Shown: piece by piece, positions 1-51,832 of the stretch
Layout: each line of letters begins with the position of its first letter
Position numbering within the stretch: the first letter of the stretch is position 1
Assembly: GCA_023247915.1 (NCBI GenBank)
Contig: JAHFFN010000006.1
Coordinates: 1-51,832, forward strand
DNA: 51,832 bases
Source of the DNA: Candidatus Omnitrophota bacterium
Lineage (GTDB): Bacteria; Omnitrophota; Gorgyraeia; 2-02-FULL-51-18
Reading direction: 5' to 3'
The notes under the pieces: model-generated
What the model saw: only the letters and a program-made list of their open reading frames with translations
What the model was told of the DNA's origin: nothing
Databases searched by the model: none
Position numbers and translations under genes: made by a program

Positions 1-1887
1 TGCCGTTTCCGCGCGACCGGCCTTGCCGAACACCCGTTCCACTTCCGGGAAACTTTTGATGATCTTGTCTTGGATCTGCATCAATCTTTCCGCCTCTGTC
101 ACCGAGATGCCTGGCAATGTCGTCGGCATGTACAGCATGACGCCTTCGTTCAAAGGCGGCATAAATTCGGAACCAAGCCTAAAATAAATGGGAATAGTCG
201 CCATAAAAAGAATCAGCGCTAGGACAATCGTGCTTTTACGAAAACGCAGGACGAAGCGTGCCACGGGTTCGTAAATATTAAAAAGCCGGCGACTAATCGG
301 ATGTTTTTCTTCCGGGTAATAACGCCCCACAAAAAGCGTGGTCGCTATTTTTTGCAACCACACGGGCTTAAAACGAAAAGGATTCATTCGCGTGAACGAC
401 ATGCGAAGCGCCGGATCCAAGGTCACCGCTAAAATCGCCGCGATCGCCATCGTAAAATTTTTGCTGAATGCCAGGGGCTTAAAAAGCCTTCCCTCTTGAT
501 CCAGCAAAGTAAAAATGGGCATGAATGAAACCGCGATCACTAGAAGCGAGAAAAAAACAGCGGGGCCCACTTCTTTTAAAGCATTCAAACGGACTTGATG
601 ATAATCACCGATACGGCCGCCGTGTTCCCAAAGTTCCAATTTTTTATAAGCGTTTTCGACTTCCACGATCGCGCCGTCCACCAAAACACCGATCGAAATG
701 GCAATGCCGGCCAATGACATGATATTGGAAGTAATCCCCATAAAATACATGGGAATAAAAGCCAAGAGCACCGATACCGGAATGGTGATAATTGGAATAA
801 TGGCCGAAGGCACATGCCACAAAAAGAAAAGAATCACCAAGCTCACGATCAGCATTTCTTCAAAGAGCTGATGTTTTAAAGTCTCCATCGAACGCTTGAT
901 GAGCTCGGAACGGTCATAAACAGGAAGCACTTCGACGCCTTCCGGCAAATAGGGCGTAAGTTCTCCGATTTTTTCTTTGATACGATTGATCACATTAAGC
1001 GCATTTTCGTGATAACGCATAATGACGATGCCGCCAACCACATCCCCTGTGCCGTCCAGATCCGTGATCCCCCGTCTAATTTCGGGGCCGGTGACAATTT
1101 GAGCAACATCTTTGATCAAGATCGGATTGCCTTTGGAATCCGCGCGAATCACAATATTTCCAATGTCCTCCACCGATTTCGCATAACCGCGCCCGCGAAT
1201 CATGTATTCCGCGCCAGAAAATTCGATCAACCTTCCACCGACGTCGTTATTTCCTTTTCGAACCGCTTGAATCACATCCGCGATTGGAATGCTGTACATT
1301 AAAAGCCGGTTGGGATCGACATTGACTTGGTATTGTTTCTGAAATCCTCCGATGGAAGCAACTTCCGCCACACCCGGCACGGACTGTAACGCGTAACGCA
1401 AGTTCCAGTCCTGATAACCGCGAAGCTCTTGGAGACTATGCTTGCCGCTTTTGTCGACTAACGCGTATTGATACACCCATCCCACGCCGGTCGCATCAGG
1501 ACCCAGTTCGGTCTTAACGCCTTCGGGAAGCTTGGGAAGAATCTTGCTTAAATATTCCATCACACGGCTTCGCGCCCAATACACGTCGGTGCCGTCTTCA
1601 AAAATGACATACACGTAAGAAAAACCAAAATCGGAAAAAGCGCGCACGTCTTTGACTTTGGGAGCGCCGAGCAGGGCGGTCACAATCGGATAAGTGACTT
1701 GGTCTTCAATAATATCCGGACTCCGGTCCCAGCGCGAATAGACAATCACCTGCGTGTCGGAAAGATCCGGAATCGCGTCTAGCGGCACATGTTTGGCACA
1801 ATAAATACCCGCCACTACCGCCACCGACGCTAAAAGTAAAATTAAAAACCGGTTCCGGCCGGAAAATTCGATTAATTTTCCAATCAC
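1..1887 (-). CDS. cusA: CusA/CzcA-type heavy-metal RND efflux pump (3' end cut by window)
   Basis: Inner-membrane proton-driven pump of the heavy-metal efflux RND family, which with a CusB adaptor and an outer-membrane channel exports Cu(I)/Ag(I) or related metals. The first 629 residues are present; the C-terminus lies beyond position 1. Seen: an N-terminal membrane segment (about residues 12-31), the porter-domain motif YVYVIFEDGTDVYWARSRV, and the transmembrane motif GVLVDGAIVEVENA, whose Asp (about residue 404) sits where the proton-relay Asp of E. coli CusA is. The motif LYMPTTLPGISVTEAE (Met about 587) matches the region holding a metal-binding Met in CusA. The start is GTG at 1887, overlapping the cusB stop by 3 nt (GTGA), with a GGAGGT box a few bases upstream inside cusB. 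This implies translational coupling. Family certain; metal specificity inferred. Confidence 0.95.
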   Translation of the reverse strand, partial: MIGKLIEFSGRNRFLILLLASVAVVAGIYCAKHVPLDAIPDLSDTQVIVYSRWDRSPDIIEDQVTYPIVTALLGAPKVKDVRAFSDFGFSYVYVIFEDGTDVYWARSRVMEYLSKILPKLPEGVKTELGPDATGVGWVYQYALVDKSGKHSLQELRGYQDWNLRYALQSVPGVAEVASIGGFQKQYQVNVDPNRLLMYSIPIADVIQAVRKGNNDVGGRLIEFSGAEYMIRGRGYAKSVEDIGNIVIRADSKGNPILIKDVAQIVTGPEIRRGITDLDGTGDVVGGIVIMRYHENALNVINRIKEKIGELTPYLPEGVEVLPVYDRSELIKRSMETLKHQLFEEMLIVSLVILFFLWHVPSAIIPIITIPVSVLLAFIPMYFMGITSNIMSLAGIAISIGVLVDGAIVEVENAYKKLELWEHGGRIGDYHQVRLNALKEVGPAVFFSLLVIAVSFMPIFTLLDQEGRLFKPLAFSKNFTMAIAAILAVTLDPALRMSFTRMNPFRFKPVWLQKIATTLFVGRYYPEEKHPISRRLFNIYEPVARFVLRFRKSTIVLALILFMATIPIYFRLGSEFMPPLNEGVMLYMPTTLPGISVTEAERLMQIQDKIIKSFPEVERVFGKAGRAETA

Positions 1888-3110
1888 GAGGCACCTCCAC
1901 CCGCTTGCGCCGAAGCGGAAGCAGCGCTAATCGCGGCCTTCAAGCGACTCTCGGAATCCAATAGAAAATTGCCGTTCACCACCACTCTCTCACCCTCCAT
2001 CACGCCGCGGGTGACAGAATAAAATTCTCCTGCCTTCGGGCCGATAGTGACTTCTCGCGGCTCAAAGAGACCATTGCCTTTATCCACAAAAACCAGCGCT
2101 GACTTTCCGGTGAGAAAAACAGCGGACTCCGGCACAGCAATCCCCAAGCCTAACGGCGATTCAATGACCGCGTTTAAAAGCATCTCAGGCTTGAAAGCGC
2201 CCTCTTCATTTTTTAACAAAATGCGAACGCGAATTCTTCGAGAAGCCGTATCCACCATAGAACCGATCGCGTTCACCTGGGCTTGATAAGTTTTTTCAGG
2301 CATAGAGGGAATTTCAACTTTGACCGTGTCGCCTTTTTTAATAAATGGCGCTTCATACTCAAACACATCCGCGTACACCCACACATCGCCCTTGGGATTG
2401 AGATAAAGAAGGCTCTCATCCGCTTTTCCTTTTTCGACAAGCGCCTGAATAGACACCTCATCCATTCCCGCTAAAATTAATTTGGACTTGGCGACTTCCA
2501 CACGCGGAGCCTCCCAGCGGCTGTCATAAAGATTTTTAAAAGCCAGGTCGCGATTTCGAAGTGTCCCCTGGGCAATACGAAATTCTTTTAAAAATTCAAT
2601 CTGAGCCGCATAAAGATCCGGGTCATAGGCGACACGCGCGGAGACACGCGAGGTTTTCAAAAGTTCTTTTTTCTCAGCTGGCACGGATTGAATCCCGATC
2701 AGTTGTTGTTTGTGGGGGCTGATCAACACAGACGCGTAGCCCGCTGGCAATAGCATCCCTTTGAGCTCACCGCTAGCCTTGATCTTTTCTTTGCAGATCG
2801 GGCACTCCACCTCTTCCCCATTTTCAGCAACCAGCATCATGGGGCAGGTTTTGCCTTCTCTTTCCATCGGGCATTCATGAATCACGCAAACCGTTTTGGC
2901 ATCTGGCTTCACATCCGCCGGAGCCATTTCATCTTGGTAAACCGGAATATAATCCATTCCCATGTCATCCTTGGCGGGAACCGGCGAAGAAACGCTTGGA
3001 TTCATCGGGTGACGGTAAAAAAGAACCTTTTTTTTGGAATCAGCCTGCGCCGGCGTAATTAAAAATGCCAGCATCGTTAAGATTAGTAGAATTTTTTTAT
3101 TGGTCTTCAT
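1884..3110 (-). CDS. cusB: CusB-like periplasmic adaptor of metal efflux system
   Basis: Membrane-fusion protein (408 aa) linking the RND pump to an outer-membrane channel. It has a Sec signal (MKTNKKILLILTMLAFLITPA), then a heavy-metal-binding domain of the HPMNP...DDMGMDYIPVY type (about residues 33-58), as in CusB/CzcB adaptors. A second Cys/Met-rich stretch follows (CVIHECPMEREGKTCPMM and CPICKEKI, about residues 74-110) and could bind Cu or Zn. The barrel-sandwich and beta-barrel parts come next (PKGDVWVYADVFEYEAPFIK). The extra Cys-rich module is unusual next to E. coli CusB. A GGGGAG ribosome site precedes the ATG. First gene of a cusB-cusA pair; no cusC-like channel is seen in the window. 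Confidence 0.93.
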   Translation of the reverse strand: MKTNKKILLILTMLAFLITPAQADSKKKVLFYRHPMNPSVSSPVPAKDDMGMDYIPVYQDEMAPADVKPDAKTVCVIHECPMEREGKTCPMMLVAENGEEVECPICKEKIKASGELKGMLLPAGYASVLISPHKQQLIGIQSVPAEKKELLKTSRVSARVAYDPDLYAAQIEFLKEFRIAQGTLRNRDLAFKNLYDSRWEAPRVEVAKSKLILAGMDEVSIQALVEKGKADESLLYLNPKGDVWVYADVFEYEAPFIKKGDTVKVEIPSMPEKTYQAQVNAIGSMVDTASRRIRVRILLKNEEGAFKPEMLLNAVIESPLGLGIAVPESAVFLTGKSALVFVDKGNGLFEPREVTIGPKAGEFYSVTRGVMEGERVVVNGNFLLDSESRLKAAISAASASAQAGGGAS

Positions 3111-3183
3111 TTAAGTTCTCCCCTTTTAAAACCATTAAAACAATGCGTGCTATGGAGCAATGATGAATTGCCCCTACGGTTTT

Positions 3184-3582
3184 TTATAAAAGAGGAGGTG
3201 CTTGGGAGGAGTTAAGAGGGGTGATGAAAAATGCGGTAAAAGAAAGCTCCGGAGGCCCGGAATAAAAATTAGGGGCGAAACGAGTGACTCTCTGAACATC
3301 GAAAATAGAGGAAGAAATCGACACGCTCTTTTGAGCGAATTTGTTCTCGGATAAAGAAGGGGTTGTTAATTTGGCCAGAGAAGCGGTGACATCCAAATCC
3401 TCACAGCAAAACATTTTTTGATCGGTTTTGGAGGAGGGAGAGCTGCTTTTTTCACAGCACGCATGCGAGCCAGCCGACGCGTCCGCGTACACGCTCCCGA
3501 TCAAGCACAGATGAAACGTGCCAACAAAAACCACCGCCGTGGCTATCGACAAAAATCGTTGAAAAAGCCCCTTTGAGACCAT
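3184..3582 (-). CDS. Small exported Cys-rich protein, hypothetical
   Basis: I do not recognise a named family. The 132-aa product begins with a signal-peptide-like stretch (residues about 8-32, ending near VYADA). Two Cys pairs follow in a short polar region (HACCEKS and MFCCED), then a Ser/Thr/Phe-rich tail. It lies 73 bp upstream of cusB on the same strand, so it is probably the first gene of the efflux operon. Small exported Cys/His proteins are often found beside copper efflux genes, which makes a metal-binding or metal-sensing role a reasonable but unproven inference. No strong ribosome site is visible at this ATG. Confidence 0.6.
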   Translation of the reverse strand: MVSKGLFQRFLSIATAVVFVGTFHLCLIGSVYADASAGSHACCEKSSSPSSKTDQKMFCCEDLDVTASLAKLTTPSLSENKFAQKSVSISSSIFDVQRVTRFAPNFYSGPPELSFTAFFITPLNSSQAPPLL

Positions 3583-3658
3583 ACTTAAAGCTTACCCGCC
3601 CCCCAAGCCAAAGTCAAATACCGTAGTCCTCGCCTCCCAGCAGCAGGCATCAAGCTTT

Positions 3659-3811
3659 GCCTGTTTCTGTAAGTTGAGTGGGAAACGGCAGAGCAATGGC
3701 TGTTTGAGCCGACGACTTGTCGACGGCGAGTTGCCATTGCGGCGCCGAGGGGTTCCCACCAACTTACAGAAACAGGCACGGCATCGGGATCGGAGAAAAG
3801 AGAAAAAGCTG
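3659..3811. repeat. Palindromic element family P1, copy 1
   Basis: The core at 3659-3777 is bounded by perfect 17-bp inverted arms (GCCTGTTTCTGTAAGTT and its complement). Inside are further pairs: GTGGGA/TCCCAC, and CAATGGC with GCCATTG around a GC-rich tip. The right flank to 3811 (ACGGCATCGGG...AGAAAAAGCTG) is also shared with the second copy at 50025-50216, which lies in the opposite orientation. It sits between the desaturase gene (3' end at 3821) and the Cys-rich exported protein. No protein is encoded in it. Confidence 0.85.
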
Positions 3812-3820
3812 CGGGGAACG

Positions 3821-4711
3821 CTAAGCTTGAGAAGCTTGGATATGAGAAATGCGAGCCGCGGCGCGGGCTTCGTTGATTTGGGTGTCGGGGATGGTTTTGG
3901 GATCCCAAGCTAGGCCTAGGCGAACCAGGATCCAGATCATCCATTTGCTAGGATCCCAATGATGCCAATACACTCCATTGCGATAATCAATCGGGAAACG
4001 ATGATGATAATTATGATACCCTTCCCCATTCGTCAGAACGGCTCCCAACCAATGATCCCGGGCGCTGGAATGAGGGTCAAAATCCCGACTTCCAAAAGTG
4101 TGCGCGTAGGAGTTAATAAAGAAGGCGGAGTTTAGAACGATAAATAGGCGCGCGCCAATACTCAAAAGCGCTGCCCCAAGGAGGTGCCCTGTAAGAGCGC
4201 CGACTAAAAGTGGCACGCCAAGCCCGGCCGTCAGCGACCAAAGCCGGTAATGTTCATGTTGATGCATCACGAGCGGATTTTTTTGCAAGTCTTTGACATT
4301 GTCATAATTGACCGGTTGTTTCCAAAACAAAATCCATCCCACATGCGCGTAGAAAAATCCGCGTTTGATATTGTAGGGATCCAGATCCGTATCGACATAT
4401 TGATGATGGCGGCGATGAAGTGAAGACCATTTGAGCGCCGACTGCTCGAATGCCGCGGCTCCAAAAAAAAGAATTAAAAATTGCACGAAATAATTGGCCT
4501 TAAAAGCGCCGTGCGAAAAAAGCCGGTGATACCCCACAGTGATTGAAAAGGAGGTTGCCAGAACATAAAAAATAAAGAGTGCGGCTTCGGATCGGGAAAT
4601 GCCATGCTGATGAATATAAATCGGTGTCAGAACCAGCGTAGAAAAAACTAGCACACAGATAAAGAAAATACTTCCCGGACGGTTTTTTCTTCGAGGGCCG
4701 GTGACTTGCAT
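3821..4711 (-). CDS. Membrane acyl-CoA/acyl-lipid desaturase (delta-9 type)
   Basis: Integral-membrane di-iron desaturase that introduces a cis double bond into fatty-acyl chains using O2, affecting membrane fluidity. The 296-aa protein has the three histidine boxes of the OLE1/DesC-type family: HRLFSH (62-67), HRRHH (99-103) and HNYHH (233-237). Hydrophobic segments lie near residues 15-32, 42-60, 75-88 and 165-200. It begins right after the stop of the ICMT-like gene on the same strand, so the two are likely co-transcribed with cmoA. A long palindromic repeat follows its 3' end. The exact substrate and position of desaturation cannot be read from the sequence. Confidence 0.93.
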   Translation of the reverse strand: MQVTGPRRKNRPGSIFFICVLVFSTLVLTPIYIHQHGISRSEAALFIFYVLATSFSITVGYHRLFSHGAFKANYFVQFLILFFGAAAFEQSALKWSSLHRRHHQYVDTDLDPYNIKRGFFYAHVGWILFWKQPVNYDNVKDLQKNPLVMHQHEHYRLWSLTAGLGVPLLVGALTGHLLGAALLSIGARLFIVLNSAFFINSYAHTFGSRDFDPHSSARDHWLGAVLTNGEGYHNYHHRFPIDYRNGVYWHHWDPSKWMIWILVRLGLAWDPKTIPDTQINEARAAARISHIQASQA

Positions 4712-5458
4712 TTAATTGGAGGAGGCGAGTTGTCCGCTTTTCTTTAAAAAACGGACAAGAATATAAAAAAGGATGAGCCCCGCGAAACCAAAACCCGCGA
4801 GCTTAATGGCTTCTTTGCCGATAAAAAAATAATTTTTCCAAGCGCCGATCACCAAGATCCCCGCCACCGTTGTAAAAATATTGCCGTAGTCCTTGCGGAT
4901 CGCCCGTCTCCAATCATAGCTAAATCCTTCCAGCGATTGACGGATTCCCTTGAAATTAGGCCAGAAACGGTTGACGCGCTTCTCATAATCTTCGTATTGG
5001 ACGCCAAATTTCTTTTTGAGATAGGTTTCTTCCGCCACGGTGATCGACAAGTAAGCAAAAAGAAAAAATGGAATTACCAGAAGATAGGCCGGCCAAGAGC
5101 CCCACATCGCGCACCAACCGATCACGATCAAAATATTTCCGATATACATGGGATTGCGTGAATGGGCATAAAAGCCCCTCACCACCAAATGATCCGCGTA
5201 GACCTTGCCCTCCAGCCCACCGCGCTTGATGTAGGCATAGCCGATCACCAAGAGCCGGAACGCTTGACCCGACAGCGCGATCAACGCGCCAAAAACCGTG
5301 GCCCAAAAATTAAGTCTGGGCTGAGCGGAAAAAACTCGAGGCTTCGTGAACGCGAGTAAAAGCACGTACACGACCGGGAACAAATAATTACGAAAACGAA
5401 AAAAGAAATTGCCGGAGTGTAAAAAAATCTTGTCTGTGAATGTTTCGGAGTTTTTCAT
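4712..5458 (-). CDS. Isoprenylcysteine carboxyl methyltransferase-like membrane protein
   Basis: Multi-pass membrane protein (248 aa from the chosen start) of the ICMT/phospholipid-methyltransferase type. The signature region VRGFYAHSRNPMYIGNIL is followed by EETYLKKKFGVQYEDYEKRV, which resembles the SAM-binding end of this family. Membrane segments are seen near residues 25-40, 50-70, 105-140 and 200-235. The ATG at 5458 is preferred over the one at 5479 because it forms an ATGA overlap with the cmoA stop. In bacteria such proteins methylate lipids or small molecules; the substrate here is unknown. The neighbouring desaturase suggests, but does not show, a lipid role. Confidence 0.8.
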   Translation of the reverse strand: MKNSETFTDKIFLHSGNFFFRFRNYLFPVVYVLLLAFTKPRVFSAQPRLNFWATVFGALIALSGQAFRLLVIGYAYIKRGGLEGKVYADHLVVRGFYAHSRNPMYIGNILIVIGWCAMWGSWPAYLLVIPFFLFAYLSITVAEETYLKKKFGVQYEDYEKRVNRFWPNFKGIRQSLEGFSYDWRRAIRKDYGNIFTTVAGILVIGAWKNYFFIGKEAIKLAGFGFAGLILFYILVRFLKKSGQLASSN

Positions 5459-6180
5459 TTCAGCGCGATGATGCCGCAAAAATTATACCAGCGGAAGAAA
5501 ATGTCACAGCCTTTAAAACCGTTGGCCAAGAGCAATTCGCGATTTTCATCAAAATGATACGGCACAAGAATATTTTCGAGGGCTTCCCTCTTTTGAGCGA
5601 TCTCCGTCTTACTGTAACCGTTGCGTTCTTTGTATTCGTAGTAATGCTTGATAAAAAGGCGGTTAATCGTGGAATTAGGACTCAATACTTTTTCGACCAG
5701 GATGAGACATCCCCCATCGTTCAATCCCTTGGCAACGCTTTGGATCACACGTTCGCGGTACAACGGACGGATGAATTGCAGTGTCAGATTCATGATCACC
5801 ACCGACGCGTTGGAGATCTTGAACGGCTTGTTGAGATCCACATATTTGAGTTCGGATTTCCGCGAAAGACCGGCATTTTTCATTTTCTCTTTTGCCTTGG
5901 CCAGCATTTCTTTGGAATCATCCACCCCAACGAAAGTGACCTCTTTGGGAATCATGGAATCAATCATGATAAAGGTATTGGCCGTCGAACAGCCTAAATC
6001 ATAAAGCCGCGTCCCTTTCTGGGCAAAATCAGAAGAGATCTCGCCGATCATACGCTGTATTTCCCGGTAAAAAGGAACCGAGCGATCCAGCATGTCGTCA
6101 AAAACCGCGGCGGTTTGCTTGCCGAAAGTAAAATTCTGAATCAGTTTCTTTTTTTTCTTAAAGATCTTGTCCTTACCCAT
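5455..6180 (-). CDS. cmoA: CmoA: carboxy-SAM synthase-like methyltransferase
   Basis: Rossmann-fold protein (241 aa) that closely follows CmoA, the enzyme that converts SAM plus prephenate to carboxy-SAM for the wobble-uridine modification cmo5U in tRNA. Matching stretches include VFDDMLDRSVPFYREIQRMI (about 25-44), the SAM loop YDLGCSTANT, MNLTLQFIRPLYRE, and NGYSKTEIAQKREALENIL near the C-terminus. Length is as expected for CmoA. No cmoB is present in the window. The N-terminus has a Lys-rich run (KKKKK). It lies upstream of the ICMT-like gene with an ATGA overlap, and probably starts this three-gene unit. Confidence 0.9.
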   Translation of the reverse strand: MGKDKIFKKKKKLIQNFTFGKQTAAVFDDMLDRSVPFYREIQRMIGEISSDFAQKGTRLYDLGCSTANTFIMIDSMIPKEVTFVGVDDSKEMLAKAKEKMKNAGLSRKSELKYVDLNKPFKISNASVVIMNLTLQFIRPLYRERVIQSVAKGLNDGGCLILVEKVLSPNSTINRLFIKHYYEYKERNGYSKTEIAQKREALENILVPYHFDENRELLLANGFKGCDIFFRWYNFCGIIALK

Positions 6181-6283
6181 AAAATCCCCTGTTAAAAAAT
6201 GCCTTTAAAATTTGAGCTATTATACACCCCAAGCGGCTTTGATTTCGAATAATTTTGAGGAATGTAGGAAGGTTTTATCGGCT

Positions 6284-7279
6284 TTAAACGGAACGGTCAA
6301 AAATCCACAAAAAGGGTTCTTTGGGGAGATTGGAGATCAGCTCTTCCACCCTTTCGGCCTTGGCCAAATAGCTTTGCGCCAAACCGCAGAGATATTCCTG
6401 AGAACGCTCCGCTTCTTCCGAAAGACCGGTAAAGGAACCGATATGCCAATAGTCCACTAAGTGCTGAATCACGTCGGCATAGTCACGAATCGTGTAAACC
6501 CCGCTTCGCTGAGCGACCACAGCAAACTGGCTGAACAAATCCCGGTCGGTGCCGTCGGACATAAGGCGCGCGGGCATGGCGATTTTTTTTCTCATCATGT
6601 AGGCAAAGGCAATCATGGCTCGATCGGGATCACCGCTCAAAACAAAAGTAAAAAAGCGTTTGTAGGCTTCTTCATGGCGCGCTTCATCACCGGCGATCGC
6701 GGCACACATCTTGGACAATGTGGAATCTCCACATTTTTCTGCCAATATTCCGGTGTTAGCGTGAGAAATTTTGGTCGCTCGCTCCTGGAAGGACGCGTAG
6801 ACAATCGATTTGTAGGGGTCATTGTCTGATTTCAAATCGAAACCATTGCGGATCAAGTTTTGAACCGTGACTTCCACGGTGTGCATGTCCACCCGGCCGG
6901 ATAGATAAAGGTATTTGCTTAAAAGATCGCCGTGACGTTTTTCTTCGGCGGTCCAACCGCGAGTCCAACGACCCCACGAAGCGAGGCTGGCGCCGGTTTC
7001 GTCTTTAAGGCCTTGCACGCGATTGAGCCAGGTTTGATAAGAAGGGAGCGCCTCTTCCGTGACAATATTTCCCGTCAAAACAACCAGGACTTCGTCGGAC
7101 AAAGTGGCCGCTTTTTTTCTTAAATCGGCAATGCCGTCATGCCAATTTTCGGAGTTAGTCTCCGGTAAAAAATCGCTAGGCTGCCAGCTGTCTTCCACCG
7201 ATTTTAGAAGTGGGAGCTGTTTTCCGACAAATTCTTCCATGCCGGCCAACACATCGTATTGCAGGGTTTCACTGGGCAT
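6284..7279 (-). CDS. Soluble acyl-ACP desaturase (plant/mycobacterial DesA type)
   Basis: Ferritin-fold di-iron enzyme (331 aa) of the stearoyl-ACP 9-desaturase family, which desaturates acyl chains on acyl carrier protein with O2 and reduced ferredoxin. Both iron-ligand motifs are present: EEKRHG (112-117) and DEARHE (198-203). Also seen are the family stretches WGRWTRGWTAEEKRHGDLL and IVYASFQERATKISHANTG. This is a second, unrelated desaturase 1.6 kb from the membrane enzyme. The upstream small ORF ends 3 nt before this ATG in the same frame, and its last codons look like a diverged copy of this gene's first codons. That leaves some doubt about how translation starts. Confidence 0.94.
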   Translation of the reverse strand: MPSETLQYDVLAGMEEFVGKQLPLLKSVEDSWQPSDFLPETNSENWHDGIADLRKKAATLSDEVLVVLTGNIVTEEALPSYQTWLNRVQGLKDETGASLASWGRWTRGWTAEEKRHGDLLSKYLYLSGRVDMHTVEVTVQNLIRNGFDLKSDNDPYKSIVYASFQERATKISHANTGILAEKCGDSTLSKMCAAIAGDEARHEEAYKRFFTFVLSGDPDRAMIAFAYMMRKKIAMPARLMSDGTDRDLFSQFAVVAQRSGVYTIRDYADVIQHLVDYWHIGSFTGLSEEAERSQEYLCGLAQSYLAKAERVEELISNLPKEPFLWIFDRSV

Positions 7280-7282
7280 GAA

Positions 7283-7435
7283 TTAAAGGGTCTCCGTGGG
7301 CATAGAATCAGAAGCCGGCTCGGAAGAGGGCAATTCGTCTTCTTTTTTAACTAATTTTTTATTGCGCTTTTCTTCCTTTTTCTTTCGCTTAGCTTCTTCT
7401 CTCTTCTTTTTATCGCTCTTAAAATATTCTCGCAT
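7283..7435 (-). CDS. Tiny highly charged basic protein (50 aa), hypothetical
   Basis: An open frame from ATG (MREYFKSDKKKREEAKRKKK) ends in TAA at 7283-7285. About 40 percent of its first 35 residues are Lys or Arg, mixed with Glu, predicting one charged helix. The C-terminal part is acidic and Ser/Pro-rich and ends SMPTETL. It precedes the acyl-ACP desaturase in the same frame, with only TTC between its stop and the desaturase ATG, so the two are probably co-translated. Function unknown. An antisense frame on the other strand is judged a shadow because this one carries the biased composition. Confidence 0.55.
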   Translation of the reverse strand: MREYFKSDKKKREEAKRKKKEEKRNKKLVKKEDELPSSEPASDSMPTETL

Positions 7436-7622
7436 AAATTTCCTTTATAAAAGTGGCGCGCTTTACCCGGAATTGAAAGATTGGGATGTTGTGAAGATTA
7501 GGGAAGTGAGGATCGAAAGATAAGCGGTGAACGCCTTAGGATACGCTTCCGAGGACTATCCTAGCACTTTGGATAGTTAATAGCGAGGTAAAAGGGGTGC
7601 AAGAGCTTGGCCTGGTTACCCT
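7436..7622. other. Intergenic stretch with no recognised gene
   Basis: Between the tiny basic protein and the tRNA-His-linked palindromes I see no convincing reading frame or RNA gene here. It should contain the promoter of the leftward basic-protein/desaturase unit, but I cannot pick out clear -35 and -10 boxes. Confidence 0.4.
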
Positions 7623-7786
7623 GGGCGACGGGATTTGCCGCCCTCCACTACGTAAGTCTTGTCGACTCCGTCGACAAGCTTACTTCGTTCCGGGTCGGGC
7701 AGCCGCTTCGTCGATGGATGTGACAGTCCACTGGACTGTCACTTATATCACGGGGCGACGAAGCTCCTGTTCAAATCCCGTCGCCC
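7623..7786. repeat. tRNA-linked palindromic element P2, copy A
   Basis: A 164-bp element bounded by perfect 15-bp inverted repeats (GGGCGACGGGATTTG and its complement) that match the acceptor/T-arm end of tRNA-His. Internal hairpins: 7658-7678 (8-bp stem, loop CTCCG), a long-range stem 7706-7713 with 7756-7763 (CTTCGTCG/CGACGAAG), and 7721-7741 (9-bp stem). It shares TCCGGGTCGG (7689-7698), CGATGGATG (7712-7720) and the CTCCG loop with copy B, while the stems differ in sequence. No protein is encoded. Confidence 0.85.
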
Positions 7787-7942
7787 ACTGGAGATTTTTT
7801 CGTTTTGGAAGGTCAGATGCAAGGCGCAAAAAGGTTTTCGCTGAGGCGCTATGGAAATAGCGCTGCAGGCGAAAACCTTTTTGCAACGCCGCAGATGACC
7901 TTCCAAAACGAAAAAATCTGGGGTGGGCGACGGGATTTGAAC
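7769..7942. repeat. 174-bp palindrome P5 running into tRNA-His
   Basis: Nested inverted repeat centred near 7855. The outermost arms (7769-7788 and 7923-7942) are a perfect 20-bp inverted copy of the last part of tRNA-His. The next arms (7792-7815 and 7896-7919) are perfect over 24 bp, then 7826-7841 with 7869-7884 over 16 bp. A small hairpin GCGCTAT-GGAA-ATAGCGC sits at the centre. The left tRNA copy is shared with element P2-A. If transcribed with tRNA-His, it would place a complement of the tRNA 3' half in the trailer. Confidence 0.87.
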
Positions 7943-7996
7943 CCGCGACCTCCTGAACCACAATCAGGCGCTCTAACCAGCTGAGCTACGCCCACC
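7919..7996 (-). tRNA. tRNA-His (anticodon GTG)
   Basis: Folds as a standard cloverleaf: extra G-1 opposite C73, acceptor GTGGGCG/CGCCCAC, D arm GCTC/GAGC, anticodon stem CCTGA/TCAGG with loop TTGTGGT, and T arm GCGGG-TTCAAAT-CCCGT. The CCA end is encoded (7919-7921). The G-1:C73 pair is the histidine identity mark. The last 20 nt of the gene body are repeated in inverted form at 7769-7788. Confidence 0.97.
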
Positions 7997-8024
7997 ATAA
8001 AATCGATAATTAAATGTTAATGAC

Positions 8025-9188
8025 CTAGTACTTCAAAAAATCCTTAATCGTCTTCACCACATTCTCAACGCCGTCTTTGGCGCCGTCGGTGCCGGACTCG
8101 CCTATCTTCTGAATCACCTTCTGCACAATCTTACCCACATTGCCCAAAATCGTGCTTTTCAGAGAGCGTTCAATGGAACGGCGAATCACATCTTTGACTT
8201 TGACATTGGGATCCGCCATGTCCCATTCGACAGAAATCGGAAATTTGAGGCGCCCGGAGGAATCTTTCAAAAAGGACAAGAGCTCCTCGGCTTTCAGCCC
8301 AAAAAGCTGATTGTCTGACTCGTAAGTTTCGAACAGTAATCCTACTACCTCAAAATCAATATTTCCAATGAATTTTTTACTGGCGATGCGTATCACGGCA
8401 TTTGAATTAAGCTCTCCCTCCCGAATCATCGCCGGCGTGACCTTGGCATAATAAGGTTGAAAATACGGCAGGTGCAGGTTTTTTAAAGAAAACGTGGCGT
8501 CGGTGTCTTTGTCTTTAAAACGCGTCCAGCCGGAGAGGCTAAATTCGCCCGGCCGCTGGTCTCTTCCCTGGAGCAAGCGCGCTCTCAAATGATAGGAAGT
8601 CTCCTCATCCAAAAACGGCACCATGATATTTTGGATGTCGGCATTAATCTGATCCAAAGTGAACACAAAACCGCCTTCTTGGGCGTCGTAATCCATGTAT
8701 CTACAATTAGAATTTTTTAAATTAAATTGCCGAATCGTCAGAGGAACGGAAGTGACTGATGCGGCGCTTTCTTCCTGAGCGTCGGAGCCAGCGGCGGCAC
8801 CGCGATTTTTGTTTCGAGCCAAAGCGCTGGAAAGCGCGTGGAAAAGTTTGCCGTGGCGCTGACGAATGACAACATCGGCATTTTCAACGGACAATTCGTC
8901 AATGATGAGCTCTCTTTTAGACAAGGCCATGGGAGACACCTTGAGCTCAATCTCTTCGACGTAAAAACAAGTCTCCCCTTCAAAAGGAGCGGCTTCCTTT
9001 ACCTCAAAACCATGCAGAATAAAACGCGAAGGGAAATGATACTCAATGTCCTGAATGCGCACATTTTTCTGAAGCGCCTTCTCAATCCCCGCCCTCAACA
9101 GCCCCGGCGCCTTCTTAGAAAACGCCAGCACGCCGAAGACGGCGAGTAAAAAGAAAATGCCTAGAATAATAAATACTTTTTTACGCAA
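8025..9188 (-). CDS. AsmA-like envelope protein
   Basis: A 387-aa protein with one N-terminal membrane anchor (residues about 4-22, VFIILGIFFLLAVFGVLAF), then a beta-rich periplasmic region. The start of the soluble part (ALQKNVRIQDIEYHFPSRFILHGFEV) and the following IDELSVENADVVIRQRHGKLF are typical of AsmA/DUF748-type proteins, now seen as bridge-like lipid-transport proteins between the membranes. The C-terminus (VKDVIRRSIERSLKSTILGNVG) is helical, ending in DFLKY. It is shorter than E. coli AsmA (about 617 aa). It stands between two tRNA genes on the same strand, with tRNA-His beginning 28 bp after its stop, so tRNA-His may be read from its transcript. Confidence 0.72.
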   Translation of the reverse strand: MRKKVFIILGIFFLLAVFGVLAFSKKAPGLLRAGIEKALQKNVRIQDIEYHFPSRFILHGFEVKEAAPFEGETCFYVEEIELKVSPMALSKRELIIDELSVENADVVIRQRHGKLFHALSSALARNKNRGAAAGSDAQEESAASVTSVPLTIRQFNLKNSNCRYMDYDAQEGGFVFTLDQINADIQNIMVPFLDEETSYHLRARLLQGRDQRPGEFSLSGWTRFKDKDTDATFSLKNLHLPYFQPYYAKVTPAMIREGELNSNAVIRIASKKFIGNIDFEVVGLLFETYESDNQLFGLKAEELLSFLKDSSGRLKFPISVEWDMADPNVKVKDVIRRSIERSLKSTILGNVGKIVQKVIQKIGESGTDGAKDGVENVVKTIKDFLKY

Positions 9189-9223
9189 ATGTGCCTTCCT
9201 TAAAAGATAATTTCTGTAAAAGG

Positions 9224-9376
9224 GTGATTCGGCGCCCTACGCCTTACAAGTCACGACGACTCCGTCGTCGAGTCTTGTGCGGCTCCGGGTCGGCCACTCG
9301 ACTTGGCGATGGATGGCGACTGCCTTTTTGGCAGTCGCCCTTTATTATTGGCGCCAAGTCTCACTTCGAATCACGC
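9224..9376. repeat. tRNA-linked palindromic element P2, copy B
   Basis: Same layout as copy A, beside tRNA-Arg. The end repeats are GTGATTCG (9224-9231) and CGAATCAC (9367-9374); the wider right end TTCGAATCACGC (9365-9376) is a perfect 12-bp inverted copy of the tRNA-Arg T-arm at 9408-9419. Hairpins: 9254-9270 (CGACGA-CTCCG-TCGTCG), the long-range pair GACTTGGCG 9300-9308 with CGCCAAGTC 9352-9360, and 9315-9339 (10-bp stem, loop TTTTT). CCGGGTCGG and CGATGGATG are shared with copy A. Confidence 0.85.
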
Positions 9377-9396
9377 TATTATTATAAACTAAAAAA

Positions 9397-9473
9397 TGGT
9401 GCCCCCGGCGTGATTCGAACACGCGACCCACGGTTTAGAAAACCGTTGCTCTATCCAACTGAGCTACGGGGAC
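9397..9473 (-). tRNA. tRNA-Arg (anticodon TCT)
   Basis: Cloverleaf: acceptor GTCCCCG/CGGGGGC (one G-T pair), D arm GCTC/GAGC, anticodon stem ACGGT/ACCGT with loop TTTCTAA, T arm GCGTG-TTCGAAT-CACGC, discriminator A, and encoded CCA at 9397-9399. Reads AGA/AGG codons. A T-run follows on its own strand. Element P2-B begins 20 bp beyond its 3' end. Confidence 0.97.
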
Positions 9474-9491
9474 AGTAAAGCCAAAGGATTG

Positions 9492-9497
9492 ATTATA
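9492..9497 (-). promoter_or_regulatory. Likely -10 box of tRNA-Arg
   Basis: TATAAT on the minus strand, 18 bp upstream of the mature 5' end of tRNA-Arg, preceded by GGC rather than TGn. No clear -35 box is seen. Position and perfect consensus support it; untested. Confidence 0.5.
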
Positions 9498-9551
9498 GCC
9501 AAATTCAGCATTACTTTAAACGAGAAAAGGCTGGCGCGTCGAGAATAAGCT

Positions 9552-9560
9552 TGATAGAAT
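9552..9560 (+). promoter_or_regulatory. Extended -10 promoter of tRNA-Pro
   Basis: TGATAGAAT gives an expected transcription start near 9567, only about 3 nt before the mature tRNA-Pro 5' end. No convincing -35 box. It matches the extended -10 pattern seen at several other genes in this window. Confidence 0.5.
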
Positions 9561-9569
9561 TTTGGCTCA

Positions 9570-9644
9570 CGGGGCGTAGCTCAGCTTGGCTAGAGCGCTT
9601 GCTTTGGGAGCAAGAAGTCGCAGGTTCAAATCCTGTCGCCCCGA
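9570..9644 (+). tRNA. tRNA-Pro (anticodon TGG)
   Basis: Cloverleaf: acceptor CGGGGCG/CGCCCCG, D arm GCTC/GAGC, anticodon stem CTTGC/GCAAG with loop TTTGGGA, T arm GCAGG-TTCAAAT-CCTGT, discriminator A73. No CCA is encoded: the gene runs straight into a T-run (9645-9651), unlike the two other tRNAs here, so CCA must be added by an enzyme. No palindromic element follows it. Confidence 0.97.
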
Positions 9645-9662
9645 TTTTTTTAACCCGCCTAC

Positions 9663-10616
9663 TTATTTTGATTTATGCGAAATCGCCTTTTCGGCGGCCT
9701 GAGCGATATGCTTGGAGGTAAGACCGTATTTCTCTAAAAGCTCTTCCGGCTTGCCGGATTCGGCGTAAGTGTCTTCGATGCCCACAAATTCCACGGGGAT
9801 CGGGAAATTTTGTGAAACCAATTGCGAAACCGCACTGCCCAGCCCGCCGAACACCAAGTGTTCTTCGGCCACCACAAATGCCTTGGTTTTACGCGCTTCC
9901 GCCAACAAAAGCTCGCGATCCAAAGGTTTCAAGGTATGAATGTCAATCACGGAAGCTTCAATGCCTTTTTGCTTCAAAATATCCGCGGCTTCCAAGGCTT
10001 CAAAAACCATCAGGCCGGTGCCGATCAAGGTGACATCCTTGCCGTCACGGAGCTTGATCCCCTTGCCGATTTCAAATTTGGTATCCGCATTATAAATAAT
10101 CGGCGCTTTGGAACGGCCGGTGCGAATGTAAACAGGCCCCGGATGTGTGGCGGATTTTTTAATCAACGCTTTGGCCGAAAATTCATCCGACGGCACCATC
10201 ACGGTAAATTTAGGAAGCGTCAGAGCGAGCGCAAAATCTTCAACGGACTGCTGAGACGCGCCGTCTTCTCCCACGCTGATCCCGCCATGAGAAGTGACCA
10301 CCTTCACGCCGAGTTCCGAAAAAGCCACTCCCACACGAAGCTGTTCATAGCCTTTGCACATCAAAAAACACGCGAAGGAGCTGATAAAAGGAATCTTGCC
10401 GCAAGAAGCCAGACCGGAAGCGATGCCAACGAGATTCATTTCCTGAATCCCAATATCGATAAAACGATCCGGAAACGCTTTACCAAACGCCTCGGTTCTC
10501 GTCGACTTGGAAAGATCCGCGTCGAGCACCAATACCTGAGGATTTTCTTTGCCGAGATCTAACAGCGCTTTGCCGTAAGCATCCCGTGTAGCGGCGCCTA
10601 ATTTTCTTTCAATCAT
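9663..10616 (-). CDS. Transketolase, C-terminal subunit
   Basis: The 317-aa half carrying the pyrimidine-binding and C-terminal domains of transketolase, which moves two-carbon units in the pentose phosphate pathway. Seen: DRFIDIGIQEMNLVGIASGL, with the Glu that activates thiamine diphosphate, SHGGISVGEDGASQQSVEDF, and a C-terminal domain with IDIHTLKPLDRE. Its ATG overlaps the stop of the N-terminal subunit (ATGA), so the halves are translated together and presumably form one alpha2beta2 enzyme. Split transketolases are common outside Proteobacteria. A closely related 1-deoxyxylulose-5-phosphate synthase-like role is less likely because of the paired N-terminal half. Confidence 0.93.
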   Translation of the reverse strand: MIERKLGAATRDAYGKALLDLGKENPQVLVLDADLSKSTRTEAFGKAFPDRFIDIGIQEMNLVGIASGLASCGKIPFISSFACFLMCKGYEQLRVGVAFSELGVKVVTSHGGISVGEDGASQQSVEDFALALTLPKFTVMVPSDEFSAKALIKKSATHPGPVYIRTGRSKAPIIYNADTKFEIGKGIKLRDGKDVTLIGTGLMVFEALEAADILKQKGIEASVIDIHTLKPLDRELLLAEARKTKAFVVAEEHLVFGGLGSAVSQLVSQNFPIPVEFVGIEDTYAESGKPEELLEKYGLTSKHIAQAAEKAISHKSK

Positions 10617-11506
10617 TGAATCATCCCTACAATTCTTTGAATCTCGGCTTCATTTTCACCAAGTTCGCGAAGCGCTCTGGCAGTTTCGTCTTTGGTATTG
10701 GCCACGCCATGAAAATTGTTGTCATTTTCCATGAAAGACACGCCTTTGCCCTTCACGGTGTGCGCGATAATGATCGCGGGAGCGCCCTTGACGCCATTAG
10801 CCCAAACAAACGCGTCATAGATCTCACGCAGCGAATGCCCGTCAATCTCGCGTGTCTTAAAACCAAACGCTTTCCATTTATCCACCACCGGCTCCATGTC
10901 TAAAATGTCTTTGGTAGCTCCGGAAAGCTGGTATTTGTTGTAATCCAAAATCGTCACCATATTGTCGAGCTTGCGAAAAGACGCGAAAGCCGCCGCTTCC
11001 CAAATCTGGCCTTCATTGAGCTCACCGTCGGAGATAATGGTGTAAGTTTTATAAGATTTTTTATCCAAACGAGCGGCCAACGCACAACCGATAGCCACCG
11101 AAAGTCCTTGCCCTAAAGAACCGGTCGAGGCATCAATGCCCGGTAAACGACGACGATCCGGATGCCCCTGAAGCGGACTGCCCAGCTGTCTCAAAGTTAA
11201 AAGCATTTTCCGGTCAAAATAACCGGATTCCGCGAGCGCTGAATAAAGCGCAGGACATCCATGCCCTTTAGAGAAAATCACCCGGTCGCGATCCGGCGAA
11301 GCGGGGTTTTTAGGGTCATGGTTTAAAATTTGGAAATACAGCACTGTCAAAATATCCGTGCTGGATAAAGAGCCGCCGGGGTGACCGGAGCCCGCGATCC
11401 CGAGCATCTTGATCACATCGCGGCGAATGGTCAGAGCCGTCTTTTCGAGGGCTTCAAAGTTCACTTTTTTATCGGTTGGATTGGAAATTTGCGCTTGATT
11501 TGTCAT
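10613..11506 (-). CDS. Transketolase, N-terminal (thiamine-diphosphate) subunit
   Basis: The 297-aa partner of the previous gene, carrying the diphosphate-binding domain. Motifs: GSGHPGGSLSSTDILTVLYF (about 37-56), KGHGCPALYSALAESGYF, DASTGSLGQGLSVAIG, and the Mg/thiamine-diphosphate motif SDGELNEGQIWEAAAFA. The last matches the GDGE...N pattern with Ser in the first position. Together the two chains give about 614 residues, close to a one-piece transketolase (about 660). First gene of the pair. Confidence 0.94.
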   Translation of the reverse strand: MTNQAQISNPTDKKVNFEALEKTALTIRRDVIKMLGIAGSGHPGGSLSSTDILTVLYFQILNHDPKNPASPDRDRVIFSKGHGCPALYSALAESGYFDRKMLLTLRQLGSPLQGHPDRRRLPGIDASTGSLGQGLSVAIGCALAARLDKKSYKTYTIISDGELNEGQIWEAAAFASFRKLDNMVTILDYNKYQLSGATKDILDMEPVVDKWKAFGFKTREIDGHSLREIYDAFVWANGVKGAPAIIIAHTVKGKGVSFMENDNNFHGVANTKDETARALRELGENEAEIQRIVGMIQ

Positions 11507-11554
11507 AAAGATTTTAGAAGTTTACCTGTTCTTAGAAATCACGTCAATCTAATA

Positions 11555-12217
11555 TTAACGGCTTTCGGAAACGCCTGTACGAAAACGTAAAAAGTTATCA
11601 AGAGAGTCACAAATTAGATAGGGATTGGTCTTTTTTTCCTGCCCCATCGTCGTGGTCGCTTTGTCGGAATAATTATGCCCCGGACACAACACGGTCTTGT
11701 CGTCAAACTTCATAAGCTTCTGCGTCAGCGAATAATAAAGTTCTTTGGGATCGCCGCCGGGCAAATCCGTGCGCCCGCAAGCCCCGATAAAAAGCGTGTC
11801 TCCCGACACCAAGTGATCGCACACATGAAAACACTGAGAACCGGGCGTGTGGCCGGGCGTATGAATCATTTCGATTTCAATGTCGCCGGCTTTTACCTTC
11901 ATCCCGTTTTCGGAGGCCTTGATCGCGTCGGAAGCCACATCCAAATAAGGAATGTCTTTTTTATTCACGTAGATCGGGCATGAAATCGATTCCAAAAGCT
12001 CTCCGATACCGTTGGTGTGATCAAAATGATAATGGCTCACCAAAGCGCCTTTGATTTTCAAATCCTCTTCTTTGGCGATTTTTAAAATGGTATCCACTTG
12101 CCACGCCGGATCCACCACAAAAACTTCGCGCGTTTTTTTATCGCCGATAAAATAAACAAAATTTTCCATCGGGCCGATCTCAACTTGCTTTAGGTAAAGC
12201 GAGGATTCTTGAGGCAT
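11555..12217 (-). CDS. Metallo-beta-lactamase-fold hydrolase, glyoxalase II-like
   Basis: A 220-aa hydrolase with the metal-binding motif HYHFDH (62-67), HTPGHTPGSQCF with the third His, SGDTLFIGACGRTDLPGGDP with the bridging Asp, and PGHNYSD near the end. This pattern is that of the glyoxalase II/YcbL group, which hydrolyses thioesters such as S-lactoylglutathione or related compounds. The chain is shorter than true GloB, which carries an extra helical domain, so the substrate is uncertain. It starts 3 nt after the dCMP deaminase stop; the two are likely one operon without an obvious functional link. Confidence 0.88.
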   Translation of the reverse strand: MPQESSLYLKQVEIGPMENFVYFIGDKKTREVFVVDPAWQVDTILKIAKEEDLKIKGALVSHYHFDHTNGIGELLESISCPIYVNKKDIPYLDVASDAIKASENGMKVKAGDIEIEMIHTPGHTPGSQCFHVCDHLVSGDTLFIGACGRTDLPGGDPKELYYSLTQKLMKFDDKTVLCPGHNYSDKATTTMGQEKKTNPYLICDSLDNFLRFRTGVSESR

Positions 12218-12220
12218 GCG

Positions 12221-12679
12221 CTAAGCGGATTTGGATTCTAATTTAACAAGCTCAATGCCGACTTTTTTGGCAATTTCAAAAATGCGTTCATCCCGGTAAA
12301 ACTCGGTATAGCAAATACGTTTGATGCCGGCGTTGGCGATAAGCTTGAAACAATTCCAGCAGGGGCTGGCCGTCGTATAAATCGTCCCTCCATCGATGGA
12401 AACGCCGTTCTTGGCGGCTTGTAGAATCGCATTGGCCTCCGCGTGAATTGTCGCGACACAATGATCATTTTCCATCATGTGTCCCGCTTCATCGCAGTGT
12501 TCGAGCTTGCGAATAGAGCCATTGTAGCCGGTCGAAAGAATTGTCTTATCCCGGACGATCACAGCCCCCACAAATTTGCGGTCGCAGGTCGAACGGCTCG
12601 CGACCACTTCCGCGATGTTCAGAAAATACTCATCCCAGCTGGCACGCTTGATTTTTTCGGGAAACTCTTTGGTTTTCAT
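12221..12679 (-). CDS. dCMP deaminase (ComEB-like)
   Basis: Zinc cytidine-deaminase-fold enzyme (152 aa) that converts dCMP to dUMP, feeding thymidylate synthesis. Zinc ligands and catalytic Glu are seen as HAEANAI (His79, Glu81) and SPCWNCFK (Cys107, Cys110). The N-terminal SWDEYFLNIAEVVASRSTC is typical of dCMP deaminases, as is GYNGSIRKLEHC with an extra Cys/His site. Length matches the ComEB/DCTD family. The window also contains a ThyX-type thymidylate synthase, so both steps from dCMP to dTMP are encoded within 32 kb. Confidence 0.92.
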   Translation of the reverse strand: MKTKEFPEKIKRASWDEYFLNIAEVVASRSTCDRKFVGAVIVRDKTILSTGYNGSIRKLEHCDEAGHMMENDHCVATIHAEANAILQAAKNGVSIDGGTIYTTASPCWNCFKLIANAGIKRICYTEFYRDERIFEIAKKVGIELVKLESKSA

Positions 12680-12722
12680 AGAGCCCTATTCTAGCCTCCG
12701 AAGCCCATTTTCTCAAGCGGGA

Positions 12723-13877
12723 TCATCCCGCCAGAAATTCCTCATAATTGAGCGAACACCCACGGATCTCAGAGCCTTTGGCACGTCCTAAAAGCTCAAA
12801 ACCAGCCCCCACGCGTCTTCCCATGTCTTCGGTTTGCACCGCCATCACCGAGCCACGATTGGCCAGGTCAAAAAATCTCAAAAGTCCGCGACGACCCGGA
12901 GTGGCTTCTCGCCCGCTTCTAGGATCGATCACCACCGCCCGAATCCACGCTGGACCCGCCTTGCATAATTTTTGTTTTGTCTTTTGGTATTGACTCCAAA
13001 GCGTCGTGTCATAAAATTGGCTCGAAAGCTCTGTCATGCCGTACTCGCTGACACAGTGGCTGGCGGGGATGCCCAGTCTTTGGGTGCATTCGCCGATCAA
13101 TTTCTTTTTTGAAATTTCTTTAGTTCTTCCTTTAAAGCCCCCCGTTTCCATCAAACGGCTTCCGGGAGCGAGTTTCAACGTCACTTTTTGCGCTTTTAAA
13201 AATTCCAAAAATCCTTTGAGTGAAAAAGCCGTCGACAAGAGAATGGCTTTTCTTTTGGATGCCGATAGATTTTTTAAGAGTGTTTCATAACGCGGTTCAC
13301 CCTTTTTAAAATAAAAGCACCCACGCCCTTTGGCAAAACTCCGATTCACAAGACCCATCATGTGAGATAATGAAGATTCGGGGGCGTCTTTCGGAGAATT
13401 CATTAGAAAGAAATAATCCAATTTTTCGGCATTTCCGTCCGGAAAAAGATATTTCCGAAAAGGCGGAAGTATCGACGCCTCATACAATTTCATCGTGTCA
13501 AACCAGTGCGTGCCTCGCGAGAATCGCGAGGACACGTCCGCCGACGCTTTGGTGGTGGACGGCGCTCGCCTTTCAGCGGTAGTCCCGCTAGTTTTAAAAA
13601 TCTTAACCACTCGTTTAGCGGGAAAAGACCGAAGAATGAGCTCCTTAAACCCCGCCGCCGGCATCGCCGGAATTTCTTTCCAATTTGAAATTTTTCCAGG
13701 CATTTTCCCCTCCAATCGGCAAAAACGCGCGTAAAGCAGGTTATTGGCGAATTGATATTCAAAAATTTTAAGCGCCAACGCTTGAAAAGCGGCGTCAGGA
13801 GCCGTGTCTTTATCTTGATAATTTTTGATAAATTGAAGGATTTCTTTGTCTAGGATTAGAGCTTGAGAATGCGTCAT
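12723..13877 (-). CDS. LuxE-like acyl-protein synthetase with in-frame insertion
   Basis: A 384-aa member of the LuxE/acyl-protein synthetase branch of adenylate-forming enzymes, which activate a fatty acid to acyl-AMP and pass it to a Cys. Seen: phosphate-binding KTSGTTAE (about 97-104), SSLSHMMGLVN, METGGFKGRTKEI and the adenylate motif EYGMTELSSQFYD. Between AERR and GTHWFD there is an extra 17-residue segment (APSTTKASADVSSRFSR), coded by a hairpin-rich 51-bp block at 13515-13565. No luxC or luxD neighbours are present, so the acyl acceptor is unknown. It is divergent from aceB; their 5' regions overlap or abut. Confidence 0.82.
   Translation of the reverse strand: MTHSQALILDKEILQFIKNYQDKDTAPDAAFQALALKIFEYQFANNLLYARFCRLEGKMPGKISNWKEIPAMPAAGFKELILRSFPAKRVVKIFKTSGTTAERRAPSTTKASADVSSRFSRGTHWFDTMKLYEASILPPFRKYLFPDGNAEKLDYFFLMNSPKDAPESSLSHMMGLVNRSFAKGRGCFYFKKGEPRYETLLKNLSASKRKAILLSTAFSLKGFLEFLKAQKVTLKLAPGSRLMETGGFKGRTKEISKKKLIGECTQRLGIPASHCVSEYGMTELSSQFYDTTLWSQYQKTKQKLCKAGPAWIRAVVIDPRSGREATPGRRGLLRFFDLANRGSVMAVQTEDMGRRVGAGFELLGRAKGSEIRGCSLNYEEFLAG
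13515..13565. repeat. Hairpin-rich in-frame insertion in luxE-like gene
   Basis: A 51-bp (17-codon) block. The + strand has CCTCGCGA-GAA-TCGCGAGG (13513-13531, perfect 8-bp stem) and then GTCCGCC paired with GGTGGAC (13536-13542 with 13554-13560, one mismatch). Removing it joins AERR directly to GTHWFD, the spacing I expect for this family (from memory, not alignment). It resembles in-frame palindromic insertions such as Rickettsia palindromic elements. Confidence 0.5.
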
Positions 13878-13891
13878 GGAGTGTTATATTA

Positions 13892-13900
13892 TGATATAAA
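13892..13900 (+). promoter_or_regulatory. Likely extended -10 promoter of aceBA
   Basis: TGATATAAA in an AT-rich patch (13884-13900) predicts a transcription start near 13907. That lies downstream of the first possible aceB start codons (13863, 13869) and so supports the later start at 13920. Confidence 0.45.
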
Positions 13901-13919
13901 CAGAGTCGCTGCAAGATCG

Positions 13920-15518
13920 TTGAAAAACTTAAAACCCACTGATTCGACACAGATTAAAGGCGACACCGGCGGAGAATTTGCCCAAATTCTCACCCCGGAA
14001 GCTATTTCCTTCGTCACCCTGTTATCCGAGCGTTTTGAAGGCCGTCGCCAAGAACTCTTAAAGAAAAGAAAACTGCGCCAAGAAGAAATCAACGCTGGCC
14101 GCTTTCCTGATTTTCTGGAAGAAACACGCTCGATCCGCGAAAGCGACTGGACAGTGGCTTCCATCCCCCATGATCTTCTGAATAGAAAAGTTGAGATCAC
14201 GGGCCCCGTGGATCGCAAGATGATTGTCAACGCCTTAAACTCCGGTGCCAATGTGTTCATGGCCGATTTTGAGGACTCTCACACGCCCACCTGGGCTAAC
14301 AATATCCAAGGGCAACTCAATCTACGCGACGCGGTGCGCGGCACCATTTCCTTTCAAAGCCCCGAAGGTAAACAGTACATCTTAAAAGAAAAAATCGCCA
14401 CGCTCATGGTGCGACCACGCGGCTGGCATCTACACGAAAAACATTTTTGCGTCGATGGAAAGCCTGTCTCGGCGTCGCTGTTTGATTTTGGACTTTTTTT
14501 CTTTCATAACGCCAAGACTCTCATTGATAAAGGCAACGGTCCCTACTTTTATCTTCCTAAAATGGAAAGTCACTTGGAAGCGCGGCTCTGGAATGATGTC
14601 TTTAATCTCGCGCAAGACACGCTGGACATCCCCCGCGGCACCATACGCGCCACCGTGCTCATCGAAACGATTCTCGCCGCGTTTGAAATGGATGAGATTC
14701 TTTATGAGCTTCGGGATCATTCCGCGGGTCTAAATTGCGGTCGCTGGGATTATATTTTTAGTTTTATCAAAAAGTTTAAAAATCACGCGGCTTTTGTACT
14801 GCCCGACCGCGCCGAAGTCACTATGACTCAACCTTTTTTAAAATCGTATGTGGAGCTCTTGATCCAGACCTGCCACCGGCGTGAAATTCACGCGATGGGC
14901 GGCATGGCCGCGCAAATTCCCATCAAATCCGATCCGGCGGCCAACGACATCGCTTTTGAAAAAGTACGTCAGGACAAATTGCGCGAGGCCAACGCCGGTC
15001 ATGACGGCACCTGGGTCGCGCATCCGGGACTGATCCCAACGGCGATGGAAATTTTCGAGCGTCATTTGGGCGGACGTCCTAATCAAATTGAAAATAAACG
15101 CGTGGATGTCAAAACCCAGGCGAGTGATTTGCTCGTCGTGCCCAAAGGCTCTATCACTGAAAAAGGCCTCCGCACCAATATCAATGTCGGCGTGTTGTAT
15201 CTGGAATCCTGGCTTCGCGGCATTGGCTGTGTCCCTCTTTATAACCTGATGGAAGACGCCGCCACCGCCGAAATCTCCCGCACCCAAGCCTGGCAATGGC
15301 TGCGTCACGGTTCCATGCTGGACGTCAAAATGACTGTCACGCGTGAGCTTATCAAAAATATTTTAGATCAGGAATTGCATAAAATTCGGGAAACCGTCGG
15401 AGCTGAAAAATTCAAGGCGGGTCCATTTGAAAAAGCCGCCTCCCTTTTTTATGAAATCACGGTAAGCAAGGACTGCCCTGACTTTTTGACATCGGTGGCC
15501 TACGAGCATATTGATTAA
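13920..15518 (+). CDS. aceB: Malate synthase A
   Basis: Condenses glyoxylate and acetyl-CoA to malate, the second step of the glyoxylate bypass. The protein follows E. coli AceB nearly end to end: [44 protein letters not shown], the [11 protein letters not shown] segment with the catalytic-base Arg, [26 protein letters not shown] and [20 protein letters not shown] with the catalytic Asp. I chose the TTG at 13920 because it gives 532 residues (E. coli 533) and lies beyond a likely -10 box. The frame is open upstream to 13863 (TTG) or 13869 (ATG), but those codons fall inside the luxE-like start region. The ribosome site is weak. Co-transcribed with aceA. Confidence 0.93.
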
Positions 15519-15529
15519 AAGGAGAAAGA

Positions 15530-16807
15530 ATGGAAAAAGCTGAATTCATCACCAAATTAAATTCCGAATGGAAAAATTCCCCGCGCTGGAAAGGTGTCAC
15601 GCGTCCCTATTCCGCGGAAGATGTGTATCGCTTAAAAGGCACCGTGCATCGCGAATATTCGATCGGGAAAATGGGCGCCAATCGCCTCTGGAAACTTTTG
15701 AATGAAGAATCCTATGTCCACGTCTTAAGTGCCATCACCGGCAATCAGGCCATTCAGCAGGTGAAAGCCGGACTCAAAGCGATTTATGTGAGCGGTTGGC
15801 AGGTCGCGGCGGACATGAACAACTCTCTGCGCATGTACCCCGACCAAAGCCTCTACCCTTCCGACAGCGTTCCTTATCTTTTAAAACGCATCAACAATTC
15901 TCTGATGCGCGCGGATCAAATTCATCATTTAAAAGAAGATCACTCCACTTATTGGATGGCGCCGCTAGTCGCGGATGCCGAAGCGGGATTTGGCGGACCC
16001 TTGAACGCGTTTGAAATCATGAAACTCATGATTGAGGATGGCGCCGCGGGAGTTCATTTTGAGGATCAACTGGCTTCGGTTAAAAAATGCGGGCATCTCG
16101 GCGGAAAAGTGCTGGTACCGACCCGTGAATTTATCACCAAACTTGTCGCCGCTCGTCTGGCGGCCGATGTGTCCGGAGTGGATACGATTTTAATTGCTCG
16201 CACCGACGCGGACAGCGCTTCTCTTTTGACTAGCGACATCGATCCGGCCGACAAACCTTTTATCCAGGGCTCTCAAAGAACGCATGAGGGTTTTTATCAG
16301 GTCAAAGCCGGCTTGGATCAAGCAATTGCCCGGGGCTTGTCCTACGCGCCTTACGCGGATCTTTTGTGGTTTGAAACTTCCAAGCCAAATCTTGAGCAGG
16401 CTCGGAAGTTTGCCGAGACAATTCACAAAAAATACCCGGGGAAACTCTTGGCTTATAATTGCTCCCCCTCTTTCAATTGGAAAGCCAATCTCGACGACGC
16501 GGGCATCGCCCAATTCCAAAAAGAACTGGGAAAACTTGGTTACAAATTCCAATTTGTGACACTTTCCGGTTTCCATTCGCTGAACTACGCGATGTTCACA
16601 CTCGCCAGCGAGTACCGCGAAAAAGGCATGGCCGCTTATTCGAAGCTTCAAGAAGCGGAGTTCACCGCCGAAAAATCAGGTTATGAAGCCACCAAGCATC
16701 AAGAATTTGTCGGAACCGGTTATTTTGATGCGGTCACCGAAATTGCCTCTCAAGGCCAGTCCAATACACTAGGCATGAAAGGTTCCACGGAAAAAGATCA
16801 ATTTTAA
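15530..16807 (+). CDS. aceA: Isocitrate lyase
   Basis: Cleaves isocitrate to succinate and glyoxylate, the first step of the glyoxylate bypass. A 425-aa enzyme of the E. coli AceA class with the active-site signature [14 protein letters not shown] (Cys about 186), the Mg/substrate region [15 protein letters not shown], and [13 protein letters not shown]. An AAGGAG site stands 8 nt before the ATG, 11 nt after the aceB stop, so aceB-aceA form one operon. No aceK (isocitrate dehydrogenase kinase) follows. Presence of the bypass means the cell can grow on acetate or fatty acids. Confidence 0.96.
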
Positions 16808-16826
16808 TCAAGCGGAGGCTTTTAAA

Positions 16827-17459
16827 ATGAAGAAGAACTTTTTTGCGATAACTCTTTCACTGGCGCTTTTGACGCTATCGACAACGCTTTCATTTGCCGA
16901 CGTCGACCAAGTCACCATCACTCATGTGCAGGGAGACGCACACATTCTACGAGGCGGCCAATCGATTTCCATCAAAGACGGAGATACCTGTCAAAAAGAA
17001 GACGTACTTGTGACTGGCGACGATGGCACTTTGGATATTTCCGTAAATAATCTCGCGGGAAGCCGAATTTTACCCGGAAGTGAAATTTCGGTGGCGGATA
17101 CTCAAAAGGAAGACATGCGCCTCAAAATCCAAAAAGGAAATGTCATTCTCAATCTGGATAAACTTCCTAAAAAATCGACTTTCAAAGTGGAGACGCCGAC
17201 AGCCGTCGCCGTGGCGCGCGGTACTCAATTTTGGGGACGCGTTCAGGCGCTGAAAGCAAATAGTCCAACGACTTCCTTTGCCGTGCGCGAAGGCGTAATC
17301 GATGTGATGTCCATCACGACAGGCCAAACCATTTCACTGCGCGAAGGACAAGCGCTGGACATTCCAAGAGATTTGATTGGCAATTTAAATCCCCGCCAGG
17401 CGCTAGGTCAGGAAATTTCTACGATGGAACAGGCTTCTTCGATTAGAACTTGCTCTTAG
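16827..17459 (+). CDS. Exported FecR-domain protein
   Basis: A 210-aa protein with a Sec signal (residues 1-24, ending SFA) and a FecR domain: ITHVQGDAHILRGGQ, then DGTLDISVNNLAGSRILPGS, KGNVILNLDKLPKK and the typical ETPTAVAVARGTQFWGRV, followed by FAVREGVIDV. There is no N-terminal sigma-regulator transmembrane segment as in true FecR, so this is a periplasmic or surface FecR-like protein. It has its own GGAGG site 19 nt after aceA and may be read from the aceBA transcript. It ends 1 bp from the stop of the convergent tpsA; FecR-domain proteins often lie near filamentous adhesins. Confidence 0.8.
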   Translation: MKKNFFAITLSLALLTLSTTLSFADVDQVTITHVQGDAHILRGGQSISIKDGDTCQKEDVLVTGDDGTLDISVNNLAGSRILPGSEISVADTQKEDMRLKIQKGNVILNLDKLPKKSTFKVETPTAVAVARGTQFWGRVQALKANSPTTSFAVREGVIDVMSITTGQTISLREGQALDIPRDLIGNLNPRQALGQEISTMEQASSIRTCS

Positions 17460-17460
17460 G

Positions 17461-20400
17461 TTAAACGCCGCAAGGATTTAAGGTTCTAGCTTCTACCTTC
17501 ACGTCAGGGCTGACAGCGTCGGAAGTTTCTACGTCCGCTTCGGTTTCAGTCACGGTTTCGGGGTTAATTGTCTCTGGGGAATCTTTATCCTCTTCATCCT
17601 CTGAAGAGTCAGAGCTTGGTGCGTCTTCATTCTGATAAAGGCCGACGGTCGCGGAAGTAAGCTCATCGATACTGTCTCCGCCAGTAATTCTGTTTCCATC
17701 CAGCACCAAACCGGCTTCTTCATGCGTATCCGTCATAGGAGCGTCACAATTATTTCCGTTACAAATAAAAGTCTGGTCAGGGGCTGTCACACCCGCGGTA
17801 TTGACCGTTCCCGCAGAGACTTCGATAAAGTCCGTTGAAGTTCCTACATCATAACCCGCAGCCGTGTCAAAAACGACGTTTAGCGTTGTCACATTTACCG
17901 CGTTTCCATTTCCATCCACGATGTCTCCGCCGTTTGCTGTAATGGACACATTGTGATCCGACTCAATTACCCCTAACGTCACATCCCCTGTGGTACCTGT
18001 CAAAGTAATATCATGCGCTCCTGAAACGCCCGTATCCGATCGAATGTCTGTGAACACCCCGTGACCGGCAGAAGTAATAGTGATGGCTCCATTGTTCGTA
18101 TCCACCTTGCTATAGGTGCGCGTTTGAGCACCGACAGTTCCGGTCAAAACAATGTCTCCAGAAGTAGTAGCATCCGCCAAAGTTAAAGTAACTCCACCTG
18201 CATCGGTATCCCTTAAATTCAAACTAATTCCGCCCGTGCCCGTGGTTGCACTAGCCACAACGGGCGTATCCACATCAAAAGCTCCGGTTGTTCCAATGCC
18301 TGTCTGAGCCGCAAGCACCAAATTACCGGTAGTCGTGATTGCCGCGCCGCCGCTACCGCTATCATTAATGGTGGTATTGGTTACCAAATCAATATTTTTT
18401 GCGCCTTGTGTGAAATCATCAGAAAATAAAATGGCGCCAGCCGTGTTACTGCCAATGGTGAGGGCTCCCGCGTCAATCTGATCTAATTCTGCGTCAGAAA
18501 GCTCCAAAGTGTCGCCTATCAAATTTGTCGCAAGCGTTGTCATGTTGATCGCTTCTCCGGCTTCATTGGGCTTTAGAATAACCGTCTGCCCGGTAGCGGT
18601 GATAGTGCCGGTAATCGCCATTTTATCAGCGGTGTAGGTATGAGTCCCGCCGGTGGAATACACATTGGCGCCGGATTGAATGCCGATTGATTTGTCATCG
18701 CCCGACGCCGTTATGGCAATCGTGCCGCCTGCGGAAATTTCAGGAGTCCCAGGGCCGTTTGTTATCAGGATATCTCCTCCGGATGTGCTGATCGCCACAT
18801 TGCCGCCTGAAGTGATCGCGGCTCCGGTGGTGATGTCCCCGGTATGAGAAATAGTCACATTACCAGAACCCGTTGTGATCGTTCCGGCTGCGGCTGTGTT
18901 GTCAAAAGTGACGCCTGCACTGGTAAAATTTCCGCCATTGGTAGCAACTGCGGCGTTGAAAGTATCATTACCTCCGGCTGTTAAATTAACATGAAGTTTG
19001 CCAGAGCCAGTGGTCGAGGTGATGTTCTGATTGACAGTGATGTTGCGAGTAGCATTCAGTGTAAGCGTCGCGTCGACGTTAGCCCCTGTTTTTGTGATCG
19101 CGCCGTTGACGGTAATGTCTCCGTTGTCAGTACCCGCGCCTGCCGTAGTGATTGTCACATTGGTTCCCGCGATTAGACTGGCGTTGATGTCCGTATTTAA
19201 AATAGTAGAAGTCCCAGTCGCCGTCCAAGTCTTGGTCGTAGTCCCTGAAAAAGATCCGTTGGTGGAAGCGCCGGAGGTAATCGTCACATCATAAGGATCT
19301 AACAGCCATTGCTTCGCGATGACGCGAGCACCTTCTACATTTAAATAATTTTTGCTGGAGGTTTCCACAAATCCGCCCGGCCCGCCCAGCGCGCCTCCTT
19401 TGGCGGATATAGATCCGTAAGCTTTTGTGACATTATCCGACCATAAGATCACCTCACCGCCTTGGCCGCTAGAAAGCGCGTCCGCTTTAATCGAGGCATT
19501 CTTGTCAAAATACACAGCCTCCGCATTTTGAATCTTAGAATTTTCTCCTTTATAATCGCCGCCCACTAAAACCGTGCCACCGCCAGTATCGCCCGAGGCG
19601 TCCACAGACGCTCCGGAGAAAAGCCCTACTTTATCACCCAACACATGAATGGTGCCGCCCTTCTGACCCGCTTCTTTGCCGGACGCGTCCAAAGTACCAG
19701 TCACTTGAACAACGCCCTCATCGCCACCCAAAAGCTCAATCACCCCGTTTTTATTGGTCACGGATTTGGCGCGAATCACTCCTGTGTGATTGATCACGGT
19801 ATCAAATATTTCTTCTGCTGCCTTCGCGCTCAAAACTACTTTACCGCCGGTCGCTTCAATCGTGCCTGTATTGGCAATTGCCTCGTTGATTTTCTTTCCC
19901 TGGAAATCATAAATCGGCGCGGATACCGCCTGATCAATTGCGACCGACACCAGTCCACCACCGTCAATGGATAAAGTCACGCGATCTCCGGCGGCCATGA
20001 CAGCCTTGCCGCCTTCAGCGGATATTGTTCCTTCGTTTCTGACCGCTTTCCCAATAAGGGCAATATATTTTCCGGAGATATTTCCCTGATTTAATACATA
20101 GCCGCCGCCGGGACGAGATCCTTCAAATAAATATTTTTGAGACAAGAAATTTTCATTGGTAATATTCAGTCCGGAAACGACAAGAGCGGGCGCATTCACC
20201 TGCGAGCCCGGCCCAAATAAAATACCGTTGGGATTCACAAGAAAAACATGGCTGTTGGCGTTGAAGGCACCAAGAATCTGTGAAGGATTTCCACCATCTA
20301 CCCGGAATAAAACACTATGCTCCGAAGAGGTTTGGATAGAATTAATAGTTTCATCGGCGGCATTACTAAAATCACTGAAAGCGCCAATGGATCGATCGGA

Positions 20401-20556
20401 GGAATAAATATTGTAAACCTTCCCCTGAATCTCAATCTGGATGTTTCCATTTTCTGTACGAATAAACACAGGATTGGCCGACGCGGCGGGCGCAAACGCA
20501 AAGCTATGAATCAGAAATATCGAGCCGGCAAGCCACGCGCTCAAGATTTTTTTCAT
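17461..20556 (-). CDS. TpsA: filamentous-haemagglutinin-like secreted exoprotein
   Basis: Large secreted beta-helix protein (1031 aa) exported by its TpsB partner. After a Sec signal (MKKILSAWLAGSIFLIHSFA) comes the TPS secretion domain with HVFLVNPNGILFGPGSQVNA, the NPNGI motif diagnostic for the family. The middle (about residues 440-950) is low-complexity G/T/A/N/D-rich repeats of the type GNVTISHTGDITTGAAITSG. The end is acidic (SSDSSEDEEDKDSPE) and includes Cys in FICNGNNCDAP and the terminal LNPCGV. The ATG at 20556 is chosen because it has an AAGGGG site and a signal peptide right after it; the frame runs upstream into tpsB. It follows tpsB by 13 bp. Confidence 0.92.
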   Translation of the reverse strand: MKKILSAWLAGSIFLIHSFAFAPAASANPVFIRTENGNIQIEIQGKVYNIYSSDRSIGAFSDFSNAADETINSIQTSSEHSVLFRVDGGNPSQILGAFNANSHVFLVNPNGILFGPGSQVNAPALVVSGLNITNENFLSQKYLFEGSRPGGGYVLNQGNISGKYIALIGKAVRNEGTISAEGGKAVMAAGDRVTLSIDGGGLVSVAIDQAVSAPIYDFQGKKINEAIANTGTIEATGGKVVLSAKAAEEIFDTVINHTGVIRAKSVTNKNGVIELLGGDEGVVQVTGTLDASGKEAGQKGGTIHVLGDKVGLFSGASVDASGDTGGGTVLVGGDYKGENSKIQNAEAVYFDKNASIKADALSSGQGGEVILWSDNVTKAYGSISAKGGALGGPGGFVETSSKNYLNVEGARVIAKQWLLDPYDVTITSGASTNGSFSGTTTKTWTATGTSTILNTDINASLIAGTNVTITTAGAGTDNGDITVNGAITKTGANVDATLTLNATRNITVNQNITSTTGSGKLHVNLTAGGNDTFNAAVATNGGNFTSAGVTFDNTAAAGTITTGSGNVTISHTGDITTGAAITSGGNVAISTSGGDILITNGPGTPEISAGGTIAITASGDDKSIGIQSGANVYSTGGTHTYTADKMAITGTITATGQTVILKPNEAGEAINMTTLATNLIGDTLELSDAELDQIDAGALTIGSNTAGAILFSDDFTQGAKNIDLVTNTTINDSGSGGAAITTTGNLVLAAQTGIGTTGAFDVDTPVVASATTGTGGISLNLRDTDAGGVTLTLADATTSGDIVLTGTVGAQTRTYSKVDTNNGAITITSAGHGVFTDIRSDTGVSGAHDITLTGTTGDVTLGVIESDHNVSITANGGDIVDGNGNAVNVTTLNVVFDTAAGYDVGTSTDFIEVSAGTVNTAGVTAPDQTFICNGNNCDAPMTDTHEEAGLVLDGNRITGGDSIDELTSATVGLYQNEDAPSSDSSEDEEDKDSPETINPETVTETEADVETSDAVSPDVKVEARTLNPCGV

Positions 20557-20569
20557 CCGCGTCCCCTTC

Positions 20570-22288
20570 TTAAAAAAACTCGCAAGAAACGGTGAAATAA
20601 AAAGCACCGTTACGGTTATCCAGCGCGCGATCCCCGACCGGAAACGCGTATTCCACACGTCCATAAAACTTGTCATACAAATGCGCACGCAAACCCACAC
20701 CAACACCCGCCAAATCCCTATTCTTCTTTTCACCCGCCAGCGGACTTACGAGCTCCGCATAGCCATAATCCGCGAAAACAACGGCTTGAAACTGTTTTCT
20801 GACGCTTTCAGAAGCTCCGGGTAATTGCCAAGCTTCCGGTAAGAAATAAAGCGGGAAATAAGCGTCCATCGCCAGATAACCGCCGGTGTCCCCAAGATAT
20901 TCCCCTTCCTGGTAACCACGCACGGTTTTAGAGCCGCCAATACTGATTTGCTCAGACGGCGGCAACGCATCCTTTGAGCTCTGTACACTCGTACGCAAAG
21001 TGACTAAGATATCGTCGGATATTTTTTGAAAACGCGTGAGGGAGCCGCGATAAACAAAAAATTGCGCGCCCGTTCCCAATCGCGAGGCCTCTATTTCTAC
21101 CTTATCCGAAGATCCCAAGAAATTAGGAATGCCATAAGCAAATTCGTGAGATGAAAATGTTTTTCCCTTCTCATCCGATTCTTCAAAATTGAGTCCGGTA
21201 TTTAAAATACGGAGTTCGTCGCGTGTGGAAGGTAAGCCCAAAAGATAATTTTGGATACTTTTAGAGTCAAAACCAAATTTCCAGGTGATGTTCCAATCCT
21301 CTGTTTCCATGATGGGTTGGAAAATATCAACGCTGTGAGACATCGCGTCACCAGATACCAAGAGCGGCGCAAACGGCCCTTTCACGTCGATATCTGTGTA
21401 ACTAAACGAATAACCCAACGTTGTGCCCCATTGCGGAATCACAGGCACCGCGTAGGCAGCTCCCAAAGCAAGAGAATCACGGCCATACTGAACCGTTGTT
21501 GTCAGATCGTCCATGTGTCCGGTGACATTGGTGTGCTCCGCCGTCAATCCATAACGCTCAAGCCCCGTATTTTTAGAGCCAGAATTATTAATATCTCCGG
21601 AAATATGAAAAGGAAACTTCTCCTTCACTTCCACCACCGCGTTCGTTGTCCCAGGTTGGGAACCCGGCTCGAGCACTGCTTTGGGTTCTAAGTCACGGTT
21701 TTTACCAAGTACCGCCAAGTCTCGGCGCAAGCCGTTGTAAGTTAAAATTTCTCCGGGCTTCATGCGAAACATTTTTTTCAGCATATCTTGGCCAAACCAA
21801 CGTCTTTCCCCCGTTATTTTTACTTCCCCGACACGGCCTTCCATAATATCGATTTTTAAAGTGCCGGTTAATATTTGCTGGGCGGGCACAAACGCGTAGA
21901 CGGCGACAAAGCCTTTGGAACGGTAATGCTCTTTGATTTTAGAAACAGCCGCGTCAATTTCTGAAAGCGTGATGGGGCGCCCGATCAAATCTTGGACAAA
22001 AGGCTCAAGCTCTTTACTGGGAATCGAGAGATTGCCCAAAAATTTCACTTCCTTAATCACAAAGGTCTCCCCGGAAGGAGCGGCGGGCGGCTCTTCTTTT
22101 TCCGTCATCTTGATTTCAGGAGTTTTTTGGGCTTCAGCTGATTTTTCTTGTTCTTTAAAAATCTTGTCTCTTTCGAGGCGGGACTGTTCGGAGCCGGCAT
22201 TGTCTCGGGATGAGACATCCGCCAGCAAAATGGATGGAGAAAAACATAAAAACAACATGCCCAACAAGAACGTGGATCTTAGCTTCAT
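20570..22288 (-). CDS. TpsB: two-partner secretion outer-membrane transporter
   Basis: Outer-membrane 16-strand beta-barrel of the ShlB/FhaC family (572 aa) that exports the TpsA protein coded next to it. Order: signal peptide (1-23), a linker with a charged stretch (RDKIFKEQEKSAEAQ), POTRA 1 (FVIKEVKFLGNLSIPSKEL...), POTRA 2 with TGTLKIDIMEGRVGEVKITG, then the barrel. The barrel includes the conserved loop-6 region (SIGGSKTVRGYQEGEYLGDTGG), with the VRGY motif, and ends in an aromatic strand (FYFTVSCEFF). It lies upstream of tpsA, the usual order. Confidence 0.94.
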   Translation of the reverse strand: MKLRSTFLLGMLFLCFSPSILLADVSSRDNAGSEQSRLERDKIFKEQEKSAEAQKTPEIKMTEKEEPPAAPSGETFVIKEVKFLGNLSIPSKELEPFVQDLIGRPITLSEIDAAVSKIKEHYRSKGFVAVYAFVPAQQILTGTLKIDIMEGRVGEVKITGERRWFGQDMLKKMFRMKPGEILTYNGLRRDLAVLGKNRDLEPKAVLEPGSQPGTTNAVVEVKEKFPFHISGDINNSGSKNTGLERYGLTAEHTNVTGHMDDLTTTVQYGRDSLALGAAYAVPVIPQWGTTLGYSFSYTDIDVKGPFAPLLVSGDAMSHSVDIFQPIMETEDWNITWKFGFDSKSIQNYLLGLPSTRDELRILNTGLNFEESDEKGKTFSSHEFAYGIPNFLGSSDKVEIEASRLGTGAQFFVYRGSLTRFQKISDDILVTLRTSVQSSKDALPPSEQISIGGSKTVRGYQEGEYLGDTGGYLAMDAYFPLYFLPEAWQLPGASESVRKQFQAVVFADYGYAELVSPLAGEKKNRDLAGVGVGLRAHLYDKFYGRVEYAFPVGDRALDNRNGAFYFTVSCEFF

Positions 22289-22337
22289 TGTCCTCTCTCG
22301 TTAGATGCTAACAGAGTAAAATGAATGAGTTATGAAG

Positions 22338-23741
22338 TCAAAGGGTTTTTAAGATCTTATCAAACACACCCACGCAATGACTGATTTCTTTTTCGGAGAT
22401 GATCAGCGGCGGTGTGATGGAAATAATATTGTGTCCCGGGCCGGAGGATAAGAGAATAATCCCGTGCTTCAGGGCTTCCGCGATAAATCGCCGGGCTTTG
22501 TCTGTGGCGGGAATGAATTTTTTTGTCTTGGCGCCATAGAAAATCTCGGAAAATTCCATTCCGATCATGAGTCCCGCTCCGCGAATATCGGCGATGAGTG
22601 GGTATTTTTCTTTGAGCTTCCAAAGTTCTTTCCGGAAAAAATCTCCCAAATTTTTTGAGCGATCCGTTAACTTTTGTTCTTCAATTTCTTTGATCACAGC
22701 CAGCGCTACCGCCGAACCCAGCGGATTTCCTAAAAAAGTACTGGTATGAATCGCGTCTCCCGTGGAAGTGCCCCAAGAATACATGACACGCGTGCTGCCA
22801 ATACACGCCGAGATTGGAAATCCACCACCCATCCCCTTTCCTAAACACATCAAGTCGGGCACGACCCCGCTTTTATCAATCGCGAACATGGATCCGGTGC
22901 GTCCAAATCCAGTAAACACCTCATCCGCGATTAAGACCAGATGCTCTTTGTCACAAAATTCCCGGAGAGCTTTTAAAAAATCCGGAGGACTCACCATCAC
23001 CCCACCGCGACCCTGAATCGGCTCGATCAAAATCGCACCGACAGGGTGCTTGGAACGACGGGCTTTCTTAACGAGAGATTGCACCGCCTTCATCGATACT
23101 TGAGTGGCTTTATTTCCATGAATTTTTGTGTCGGGAAATGGGGCGAAATAAGAAAATCCGCCAAGCTGTTTAAGAAACGGCTTTTTAAAATCTTCGCGAT
23201 GCGTCACCTGAAGTGCGCCATAACCCAAACCGTGATAAGCCCCTTCAAAAGCGATGACTCCCGTTTTTTTGGTATGCATCACGGCTGTTTTAAGCGCCGT
23301 TTCGACCGCCTCGGCACCGGTGGAAGAAAAAATCGTCTGATTCAGATTTCCCGGAGTGATTTCGCTGAGTTTTTGAGCGAGCATCACTTTCACTTCATTG
23401 GGATGCACGTCTCCCATCCCATGAATCATCTCAGCTGATTGTTTTTTGATGGCTTGGAGAATCGTGGGATGGCAGTGCCCCAGACTGGCCACCCCAAAAG
23501 CGCTCGTCAGATCCAAATAACGATTTCCATCCACATCCGTAAAATTACACGCGGAGCCTTTTTTTAAAAAAACGGGAAAAGATTCTCCGATAAAGGTGAT
23601 TTGAGGACATTCAAAACGTTTCAAAGCCTCGGTTAATTTCAGCGACTTGGCGCCGGGGATCGTTTTGGTTTTTATTTTGGGAAGAGAACTTTTAGGAAGA
23701 GTGTCTTTTTTCTTTTTACGAAAGGGGAATGAAAATTTCAC
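22338..23741 (-). CDS. Class III (omega) aminotransferase
   Basis: Pyridoxal-phosphate aminotransferase (467 aa) of the GabT/ArgD/ornithine-aminotransferase class. Seen: DVDGNRYLDLTSAFGVASLG, HPNEV, FSSTGAEAVETALKTA (phosphate binding), GAYHGLGYGAL, IEPIQGRGG, ADEVFTGFGRTGSMFA and CLGKGMGGGFPISA, with the Schiff-base Lys. An extra Lys-rich N-terminus of about 30 residues precedes the catalytic domain. The substrate cannot be fixed; GABA, ornithine or another omega-amine are all possible. Its ATG overlaps the trxB stop by 4 nt (ATGA), placing it in one unit with thioredoxin reductase. Confidence 0.88.
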   Translation of the reverse strand: MKFSFPFRKKKKDTLPKSSLPKIKTKTIPGAKSLKLTEALKRFECPQITFIGESFPVFLKKGSACNFTDVDGNRYLDLTSAFGVASLGHCHPTILQAIKKQSAEMIHGMGDVHPNEVKVMLAQKLSEITPGNLNQTIFSSTGAEAVETALKTAVMHTKKTGVIAFEGAYHGLGYGALQVTHREDFKKPFLKQLGGFSYFAPFPDTKIHGNKATQVSMKAVQSLVKKARRSKHPVGAILIEPIQGRGGVMVSPPDFLKALREFCDKEHLVLIADEVFTGFGRTGSMFAIDKSGVVPDLMCLGKGMGGGFPISACIGSTRVMYSWGTSTGDAIHTSTFLGNPLGSAVALAVIKEIEEQKLTDRSKNLGDFFRKELWKLKEKYPLIADIRGAGLMIGMEFSEIFYGAKTKKFIPATDKARRFIAEALKHGIILLSSGPGHNIISITPPLIISEKEISHCVGVFDKILKTL

Positions 23742-24682
23742 CCGTGACTCGCCTCTAAAAATCGTTCAGCGTCGAGAGCGGCCATGCAGCCCGAACCGGC
23801 CGCGGTGATCGCTTGTCTGTATTTAAAGTCCTGCACATCCCCGCAGGCAAAAACGCCTGGAACGCTGGTCTTGGATCCCTCCGTCACGCAAATATAGCCT
23901 TTGGCGTCGAGTTCGATTTGATTTTTGAAAAGCTCGGAATTGGGGGTGTGGCCGATCGCCATAAAAACACCGTCTGTTTTGCGTTCACTGGTGGCGCCTG
24001 TTTTTAAATTCTTAAGAACAACGCTTGTGACTTTTTTCTGCGATGGATCTTTGATCTCCGTGATCGTAGAATCCCAAATAAAATCAATCTTCGGATTGGA
24101 CGTCGCGCGATCCTGCATGATTTTGGAAGCACGCAACGCGTCGCGACGATGCACGAGAGTCACTTTGGACGCGAATTTGGTCAAAAAAGTCGCTTCTTCC
24201 ACAGCGGAATCTCCGCCGCCCACCACCATGACTTCTTTTCCTTTAAAGAAAAACCCATCACAAGTCGCGCAGGCGGACACGCCGTAACCCTGCAGGGCTT
24301 TTTCCGAGGGAATGCCAAGCCAATTGGCCGAAGCACCGGTCGCAATAATCACGGACTTCCCGGAATACTCTTTTCCATCGGAAGTAACACGAAAGGGGCG
24401 CTTTGAAAAATCGACGCTCGTAACGTCTTGTTGAAGTAGGATTGTTCCAAAACGTTCGGCTTGTTTGCGAAAAAGATCCATCAGCTCCGGCCCCATAATT
24501 CCTTTGGGAAACCCGGGATAATTTTCGACTTCGGTGGTGAGCATCAACTGTCCACCAGGCTGTCCGCCTTTGGCGAGCCCTTCAAACAAAAGAGGTTTTA
24601 GATTTGCGCGAGCCGCGTAAACTGCCGCCGTAAATCCCGCCGGCCCAGACCCGATGATAATGACATCCTGAATTTCATTCAT
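23738..24682 (-). CDS. trxB: Thioredoxin reductase
   Basis: FAD/NADPH enzyme (314 aa) that reduces thioredoxin. Nucleotide motifs IIGSGPAGFTAAVYAARAN (FAD, about 9-27) and VVGGGDSAVEEATFL (NADPH), redox-active CATC (138-141), and the C-terminal FAD motif GVFACGDVQDFKYRQAITAA are all in place. Length is standard. A strong hairpin terminator separates it from the upstream ferredoxin gene, so it likely has its own promoter and carries the aminotransferase gene downstream. Confidence 0.96.
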   Translation of the reverse strand: MNEIQDVIIIGSGPAGFTAAVYAARANLKPLLFEGLAKGGQPGGQLMLTTEVENYPGFPKGIMGPELMDLFRKQAERFGTILLQQDVTSVDFSKRPFRVTSDGKEYSGKSVIIATGASANWLGIPSEKALQGYGVSACATCDGFFFKGKEVMVVGGGDSAVEEATFLTKFASKVTLVHRRDALRASKIMQDRATSNPKIDFIWDSTITEIKDPSQKKVTSVVLKNLKTGATSERKTDGVFMAIGHTPNSELFKNQIELDAKGYICVTEGSKTSVPGVFACGDVQDFKYRQAITAAGSGCMAALDAERFLEASHG

Positions 24683-24698
24683 AGCTATTTCCTATGTT

Positions 24699-24732
24699 AA
24701 AAAAGCCATGGCGTTTGAACCATGGCTTTTTT
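24699..24732 (-). terminator. Hairpin terminator between ferredoxin gene and trxB
   Basis: AAAAAAGCCATGG, an 8-nt loop, then CCATGGCTTTTTT: a perfect 13-bp inverted repeat ending in a T-run, 20 bp past the ferredoxin stop. The A-run on the other arm would let it act in both directions. Confidence 0.88.
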
Positions 24733-24752
24733 GAAACTGAAAAAGTAAAAAA

Positions 24753-24986
24753 TTAAGCGCCGTCAGATCCAATGGCCTCGACCGGGCAACCCTCTTTAGC
24801 TTCTTTGCAGAGAGCCTCTTCCTCAGGGGTCGTGGGTTGTTTCTTCACAAAGGAATAACCGCCGCTTTGATTTCTGTCAAAATTGTTGGGTGCTGTCTGA
24901 CGGCACAAATCGCAGTCGATGCACTGAGTGTCGACGAAAAAAGCGCCTGCGGCATTGTCCGCGTATTTATTTGCCTTGTCTGCCAT
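24753..24986 (-). CDS. Small 4Fe-4S ferredoxin
   Basis: A 77-aa electron carrier with a single cluster motif: CIDCDLC (about 22-28) and, later, CPVEAIG, giving the CxxCxxC...CP pattern; one more Cys lies in ALCKEA. It has no second CxxCxxC, so it is a one-cluster protein of the type also seen in soluble ferredoxins of PVC and delta-type bacteria. It stands between gltD and trxB, transcribed the same way, and is closed by a strong terminator. It could donate electrons to nearby ferredoxin-dependent enzymes, but nothing here proves the partner. Good ribosome site AAGGAGG before the ATG. Confidence 0.88.
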   Translation of the reverse strand: MADKANKYADNAAGAFFVDTQCIDCDLCRQTAPNNFDRNQSGGYSFVKKQPTTPEEEALCKEAKEGCPVEAIGSDGA

Positions 24987-25044
24987 TGTTTCCTCCTTAA
25001 GGAAAATTTAGAATAACAGGAATTAAAATTGCTGTCAACGTGGG

Positions 25045-26526
25045 TTACGGTAAATCCGTATACCCCATCAAATACTGATCCACCGCGCGGGCGGCTCCGC
25101 GGCCTTCATTAATCGCCCATACAATCAAACTTTGTCCGCGACGCATGTCTCCGGCGGCAAAAACACCCTTCAAGCTCGTCGTGTATTTTCCATGATCGGC
25201 TTTGACATTGGAACGCTCATCGCGCTCAACGCCCAAATCCTTAAGCATTTTGTCTTCGGGGCCCAAAAATCCCATCGCCAGAAATACACGTTCCGCGGGA
25301 AGTGTCTTTTCAGAACCAGCCACCTCTTTCGGAGCAAAACGCCCTTGCGCGTCTTTTTGCCACTCGATATTAACAATCTCAATCGCTTTGACCTGACCTT
25401 TTTCGTCGCCGACAAAACGCTTGGCCGTTACCAAATATTTTCGCGGATCCGCTCCAAACATCGCGGCGGCTTCTTCTTGGCCGTAATCAAGCTTGTAAAC
25501 CTTCGGCCACTGCGGCCAAGGATTGTCGGAGGCGCGCGCTTCCGGAGGCTTCGGCAGAATCTCAAGCTGAATCAAACTCTTACAGCCATGTCGCATGGAC
25601 GTACCCACACAGTCGGTGCCGGTATCTCCGCCGCCAATCACAATCACATGCTTGTCTTTAGCGGAAATATAATTCTCGGTCGGCTTACCATTCAGCACGC
25701 TCTGGGTATTGCCCTGCAAAAATTCCATCGCGAAGTGAATGCCTTTGAGCTCACGGCCGGGAATCGTCAAATCACGCGGCTTGGTCGCACCGCCGCAAAG
25801 CACCACGGCATCAAATTCTTTTAAAAGCTTTTCCGTCGCATAATTTTTTCCAACTTCGGTGTTCACCACAAAAGTGACGCCTTCTTTGGTCAAAAGATCC
25901 ACGCGACGCTGAACAATTTTTTTATCCAACTTAGGATTGGGAATGCCGTACATCAAAAGTCCGCCGATGCGATCCGCCCTCTCGAAAACGGTGACCAGAT
26001 GCCCCGCTTTATTGAGCTGTGCGGCAGCCGAAAGTCCCGCAGGCCCTGACCCCACGACAGCGACTTTTTTGCCGGTGCGCACCGCCGGAGCTTCCGCGAC
26101 CACCCATCCTTCTTCAAAGCCTTTATCAATGATGGACTGCTCAATATTTTTGATTGTCACCGCCGGAGTATTGATCCCCAACACGCAAGAACCTTCGCAA
26201 GGCGCGGGACAAACACGACCAGTGAATTCAGGAAAATTATTTGTTTTGTGGAGACGATCCAGCGCTTCACGCCAGAGTCCGCGGTAAACCAGGTCATTCC
26301 ATTCGGGAATTAAATTATTGATCGGACAGCCGGAGGCCATTCCCGCCAAAAGACTGCCGCTGTGACAAAAGGGAATGCCGCAATCCATGCAACGCGCACC
26401 CTGCTCTTGAAGCTTGGCTTCGGGCATGTGATGATGAAATTCATTCCAGTCTTTGATGCGCTCCAGCGGCGCACGATCCGTAGGAATTTCTCTTTTAATT
26501 TCTTTAAAACCGGTTGGCTTGCCCAC
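25045..26526 (-). CDS. gltD: Glutamate synthase, small subunit
   Basis: NADPH-oxidising subunit (493 aa) that feeds electrons to GltB for making glutamate from glutamine and 2-oxoglutarate. N-terminal Fe-S region: [12 protein letters not shown]...GCPINN and [15 protein letters not shown]. Then come the FAD motif [20 protein letters not shown] and NADPH motif [17 protein letters not shown]. The start is GTG at 26526, sharing one base with the TAG stop of gltB, with a G-rich ribosome site (GGGGGG) just upstream. Translational coupling gives a fixed ratio of the subunits. Confidence 0.96.
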
Positions 26527-29500
26527 TAGTTCCCCCCGATACGAGCCGTATCGCGTGAATTTTCTTCAAAGGCCGCCATAATCGCTTGCTCGCCGGTAAG
26601 TCCCGCGCTTTGAACGCGCTCTAAAGATTGGAGCACGCGCTTATAATCTTTTGGGATGACTTTCACAAATTTTGGAAGCATTTCTTCCCAGAGATTTAAC
26701 ACCTGGCGAGCCCGCTCGCTTCCGGTGTATTCCAAGTGATGCGCGATCATGCCGCGCAATTCCGCCGCTTCAGCCGGTTTTTCAATTTTTTCTAAATCCA
26801 CCATTTGTTTGTTGCAATGACCCGCGCAATTTCCCGCCACATCCAAAATATAAGCGATGCCACCGGACATTCCCGCGGCAATATTGCGACCCGTCGTCCC
26901 GAGCACTACCACGCGGCCGCCGGTCATGTATTCACAGCCATGATCGCCGATGGATTCGACCACCGTATTCACACCGCTATTGCGAACACAAAAACGCTCT
27001 CCGGCCATCCCGCGGATATACGCTTCCCCACGAGTCGCGCCGTAAAGCGCCACATTGCCGATAATCATATTTTCCTCGGCTTTAAACGTGGATTTTTTAT
27101 GCGGGTAAACAATGATTTTTCCGCCCGACAGACCCTTGCCCACATAATCGTTGGCATCGCCTTCGAGCTCCAGCGTGATCCCGTTCGGCACAAAAGCACC
27201 GAAACTCTGACCCGCGGATCCGGTAAATTTCAGATGAATGGTATTGTCCGGAAGTCCTTCAGCGCCGTAACGACGCGTCACTTCACTGCCCAAAATAGTT
27301 CCCACCACGCGATTGGTGTTTTTAATCGTTAGATCCGCATGAACAGAAGTGCCCTTGGTCAACGCCGGCTCGCAAAGATCAAGCAGTACTTGATTGTCGA
27401 GCGCATTTTCAAGACCATGATCCTGTTTGATCTGCGCGTAACGCCCGACGTCGCTTGAAACTTTGGGCTCATACAAAACGCTTGAGAAATCTAAGCCGCG
27501 CGCTTTCCAATGTTCGACCGCTTTTTTAGAATCCAAGCGATCGACACGGCCGATCATTTCATTCATATTCTTAAAACCAAGCTGTGCCATGATTTCGCGA
27601 AGTTCTTCGGCGATGAAATACATAAAATTAACGACATGTTCGGGGTCACCGGTAAAACGTTTGCGAAGTTCAGGATCCTGAGTCGCGACACCCACCGGGC
27701 AAGTGTTGAGATGACACACGCGCATCATGATGCAACCCAGCGCCACTAGCGGCGAGGTTGAAAATCCAAATTCTTCGGCACCCAAAAGCGCCGCGATAGC
27801 GACATCACGACCAGTTTTTAACTGTCCATCGGTCTCGACCACGATACGGCTACGCAAATTATTGAGCACCAGCGTTTGATGCGTTTCCGCCAGTCCTAAT
27901 TCCCAAGGAATGCCCGCGTGCTTGATGCTGGATAGCGGAGACGCGCCGGTGCCGCCATCAAAGCCGCTGATCAACACCACATCCGCATGCGCTTTAGCCA
28001 CGCCAGCCGCGATGGTGCCGACACCCACTTCCGAAACCAGTTTCACACTGATGCGCGCCTGATGATTGGCGTTTTTCAAATCATGAATCAACTCCGCTAA
28101 ATCTTCGATGGAATAAATATCGTGATGCGGCGGCGGAGAAATAAGTCCCACGCCCGGTGTTGAAAAACGGACTTTCGCGATCCACGGATACACTTTGCCG
28201 CCGGGAAGCTGACCGCCCTCGCCGGGCTTGGCGCCTTGCGCCATTTTGATCTGAATTTCACGCGCGCTGACCAAATATTGACTCGTCACACCGAAGCGTC
28301 CGGAAGCAACCTGCTTGATCGCGCTGTTCTTTGAATCGCCGTTAGCTTCCTTTATAAAGCGAGCGGGATCTTCGCCGCCTTCGCCGGTGTTGGATTTTCC
28401 GCCGATGCGGTTCATGGCGACCGCGAGACTTTCATGCGCTTCCTTGCTGATAGAGCCGTAAGACATGGCGCCTGTTTTAAAGCGCTTCACAATTTCCGAC
28501 ACCGGTTCTACTTGCTCGATGGGAATCGGGTTGTGAACAAATTTATTAAATTCCAAAAGTCCGCGCAGGGTGCAGTGATGTTTGGCTTGGCTATTCACCG
28601 CCTCGGAATATTCTTTAAAAACTTTATAATTTTTAGTCCGTGTGGACAATTGCAGTTTATGAATCGTCTCGGGATTAAACAGATGATACTCGCCGTCTTT
28701 TCTCCACTGGTATTGGCCGCCCGGATCCAGCGTCGCACCATTCACACGGCGATCCGGAAACGCGTGGCGATGACGAAGCTCCACTTCACGCGCGAGTTCT
28801 TCAATGCCCACGCCGCTGATGCGCGAAGAAGTCCATGTAAAATACCGGTCGATCAGTTTTTGATTTAAACCGGTGGCCTCAAAAATCTGCGCGCCGCGAT
28901 AACTTTGTATCGTTGAAATACCCATCTTGGACATGGTTTTCACCACACCCTTGGCAATGCCTTTGGCAAAATTTTTGACAGCGGTTTTATGATCGATATT
29001 TTTTAAAATGCCTTCATGAATCATGTCATCCAGCGTTTCAAAAGCCAGATAAGGATTGACCGCGCCGACGCCGTAACCGATCAGAAGCGCAAAGTGATGC
29101 ACCTCCCGCGGTTCGCCCGATTCCAGCACCAGACCTACGCGCGTGCGTGTGCCTTCGCGGATCAAATGATGATGAAGCCCGGCCACCGCCAACAGCGCCG
29201 GAATGGCCGCCAGGTCATGACTCACGCCGCGATCGGAAAGAACCAAAATATTCACACCCTCTTTGATCGCGTGGCTGGCATTTTCAAATAATTCTTCGAG
29301 TGCCGCTTCCAACGCTTTGCCGCCGCCCGACACTTTGTACAAAATCGGCAGTGTTACTGATTTGAAATGCGGGTCATCGATGTGACGCAATTTTTCAAAT
29401 TCTTCATTGGTTAGAATAGGACTTTTTAATTTAATTTGGCGGCAACTCTCCGCCGTGGGATCTAAAAGATTACGCTCGGGGCCGACGGTGGTCTCGGTCG

Positions 29501-31127
29501 AGGTCACAATTTCTTCGCGAATACAATCAATCGGAGGATTGGTCACCTGGGCGAAAAGCTGGCTAAAATAATTATAAAGAAGCTGAGGCTTGTCAGACAA
29601 CACCGCCAGCGGCGTGTCGGTTCCCATGGAGCCGACGGCTTCGACGCCGTTTTGACCCAGAGGCGCCATTAAAATTCTGACATCTTCAAAAGAATAACCA
29701 AACGCTTGTTGGCGAAGCAAGACGGTTTTGTGATCGGGCTCATGCACATGCGGCGCATCCGGCAAACTTTCCAACGGCACCAGATTTTCATTGAGCCATT
29801 GGCGATACGGATGTTCTTTGATAATTTTATTTTTGATTTCTTCATCCGCGACGATGCGACCTTCTTTGGTATCCACCAAAAACATGCGTCCCGGTTGTAA
29901 ACGGCCTTTTTCTAAAATCCGATCTGGCGGCAAATCCAACACGCCAACTTCCGAGGCCATCACCACCAAATCATCTTTAGTCACATAATAACGGGAAGGT
30001 CTCAAACCATTGCGATCCAAGATAGCGCCGATTCTCGTGCCATCGGTAAACGCGATCGAAGCCGGCCCATCCCACGGCTCCATGAGAGAGCTATGATATT
30101 CATAAAAAGCTTTTTTGTCGTCGCTCATGGACTCGTGATTGCTCCAAGGCTCCGGAATCATCATCATCACCGCGTGCGGAAGCGAACGGCCGCCCAGCAC
30201 CAAAAACTCCAACACATTGTCAAACATTGCCGAGTCACTGCCGTCCGGCGCGATCACGGGAAGAACTTTTTTGATGCTTTCCTTAAATAAACCGGACTCG
30301 CACATTGCTTGACGCGCGTGCATCCAATTCACATTGCCGCGAAGCGTGTTGATTTCGCCATTGTGCGCGACATAACGGTACGGATGAGCGCGATCCCAGC
30401 TAGGAAAAGTGTTGGTGGAGAAACGGGAATGCACCAGTGCCAAAGCGCTTTCCAGAGCGGGATCGGCCAACTCCGGATAGAAAGCTTCGACCTGCTCCGA
30501 CATCAACATTCCTTTATAGACAATGATGCGGCTGGAAAGACTGGGGACATAAAAGTAATCTCCGCCCTTCACATCCGAATAACGGATCGCGTTTTCCGCA
30601 CGGCGGCGGATCACATACAGTTTACGTTCAAACGCGGCTTCGTCTAAAGTCTTGGAAGAGCGTCCGATAAACAATTGGCGCAAAAAGGGTTCGCTGGCTT
30701 TCGCGGTAGGACCCATGGAAGTATTGATGGTCGGCACCGTTCGCCATCCTAAAAATGTCTCTCCCTCTTGCTTGACGATGTCTTCAACAATTTTTTCACA
30801 ACGCTTGCGCTGGGAGGCATCCGGAGGAAGAAAAAGCATGCCGACGCCGTAATGCCCAGGCTCAGGCAATGGGATGCTAAGGCCTTTGCAGGCCTCCAAT
30901 AAAAATGTGTGGGGAATTTGAAGGAGAATGCCCGCTCCGTCGCCGGTATTGGTTTCGCAACCACAGGCGCCGCGATGACGGAGATTCAAAAGAACGGTCA
31001 GCGCTTGTTGGACAATCTGATGGGATTTTTTGCCTTTAATGTTAACGACAAACCCAACACCACAAGCGTCTTTTTCAAAACTCGGGTCGTAAAGCCCTTG
31101 CTTTACAGGTCTTCCGGGAATACTCAC
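26526..31127 (-). CDS. gltB: Glutamate synthase, large subunit
   Basis: A 1533-aa GOGAT alpha subunit. The N-terminal glutaminase domain has its nucleophile at Cys22 ([10 protein letters not shown]). The central domain and the FMN/3Fe-4S synthase domain follow ([20 protein letters not shown]; the cluster Cys in [12 protein letters not shown]), then the C-terminal beta-helix ([21 protein letters not shown]). The N-terminus begins 21 residues before the catalytic Cys, implying a short propeptide that is removed. The start is GTG at 31127 with AAGGATGG upstream. An extended -10 box lies about 45 bp upstream. A PII protein is coded 7 kb away. Confidence 0.97.
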
Positions 31128-31168
31128 TGTTCCATCCTTACGTTTTGTCTATAAATAGTCAGCTTGGT

Positions 31169-31177
31169 AGTATATCA
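31169..31177 (-). promoter_or_regulatory. Likely extended -10 promoter of gltBD
   Basis: TGATATACT on the minus strand, giving a leader of about 35 nt before the gltB GTG. No clear -35 box. Confidence 0.45.
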
Positions 31178-31259
31178 ATAAACCTCCTAAAAATTCAAAA
31201 GAAAAAGCACGCCCTTACCCTCTTATCTTGACCCTAAAAGAAGCATAATTCTTGGTTAT

Positions 31260-31510
31260 TGCTAACAAATCCCACGGTGAAGGGTAGCGCAAACTTCAGT
31301 TTGCGTAATTCAGATAGAATTCAAAATGCCCAGAAACACCTTATTCATTGGCGATGGGGTTCCCCAGACAAAAGTAGGTCAGGTTTAAACCTGACCTACT
31401 TTTGTCTACCTGGTAGCTGTTATCGAGGAATCCGATTCGAGAGGATGTGCAAGCAATGTGATTTGGCAGACTGAAGTCTGCACTACAGTCGGGACGTTAG
31501 TTTGTTAGCA
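31260..31510. repeat. MITE-like palindromic element P4
   Basis: A 251-bp element with 10-bp terminal inverted repeats TGCTAACAAA/TTTGTTAGCA. Inside are a perfect 42-bp palindrome at 31366-31407 (half AGACAAAAGTAGGTCAGGTT plus T), a hairpin CGCAAACT/AGTTTGCG (31288-31305) and GCAGACT/AGTCTGC near 31466-31481. No transposase and no sensible frame. It fills the gap between gltB and the dehydrogenase gene. Confidence 0.8.
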
Positions 31511-31523
31511 GAGAGCCAACCTA

Positions 31524-32552
31524 TCAAACTTTAAGGATGATCTTGCCGAAGTTTTGGCGGGATTCCATACGGCGTTGGGCTTGGGAGGCCTCTTTGAGAG
31601 AAAATATCTGGTCGATCACCGGAGCGAGAACGCCTTTTTCGGCCAGATCCACAACTTTGAGGAGTTCCGCGAAGCTGCCCATGTAAGAGCCGAGCACACT
31701 TAGCTGTTTGGCAAAGAAAGGCCGGAGCTCAAGCTCCACTTTGGGCCCGGAGGTCGAGCCGCAGGTGACAAGCCTTCCCCCGCGCGCCAGCGAAAGCATA
31801 TTTTTTTGCCAGACTTCAGGGCCGATATGCTCGAAAATCAAGTCCACGCCCCGGCCACCGGTCAGTTTTTTGACTTCTTCGGAAAAATCCTGGGTTTTAT
31901 AAAAAATCACCTGATCAGCTCCAAGTTTTTTGGCGCGCGCCGCTTTCCCCTCATCCCCCACCGTCGTGAAAACCGTCGCGCCTAAAGATTTGGCGATCTG
32001 AATCGCGTAGCTTCCGATGCCGGAGCCGGCCGCGTGAACCAAAACCGTTTCTCCTGAGCGAATTTGCGCGCGAGTCACAAGCATGTGATACGCGGTAAGC
32101 CCCGCCAATGGCAACGCCGCCCACTCTTCAAAACTATAACGATCGGAAACCGGGATCACAAAACGCTCCGGCACCGCCACTTTTTCAGCGTAACCACCTT
32201 GGATTTGCAAACCTAAAATATGAAATTCGGGAGAGTAGCTGTCGCGGCCTTCAAAACCTTCGGAAATATGTGGTGGGAGTTGTCCAGGAGACACCAGCAC
32301 CCGGTCGCCTTTTTTAAAACGTTTGACGTCTTTGCCGATTTCAAGGATAACGCCGGAAACGTCACAGCCGGAAATATGCGGCATCGGGATGGAAATACCA
32401 GGGAGTCCCTGCCGAGCCCAGATATCCAAATGATTGAGCGCGCAAGCTTTCACGCCAATCAACACCTCATGGGATCCGGCGACAGGGTCTTTGAATTCCC
32501 CGTACTTTAAGACTTCAGGACCGCCATGCTTTTCAAAGCTAACAGCATTCAT
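31524..32552 (-). CDS. Medium-chain dehydrogenase/quinone oxidoreductase
   Basis: A 342-aa NAD(P)H-dependent enzyme of the MDR superfamily. GroES-like part: LNHLDIWARQGLPGISIPMP and GCDVSGVI. Rossmann part: VLVHAAGSGIGSYAIQIAKS and a nucleotide loop ending GDEGKAARAKKLGADQVI. The structural-zinc loop Cys residues are absent (only GCDVSGV and CALNHLD keep Cys), favouring the zinc-less quinone-reductase branch. The substrate is unknown. It follows pepA after a gap that is mostly a long hairpin. Confidence 0.87.
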   Translation of the reverse strand: MNAVSFEKHGGPEVLKYGEFKDPVAGSHEVLIGVKACALNHLDIWARQGLPGISIPMPHISGCDVSGVILEIGKDVKRFKKGDRVLVSPGQLPPHISEGFEGRDSYSPEFHILGLQIQGGYAEKVAVPERFVIPVSDRYSFEEWAALPLAGLTAYHMLVTRAQIRSGETVLVHAAGSGIGSYAIQIAKSLGATVFTTVGDEGKAARAKKLGADQVIFYKTQDFSEEVKKLTGGRGVDLIFEHIGPEVWQKNMLSLARGGRLVTCGSTSGPKVELELRPFFAKQLSVLGSYMGSFAELLKVVDLAEKGVLAPVIDQIFSLKEASQAQRRMESRQNFGKIILKV

Positions 32553-32565
32553 AGTTTTAGCGTAG

Positions 32566-32639
32566 AGCGTTTAGCGGATAGCGTTTAACATAGAAAAAAA
32601 TTATTCTTCCTATACGCTACACGCTATCCGCTAAACGCT
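32566..32639. repeat. 19-bp-arm hairpin between pepA and the dehydrogenase gene
   Basis: AGCGTTTAGCGGATAGCGT (32566-32584) pairs perfectly with 32621-32639, the right arm covering the pepA stop codon. The loop is A/T-rich. The arms consist of AGCG/TAGCG-like units repeated with small changes. It may act as an attenuating hairpin or be another dispersed repeat; there is no clear T-run. Confidence 0.75.
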
Positions 32640-34092
32640 ATTTTCCTTTGTAACTTTTGACCAGTTCCACAAATAACCGGACACCAACGCCGGTGGCTCC
32701 AATCGGGGATAAAGGCTGAGGGCCACTTTCATTCCAAGCGGTTCCGGCGATATCCAGATGCGCCCATGTCTTGGTGTGATCGGCGAATTCTTTCAAAAAC
32801 ATACCGGCCGTAATCGTGCCCGCGTATTTTTTGCTGATATTTTGAATGTCTGCGTACGTGGCTTTGATCAAATCAAAATATTCGTCCCAGAGCGGTAATT
32901 CCCAGCAACGCTCGCCGGTTTTATTTCCGGCATCTTCGATGCGCTTGGTCAGTTCTTCGTCGGTGCTCATGAGCCCAATCGCCAGATTCGAAAAAGTCGC
33001 CGAGCACGCGCCGGTGAGTGTCGCGATGTCCACGAGCACCCGCGGATTAAAGCGTTTGGCGTATGCGAGCGCGTCCGCCAAAATCAAACGCCCTTCGGCA
33101 TCGGTATTCAATACTTCGACAGTTTTTCCATTTAAACAACGAATAATATCTCCCGGCCTTTGCGCTTTTCCGCCCGGCATATTTTCGACTAGCGGTGTAA
33201 TGCCAATCACTTTGACGGGAAGTTTGAGATTTGCGATCACCTTCATCGCTCCCATCACCGCCGCGGCACCACACATATCAAATTTCATTTTATCCATGTC
33301 ATTGGAGGGCTTGATGGAAATACCACCAGTATCAAACGTGACCCCTTTTCCGACAAGCACAATCGGCTTTTGAGAACTCTTTACTTTATTCTCCAAAATA
33401 ACAAAGCGCGGTTCATTGGCAGAGCCCACAGACACCCCGAGCACACCACCCATTCCTAAACGCTTGATTTCCGCCAAACCCAAAACTTTGCAGGTTAAAT
33501 TATTTTTGGCAGCCATGCTTTTAGCGGCATTGGCCAAATACGCCGGCGTCATCACATTGGGCGGTTCATTAGCGATGTCCCGCGTGAAATAAACGCCCTG
33601 CGCGATAATCTCCGCTTCCTTAAAAGCAATAGCGGCGCTCTTAGCGTCGGCTTTCTTTGAAAAAATTTCGACAGATTCGACGCCCGTGGCTGGAGCGGGT
33701 TTTGATTTATATTTCGTAAATTGATAATTGGAAAGACGCAGACCCTCAACCACCGCGCCAATCACTTCTTCGGCAGAGTACTTTTCCAAGGCGCCGTCAA
33801 TATTCAAGCGTACGGTCTTGGCTTTCATCGTTTTGGCCTGAGCCAAAAAACGCGCGGCCGAACGGCGTACGCCCTGAAGCGTAGACTTCTCTTGTTTCCC
33901 AAGTCCTAAAAGAAATGTCGTTTCCCCACCCTTGGACGAAGCCGGCACTAGAAACGCCTCGCCACATTTGGCATTAAATTTATTCTTATCGAGTCCGTGC
34001 GCGGAGGCGGTGAAAGAACCGTCGAAGAAAAAAAGCCCGACAAGCTCCGTTTTTTTGAAAGAATTTTTGGAAACGTTCAAATGAATATTCAT
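32638..34092 (-). CDS. pepA: Leucyl aminopeptidase (M17 family)
   Basis: Di-metal cytosolic aminopeptidase (484 aa) that trims N-terminal residues from peptides. The C-terminal catalytic domain shows VGKGVTFDTGGISIKPS, MKFDMCGAAAVMGAM and the M17 signature NTDAEGRLILADAL, with DIATLTGAC and LPLWDEYFD after it. The N-terminal regulatory domain is weaker, as usual in this family. Downstream of a small conserved-looking protein and a DHH phosphoesterase on the same strand. Confidence 0.95.
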   Translation of the reverse strand: MNIHLNVSKNSFKKTELVGLFFFDGSFTASAHGLDKNKFNAKCGEAFLVPASSKGGETTFLLGLGKQEKSTLQGVRRSAARFLAQAKTMKAKTVRLNIDGALEKYSAEEVIGAVVEGLRLSNYQFTKYKSKPAPATGVESVEIFSKKADAKSAAIAFKEAEIIAQGVYFTRDIANEPPNVMTPAYLANAAKSMAAKNNLTCKVLGLAEIKRLGMGGVLGVSVGSANEPRFVILENKVKSSQKPIVLVGKGVTFDTGGISIKPSNDMDKMKFDMCGAAAVMGAMKVIANLKLPVKVIGITPLVENMPGGKAQRPGDIIRCLNGKTVEVLNTDAEGRLILADALAYAKRFNPRVLVDIATLTGACSATFSNLAIGLMSTDEELTKRIEDAGNKTGERCWELPLWDEYFDLIKATYADIQNISKKYAGTITAGMFLKEFADHTKTWAHLDIAGTAWNESGPQPLSPIGATGVGVRLFVELVKSYKGK

Positions 34093-34111
34093 CGGATCCT
34101 ATCCCTTCTAT

Positions 34112-34423
34112 TTAATCGATTTCCACTCGCACTTTGAGCGAGCCATTTCTGGCTTTGGGCATATTTTCGACGAGCGCCAACACTCCCTCGCGCGAAATAT
34201 GTTTTGGGAAACTGAGTTTAATGACCACTTCATGGGAAATTTTAGCGCCGCGTTGTTTTAAAATAAATAAAGCGTCCGAAAAATTCTTTGCCCCCTCCAG
34301 CGCCTCTCCCTTTAAATAAAATTCCAAACTTTTGATCTTTTTTGTTTTTTCCAGACGGCTGGCCACATCCTGACGGACTTGCGCGGGAAATACAAAACTC
34401 TCACTTTCAAAAAAATTTGACAT
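34112..34423 (-). CDS. Small hypothetical protein in DHH-pepA operon
   Basis: I do not recognise this 103-aa protein. It has no signal or membrane segment. It is a mixed alpha/beta sequence with SRLEKTKKIKSLEFYLKGEA, FILKQRGAKISHEVVIKLSF and a C-terminal NGSLKVRVEID. It begins 9 nt after the DHH-phosphoesterase stop and ends 19 nt before the pepA ATG, so it is translated as part of that operon. Codon choice looks like that of its neighbours. Confidence 0.65.
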   Translation of the reverse strand: MSNFFESESFVFPAQVRQDVASRLEKTKKIKSLEFYLKGEALEGAKNFSDALFILKQRGAKISHEVVIKLSFPKHISREGVLALVENMPKARNGSLKVRVEID

Positions 34424-34432
34424 GGTCTCCTT

Positions 34433-35488
34433 TTAGTCGTGTATCGATTCAGGTGTTAACAAGGGTGTCATCCCACCTGCATCTTTATACCCTAATTTCT
34501 TCAAAAAATCTTGAACAATTTCATCTTCAATCTTGGTGCAGGCCTCATCTTCCTTGTCTTTGCAAGGCACCTGGCCGCCCGCGATCATGCCATGACCGCC
34601 GGCCGTCCCTTTTTTTCCGATGAGACTCCGTAAAAAGCGCCCGGCTTCTCCTTTGGCGTTGGTCGTGCGAATCGAAATGATAATTTTTCCGTGATAGCGT
34701 CCCAAACAAATCGCCCAGCTCATGCGTTCGAGTCTCAAAAGAAAATCCGCGGTGAACGGCACAAAATCAGGATTGGAAATTTCTCCGAGAGTCGTGGCGA
34801 TCGCATTTTTGTAAATGAGGCTGTGATGCAACGCACGATTTAAGGTAATAAAATGTTCCCGCGATAATTTCGGGTGTTCGATATTTGCCAGCAATTTTTT
34901 ATTGCTGAGCGGAAAAAGCGCTAGATACGCTTCGATGTCTTTTTCGCGGGCTTCGCGACCCAAATCTTGAGTCTCGGAGCTGATGCCGTACGACAGCGCC
35001 GTCGCCAGTTGAGAGGGAATTTCCAAGCCGCTGGCGATCAGATATTCGGTCAAAATCGTCGCAGTCGCGCCGTATTCGGTGCGAATATCCAAATAATCCG
35101 CCTTGGTTGTTTTTCTTAAAGGATGATGATCGATGACGATCAGGGGTTTGCGATTTTTAGGAAAAGAATTGTTGCCGGTCTTGGGCTGCATGTCGACGAG
35201 GGCAAACTCTGTCCCCTCTTTGAAATCTTCTTCCACGAGAGGCTTCATGCGAAGACCCAGCACGCGAATCATTGCGCGATTTTCGGCGCGGCCTACAATG
35301 CCGCCGTATTTGACGGAGCTTGGGATTTTAAAACGATTTTTGGCGACGTAGGCAAGTGTGAACGCGCTGGAGACAGAGTCCGGGTCGGGATTGTCATGCG
35401 TCAGAACAATCAGGCGTTTGGCGCCTTTAAAGGCCGCTTCTAATTTTTCAAACCGGTCCTGGTATTCGCCCGGCTGAATCAGCGCCAT
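34433..35488 (-). CDS. DHH-family phosphoesterase (NrnA-like)
   Basis: A 351-aa manganese enzyme of the DHH/DHHA1 superfamily, whose members degrade short oligoribonucleotides (nanoRNase), pAp or cyclic dinucleotides. Motifs: THDNPDPDSVSSAF (about 29-42), FALVDMQPKTGNN, VIDHHPLRKT (the DHH box) and C-terminal GTAGGHGMIAGGQV (the GGH box). It lacks the PAS/GGDEF domains of GdpP and membrane segments. Compared with NrnA the first motif reads DNPDPDS. It is coded 5 nt after the MoeB-rhodanese stop, likely co-translated. Confidence 0.87.
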   Translation of the reverse strand: MALIQPGEYQDRFEKLEAAFKGAKRLIVLTHDNPDPDSVSSAFTLAYVAKNRFKIPSSVKYGGIVGRAENRAMIRVLGLRMKPLVEEDFKEGTEFALVDMQPKTGNNSFPKNRKPLIVIDHHPLRKTTKADYLDIRTEYGATATILTEYLIASGLEIPSQLATALSYGISSETQDLGREAREKDIEAYLALFPLSNKKLLANIEHPKLSREHFITLNRALHHSLIYKNAIATTLGEISNPDFVPFTADFLLRLERMSWAICLGRYHGKIIISIRTTNAKGEAGRFLRSLIGKKGTAGGHGMIAGGQVPCKDKEDEACTKIEDEIVQDFLKKLGYKDAGGMTPLLTPESIHD

Positions 35489-35493
35489 TGAGT

Positions 35494-36648
35494 TTAGTAC
35501 CGCGGACAGCTGGGATCAACATCCTGGGACCAGGCGTCAATGCCGCCGGCCAGGTTTTTGACTTTTTTAAATCCCATCTTCCCTAAAAAATCCGCCGCTT
35601 TAGCGCTGCGGCCGCCGAAATGACACTGGACGACAATTTCATCGGCGGAGTCCAATTCATGCACGCGCTCCGGAATATTCCCCAGAGGAATCAACTTCGC
35701 GCCCGGAATGCGATTGATTTGAAATTCATTGGGCTCCCGCACATCGATCAAAACAAATTTCTTTTTCTGATCCATCCAGCTTTTTAATTCTTTGGCGCTG
35801 ATTTCTTCAATGCCCATAGCCGCTCCGTTGGTTTTCTTTTCTTCGCCGCGCGTAATGCCGCAAAACGCGTCATAATCGATCAGCTGAGTGATGGTGGGGT
35901 TGTCTCCGCAAACCGGGCATTTGGGATTGCGGCGAAATTTCACTTCGCGAAAACTCATTTTAAGCGCGTCATACAGCATGAGGCGGCCAATCAAAAGATC
36001 GCCTTTGCCGATAATCAATTTCACGACTTCGGTTGCTTGAATCACGCCAATCACTCCCGGGAGAATCCCGAGCACGCCGCCTTCGGCGCAGCTAGGAACC
36101 ATGCCAGGTGGAGGCGGTTCCGCAAAAAGGCAGCGATAGCAAGGACCCTTGCCCGGATAAAAAACAGTTGCCTGCCCGTCAAAACGGAAAATACTTCCAT
36201 AAAAGAAAGGTTTTTTGGCGAACACGCAGGCGTCATTGACGAGGTATCGTGTCTGGAAATTATCCGTGCCATCGAGCACCATGTCGTAGTCCTTAAGAAG
36301 GCGCATGACATTGTCCTTGGTCAGGCGCTCATTATAGGTAACCACTTTCACGTTGGGGTTGATTTCTAAGAGACGCTCCTTAGCCGAGTCAACCTTGGGC
36401 TTATTGACACTGCTGGTGCTATGAATGATTTGGCGCTGAAGATTGGAAAAATCGACCACATCAAAGTCGACCAGTCCCAGAGCACCTACCCCCGCTGCGG
36501 CCAGATAAAGCGCCGCCGGAGACCCGAGCCCGCCGGTACCAATCATGAGCACCTTAGCAGCCTTGAGCTTCTCTTGGCCTTCTACACCCACTTCGGGCAT
36601 GATTAAATGACGGCTATAACGAAGTATTTCGTCTTGTGATAACGACAT
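35494..36648 (-). CDS. moeB: MoeB/ThiF-type adenylyltransferase fused to rhodanese
   Basis: Activates the C-terminus of a ubiquitin-like sulfur carrier (MoaD/ThiS type) and, through the rhodanese domain, loads sulfur, for molybdopterin or thiamine (or tRNA thiolation). 384 aa. E1-like domain: MIGTGGLGSPAALYLAAAGV, FSNLQRQIIH, LDGTDNFQTRYLVND, and zinc pairs CYRCLF and CPVCGD. Rhodanese domain from about residue 285: FVLIDVREPNEFQ and active Cys in QCHFGGRSAKAA. The ATG at 36648 is preferred over TTG at 36663, as an AAGGGGG site lies just before it. Promoter TGATATAAT upstream. No moaD/thiS is visible nearby. Confidence 0.93.
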   Translation of the reverse strand: MSLSQDEILRYSRHLIMPEVGVEGQEKLKAAKVLMIGTGGLGSPAALYLAAAGVGALGLVDFDVVDFSNLQRQIIHSTSSVNKPKVDSAKERLLEINPNVKVVTYNERLTKDNVMRLLKDYDMVLDGTDNFQTRYLVNDACVFAKKPFFYGSIFRFDGQATVFYPGKGPCYRCLFAEPPPPGMVPSCAEGGVLGILPGVIGVIQATEVVKLIIGKGDLLIGRLMLYDALKMSFREVKFRRNPKCPVCGDNPTITQLIDYDAFCGITRGEEKKTNGAAMGIEEISAKELKSWMDQKKKFVLIDVREPNEFQINRIPGAKLIPLGNIPERVHELDSADEIVVQCHFGGRSAKAADFLGKMGFKKVKNLAGGIDAWSQDVDPSCPRY

Positions 36649-36672
36649 CTCATCCCCCTTCAAAGAAGGGTT

Positions 36673-36681
36673 ATTATATCA
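36673..36681 (-). promoter_or_regulatory. Extended -10 promoter of the moeB operon
   Basis: TGATATAAT on the minus strand, a perfect TGnTATAAT, about 25 bp upstream of the ATG at 36648. No good -35 at the expected place. Confidence 0.6.
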
Positions 36682-36724
36682 CAAGAAACTCTGGACTATC
36701 TAGTTGGAGGTGAAAAGTGCGCTT

Positions 36725-38287
36725 TTAAGTCTTTTTACGCGCCAGAACCTGAATGCCTGCCTTGATATGAGTCAAGGGAAGGTTTTTGGCAGCCCAAGAA
36801 TTAATCTCTGCTTCTGTAGCGGCGCGACCCAGGAGACTCTGATAATAAGCCTTGATGGCATCTTTTCTCTCGGCTCTCTTGAGAACGGCGGCTCGGATTT
36901 GGGTGATGTTCTGACCGCTCAAAAGAAGTTTATTGATCTCTTCGTCGCTGGTGACTCCCGCCATGTCTTTCAAGGCCGCGGCCACGTGAGCTCGCGTGAC
37001 TTCAAAGCTCTTCTTGCCCGTCGCGGTGAAATAAGTGACTTTGGAGGCCTCCTGGCTATTGCTACCGGCATAGGTGAAACTAATCGAACTTCCATCCGCA
37101 TTGGAGCGCTTGGCCATGCGACCAAACTGATCAAATTGATATAAATTGCGATAGCTCTCGTCGTCATTTTCGACCACAATGGAAAGAATAGCGCCCGGCC
37201 CCGGAGAAATCGCAACTGATTTGACCTGAACTCTCATATGAGAGATCAATGGCTTATGAAATAAGCTGAAAGTGTCCTTAATAGCCGCGCTGAGCAACGC
37301 GCCACGATTGGGAATATTTTTAATCACGTTATACATAAAGGGTGGATCGTAATAGATGGTCCTCAGATCATACGTGTAAGGGCTAGAGTTATTGACGACA
37401 GAGGATAGCATCACCGTTTGCGCGATCGAGATAGAATGGGAATTGTCTGATCGCCACACATCATAGAAGAGGCCGGAGGCGTCATAGACATAATGATCAA
37501 CGGTGTTGTTGGCATCGCCAAATCGACGCTCTTCGGTGTAGTTTTTGAGTTTGTGGTCGCTGTCAAATTCATAGGAACGGACGATGTCGGCCGCATGATG
37601 GAGCACATCAACAGCGCGTACGGAAATTTTCACTCCTCCACCGGTAGTGGCCGTCCAGCTGTCAATTGTCACGAAAAGATCGCCAAAAGGATCGCCAAAA
37701 TTTTTGGCTTTGACGGTGGTGAGCATCTGGTTCAACGCGGTGATGAGCATGGTTCCGCGACCCGCGGTACCGCGAGAATCCGTGTAAGCCTGCACCGGAT
37801 AATACACCGCTCTATCAGATGTGCCGGATACCAAAGGAGGCGTAAAAATAATGCTCGGAAGAATCAGGGGATCGGTGTTGTCCGATCTCCAAGTTTCGTA
37901 GAAGAGGCCAGAAGCATCGTAAAAAGCATGGTCAACTGTGTTCTTAAAATCGTTTCGATAATTCGAAGTTTCGTAAGAACCGTCAGTAAAAGTCTCTTTG
38001 GTCACACGGCCAAGCGTGTCGTACTCTTTGACACTTTCGCCATTGGCATTAGCGCGAGGCGTTGGAGTGGATGCAACTAGAGCATTGACATCATTGGCAT
38101 GCTCTACGGTAGCTGTGGTATCAGCTCCTGTCGCAACGGCCATGAGTTTTTTGTCTTGGGATTCAGCAACCTCGCTGGCTGCGGCGGAATGAATTCCCCC
38201 GCCCAGAGCTCCCATTTCAAAAGGCTGGAGAGTCATGATGACTGCCAGCATCGCCGAACTCAATCTATTTAAAGTTAATGTCTTCAT
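36725..38287 (-). CDS. Exported YD-repeat-like protein with DUF4214-like C-terminus
   Basis: No named function recognised. The 520-aa product has an N-terminal signal-like stretch (residues about 8-38). Three RHS/YD-like units follow (EYDTLGRVTKETFTDGSYE, YEFDSDHKLKNYTEE, YQFDQFGRMAKRSNADGSS). Two copies of a module open with NTVDHAFYDASGLFYETWRS (about 115) and NTVDHYVYDASGLFYDVWRS (about 260). Near the C-terminus KAYYQSLLGRAATEAEINSW looks like a DUF4214 unit, a short module in surface-layer and RTX-type proteins. It is transcribed alone; AT-rich DNA lies upstream. Surface or periplasmic carbohydrate-binding structure is a possible, unproven role. Confidence 0.65.
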   Translation of the reverse strand: MKTLTLNRLSSAMLAVIMTLQPFEMGALGGGIHSAAASEVAESQDKKLMAVATGADTTATVEHANDVNALVASTPTPRANANGESVKEYDTLGRVTKETFTDGSYETSNYRNDFKNTVDHAFYDASGLFYETWRSDNTDPLILPSIIFTPPLVSGTSDRAVYYPVQAYTDSRGTAGRGTMLITALNQMLTTVKAKNFGDPFGDLFVTIDSWTATTGGGVKISVRAVDVLHHAADIVRSYEFDSDHKLKNYTEERRFGDANNTVDHYVYDASGLFYDVWRSDNSHSISIAQTVMLSSVVNNSSPYTYDLRTIYYDPPFMYNVIKNIPNRGALLSAAIKDTFSLFHKPLISHMRVQVKSVAISPGPGAILSIVVENDDESYRNLYQFDQFGRMAKRSNADGSSISFTYAGSNSQEASKVTYFTATGKKSFEVTRAHVAAALKDMAGVTSDEEINKLLLSGQNITQIRAAVLKRAERKDAIKAYYQSLLGRAATEAEINSWAAKNLPLTHIKAGIQVLARKKT

Positions 38288-38496
38288 TTGAAATCTCCTC
38301 TTTTATTATGTCTTTACTAACTAAACAAAAAAAGCGCTTTCTAAAATCTTAATAGAAGTATACGCCATGCCAAGTCATTGTCAATGGCATCGCAAAAATT
38401 AACCGATCTTATATGATTATAACTAGTTGTATTTATTTAATTTACATGTAAAAACTATTTTTCTAAATCTTGAAATTTCCTTGCTAGAGTCTCAGG

Positions 38497-38814
38497 TTAA
38501 ACCGCCGCGTGGCCTCGCTCAAAAGTCCGGATCCGGATCATGTCCTCAATAGGCAAAACGATGATTTTGCCGTCCCCGATCTTGCCGCTGTAGCAGGTTT
38601 CGCAAATAGCCTGAATAATGGTTGAAACTTCCTCGTCGGTGCAGTAGATTTCAACCTTGGTTTTGGGTAAAAACAGGTATTCGTCGGGACGGGTCTGTTC
38701 TTTGCCAAAACCCTTCACCTCTGAGACCGTCATGCCGCCAACGCCTATCCCCCGAAGTGTCCGTTCCAAATCCTCTAATCTTGCCGGTCGAATCACGCAT
38801 TCAATTTTTTTCAT
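38497..38814 (-). CDS. PII-family signalling protein with shortened T-loop
   Basis: A 105-aa trimeric PII relative, a sensor of 2-oxoglutarate and ATP/ADP that normally controls nitrogen enzymes. Starts MKKIECVIRPARLEDLERTL. GMTVSEVKGFGKEQTRPDEY leads into LFLPKTKVEI, and the second signature GKIGDGKIIVLP is intact. Between GFG and LPK there are 11 residues where E. coli GlnB has about 18, so the T-loop is about 7 residues shorter and the YRGAEY uridylylation motif is missing. I use the ATG at 38814 because GTGAGG is a good ribosome site for it; a GTG at 38826 also opens the frame. Next to a cysteine desulfurase gene, not amtB or glnA. Confidence 0.88.
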   Translation of the reverse strand: MKKIECVIRPARLEDLERTLRGIGVGGMTVSEVKGFGKEQTRPDEYLFLPKTKVEIYCTDEEVSTIIQAICETCYSGKIGDGKIIVLPIEDMIRIRTFERGHAAV

Positions 38815-38883
38815 GGGAAACCTCACTTTTATAGCCCAATATTACGGTCTGAAAATGACAGGGATATTACTGAGGCGTTAATT

Positions 38884-40014
38884 TTAGACTTGGATAGCCC
38901 GGACGATTTCTTGGGCAGCGGCATCCACATCGCGGGAGGTGGTAAAACGCCCAAGTCCGAAGCGAATCGAGGAATGACGAAGAGTTTCTGGAATGCCCAA
39001 TGCCTTTAATACATAGGAAGGCTCGATGCTGGTCGCTGTGCAGGCGGAACCGGAAGAAACAGCGACGCCCTTTAAGCGAGCGATCAAGTCTTTGGCATTA
39101 ATCCCAGGAAAAGTCAGGTTCAGATTATTGGGTAGACGATTTTTGAGGCTACCGTTGACCATCGCGTCGGGGATTTTATTGAGAATATTTTTTTGGAGTC
39201 TGTCGCGTAATTGGCTGATACGCTGGGTTTCCATTTTCATTATTTTTCGACTGAGACGGCACGCTTCGCCAAAACCCACGATGCCGGGCACATTCAAAGT
39301 GCCGGAACGAAATCCGCCTTCATGTCCCCCGCCGTCCATTTGCGGAAACATTTTGACGGCCTTTCGAAGAAACAGCGCTCCAATGCCTTTGGCGCCATAA
39401 TTTTTATGCGCGCTGAGCGACAAAAGATCGATTCCCATTCTTCGCACATCGATCGGAATTTTTCCCAGCGCCTGCGCGGCGTCCGCGTGAAATAAAATCC
39501 CTCGAGCGGCGGCGATCTTTCCTATCTCAGCCACCGGCTGAATCACCCCAATCTCATTGTTGGCGATTTGAACGGAAATTAAAATCGTCTTTTTCTGAAT
39601 CGCTTTTTTTAAATCATTGAGATGGATGCGCCCCTGGCGGTCAACGCCCAAAGACGTGATTTTAAACCCGGATAGCGCCAGACGTTTGCAGGGGTCGAGC
39701 ACCGATTTGTGCTCAATGGCGGTGGTGATGATGTGATTGCCCTTTTCGCGATACGCTTCGGCGATCCCTTTGATCGCGAGATTGTTGGATTCAGTCGCGC
39801 CGCTGGTAAAAATAATTTCTTTGGACTGGGCTCCGATGAAGGATGCGATTTCCCCGCGAGCTTTCTCGACCGCTTTCTCGGCCTCCGCCCCAAAAAAATG
39901 CGTCAGGCTCGCCGCGTTTCCGAACTTCTCCTGAAAATAAGGCTTCATCGCGCGGAACACGCGCGGATCCATAGGTGTCGTAGAATGATTGTCTAGATAA
40001 ACAGTTCGTCGCAT
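38884..40014 (-). CDS. Cysteine desulfurase (NifS/IscS type)
   Basis: Pyridoxal-phosphate enzyme (376 aa) that takes sulfur from cysteine for Fe-S clusters, thiolated tRNA and cofactors. N-terminal VYLDNHSTTPMDPRV; FTSGATESNNLAIKG; the phosphate/His region HADAAQALGKIPIDV; Schiff-base Lys204 in SAHKNYGAKGIGALF; active Cys325 in SSGSACTATSIEPSYVLKAL on a short NifS/IscS-type loop. It precedes the PII gene by 69 bp on the same strand. No iscU or iscA here. It could supply sulfur to the MoeB-rhodanese protein coded 2 kb away. Confidence 0.94.
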   Translation of the reverse strand: MRRTVYLDNHSTTPMDPRVFRAMKPYFQEKFGNAASLTHFFGAEAEKAVEKARGEIASFIGAQSKEIIFTSGATESNNLAIKGIAEAYREKGNHIITTAIEHKSVLDPCKRLALSGFKITSLGVDRQGRIHLNDLKKAIQKKTILISVQIANNEIGVIQPVAEIGKIAAARGILFHADAAQALGKIPIDVRRMGIDLLSLSAHKNYGAKGIGALFLRKAVKMFPQMDGGGHEGGFRSGTLNVPGIVGFGEACRLSRKIMKMETQRISQLRDRLQKNILNKIPDAMVNGSLKNRLPNNLNLTFPGINAKDLIARLKGVAVSSGSACTATSIEPSYVLKALGIPETLRHSSIRFGLGRFTTSRDVDAAAQEIVRAIQV

Positions 40015-40064
40015 GGCCTGATTTTACCACCCGCATTAATATTCATCGTACGATAAAAAATTCT

Positions 40065-40073
40065 TGCTATAAT
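40065..40073 (+). promoter_or_regulatory. Extended -10 promoter of the GT8 gene
   Basis: TGCTATAAT, perfect TGnTATAAT. The expected start site near 40080 leaves a leader of only about 6 nt, and no ribosome site is seen before the ATG at 40086. Confidence 0.6.
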
Positions 40074-40085
40074 TATCCAAACGCC

Positions 40086-40979
40086 ATGCAACTCTCAACC
40101 TGCTCGGACAAAAAGTATCTTCCCGGCTTAAAAGCGCTGCTCCAATCCATCCTATCCCACAAAACGGATCCCAGCCCTTGGACTGTCCACGTTATTTACT
40201 CGGGCATTTCTTCTTCCACTCGAAAAAATATTCAGGCATGGACCAAAGGCAAACTCGACATTCAGTGGCTTCCTATTCGAGTCGCTACTCTTAAAAAATA
40301 CCCTGCCTGTGTCCACACCCGGCAAATGGCTTACGCCAAAATTCATCTTCTGGAAATGATCCCTGGCGTCGATAAACTCCTCTGGATCGACGCCGACACG
40401 CTGGTCTTAAAGGATCTTCGCTTGCTATGGGACACGGACATGAAGGGGGCATGCTTGGCGGCCGCGCAGGATACGCGTTTGCCCTGGATGCCGCTGGGGA
40501 TGCCCTACGCCAAAAATATTGGTAATACACAAAACCATAAATATTTTAATAGCGGCGTCATGCTCATTGATTTTACCCGCTTTGAGCGCACAGATTTTAT
40601 GAAGGAGGCAAAGCGATTTATCGCAGAACATTCGAAGGACATCCAGTATTGCGATCAGGACGTTTTCAACGCTTTCTTCTACGAGCGCTGGGCTGAGCTT
40701 GATCCGCGCTGGAATCGTCAATCAAGTCACGACTCTTTCCCGGAAGCTTATATTGCCCACTACACGCACTCGCGGAAACCCTGGTCTTATTACAGCAAGC
40801 ATCAAGACAAGAAGCTTTTTTTTGACTATCTGGATCAAACCCCTTGGAAAGGCTGGAGACCTTCTGTGCCGTGGAGAATCGTTTTAAAAGAAAAATTGCC
40901 GACGTTTTATAAGCTCTTTAAGAGCTCTGTATTTCTCCTCATCCCCGTCAGCTTGGGTCGCTTCACGGGACTCCCCTGA
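40086..40979 (+). CDS. Family 8 glycosyltransferase
   Basis: A 297-aa retaining glycosyltransferase of the GT8 fold (LgtC/RfaI/glycogenin group), which adds galactose or glucose from UDP-sugars to lipooligosaccharide or other acceptors. N-terminal STCSDKKYLPGLKALLQSIL; metal-binding DAD (102-104) in LLWIDADTLVLKDL; YFNSGVMLIDF; YCDQDVFNAFF; IAHYTHSRKPW near the C-terminus with the second metal-ligand His. It is a single gene, not within a sugar cluster. Its last 73 bp overlap the convergent queG. The mRNA may be nearly leaderless (see promoter). Confidence 0.87.
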   Translation: MQLSTCSDKKYLPGLKALLQSILSHKTDPSPWTVHVIYSGISSSTRKNIQAWTKGKLDIQWLPIRVATLKKYPACVHTRQMAYAKIHLLEMIPGVDKLLWIDADTLVLKDLRLLWDTDMKGACLAAAQDTRLPWMPLGMPYAKNIGNTQNHKYFNSGVMLIDFTRFERTDFMKEAKRFIAEHSKDIQYCDQDVFNAFFYERWAELDPRWNRQSSHDSFPEAYIAHYTHSRKPWSYYSKHQDKKLFFDYLDQTPWKGWRPSVPWRIVLKEKLPTFYKLFKSSVFLLIPVSLGRFTGLP

Positions 40980-41854
40980 AAACTTTCCTGAAACTCTTCC
41001 TGATTCATCGAATTAATTTTTTCCACGCTTAACCAAGTTCCCGCTTTCTTATCCGGATAAAGCTCGGCATGCCGCGTGGTCTTGGCTCTAAAATTATAAG
41101 GACAAACATCCTGGCAAATATCACACCCAAAAATCCATTCGCCTGTCTTCGAAGACGCGTGATTATGCGCCACAGCGGGCGTTTTGTCCTCAATCGTTAA
41201 ATACGAAATGCATTTCGTCGCGTCCATCTGATAATTGCCCAAAAGCGCCTCGGTCGGGCAAGCGTCCAAGCAGATCCGGCAAGAACCGCAGGAACCCGTG
41301 TGCGGCTCATCCGCCACGAGTTCAAGATTTGTCAAAAGACTCGCCAAAAATACCCAGGAGCCATAATTCCGAGTGATGATATTGGTATTTTTCCCAAAAA
41401 ATCCCAAACCCCCTTGAGCCGCAAATGCTTTTTCAAGCACCGGCCCGGTATCGACATAACTTTTCACCTCGACTCCGCTTCCGCTGATCTCCATGATAAA
41501 ACGCGATAAACGCTTCAATTTTTTTTCGATCACCTTATGATAATCTTTGCCATAAGCGTACTTGGCGACTTTTCCGGCAGGTGTTTTTTCGGGCTTTTCG
41601 TCTTCCGGATGAAAATAATTCACTGCCAGGGAAATCACCGAGCGAGCCGACGGCAAGACTTTCTCAGGGTTCGCGCGACGCTCAGGATCACGCGCCATAT
41701 AATCCATCGATCCATGAAAATTATTTTGAATCCAGGTTTTGAGCGCCGCTTCGTGAGTGGCGGCCAGTTTAGCGGGTGAAATGCCCACCAAATCAAAGCC
41801 CGCTTCTTCCAAGGCAAAGTTTTTAATCTTTTGTGTCAGTTCCAGAGAATTCAT
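40907..41854 (-). CDS. queG: Epoxyqueuosine reductase
   Basis: Cobalamin and 4Fe-4S enzyme (315 aa) doing the last step of queuosine synthesis in tRNA (epoxyqueuosine to queuosine). Features: GFDLVGISPA, FHGSMDYMARDPERRANPEK, VKSYVDTGPVLEKAFAAQGG with the catalytic Asp, GKNTNIITRNYGSW, and the two cluster motifs CGSCRICLDACPTEAL and FGCDICQDVCPYN. The C-terminal HEAT-like extension is short. With cmoA it is the second wobble-base tRNA-modification gene in the window. It needs a B12 cofactor, as does MetH here. Confidence 0.94.
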   Translation of the reverse strand: MNSLELTQKIKNFALEEAGFDLVGISPAKLAATHEAALKTWIQNNFHGSMDYMARDPERRANPEKVLPSARSVISLAVNYFHPEDEKPEKTPAGKVAKYAYGKDYHKVIEKKLKRLSRFIMEISGSGVEVKSYVDTGPVLEKAFAAQGGLGFFGKNTNIITRNYGSWVFLASLLTNLELVADEPHTGSCGSCRICLDACPTEALLGNYQMDATKCISYLTIEDKTPAVAHNHASSKTGEWIFGCDICQDVCPYNFRAKTTRHAELYPDKKAGTWLSVEKINSMNQEEFQESFQGSPVKRPKLTGMRRNTELLKSL

Positions 41855-41872
41855 ACTGTCCTAGAAATAAAT

Positions 41873-41899
41873 CGGGGCGCGGTGTATTTCCGCGCCCCG
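41873..41899 (-). terminator. Hairpin terminator after glycine-zipper gene
   Basis: CGGGGCGCGG, 7-nt loop, CCGCGCCCCG: perfect 10-bp GC-rich stem, followed on the minus strand by ATTTATTT. It lies 37 bp past the stop of the gene at 41936-42709. Confidence 0.8.
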
Positions 41900-41935
41900 G
41901 TGAATAACGAATTAAAAATAATGTTTAACGACGAA

Positions 41936-42709
41936 TTAGCATTCCTCGACAGTTTTAACAGGGTTTCCTTCATTGTCATAATAGGTCACCTGTTTACATT
42001 TGGAGCTTTGCTGTTGTTGGTTAGAATATTGATATTGTTGTTGCTGTTGATACTGGGGAGCCTGCTGATAATACACCGGCTGAGGCGCTTGTTGTTGTTG
42101 AGAAGAACCGCCACCCATCAAGCTGTCCAAAAGCGCGCCGCCAATCACATTTGTGCCCGCACCGATCAAAGCACCCTTGCCGGCTTTTCCACCGGAAGCG
42201 CTGGCTGAGATCGCGCCGACGCCCGCACCCAAAAGACCCTGCTTCAAAATCTTTTTATTGGGATCTTCCTGTTGGGGAGGTTGCTGATAATACACTGGTT
42301 GTTGCTGAACATACACCGGCTGAGGCTCCTGCGGTTGATACCCTTGCGTTTGCACGGGATAGGACGAAGAAGAGTACGAAGATTGAGTGTATTGAGGAGC
42401 TGGAGCCGCTTGAACGTATTGCACTTGCTGAGCGGGTCTGGCTTGCGGCGAAGGAGCCGTCAATGTATCCAAAAGCGCGCCACCAATGACATTCGTGCCC
42501 GCGCCGACCAACGCACCGGTTCCCGCTTTTCCGCCGGAAGCTTCTGCAGAAATGGCGCCAACACCGGCACCCAAGAGACCTTGCTTTAAAATCTTTTTGT
42601 TGGGATCTTCATTGCCTGAATAATCCTGCCCACCGGCATTGGACACCGTCCATGTAAACAAGAAAGCTGATACGAATAAAATTGAAAAAAGGTTCCGCGA
42701 AAATCTCAT
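41936..42709 (-). CDS. Exported protein with two glycine-zipper repeats, Gln-rich
   Basis: A 257-aa protein with a Sec signal (residues 1-27, ...WTVSNAGG). It has two near-identical modules, at about 35-86 and 150-200: NKKILKQGLLGAGVGAISAE followed by a GGKAG...GALVGAGTNVIGGALLD helix with glycine-zipper spacing, typical of membrane-inserting helices. The linker and tail are rich in Q, P, Y and S (YYQQPPQQ, YQQQQQYQYSNQQQQ). The end is KCKQVTYYDNEGNPVKTVEEC with two Cys. The DNA of the two modules is diverged, so the duplication is old. Probably an envelope structural protein; function unknown. Confidence 0.78.
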   Translation of the reverse strand: MRFSRNLFSILFVSAFLFTWTVSNAGGQDYSGNEDPNKKILKQGLLGAGVGAISAEASGGKAGTGALVGAGTNVIGGALLDTLTAPSPQARPAQQVQYVQAAPAPQYTQSSYSSSSYPVQTQGYQPQEPQPVYVQQQPVYYQQPPQQEDPNKKILKQGLLGAGVGAISASASGGKAGKGALIGAGTNVIGGALLDSLMGGGSSQQQQAPQPVYYQQAPQYQQQQQYQYSNQQQQSSKCKQVTYYDNEGNPVKTVEEC

Positions 42710-42802
42710 TCAAGGTTCTCCTAATTAGAAGGGTCTGCGCTTAAAATTCTTCGGGCTAGTATAGCATAAAACCAAAAAGCGCTGTCAAGTTTTGGGGCAA
42801 GC

Positions 42803-44377
42803 TTAGAGGACGCGCTCGAACTCCTCGACAGGCAATTTCCAGACGGGAACCCCGCAAAACCGATCCCCTTCCGGGCAATAAGGACGTGTGCCGGCCAACA
42901 ACCGCACGCCGCAGGGCGGCAAAAGGTATTTCCCGATTTCCGGGAAAAGTCCATTCACCTGGGTGACTTCATCTTTACACATATTCCAAATCTCTTCTTG
43001 AGCGGTATAGCAAAGACGCTTGGTCCACTTGTGATGATGATTGAGCAAATCCCCCGACTCATAAAAACGGATCGGAAACGCGTTGGGTAAAAGATACATC
43101 ACCGATTCTTCGGACACGCCGCTATTTAAAAGTTGAGTCATGTTCTGCCAAACGGTTTTCATCACGCTAGCATAATATTCCGAGGCTTCGGCAGATACCT
43201 GAATCAAAGCTGGAACAACATAGTCGGGCTTAGACGCGACGAAGTGACGATGCAATACCGGGCGGGATCCCGGTGTCATCCGGTGACGCTGATCCTGGGA
43301 ATCCGCGGTGTGGCTGATTTTTTTCTGAAAGGTAAAATGCGGATGCGACATCGTGCGTGAAAGTTTTCCGAGTGTTGTGATATTCAGCGCTTCGCCAAAA
43401 TAATGATTTTTGGCGGGATTCATAATCAAATCAATCGCTTCCTTTTCAGAAAGCTGACTTTCAGTCACGCCCAACACGGTGCGCACCGCTTGCGCCATGC
43501 TTTTTTGCCCGTTGACTTTGTAATCGACCAGGCGCGAGGTCAAACCGCCTAAAGAATGGTCGAACTCCGACAAAAACGCGGTACGCCCAGAGACATCATC
43601 AAAGAGCGCCCGGGACGCGAAAAACTCATACTCCGGCGTTTTTTCCAGAGGAATCGAATCCTCGATATTCTTAAAGAAGAGCGGGTCGACTTCGCTCACG
43701 GCCTCCACCATCTTACGCACCACCACTTTTTGTTCGTAGGGCGTGTCGTATTGCTCGACCAATTTATTGTAGCGATGAAGCGTGAGGCCGCTGATGGTGT
43801 GATACAAATGCGCATGCGTCGCTACCGGCAATACATAGCGCGCCACTTCTTGCGCGCGTTTTTTTAAAGCGGAATCCCATTTCTTGAGATCCGGATCACG
43901 ATTGGGGAAAATTTTGGCGTACTGGGAGCGAATGACCGGATTTAAGATGCGGATTAATTCTTTGTACGCCTCCATTTGAAATCGCGTGGTCTCCAAATAC
44001 AACTCCAGCGATTTTTCATTTTCGATCGGTGGCACGGAAAAATTTTCCGGTTTTACCTCGACATAACGCTGACTGACTTGTTCAGAATTGTAAAAAGGAT
44101 GGCTGTGCAGAAAAGACCAGATAAATTGCCGCGAAACTTTGTCTAAAATAAATTGAAATGTCGAATGCTGAATCGTCGTGTGATGACCGGCCTTGTAAAT
44201 CGATTCGGCGATGCGGTCACGAAGCTCTTTGGACTTGTCGTCTTTGTGGACGTCCTCAGAAGTGATGACACGCGAGGAATAACAGGTGCGCGCGGTGGCT
44301 ACCGCGTTGTCAAAAGGATCTTTGAAATAATTTTCAAGCTTAACAACCGGTTCAGGGGAAAATGTTAGGCTGCGCAC
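42803..44377 (-). CDS. Double-domain ThyX-like thymidylate synthase
   Basis: A 524-aa protein with two ThyX-type halves; ThyX makes dTMP from dUMP using FAD and methylene-tetrahydrofolate. N half: AGHHTTIQHSTFQF, then NSEQVSQRYVEV, which keeps the substrate side (canonical NExSxRYV), but the RHR motif position reads SFLHSH. C half (from about 245): FDHSLGGLTSRL, LGKLSRTMSHPHFTF, and SQDQRHRMTPGSRP, which keeps RHR. So the two halves together carry the parts normally in one chain. Such long forms occur in several phyla; their activity is not clear to me. No thyA is in the window; a dCMP deaminase is. Overlaps the upstream reductase gene by 13 nt. Confidence 0.8.
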   Translation of the reverse strand: MRSLTFSPEPVVKLENYFKDPFDNAVATARTCYSSRVITSEDVHKDDKSKELRDRIAESIYKAGHHTTIQHSTFQFILDKVSRQFIWSFLHSHPFYNSEQVSQRYVEVKPENFSVPPIENEKSLELYLETTRFQMEAYKELIRILNPVIRSQYAKIFPNRDPDLKKWDSALKKRAQEVARYVLPVATHAHLYHTISGLTLHRYNKLVEQYDTPYEQKVVVRKMVEAVSEVDPLFFKNIEDSIPLEKTPEYEFFASRALFDDVSGRTAFLSEFDHSLGGLTSRLVDYKVNGQKSMAQAVRTVLGVTESQLSEKEAIDLIMNPAKNHYFGEALNITTLGKLSRTMSHPHFTFQKKISHTADSQDQRHRMTPGSRPVLHRHFVASKPDYVVPALIQVSAEASEYYASVMKTVWQNMTQLLNSGVSEESVMYLLPNAFPIRFYESGDLLNHHHKWTKRLCYTAQEEIWNMCKDEVTQVNGLFPEIGKYLLPPCGVRLLAGTRPYCPEGDRFCGVPVWKLPVEEFERVL

Positions 44378-46170
44378 TCGCCTTTGCCCATTTCGAGTTT
44401 GAAGGGTTTACCAGGGTCGCCTAAATCTTCGTAGGAAACCGGGTCTTTGTCGAAAGCTGGAACCGTCGTGAAGGGCGCCACAATGTCTTTGAGTTTAGGC
44501 GCACCCACACGTTCAGCCCATTGCAAGAAACTCTCGGCGGCTCCCTTGTCGACTTTAAAAGCTTCCAAAATCGCTTTCGCGGCTTCGGGAGTTTTGCGCG
44601 CAGGAATCTGAGCGATGCGCTTGCCAAATACCGCCACACCATCTTTGGCGGTGTATCCGCCAACCATGAGTTGATAATGCGGTACCGCGCGGCCATCGAC
44701 ATTTTTCGAAGCGCCGTGAAAACCAATATTCGCGATGTGATGCTGGCCGCAAGAATTGGTGCAACCTGAAATTTTCACCGTGATGTCCTGAAACACCGGA
44801 TCTTTGGCGACGGTATTTTCAAACACTTTCCCCATCTCAAATGCCAGACCCTTCGAATGCGTGATCGCGATCTGACAAGTGTCGGCACCGGGGCAACGCG
44901 TGATATCGGCGATCTTCCCCGCGTCTTTCATCGCCAAACCTGCCGGCTGAAGTTCCGCGTAAAGCGCCTTGAGCGACGCTTGCGGCACCCACTGCATCAA
45001 AATATTCTGCGCAATCGTCGTGCGCAAACGCCCGCCGCAATACGCACGAGAAATCTTAGCGAGTTTTCTCATCTGCTCAGGCGTGATGTCGCCCAGCGGG
45101 CAACGCACCTGCACCGCAAAATAACCTTTTTGCTTTTGCTCGAAAGTGTTGCTCTTGACCCACTCGTCGAATCCCGGAGGCACCGAAGTCGCTTGTGTCG
45201 GTGCCGGAGTTTTTAACGCGGGTGCTTTCGCCTCTTCTAGATTTAATTTCCAAAATGCTTCGCGGCCGGAACCGGTCATCATCACCTGGCGGCGTTCGTC
45301 CAAAAATTCTTTGCGAAATGTTTCAATGCCCCATTTGGCGACAAGGTATTTGATGCGCGCGCGATTTTTATCTTTGCGTTCGCCGTTGCGATCAAAAAGG
45401 CGAATCACCGCTTCAGCCGTCGGCAAATAAAGCTCCACCGGACAAAATTCCTCGAGAACCTGCGCAGGAAATGGAGTGCTGCCAAGCCCGCCGCCGACGT
45501 ATACTTTAAATCCTTTGATCTCTTTTCCGTTTTCGGTTTTCTTGACCGCGATAAAACCCAGGTCATGAATGCCGATTTTCGCGTAATCTTCTTCGAGACT
45601 TCCCTCAAAAGCGATCTTAAATTTGCGCGGCATGTTTTGGCAAACCGGATTTCTTAAAAAATAAAGGCTGAGAAGATCGGCGTAAGGCACCACATCAAAC
45701 ACTTCTTTGGGAGAAATCCCCGCGTAGTGAGACGCGGAAACATTGCGCACCGTATTGCCGCACGCTTCGCGGGCGGTTAAACGCGTTTCCATCAATCGTC
45801 TTAAAATGGTTGGCACATCGGTGCGCTTGATTTCATGAAGCTGAATGGCTTGGCGTGTGGTGACATGCGCCAGTTGATTGGGCGCATATTTTTCGGTGAG
45901 ATCGGCGATACATTCCAGCTGGAGCGCGTTCATGTTGCCGTAACGAATCTTGATACGAATCATGTGGCGATCAGCCGCGCCGCGAATCCCGTAAATCCCG
46001 TTTTCTAATCTGAATTTTCTAAAATCGTCGGGGTCGAGGGCGCCCTTCTCCACATTGGCGATTTCGATTTCAAACCGCTTGATTTCGGCTTCTTCTTCGG
46101 CCAAAAGTTTGGTAGAAAACACTTCTTCAAAACGATTTGCCATCTCGGCATTAATTTCGGTCAAAGTCAT
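44365..46170 (-). CDS. Ferredoxin-type sulfite/nitrite reductase (siroheme, 4Fe-4S)
   Basis: A 601-aa siroheme enzyme for six-electron reduction of sulfite to sulfide or nitrite to ammonia. Two ferredoxin-like half-domains (RFRLENGIYGIRGAADRHM; HVTTRQAIQLHEI; CGNTVRNVSAS) and the cluster/siroheme ligands CPGADTC (C-x5-C) and CTNSCGQHH (C-x3-C) are present. This gene arrangement lacks a flavoprotein CysJ, so electrons should come from ferredoxin. Sulfite versus nitrite use cannot be decided by eye. A ferredoxin and a ferredoxin-NADP reductase-like gene exist elsewhere in the window. Confidence 0.9.
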   Translation of the reverse strand: MTLTEINAEMANRFEEVFSTKLLAEEEAEIKRFEIEIANVEKGALDPDDFRKFRLENGIYGIRGAADRHMIRIKIRYGNMNALQLECIADLTEKYAPNQLAHVTTRQAIQLHEIKRTDVPTILRRLMETRLTAREACGNTVRNVSASHYAGISPKEVFDVVPYADLLSLYFLRNPVCQNMPRKFKIAFEGSLEEDYAKIGIHDLGFIAVKKTENGKEIKGFKVYVGGGLGSTPFPAQVLEEFCPVELYLPTAEAVIRLFDRNGERKDKNRARIKYLVAKWGIETFRKEFLDERRQVMMTGSGREAFWKLNLEEAKAPALKTPAPTQATSVPPGFDEWVKSNTFEQKQKGYFAVQVRCPLGDITPEQMRKLAKISRAYCGGRLRTTIAQNILMQWVPQASLKALYAELQPAGLAMKDAGKIADITRCPGADTCQIAITHSKGLAFEMGKVFENTVAKDPVFQDITVKISGCTNSCGQHHIANIGFHGASKNVDGRAVPHYQLMVGGYTAKDGVAVFGKRIAQIPARKTPEAAKAILEAFKVDKGAAESFLQWAERVGAPKLKDIVAPFTTVPAFDKDPVSYEDLGDPGKPFKLEMGKGECAA

Positions 46171-46313
46171 TAGGATTCCTTCGTTTCAATTTTTAGGATT
46201 ATACCACCAAAAATAAAATTATCTAATCTCTTCTTTTAAAAGGATAGTCTCCTGCCTTCTTAATGTCAAGTAATTTAATATTATTAATAAACAAAATAAA
46301 CGTTTATATATTA
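46171..46313. other. AT-rich intergenic region
   Basis: About 140 bp with low GC, holding the 5' region of the sulfite/nitrite reductase gene and the 3' side of the aminotransferase gene. It contains A/T runs and TTAATATTATTAATAA-like dyads near 46271-46290; no gene. Confidence 0.4.
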
Positions 46314-47462
46314 CTAAATTAGTAGTATATCCTCCAGCCCTTGTTTAAAAACGGAAGTTTCGGGCAAAAGACTTAAGACCAATAAATCATCTTCTTCGAA
46401 ATCAAAAAAGTAGCCGGGATGCACGAGCGTGTTTTTAAGCGTCAGAAGATCTATCGCCGCTCTTTCATCGCGAAGACCCGTGGCTAAAATAGCGTACCAG
46501 CCGGCTGGCGCCACCAGAGACTTGAGTGTGGGATGATTTTTGACGCTAATTTCCAAGTGTTTCCGGTTCGCGCAGATTCTCGCCCAGATTTCTTTTTGTA
46601 CCGCCGGCGCTTGTGCCAGCCACTCCGAAAGTGCACGCTGAGATGGTGTATTCACGGAAAGATAAGTATCCGCGATAATTTCAAGTCTCTCCCCGGCTTC
46701 TTCAGCCAAAATCTTGGGCCCACTGACAACAATCCAAGATAATTTCATCTGCGGAAAACCTAAAATTTTGGAAATGCCGCTGACGGTAAATGTGAGCGCT
46801 TGATTCGCGCCGGCAAAGCTAAAAGTCTCTCCTTCGGAGTAATCCAAAAATACTTCATCCGAAATTAATGCCGCGCCATTCTGCCTACATAGAGATTCTA
46901 TCTGATTTTTTTCAGAGTCTTGAATCTGGTGTCCTGTCGGATTATGAGGATGGACGATCGCCAACGCTTTAGGATTTTGTTTAAACGCTTCGCTCAAACT
47001 TTTCTCGTCCAATCGCCAGCCGTTTTCGTAGTTCAAGCGATAGCTTAAAAGATCCACGTCGTTGAGCGCCGCCAAATAATCAAACAAAGGATAGCCGGGT
47101 CTGGAAACCGCGATTTTATCTCCCGCGTCACACAAAAGACGCAAAAGAAAACTGTAGGCTTCGCTGGTCGAAGCCGTCAAAAAAATCTGCTCAGGCTGAA
47201 CCAGAATTTTTTTAGAAGCATAATAACGCGCCACGGCTTGGCGGGCTTCCAAGAGGCCTTTGGGATTAGCCTCGTAGAGAAGATTATTAGGATTTGTGAG
47301 GGGTGCCAGCCATTGTGGATTAGCATAAGAAAAATGACAACGCGTGGGGTTGGACTCTGTCAGATCCAAAATGAACTCCCCGGCGGCTCTTTTTTTCTCG
47401 AGAATCGTGGTCAATGGATTTTGATTTTTAGGCCAGTCGGTTCTACGGGAAAAAGGTGTCAT
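46314..47462 (-). CDS. Class I/II aminotransferase
   Basis: A 382-aa fold-type I pyridoxal-phosphate enzyme. Seen: LTESNPTRCHFSYANP, LTASTSEAYSFLLRLLCD (phosphate), VHPHNPTG, LISDEVFLDYS and VSGISKILGFPQMKLSWIVV with the Schiff-base Lys. Best fit is the AspC/AlaA/HisC-like group; the amino acid served is unknown. It is divergent from the small exported protein at 47501. Confidence 0.88.
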   Translation of the reverse strand: MTPFSRRTDWPKNQNPLTTILEKKRAAGEFILDLTESNPTRCHFSYANPQWLAPLTNPNNLLYEANPKGLLEARQAVARYYASKKILVQPEQIFLTASTSEAYSFLLRLLCDAGDKIAVSRPGYPLFDYLAALNDVDLLSYRLNYENGWRLDEKSLSEAFKQNPKALAIVHPHNPTGHQIQDSEKNQIESLCRQNGAALISDEVFLDYSEGETFSFAGANQALTFTVSGISKILGFPQMKLSWIVVSGPKILAEEAGERLEIIADTYLSVNTPSQRALSEWLAQAPAVQKEIWARICANRKHLEISVKNHPTLKSLVAPAGWYAILATGLRDERAAIDLLTLKNTLVHPGYFFDFEEDDLLVLSLLPETSVFKQGLEDILLI

Positions 47463-47470
47463 GGGGCTTA

Positions 47471-47479
47471 TGGTATAAT
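47471..47479 (+). promoter_or_regulatory. Extended -10 promoter of small exported protein gene
   Basis: TGGTATAAT, perfect TGnTATAAT, 22 bp before the ATG at 47501. It also shows that the longer upstream start at 47456 would lie before the transcript begins. Confidence 0.6.
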
Positions 47480-47500
47480 ATTTATGTGGATGAGGAAACG

Positions 47501-47935
47501 ATGAAAATACGGCGTGTTTTTTTAGGCTTTTTAACGGGTGGGCTTCTCCTAGCGGCTATCCCCGGCTTTGCCGCGTCTGATTCTTTCAGCACCGGCAAGG
47601 ACTGGAACGAAAAAATGTCGGAAAAGGAGAAATTTATTTCTATCGTGGCGCCCATGGTTCATTTCAGCCATTATGGCGTGCCATTTGAACACACGCCTCC
47701 GGAGTACATCAACGCCATCGATCAAGTACTTCTCTACAATCCTTATTTAGAAAATGAGGACATGACCAATATTTTCGCGTCCACAGTTTATGCCTATGAA
47801 CCCGAATCACGCCCCGCATTTGAAAACCTTTTGCGCGAAGCGGAATACCGGCGCACCGGCCTGCCGCTGCTCACCATCAAACATTTGCCGGAAATCAAAG
47901 ACGATTCTGTTTCAAATTCCCAACCATCCCAATAA
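47501..47935 (+). CDS. Small exported protein, hypothetical
   Basis: Not recognised. 144 aa with a Sec signal (MKIRRVFLGFLTGGLLLAAI, cleavage after GFAA). The mature part is soluble (EKFISIVAPMVHFSHYGVPF, then PPEYINAIDQVLLYNPYLEN) and has no Cys. I place the start at the ATG at 47501: it has GAGG spaced well before it and follows a perfect extended -10 box. The frame is open to 47456. A double hairpin terminator follows. Confidence 0.68.
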   Translation: MKIRRVFLGFLTGGLLLAAIPGFAASDSFSTGKDWNEKMSEKEKFISIVAPMVHFSHYGVPFEHTPPEYINAIDQVLLYNPYLENEDMTNIFASTVYAYEPESRPAFENLLREAEYRRTGLPLLTIKHLPEIKDDSVSNSQPSQ

Positions 47936-47942
47936 AATAATT

Positions 47943-48007
47943 CCGCCCTTGCTTACATGGCGTGGAGGCCACTTGGCAAGGGCGGGATTCCGATCCCCAT
48001 CGGTTTT
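47943..48007 (+). terminator. Tandem hairpin terminator
   Basis: First hairpin: CCGCCCTTGC (47943-47952) with GCAAGGGCGG (47976-47985). Second: CCGAT-CCCC-ATCGG followed by TTTT (47990-48007). It closes the small exported protein gene and may also serve the convergent gene at 48015. Confidence 0.7.
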
Positions 48008-48014
48008 AAATCAG

Positions 48015-48290
48015 TTACTTCTTACGAAACGCTCCTAAGAGATAACCGAGCGCCAGCGAACCGGCCGCGACGCCGCCGATCACCGCCCACGGATTTTTTT
48101 TCACAGTTTTTTGAACTGTTTCAGCGATATCCTTGGCTTTTTCCACCTGCTCTTCGATAGCCTCCGCTGTAATGCGTTTGGCATGATCCAAGGTTTCAAA
48201 CATCTCTTCGCGCTTCTCGCCGGCAGCTTTGTTTAAAAGATTCAGCGCCTTCGTTATTTTTCTATTATGATTCAAGAGTTCCATTGCCAT
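48015..48290 (-). CDS. DUF883/ElaB-like membrane-anchored protein
   Basis: A 91-aa protein: amphipathic, charged N-terminal helix (residues about 1-65, coiled-coil-like: AEAIEEQVEKAKDIAETVQK) and one C-terminal membrane segment PWAVIGGVAAGSLALGYLLG, then FRKK. This layout is that of the ElaB/YqjD (DUF883) family, inner-membrane proteins linked to stress and ribosome association in E. coli. Ribosome site GGAGAGGG before the ATG. Upstream DNA (48300-48410) is very AT-rich and contains TATAAT-like boxes. Confidence 0.72.
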   Translation of the reverse strand: MAMELLNHNRKITKALNLLNKAAGEKREEMFETLDHAKRITAEAIEEQVEKAKDIAETVQKTVKKNPWAVIGGVAAGSLALGYLLGAFRKK

Positions 48291-48417
48291 TTTCCCTCTC
48301 CTTATTCATCTGTTATTTTTAGTTAAAATTTATTAACAGATTATAGTTATGCTAATCTATTAATAGTATGTGTTAATTATACATAACAGTTGTAATAAAT
48401 GCAAGGGGGGATGTTTT

Positions 48418-49188
48418 TTATCCGGCAAAGCCGCCGGCCGCCTGAACAGGCAAAGGATTGTCCTCGGCATTCACCCAAACCGCCAAGCCGTACTTGTCGG
48501 CTAAAATGGGCGAATCGCGTGTCGACAAATTAATACGCGCCTGGGAACCGGAGCTGTATTTTTCCATCTTGTGGGTTTTAAAAGCCAGTACGGCAAAATC
48601 GTTCTCGAGAACCCGCCCCCGGTTTTCCCCATCGTCAATCTTAGAGCGGATATTGAATCCTAAAAGAGCGATATTCGCAACCCAGTTTTTACCTTCCAAG
48701 CCCTCAGCGGGAACAAATTTAATCGCATAATCATCGGCAAATCTTTCCACCGTCATCACGCCGGAAAGTTTCGGCGCATTGTAAACATCAATGCCTTTCG
48801 ACCAGCCTGTCCACTCCTCCCCATTCAACATCATGGCCGGTGTAAAAATCGAATTGGCACCCCAAAATCTCGCGTAAACTCTTTGGCGACGGGTAGCCTC
48901 AGGGTTAGACAGGTTGTCTTTCCAGCCTTGGCTGTCCCAATAATCCACGTGAAAAGCGACTGGGACAAAATCCACCCAGATTCTTTCTGATTTCTTAAGC
49001 TTGGTGAACCACTCATGGGCGGGAGGACAGCTGGAACAACCTTCGGAAGTGTACAACTCGAGCAGCGCGGTGCGCTCGGGCTCAGTTTTAAAAATATAAT
49101 GGTGACTGGCGGGTTCTTGGGCTTTAAGCGAGGGCGCCATCCAGAAAAAAAGAAATCCTATCAGCAAAAAATGGCGGAACAATTTCAT
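48418..49188 (-). CDS. DUF1223 thioredoxin-like exported protein
   Basis: A 256-aa protein with a signal peptide (residues 1-23, ...MAPSLKAQ). The DUF1223 core: ALLELYTSEGCSSCPPAHEW with a CxxC-type motif (CSSC), FHVDYWDSQGWKDNLSNPEA, and TPAMMLNGEEWTGW. The family has a thioredoxin fold; its role is unknown, probably periplasmic redox or metal-related. It stands alone between AT-rich DNA and the ferredoxin reductase gene on the same strand. Confidence 0.85.
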   Translation of the reverse strand: MKLFRHFLLIGFLFFWMAPSLKAQEPASHHYIFKTEPERTALLELYTSEGCSSCPPAHEWFTKLKKSERIWVDFVPVAFHVDYWDSQGWKDNLSNPEATRRQRVYARFWGANSIFTPAMMLNGEEWTGWSKGIDVYNAPKLSGVMTVERFADDYAIKFVPAEGLEGKNWVANIALLGFNIRSKIDDGENRGRVLENDFAVLAFKTHKMEKYSSGSQARINLSTRDSPILADKYGLAVWVNAEDNPLPVQAAGGFAG

Positions 49189-49212
49189 CGACTTCCCCTA
49201 CCGTAGAACGGG

Positions 49213-49938
49213 TTAGGTAAATTGTTCGAAGTGAATCTTATCCTTGGGGATATTCATCTCAATCAACGCGGATTTGAGCTGTTGGCACATCGGAACCAGA
49301 CCGCAACCATAAAAATCCAGTCCTTCTGTTTTTCCGGCGAATGTTTTTTTGACGATTTCCTGCACGTAGGCGGTTTCACCCTTCCACTCTTTGGGACGGC
49401 TTACCGTGGGAATGAAATGAAAATTCTTATGAGCTTTCTCGAGCGCGCGCCATTCGTCGAGATACAGAATCTCATTTTCATGGCGGTTTCCGAAGATAAG
49501 CCAGATCTGCTTGTCACAATTTTGTTCATAGAGTTTGTGTATCATCCCGCGAAGCGGTGCCACACCTGTGCCTGTGCCGACAAAAATAATATTCTCCGTC
49601 CACGGTTCGCGAACCGTGAAAAATCCGTAAGGGAGGCTGGTGTGAATCTTGTCGCCTTCTTTTAAACCAAAGAACCAGGTGGAGACATAGCCGCCGTCGA
49701 CGAGTTTGATCGAAAGCTCAAGTTGGTTTTTGTCTTTGACGAGTTTCGGTGAGGAAGCGATGGAGTACGGTTTCTTGTGCGGCTTGCCGTCTTTTTCCAA
49801 ATGAACCATCATGAATTGCCCGGCAATAAAGTTCGCATCCGCCTCTTTGGGATATTCCAGGACAAAATGCTTCACCGTGCTCGACAGCGACACAATCTTG
49901 GTAATCGTCGCATCATAAAACCTAGGTTTCTCAGCCAT
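49213..49938 (-). CDS. Ferredoxin-NADP reductase-like flavoprotein
   Basis: A 241-aa FAD/NAD(P) oxidoreductase (FNR superfamily). FAD motif KPYSIASSPK (RxYS type, here KPYS, about 57-66), DGGYVSTWFFGLKEGDKIHT, NAD(P) motif FVGTGTGVAPLRGMIHKLYE, and the C-terminal FYGCGLVPMCQQLKSALIE. No extra Fe-S domain. It may pass electrons between NADPH and ferredoxin, serving desaturase or sulfite reductase. The ATG at 49938 is preferred to the GTG at 49941 because AGGAG is correctly spaced for it. A TATAAT -10 is upstream. Confidence 0.87.
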   Translation of the reverse strand: MAEKPRFYDATITKIVSLSSTVKHFVLEYPKEADANFIAGQFMMVHLEKDGKPHKKPYSIASSPKLVKDKNQLELSIKLVDGGYVSTWFFGLKEGDKIHTSLPYGFFTVREPWTENIIFVGTGTGVAPLRGMIHKLYEQNCDKQIWLIFGNRHENEILYLDEWRALEKAHKNFHFIPTVSRPKEWKGETAYVQEIVKKTFAGKTEGLDFYGCGLVPMCQQLKSALIEMNIPKDKIHFEQFT

Positions 49939-49965
49939 CACTTCTCCTATAACCGACTTTCAAGC

Positions 49966-49971
49966 ATTATA
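49966..49971 (-). promoter_or_regulatory. Likely -10 box of ferredoxin reductase gene
   Basis: TATAAT on the minus strand 28 bp upstream of the ATG at 49938, preceded by AGG rather than TGn. Confidence 0.5.
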
Positions 49972-50024
49972 CCTATTTCAACTCCGCCGTAAAGCGGAAA
50001 TCTGCGATATAGCATCGCTCTCCA

Positions 50025-50216
50025 CAGCTTTTCTCCTTCCCTCCAGTCCCCGATGCCGTGCCTGTTTATGTAAGTCGTGGGAACCCCTCGGCGCCACAAA
50101 GGCGACATCGTCGTCGGCGTAGCCGTCGACGAATCGCCTTTGCTCTGCCGTTTCCCACTGACTTACAGAAACAGGCACAAGCGGGCATAGGGGACTTCCG
50201 GGAAGGAGAAAAGCTG
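50025..50216. repeat. Palindromic element family P1, copy 2
   Basis: Core at 50058-50178 ends in GTGCCTGTTTATGTAAGT and ACTTACAGAAACAGGCAC. Read on the minus strand it matches copy 1 at 3659-3811, including GGGAAACGGCAGAGCAA and GGCGCCGAGGGGTTCCCA. The outer arms (CAGCTTTTCTCCTTCCC, 50025 on; GGAAGGAGAAAAGCTG to 50216) extend the palindrome. The inner stem is CAAAGGC/GCCTTTG here versus CAATGGC/GCCATTG in copy 1. Confidence 0.85.
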
Positions 50217-50220
50217 AAGA

Positions 50221-50460
50221 GGATCTAAGTCTCTAGCGGCGTGCGTCGAGCTTTTACCGGAGCGAACCAAGCATTTCTGATGCGGCTTTTTTTCGTCAAG
50301 TCTGCCGGGATACGGCAAAATGAAATCCTGTCTGAGCGCGGCCTAGCGCGAGTTATTTCATTTTGCCGAGGCTCCCCAGACTTACGATAAAAAGCCGCTT
50401 ACAGAAATGCGACTGAGCGGAGGTAAAAGGTCGACGCGCGCTGCCCTATCTTGTAGATCC
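50221..50460. repeat. 240-bp palindromic element P3
   Basis: Imperfect palindrome centred near 50340, ending in GGATCT/AGATCC. Arm pieces: GTCGAGCTTTTACC with GGTAAAAGGTCGAC, GCATTTCTG with CAGAAATGC, GCGGCTTTTT with AAAAAGCCGC, and CGGCAAAATGAAAT with ATTTCATTTTGCCG, in nested order. It follows P1 copy 2 after only 4 bp and precedes metH. No reading frame of interest. Confidence 0.85.
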
Positions 50461-50486
50461 GATGCTAGTAGTTCACCTGTGAAGTC

Positions 50487-50495
50487 TGGTAGAAT
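50487..50495 (+). promoter_or_regulatory. Likely extended -10 promoter of metH
   Basis: TGGTAGAAT. It predicts a start site near 50502, next to the metH ATG at 50504, which would make the mRNA nearly leaderless. An alternative is a start further upstream using the weak AAGG ribosome site at 50497-50500. Confidence 0.45.
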
Positions 50496-50503
50496 TAAGG
50501 CTT

Positions 50504-51832
50504 ATGCATCCGATCTATGAGGAATTGAAAAAACGTATTTTGGTTCTCGATGGCGCCATGGGGACAATGATCCAGGGGTATAAGCCGGATGAGAATGCCT
50601 ATCGCGGAGAACGGTTTAAGAATCATCCCATTTCGCTGAAGGGCAATAATGATCTTCTGACGCTGACTCAGCCGAAGATGATCGAAGATATTCATCGTGC
50701 CTATGTCGAGGCCGGCGCCGATATTTTAGAGACCAATACTTTTAATTCCAACCGGATCTCCATGGCCGACTACCAGATGGAACATCTGGTGTATGAACTC
50801 AATGTCGAAGCGGTGAAACTTGCCAAGAGAGCCGGTGCCCGTTACGTGGCAGGCTCCATCGGCCCAACCAATCGCACCGCGTCATTATCCCCCAATGTGA
50901 ACGATCCCGGATTTCGCGGAGTGACTTTTGACGGGCTCGTCGAAGCGTATACGGAACAAGTGCGCGGCTTGATCGACGGCGGCTCGGATCTTCTTTTAGT
51001 CGAAACCGTTTTTGACACGCTCAACTGCAAAGCGGCGCTATTCGCTATCTTTGAATATTTTGAAAAAATCGGAAAAAAAATCCCGGTCATGGTTTCCGGC
51101 ACCATCACCGATGCCAGCGGCCGCACTCTTTCCGGTCAAACCGTCGAGGCGTTTTGGAATTCGATTTCTCACGCGGATCTGCTTTCGGTCGGACTCAACT
51201 GCGCACTGGGCGCCAAGCAACTTCGCCCCTACTTAGAGGAACTTTCGCGCATCGCGCCCGTTTTTGTCAGTGCCCATCCCAACGCGGGGCTCCCCAATCA
51301 ATTTGGAGAATATGACGAAACAGCCGAAGGCATGGGTCGTGATCTGCGTGATTTCATTGATAGCGGCTTCATTAATATTCTTGGCGGTTGCTGCGGCACG
51401 ACCCCGGATCATATCCGGAAAATCGCGGAGATTGTGCGCGACAAAGCGCCGAGAAAAATTCCTAAGATAGAGCCTTACACACGGCTGAGCGGTCTAGAAC
51501 CTTTGACGATTCGTCCGGACACCAACTTCGTCAATGTCGGCGAGCGCACCAACATCACCGGCTCCCCCAAATTTTCCAAACTGATTTTGTCCGGAGATTA
51601 TGACGGCGCCTTGTCCGTTGCCAAACAACAGGTGGAAGCTGGCGCGCAAATGATTGACATTAATTTTGATGAAGGTCTTTTGGATTCTGAGGCGGCGATG
51701 AGCAAGTTTTTAAATCTTGTGGCTTCCGAACCGGACATTACCAAAATCCCGGTGATGATTGATTCCTCCAAATGGTCCGTCATTGAAGCAGGCTTAAAAT
51801 GCCTTCAAGGCAAAGGCGTCGTCAATTCCATC
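50504..51832 (+). CDS. metH: Cobalamin-dependent methionine synthase (5' part)
   Basis: First 443 residues of a long MetH; the rest is beyond the window. It transfers a methyl group from methyl-tetrahydrofolate via B12 to homocysteine. Homocysteine-binding barrel: [16 protein letters not shown] (about 15-30), [61 protein letters not shown] and the zinc ligands [11 protein letters not shown]. The methyl-THF (pterin-binding) domain begins at about 345: [53 protein letters not shown]. The start ATG is the first in frame after two palindromic elements. No B12 or SAM riboswitch is evident in the short leader. Confidence 0.96.

Follow-up and report, generated by a model that had tools for sequence, protein, structure and literature searches.

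Two copies of a short repeated element lie behind two tRNA genes in a 51,832-nucleotide stretch of Candidatus Omnitrophota DNA (contig JAHFFN010000006.1 of assembly GCA_023247915.1, referred to as the window), raising the question of whether the ends of such an element belong to the element itself or to the tRNA gene beside it. A first-pass annotation had proposed that copy B repeats the layout of copy A, while its ends match 12 bp of the T-arm of its own neighbour, tRNA-Arg, and not tRNA-His. The sequence of both copies confirmed this common layout: on the minus strand, the tRNA-Arg(TCT) gene is followed by a 20-nt trailer, an inverted T-arm copy, a structured core and a direct copy of the tRNA (copy B, 9224–9376), and copy A (7623–7788) is arranged likewise behind tRNA-His. 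The features of copy B and its host gene are:

9397–9473, minus strand: tRNA-Arg(TCT), intact host gene of copy B (ARAGORN, Rfam RF00005 and sequence)
9397–9416, minus strand: bases 57–76 of tRNA-Arg(TCT), the copied part (sequence)
Between 9417 and 9416, minus strand: cut point C56^R57 in the T-loop of tRNA-Arg (sequence)
9377–9396, minus strand: trailer of 20 nt from tRNA-Arg to the element (sequence)
9368–9376, minus strand: inverted copy of tRNA-Arg bases 57–65, forming the 5′ arm of P1; with the adjacent GAA it matches at 12/12 positions (sequence and family-wide pattern)
9231–9367, minus strand: core of copy B, GAAGTGAG...GGGCGCC, a three-way junction of P1, P2 and P5 (covariation and covariance model, matching 9224–9374 with 151 bits, E 5.3e-43)
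9300–9360, minus strand: P2 arm (folding and compensatory changes)
9300–9308 with 9352–9360, minus strand: P2 stem, with an inner perfect hairpin at 9315–9339 (folding and compensatory changes)
9231–9295, minus strand: P5 arm, with two bulged bases and a variable terminal hairpin (folding and compensatory changes)
9287–9295 with 9231–9237, minus strand: P5 pairing of GGCcGaCCC with GGGCGCC (folding and compensatory changes)
9224–9230, minus strand: direct copy of tRNA-Arg bases 57–63, forming the 3′ arm of P1 (sequence)

Those of copy A are:

7919–7995, minus strand: tRNA-His(GTG), host gene of copy A, with bases 57–76 at 7919–7938 (ARAGORN)
7789–7918, minus strand: trailer, in which a second repeat of palindromic form lies (TCAGATGCAAGGCGC...; inverted repeat I1, 52 nt, 90%)
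7773–7788, minus strand: inverted copy of tRNA-His bases 57–72 (sequence)
7637–7772, minus strand: core of copy A (covariance model match 7630–7779, 141 bits)
7623–7636, minus strand: direct copy of tRNA-His bases 57–70 (sequence)

The two ends of copy B are not equivalent, the tRNA-proximal one being inverted and the far one direct. On the plus strand, TTCGAATCACGC (9365–9376) is reverse-complementary at 12/12 positions to GCGTGATTCGAA (9408–9419), which is the T-loop and T-stem of tRNA-Arg(TCT), while the same end matches tRNA-His at only 9/12 positions; on the minus strand this inverted copy reads GCGTGATTC, followed by GAA. At the distal end, GGGCGCC is joined to tRNA sequence from base 57 (GAATCAC), and GTGATTCG (9224–9231) is a direct copy of the tRNA-Arg(TCT) T-arm over 8 nt, the copy being decayed beyond base 63. 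The proposed 12-bp match therefore stands for the tRNA-proximal end and shrinks to 8 nt at the distal one. The ends of copy A match tRNA-His over 14 nt (direct) and 16 nt (inverted), the latter with a longer palindrome in addition; the outer arms of the trailer palindrome extend the inverted copy.

A DNA search with copy B yielded ten matches, two of which were unrelated chance similarity, and ARAGORN placed a tRNA in front of each element copy recovered in this search. With a covariance model built from seven copies (R1), 12 copies including copy B were found in the 1.65 Mb assembly, each of them (12/12) directly 3′ of a tRNA gene (His, Arg(TCT), Leu(TAA), Val(GAC), Phe, Lys(TTT), Lys(CTT), Leu(TAG), Asp, Trp, Ser(GCT) and Ser(CGA)). 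Since the genome has about 41 tRNA genes, most of its tRNAs carry no element. Both tRNA-Ser elements (L021 and L022) have a distinct core subtype, CGCACCGCTGCCACAAAGGCAG...GGCGCGTCAGGCGCGCGAG, which is also present in other genomes, so that several subtypes coexist in one genome.

Matches to R1 were present in 24 of 59 relatives. A broader model (R2, 64 sequences) matched 94 of 384 sampled Omnitrophota genomes in a patchy manner, which is a lower bound owing to stricter filters, with no R2 match in the other 290 and with up to 15 element copies per genome. Nearly all strong model matches were located on Omnitrophota contigs. The two strong exceptions were Candidatus Gracilibacteria contigs, with copies behind tRNA-Leu and tmRNA, where long reading frames are open only with TGA read as glycine (code 25) and the GC content is 24–32%; misbinning was thereby ruled out, and the element on these recoded contigs is therefore a real transfer between phyla. 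A further strong model match, of 64 bits (L155, 4896–5093), lies on a contig binned as Bdellovibrionaceae isolate nzgw169. Its isolate-series naming, score and GC are as for the Omnitrophota copy in G009, and because score and GC equal those of that copy, L155 is probably a misbinned Omnitrophota contig.

For 163 of the 180 copies examined, a tRNA on the same strand is found no more than 300 nt upstream, and these tRNAs span 41 anticodon types. Most of the remaining copies follow a tmRNA or an intron-split tRNA, or are situated at contig ends or gaps. The tmRNA-hosted copies L343 and L129 (Rfam RF00023) are two of those for which ARAGORN reported no tRNA. At L338 (G001, contig C49) the element sits at the T-loop behind a tRNA gene that a group I intron (RF00028) interrupts, and at L339 (G010, contig C2) it likewise sits at the T-loop, behind a tRNA that is split in a similar way, as judged by sequence. 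Intron-interrupted tRNA genes with an element thus occur in two genera, and ARAGORN misses these tRNAs.

Throughout the family, the layout consists of an intact tRNA, a trailer, an inverted copy of T-arm bases 57–65, a core of 85–170 nt and a direct copy from base 57, with both copies starting at one identical point, C56^R57 of the T-loop. In many cases the direct copy at the far end reaches the end of the tRNA gene, beyond which identity falls. Its modal exact match from C56 is 21 nt where the gene encodes CCA and 18–19 nt where it does not, so the length of the direct repeat follows the tRNA gene end, and a target duplication of fixed length was ruled out. The mature, CCA-tailed tRNA was likewise rejected as template of the far copy, since CCA is present in 7 and absent in 64 of the 71 cases in which the gene lacks it. 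The inverted copy spans bases 57–65 in most elements (median exact match of 9 from C56) and is longer or bipartite in some.

Alignment of the copies with their nearest tRNA generalised the picture seen in copy B. In 147 scorable copies, the direct copy matched its own tRNA at 18.1 of 20 positions versus 10.6 of 20 for other isoacceptors. Within genomes, the own tRNA was the better match for the direct copy in 100 cases, tied in 4 and worse in 7, and for the inverted copy these figures were 99, 6 and 6, so that ends not following the adjacent tRNA were the exception. At those of the first 12 positions where the far copy departs from the tRNA, the inverted copy sided with the tRNA 66 times and with the far copy 11 times; given this bias, the inverted copy may be kept up after insertion by selection or by template-switch correction.

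The decisive result came from near-identical cores that sit behind different tRNAs (29 pairs in 9 genomes), compared at the positions that distinguish the two tRNAs. The inverted copy agreed with its own tRNA at 104 positions versus 2 for the partner tRNA, and the direct copy at 377 versus 6, giving 481 versus 8 for both ends together. Near-identical cores at different tRNAs have own-tRNA ends, and the borders are therefore re-made from each target, in agreement with the initial proposal that the ends are tied to the local tRNA and not to the element. This makes it well supported, as far as sequence comparison reaches, that the core moves and that the ends are made at the target. In addition, nearest-neighbour cores shared a genome in 63 of 164 cases (shuffled mean 5.3, maximum 17) and an anticodon in only 9 of 164, about chance (shuffled mean 4.8, maximum 16), by which tRNA-specific element lineages were ruled out. 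The clearest recent movement was seen in G257, with cores of 0.90–0.98 similarity behind Gly, Arg(ACG), Arg(TCG), Thr and Met, while cores behind Trp and Thr in G295, and behind Leu and Glu in G010, have a similarity of 0.96. The first-pass annotation had left two origins for the borders, copying from the target or selection for pairing. Because cores differing by 2–10% already have fully matched ends, copying from the target fits better than slow selection for pairing, and selection might keep a maintenance role afterwards.

In 23 of the 147 scorable copies, the direct repeat continues through the trailer to the inverted copy, which mostly reflects a second, often decayed, element downstream (tandem arrays). 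An empty site was found in genus g31, where a Tyr-Gly-Thr-Thr-tuf cluster is conserved. In G197 and G130 the element follows Tyr, with a single base between the far copy and tRNA-Gly, while in G352 the Tyr–Gly spacer measures 8 nt and holds no element. Because this spacer is empty in G352 and occupied in G197 and G130, the comparison, mainly of one tRNA locus in one genus, supports an insertion after which the downstream DNA would resume behind the far copy. The Tyr element of G130 is of another subtype, with A57 instead of G57 in tRNA, inverted copy and far copy alike. In some very similar copies (G257 Gly, G010 Glu) the trailer is native and duplicated, and in g31 (Tyr and Trp) trailers look common to different tRNAs.

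Two loci hold longer segments between element copies. L240 (G257, C1:287600-290700) has an insert of ~2 kb with ~36-bp terminal inverted repeats between two copies of one tRNA-Arg specificity; by eye, we take its genes to encode an XRE regulator, a 119-aa protein, a zinc-ribbon-like protein and a RES-domain-like protein. At L129 (1428-4325, Gracilibacteria), two near-identical copies lie 2.8 kb apart, with what by eye are presumably an ATP-grasp-like gene and a beta-lactamase-like hydrolase gene between them, and the second copy retains only CTCCACCA of the left tRNA/tmRNA end. An interpretation of these 2–3 kb segments as gene cassettes bounded by elements was not adopted, one of them having its own terminal inverted repeats.

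The core folds as a three-way junction. Its P1 is formed by the two arms derived from the tRNA, P2 contains an inner hairpin, and P5 (GGCcGaCCC/GGGCGCC with two bulged bases) has a terminal part that ranges from a GAA triloop to long hairpins. Across 64 sequences, 95.4% of cells were paired and 39 of 45 pairs had two-sided changes, absolute percentages that are biased upward by fitting the alignment to the structure; in the control, 0 of 500 shuffles were as good and no slide came near either. Only 30 G–U pairs, next to 92 mismatches, were counted in 2012 cells of the core, versus 39 G–U pairs and no mismatch in 650 cells of the T-stems of the same tRNAs, making G–U about four-fold rarer in the core than in tRNA stems (1.5% versus 5–6%). 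Because covariation is strong yet G–U pairs are few, these data suggest that the core helices pair as single-stranded DNA rather than as RNA. Moreover, several copies (e.g. L018, L024 and L058) have a long perfect terminator-like palindrome between tRNA and element, which would argue against routine co-transcription of the two. Rfam searches of the window, in gathering and in permissive mode, returned tRNAs only, with element matches weak and far below gathering, so no known Rfam RNA family scored above its gathering threshold.

Sequence comparison thus shows a common layout, a border that is always C56^R57, cores that move between tRNAs, tandem arrays and ends that match the new tRNA. On this basis, the copies probably make up a family of small, non-autonomous mobile DNA elements that belong to Omnitrophota, insert at C56^R57 of tRNA and tmRNA genes and have target-templated ends. 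Candidate mobilising enzymes were counted as three protein families (PF00589, RVT_1 and Y1 transposase), and none of them was associated with the element as its mobiliser.

An unlikely alternative is integron-cassette- or phage-like recombination, in which a circle of tRNA 3′ part, trailer, inverted copy and core would recombine at the T-loop, with the core as an attC-like folded site. Such a circle would leave the T-loop direct repeat and restored tRNA known from islands in tRNA genes (PMC4383910) as well as tandem arrays, the two bulged bases and variable terminal structure of P5 recall attC, the few G–U pairs suggest single-stranded DNA, and an inverted copy closer to the tRNA side than to the far copy (66 to 11) is as expected of a cassette. 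However, it predicts a chimeric tRNA after transfer, while near-identical cores at different tRNAs show fully matched ends. PF00589 counts showed no link of the element to an IntI-like or dedicated tyrosine recombinase: about two matches were counted in each of the element-rich genomes G001, G003, G009, G022 and G056. The profile does not separate IntI from Xer; counts in several genomes fit XerC/D only. These two matches per genome are presumably XerC and XerD.

Slightly less likely still is concerted evolution without transposition, by which old elements at each tRNA would have their cores homogenised by gene conversion while the ends stay local. Consistent with this, cores are most alike within a genome (the 63 of 164 nearest neighbours) and the tandem arrays point to ongoing recombination. 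The element is nonetheless patchy within a single genus (Tyr is empty in G352 and holds another subtype in G130), has no match in 290 of 384 genomes and is present in Gracilibacteria, and gene conversion alone leaves the origin of the matched ends unexplained.

Retro-type mobility, in which the core RNA would be reverse transcribed and the 3′ end of the cDNA (..TTC) would prime on the T-loop to yield the inverted copy, appears improbable. It would account for the variable length of the inverted copy and for a direct copy that stops at the tRNA 3′ end, but a reverse transcriptase was absent from most element-rich genomes tested (no RVT_1 match in G000, G001, G002, G003, G009, G022, G023, G056, G197, G257, G295 and others), which equally fails to place the element among retrons, group II introns or other reverse transcriptase elements, and the scarcity of CCA in far copies (7/71) indicates that mature tRNA is not the usual template. 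Least credible of all is a cis-acting RNA that would be co-transcribed with the tRNA and steer its folding or 3′ processing by pairing of inverted copy and T-arm, with selection matching the ends, because the constant position on the same strand 3′ of the tRNA, the strong covariation and the complementarity of the inverted copy to bases 57–65 of its own tRNA are set against the rarity of G–U pairs (1.5% versus 5–6% in tRNA stems), the intervening terminator-like palindromes, the many tRNAs of the same genome without element (12 copies for 41 tRNAs), the jumping of cores between tRNAs and the decay of tandem copies.

For the preferred reading, a mobile element with target-templated ends, we propose that the mobile part would be the core only (GAAGNGAG...GGGCGCC, ~85–170 nt). 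Because PF00589, RVT_1 and Y1 show no link to the element, the core itself might act as folded single-stranded DNA, with both of its ends being joined to the right half of the target's T-arm at C56^R57. Repair or replication synthesis might then copy the target's 3′ part, so that a direct copy from base 57 would be written at the new site while the tRNA gene stays intact (like attL/attR), and a template switch at the universal TTC/GAA could write the short inverted copy of bases 57–65 at the tRNA-proximal end. The enzyme would be a host protein or one supplied in trans. Quasipalindrome correction, which extends identity between arms, could subsequently hold the inverted copy to the tRNA sequence (PMC3820800); that process corrects existing arms and moves no conserved core between loci.

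Several known systems share parts of this pattern. The T-loop serves as attB for the tyrosine integrase of mycobacteriophage Ms6 (PMC1762012), and islands in tRNA and tmRNA genes recorded by Islander share the direct-repeat layout (PMC4383910). Like such integrative elements, the present one targets the T-loop, also in tmRNA, restores the tRNA and has the displaced 3′ fragment at its other end, the tRNA 3′ part from the T-loop being directly repeated at both ends. It differs by its lack of integrase and cargo, its core of 85–170 nt and the extra inverted copy. Unlike tyrosine-integrase elements, moreover, it has no fixed attP, since one core occurs at dozens of tRNA types with its ends re-made. 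With integron attC sites it shares a folded hairpin site of conserved structure, a variable terminal hairpin, bulged bases and arrays, a single-strand hairpin of this type being seen in P5 together with the scarcity of G–U pairs, and with integron cassettes it shares inverted pieces of the core that can pair with the front end of the same unit. In contrast to attC, no R-box consensus was noted, the repeated unit has no gene, and any tRNA T-arm serves as target.

Family 2 casposons, in turn, have a T-loop-like motif (TCAAATC) in the leader and a 14–15 bp duplication next to tRNA-Pro, and the A. boonei casposon enzyme recognises TCAAATC (PMC6614799). They resemble the present element as transposons specific for a tRNA gene 3′ part with target duplication, but Cas1 and the terminal inverted repeats are casposon-owned, while here the ends are target-owned and the core is gene-less: neither a gene in the core nor an element-owned terminal inverted repeat was found, and the duplication of 17–21 nt is set by the tRNA end. 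MITEs and small repeats (RU-1/2/3, and REP with RAYT) are likewise short, structured, non-autonomous and multi-copy. MITE ends are constant across copies, whereas the terminal repeats here are variable and target-derived, changing with the tRNA. An assignment to REP/RAYT found no footing either, since Y1 transposase was not tied to the element, being absent in element-rich G257, G022, G103 and G059 and present in element-free genomes.

None of tRNA islands, attC sites and family 2 casposons has ends that are rewritten per target, and the element is filed with none of them; it may work like a target-repairing integrative element. The open-licence papers searched described no mobile element that makes its borders in this way, in line with the first-pass annotation, to which no such described element was known, and we know of no mobile element with target-copied borders. 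It is a serious possibility, if short of a probable one, that these copies represent a new kind of transposition, in which a gene-less DNA hairpin recognises the universal T-arm and has both borders re-templated (one direct, one inverted), with no dedicated host recombinase and with spread across phyla. Mobile elements are normally defined by ends of their own, while here a structured, gene-less core has target-owned ends, and its target is the one DNA motif that tRNA and tmRNA genes all have in common. As many as 15 copies in a genome, each behind an indispensable tRNA, imply an insertion chemistry that mends its own damage. This would be a harmless route for insertion into essential RNA genes, and a direct test case for single-stranded DNA hairpin recombination without a known enzyme.

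Two other repeats were observed behind tRNA genes. In genus g31 (L305 and L306), another small hairpin repeat, AATCCGCCGAAGGCGGATTTGATCCTGAGG...GCGAC..GGAG..CGAAGGACC, accompanies tRNA genes that carry no element and starts right at their CCA end. The palindrome in the trailer of copy A belongs to a second repeat family with a ~75-nt palindromic core, TCAGATGCAAGGCGC...GCAGATGA (window 7790–7920; L345, L347, L348 and L350). Its long, near-perfect inverted arms of ~17–25 bp are different at every locus; the repeat often lies directly behind tRNA genes and is probably a terminator-like element.
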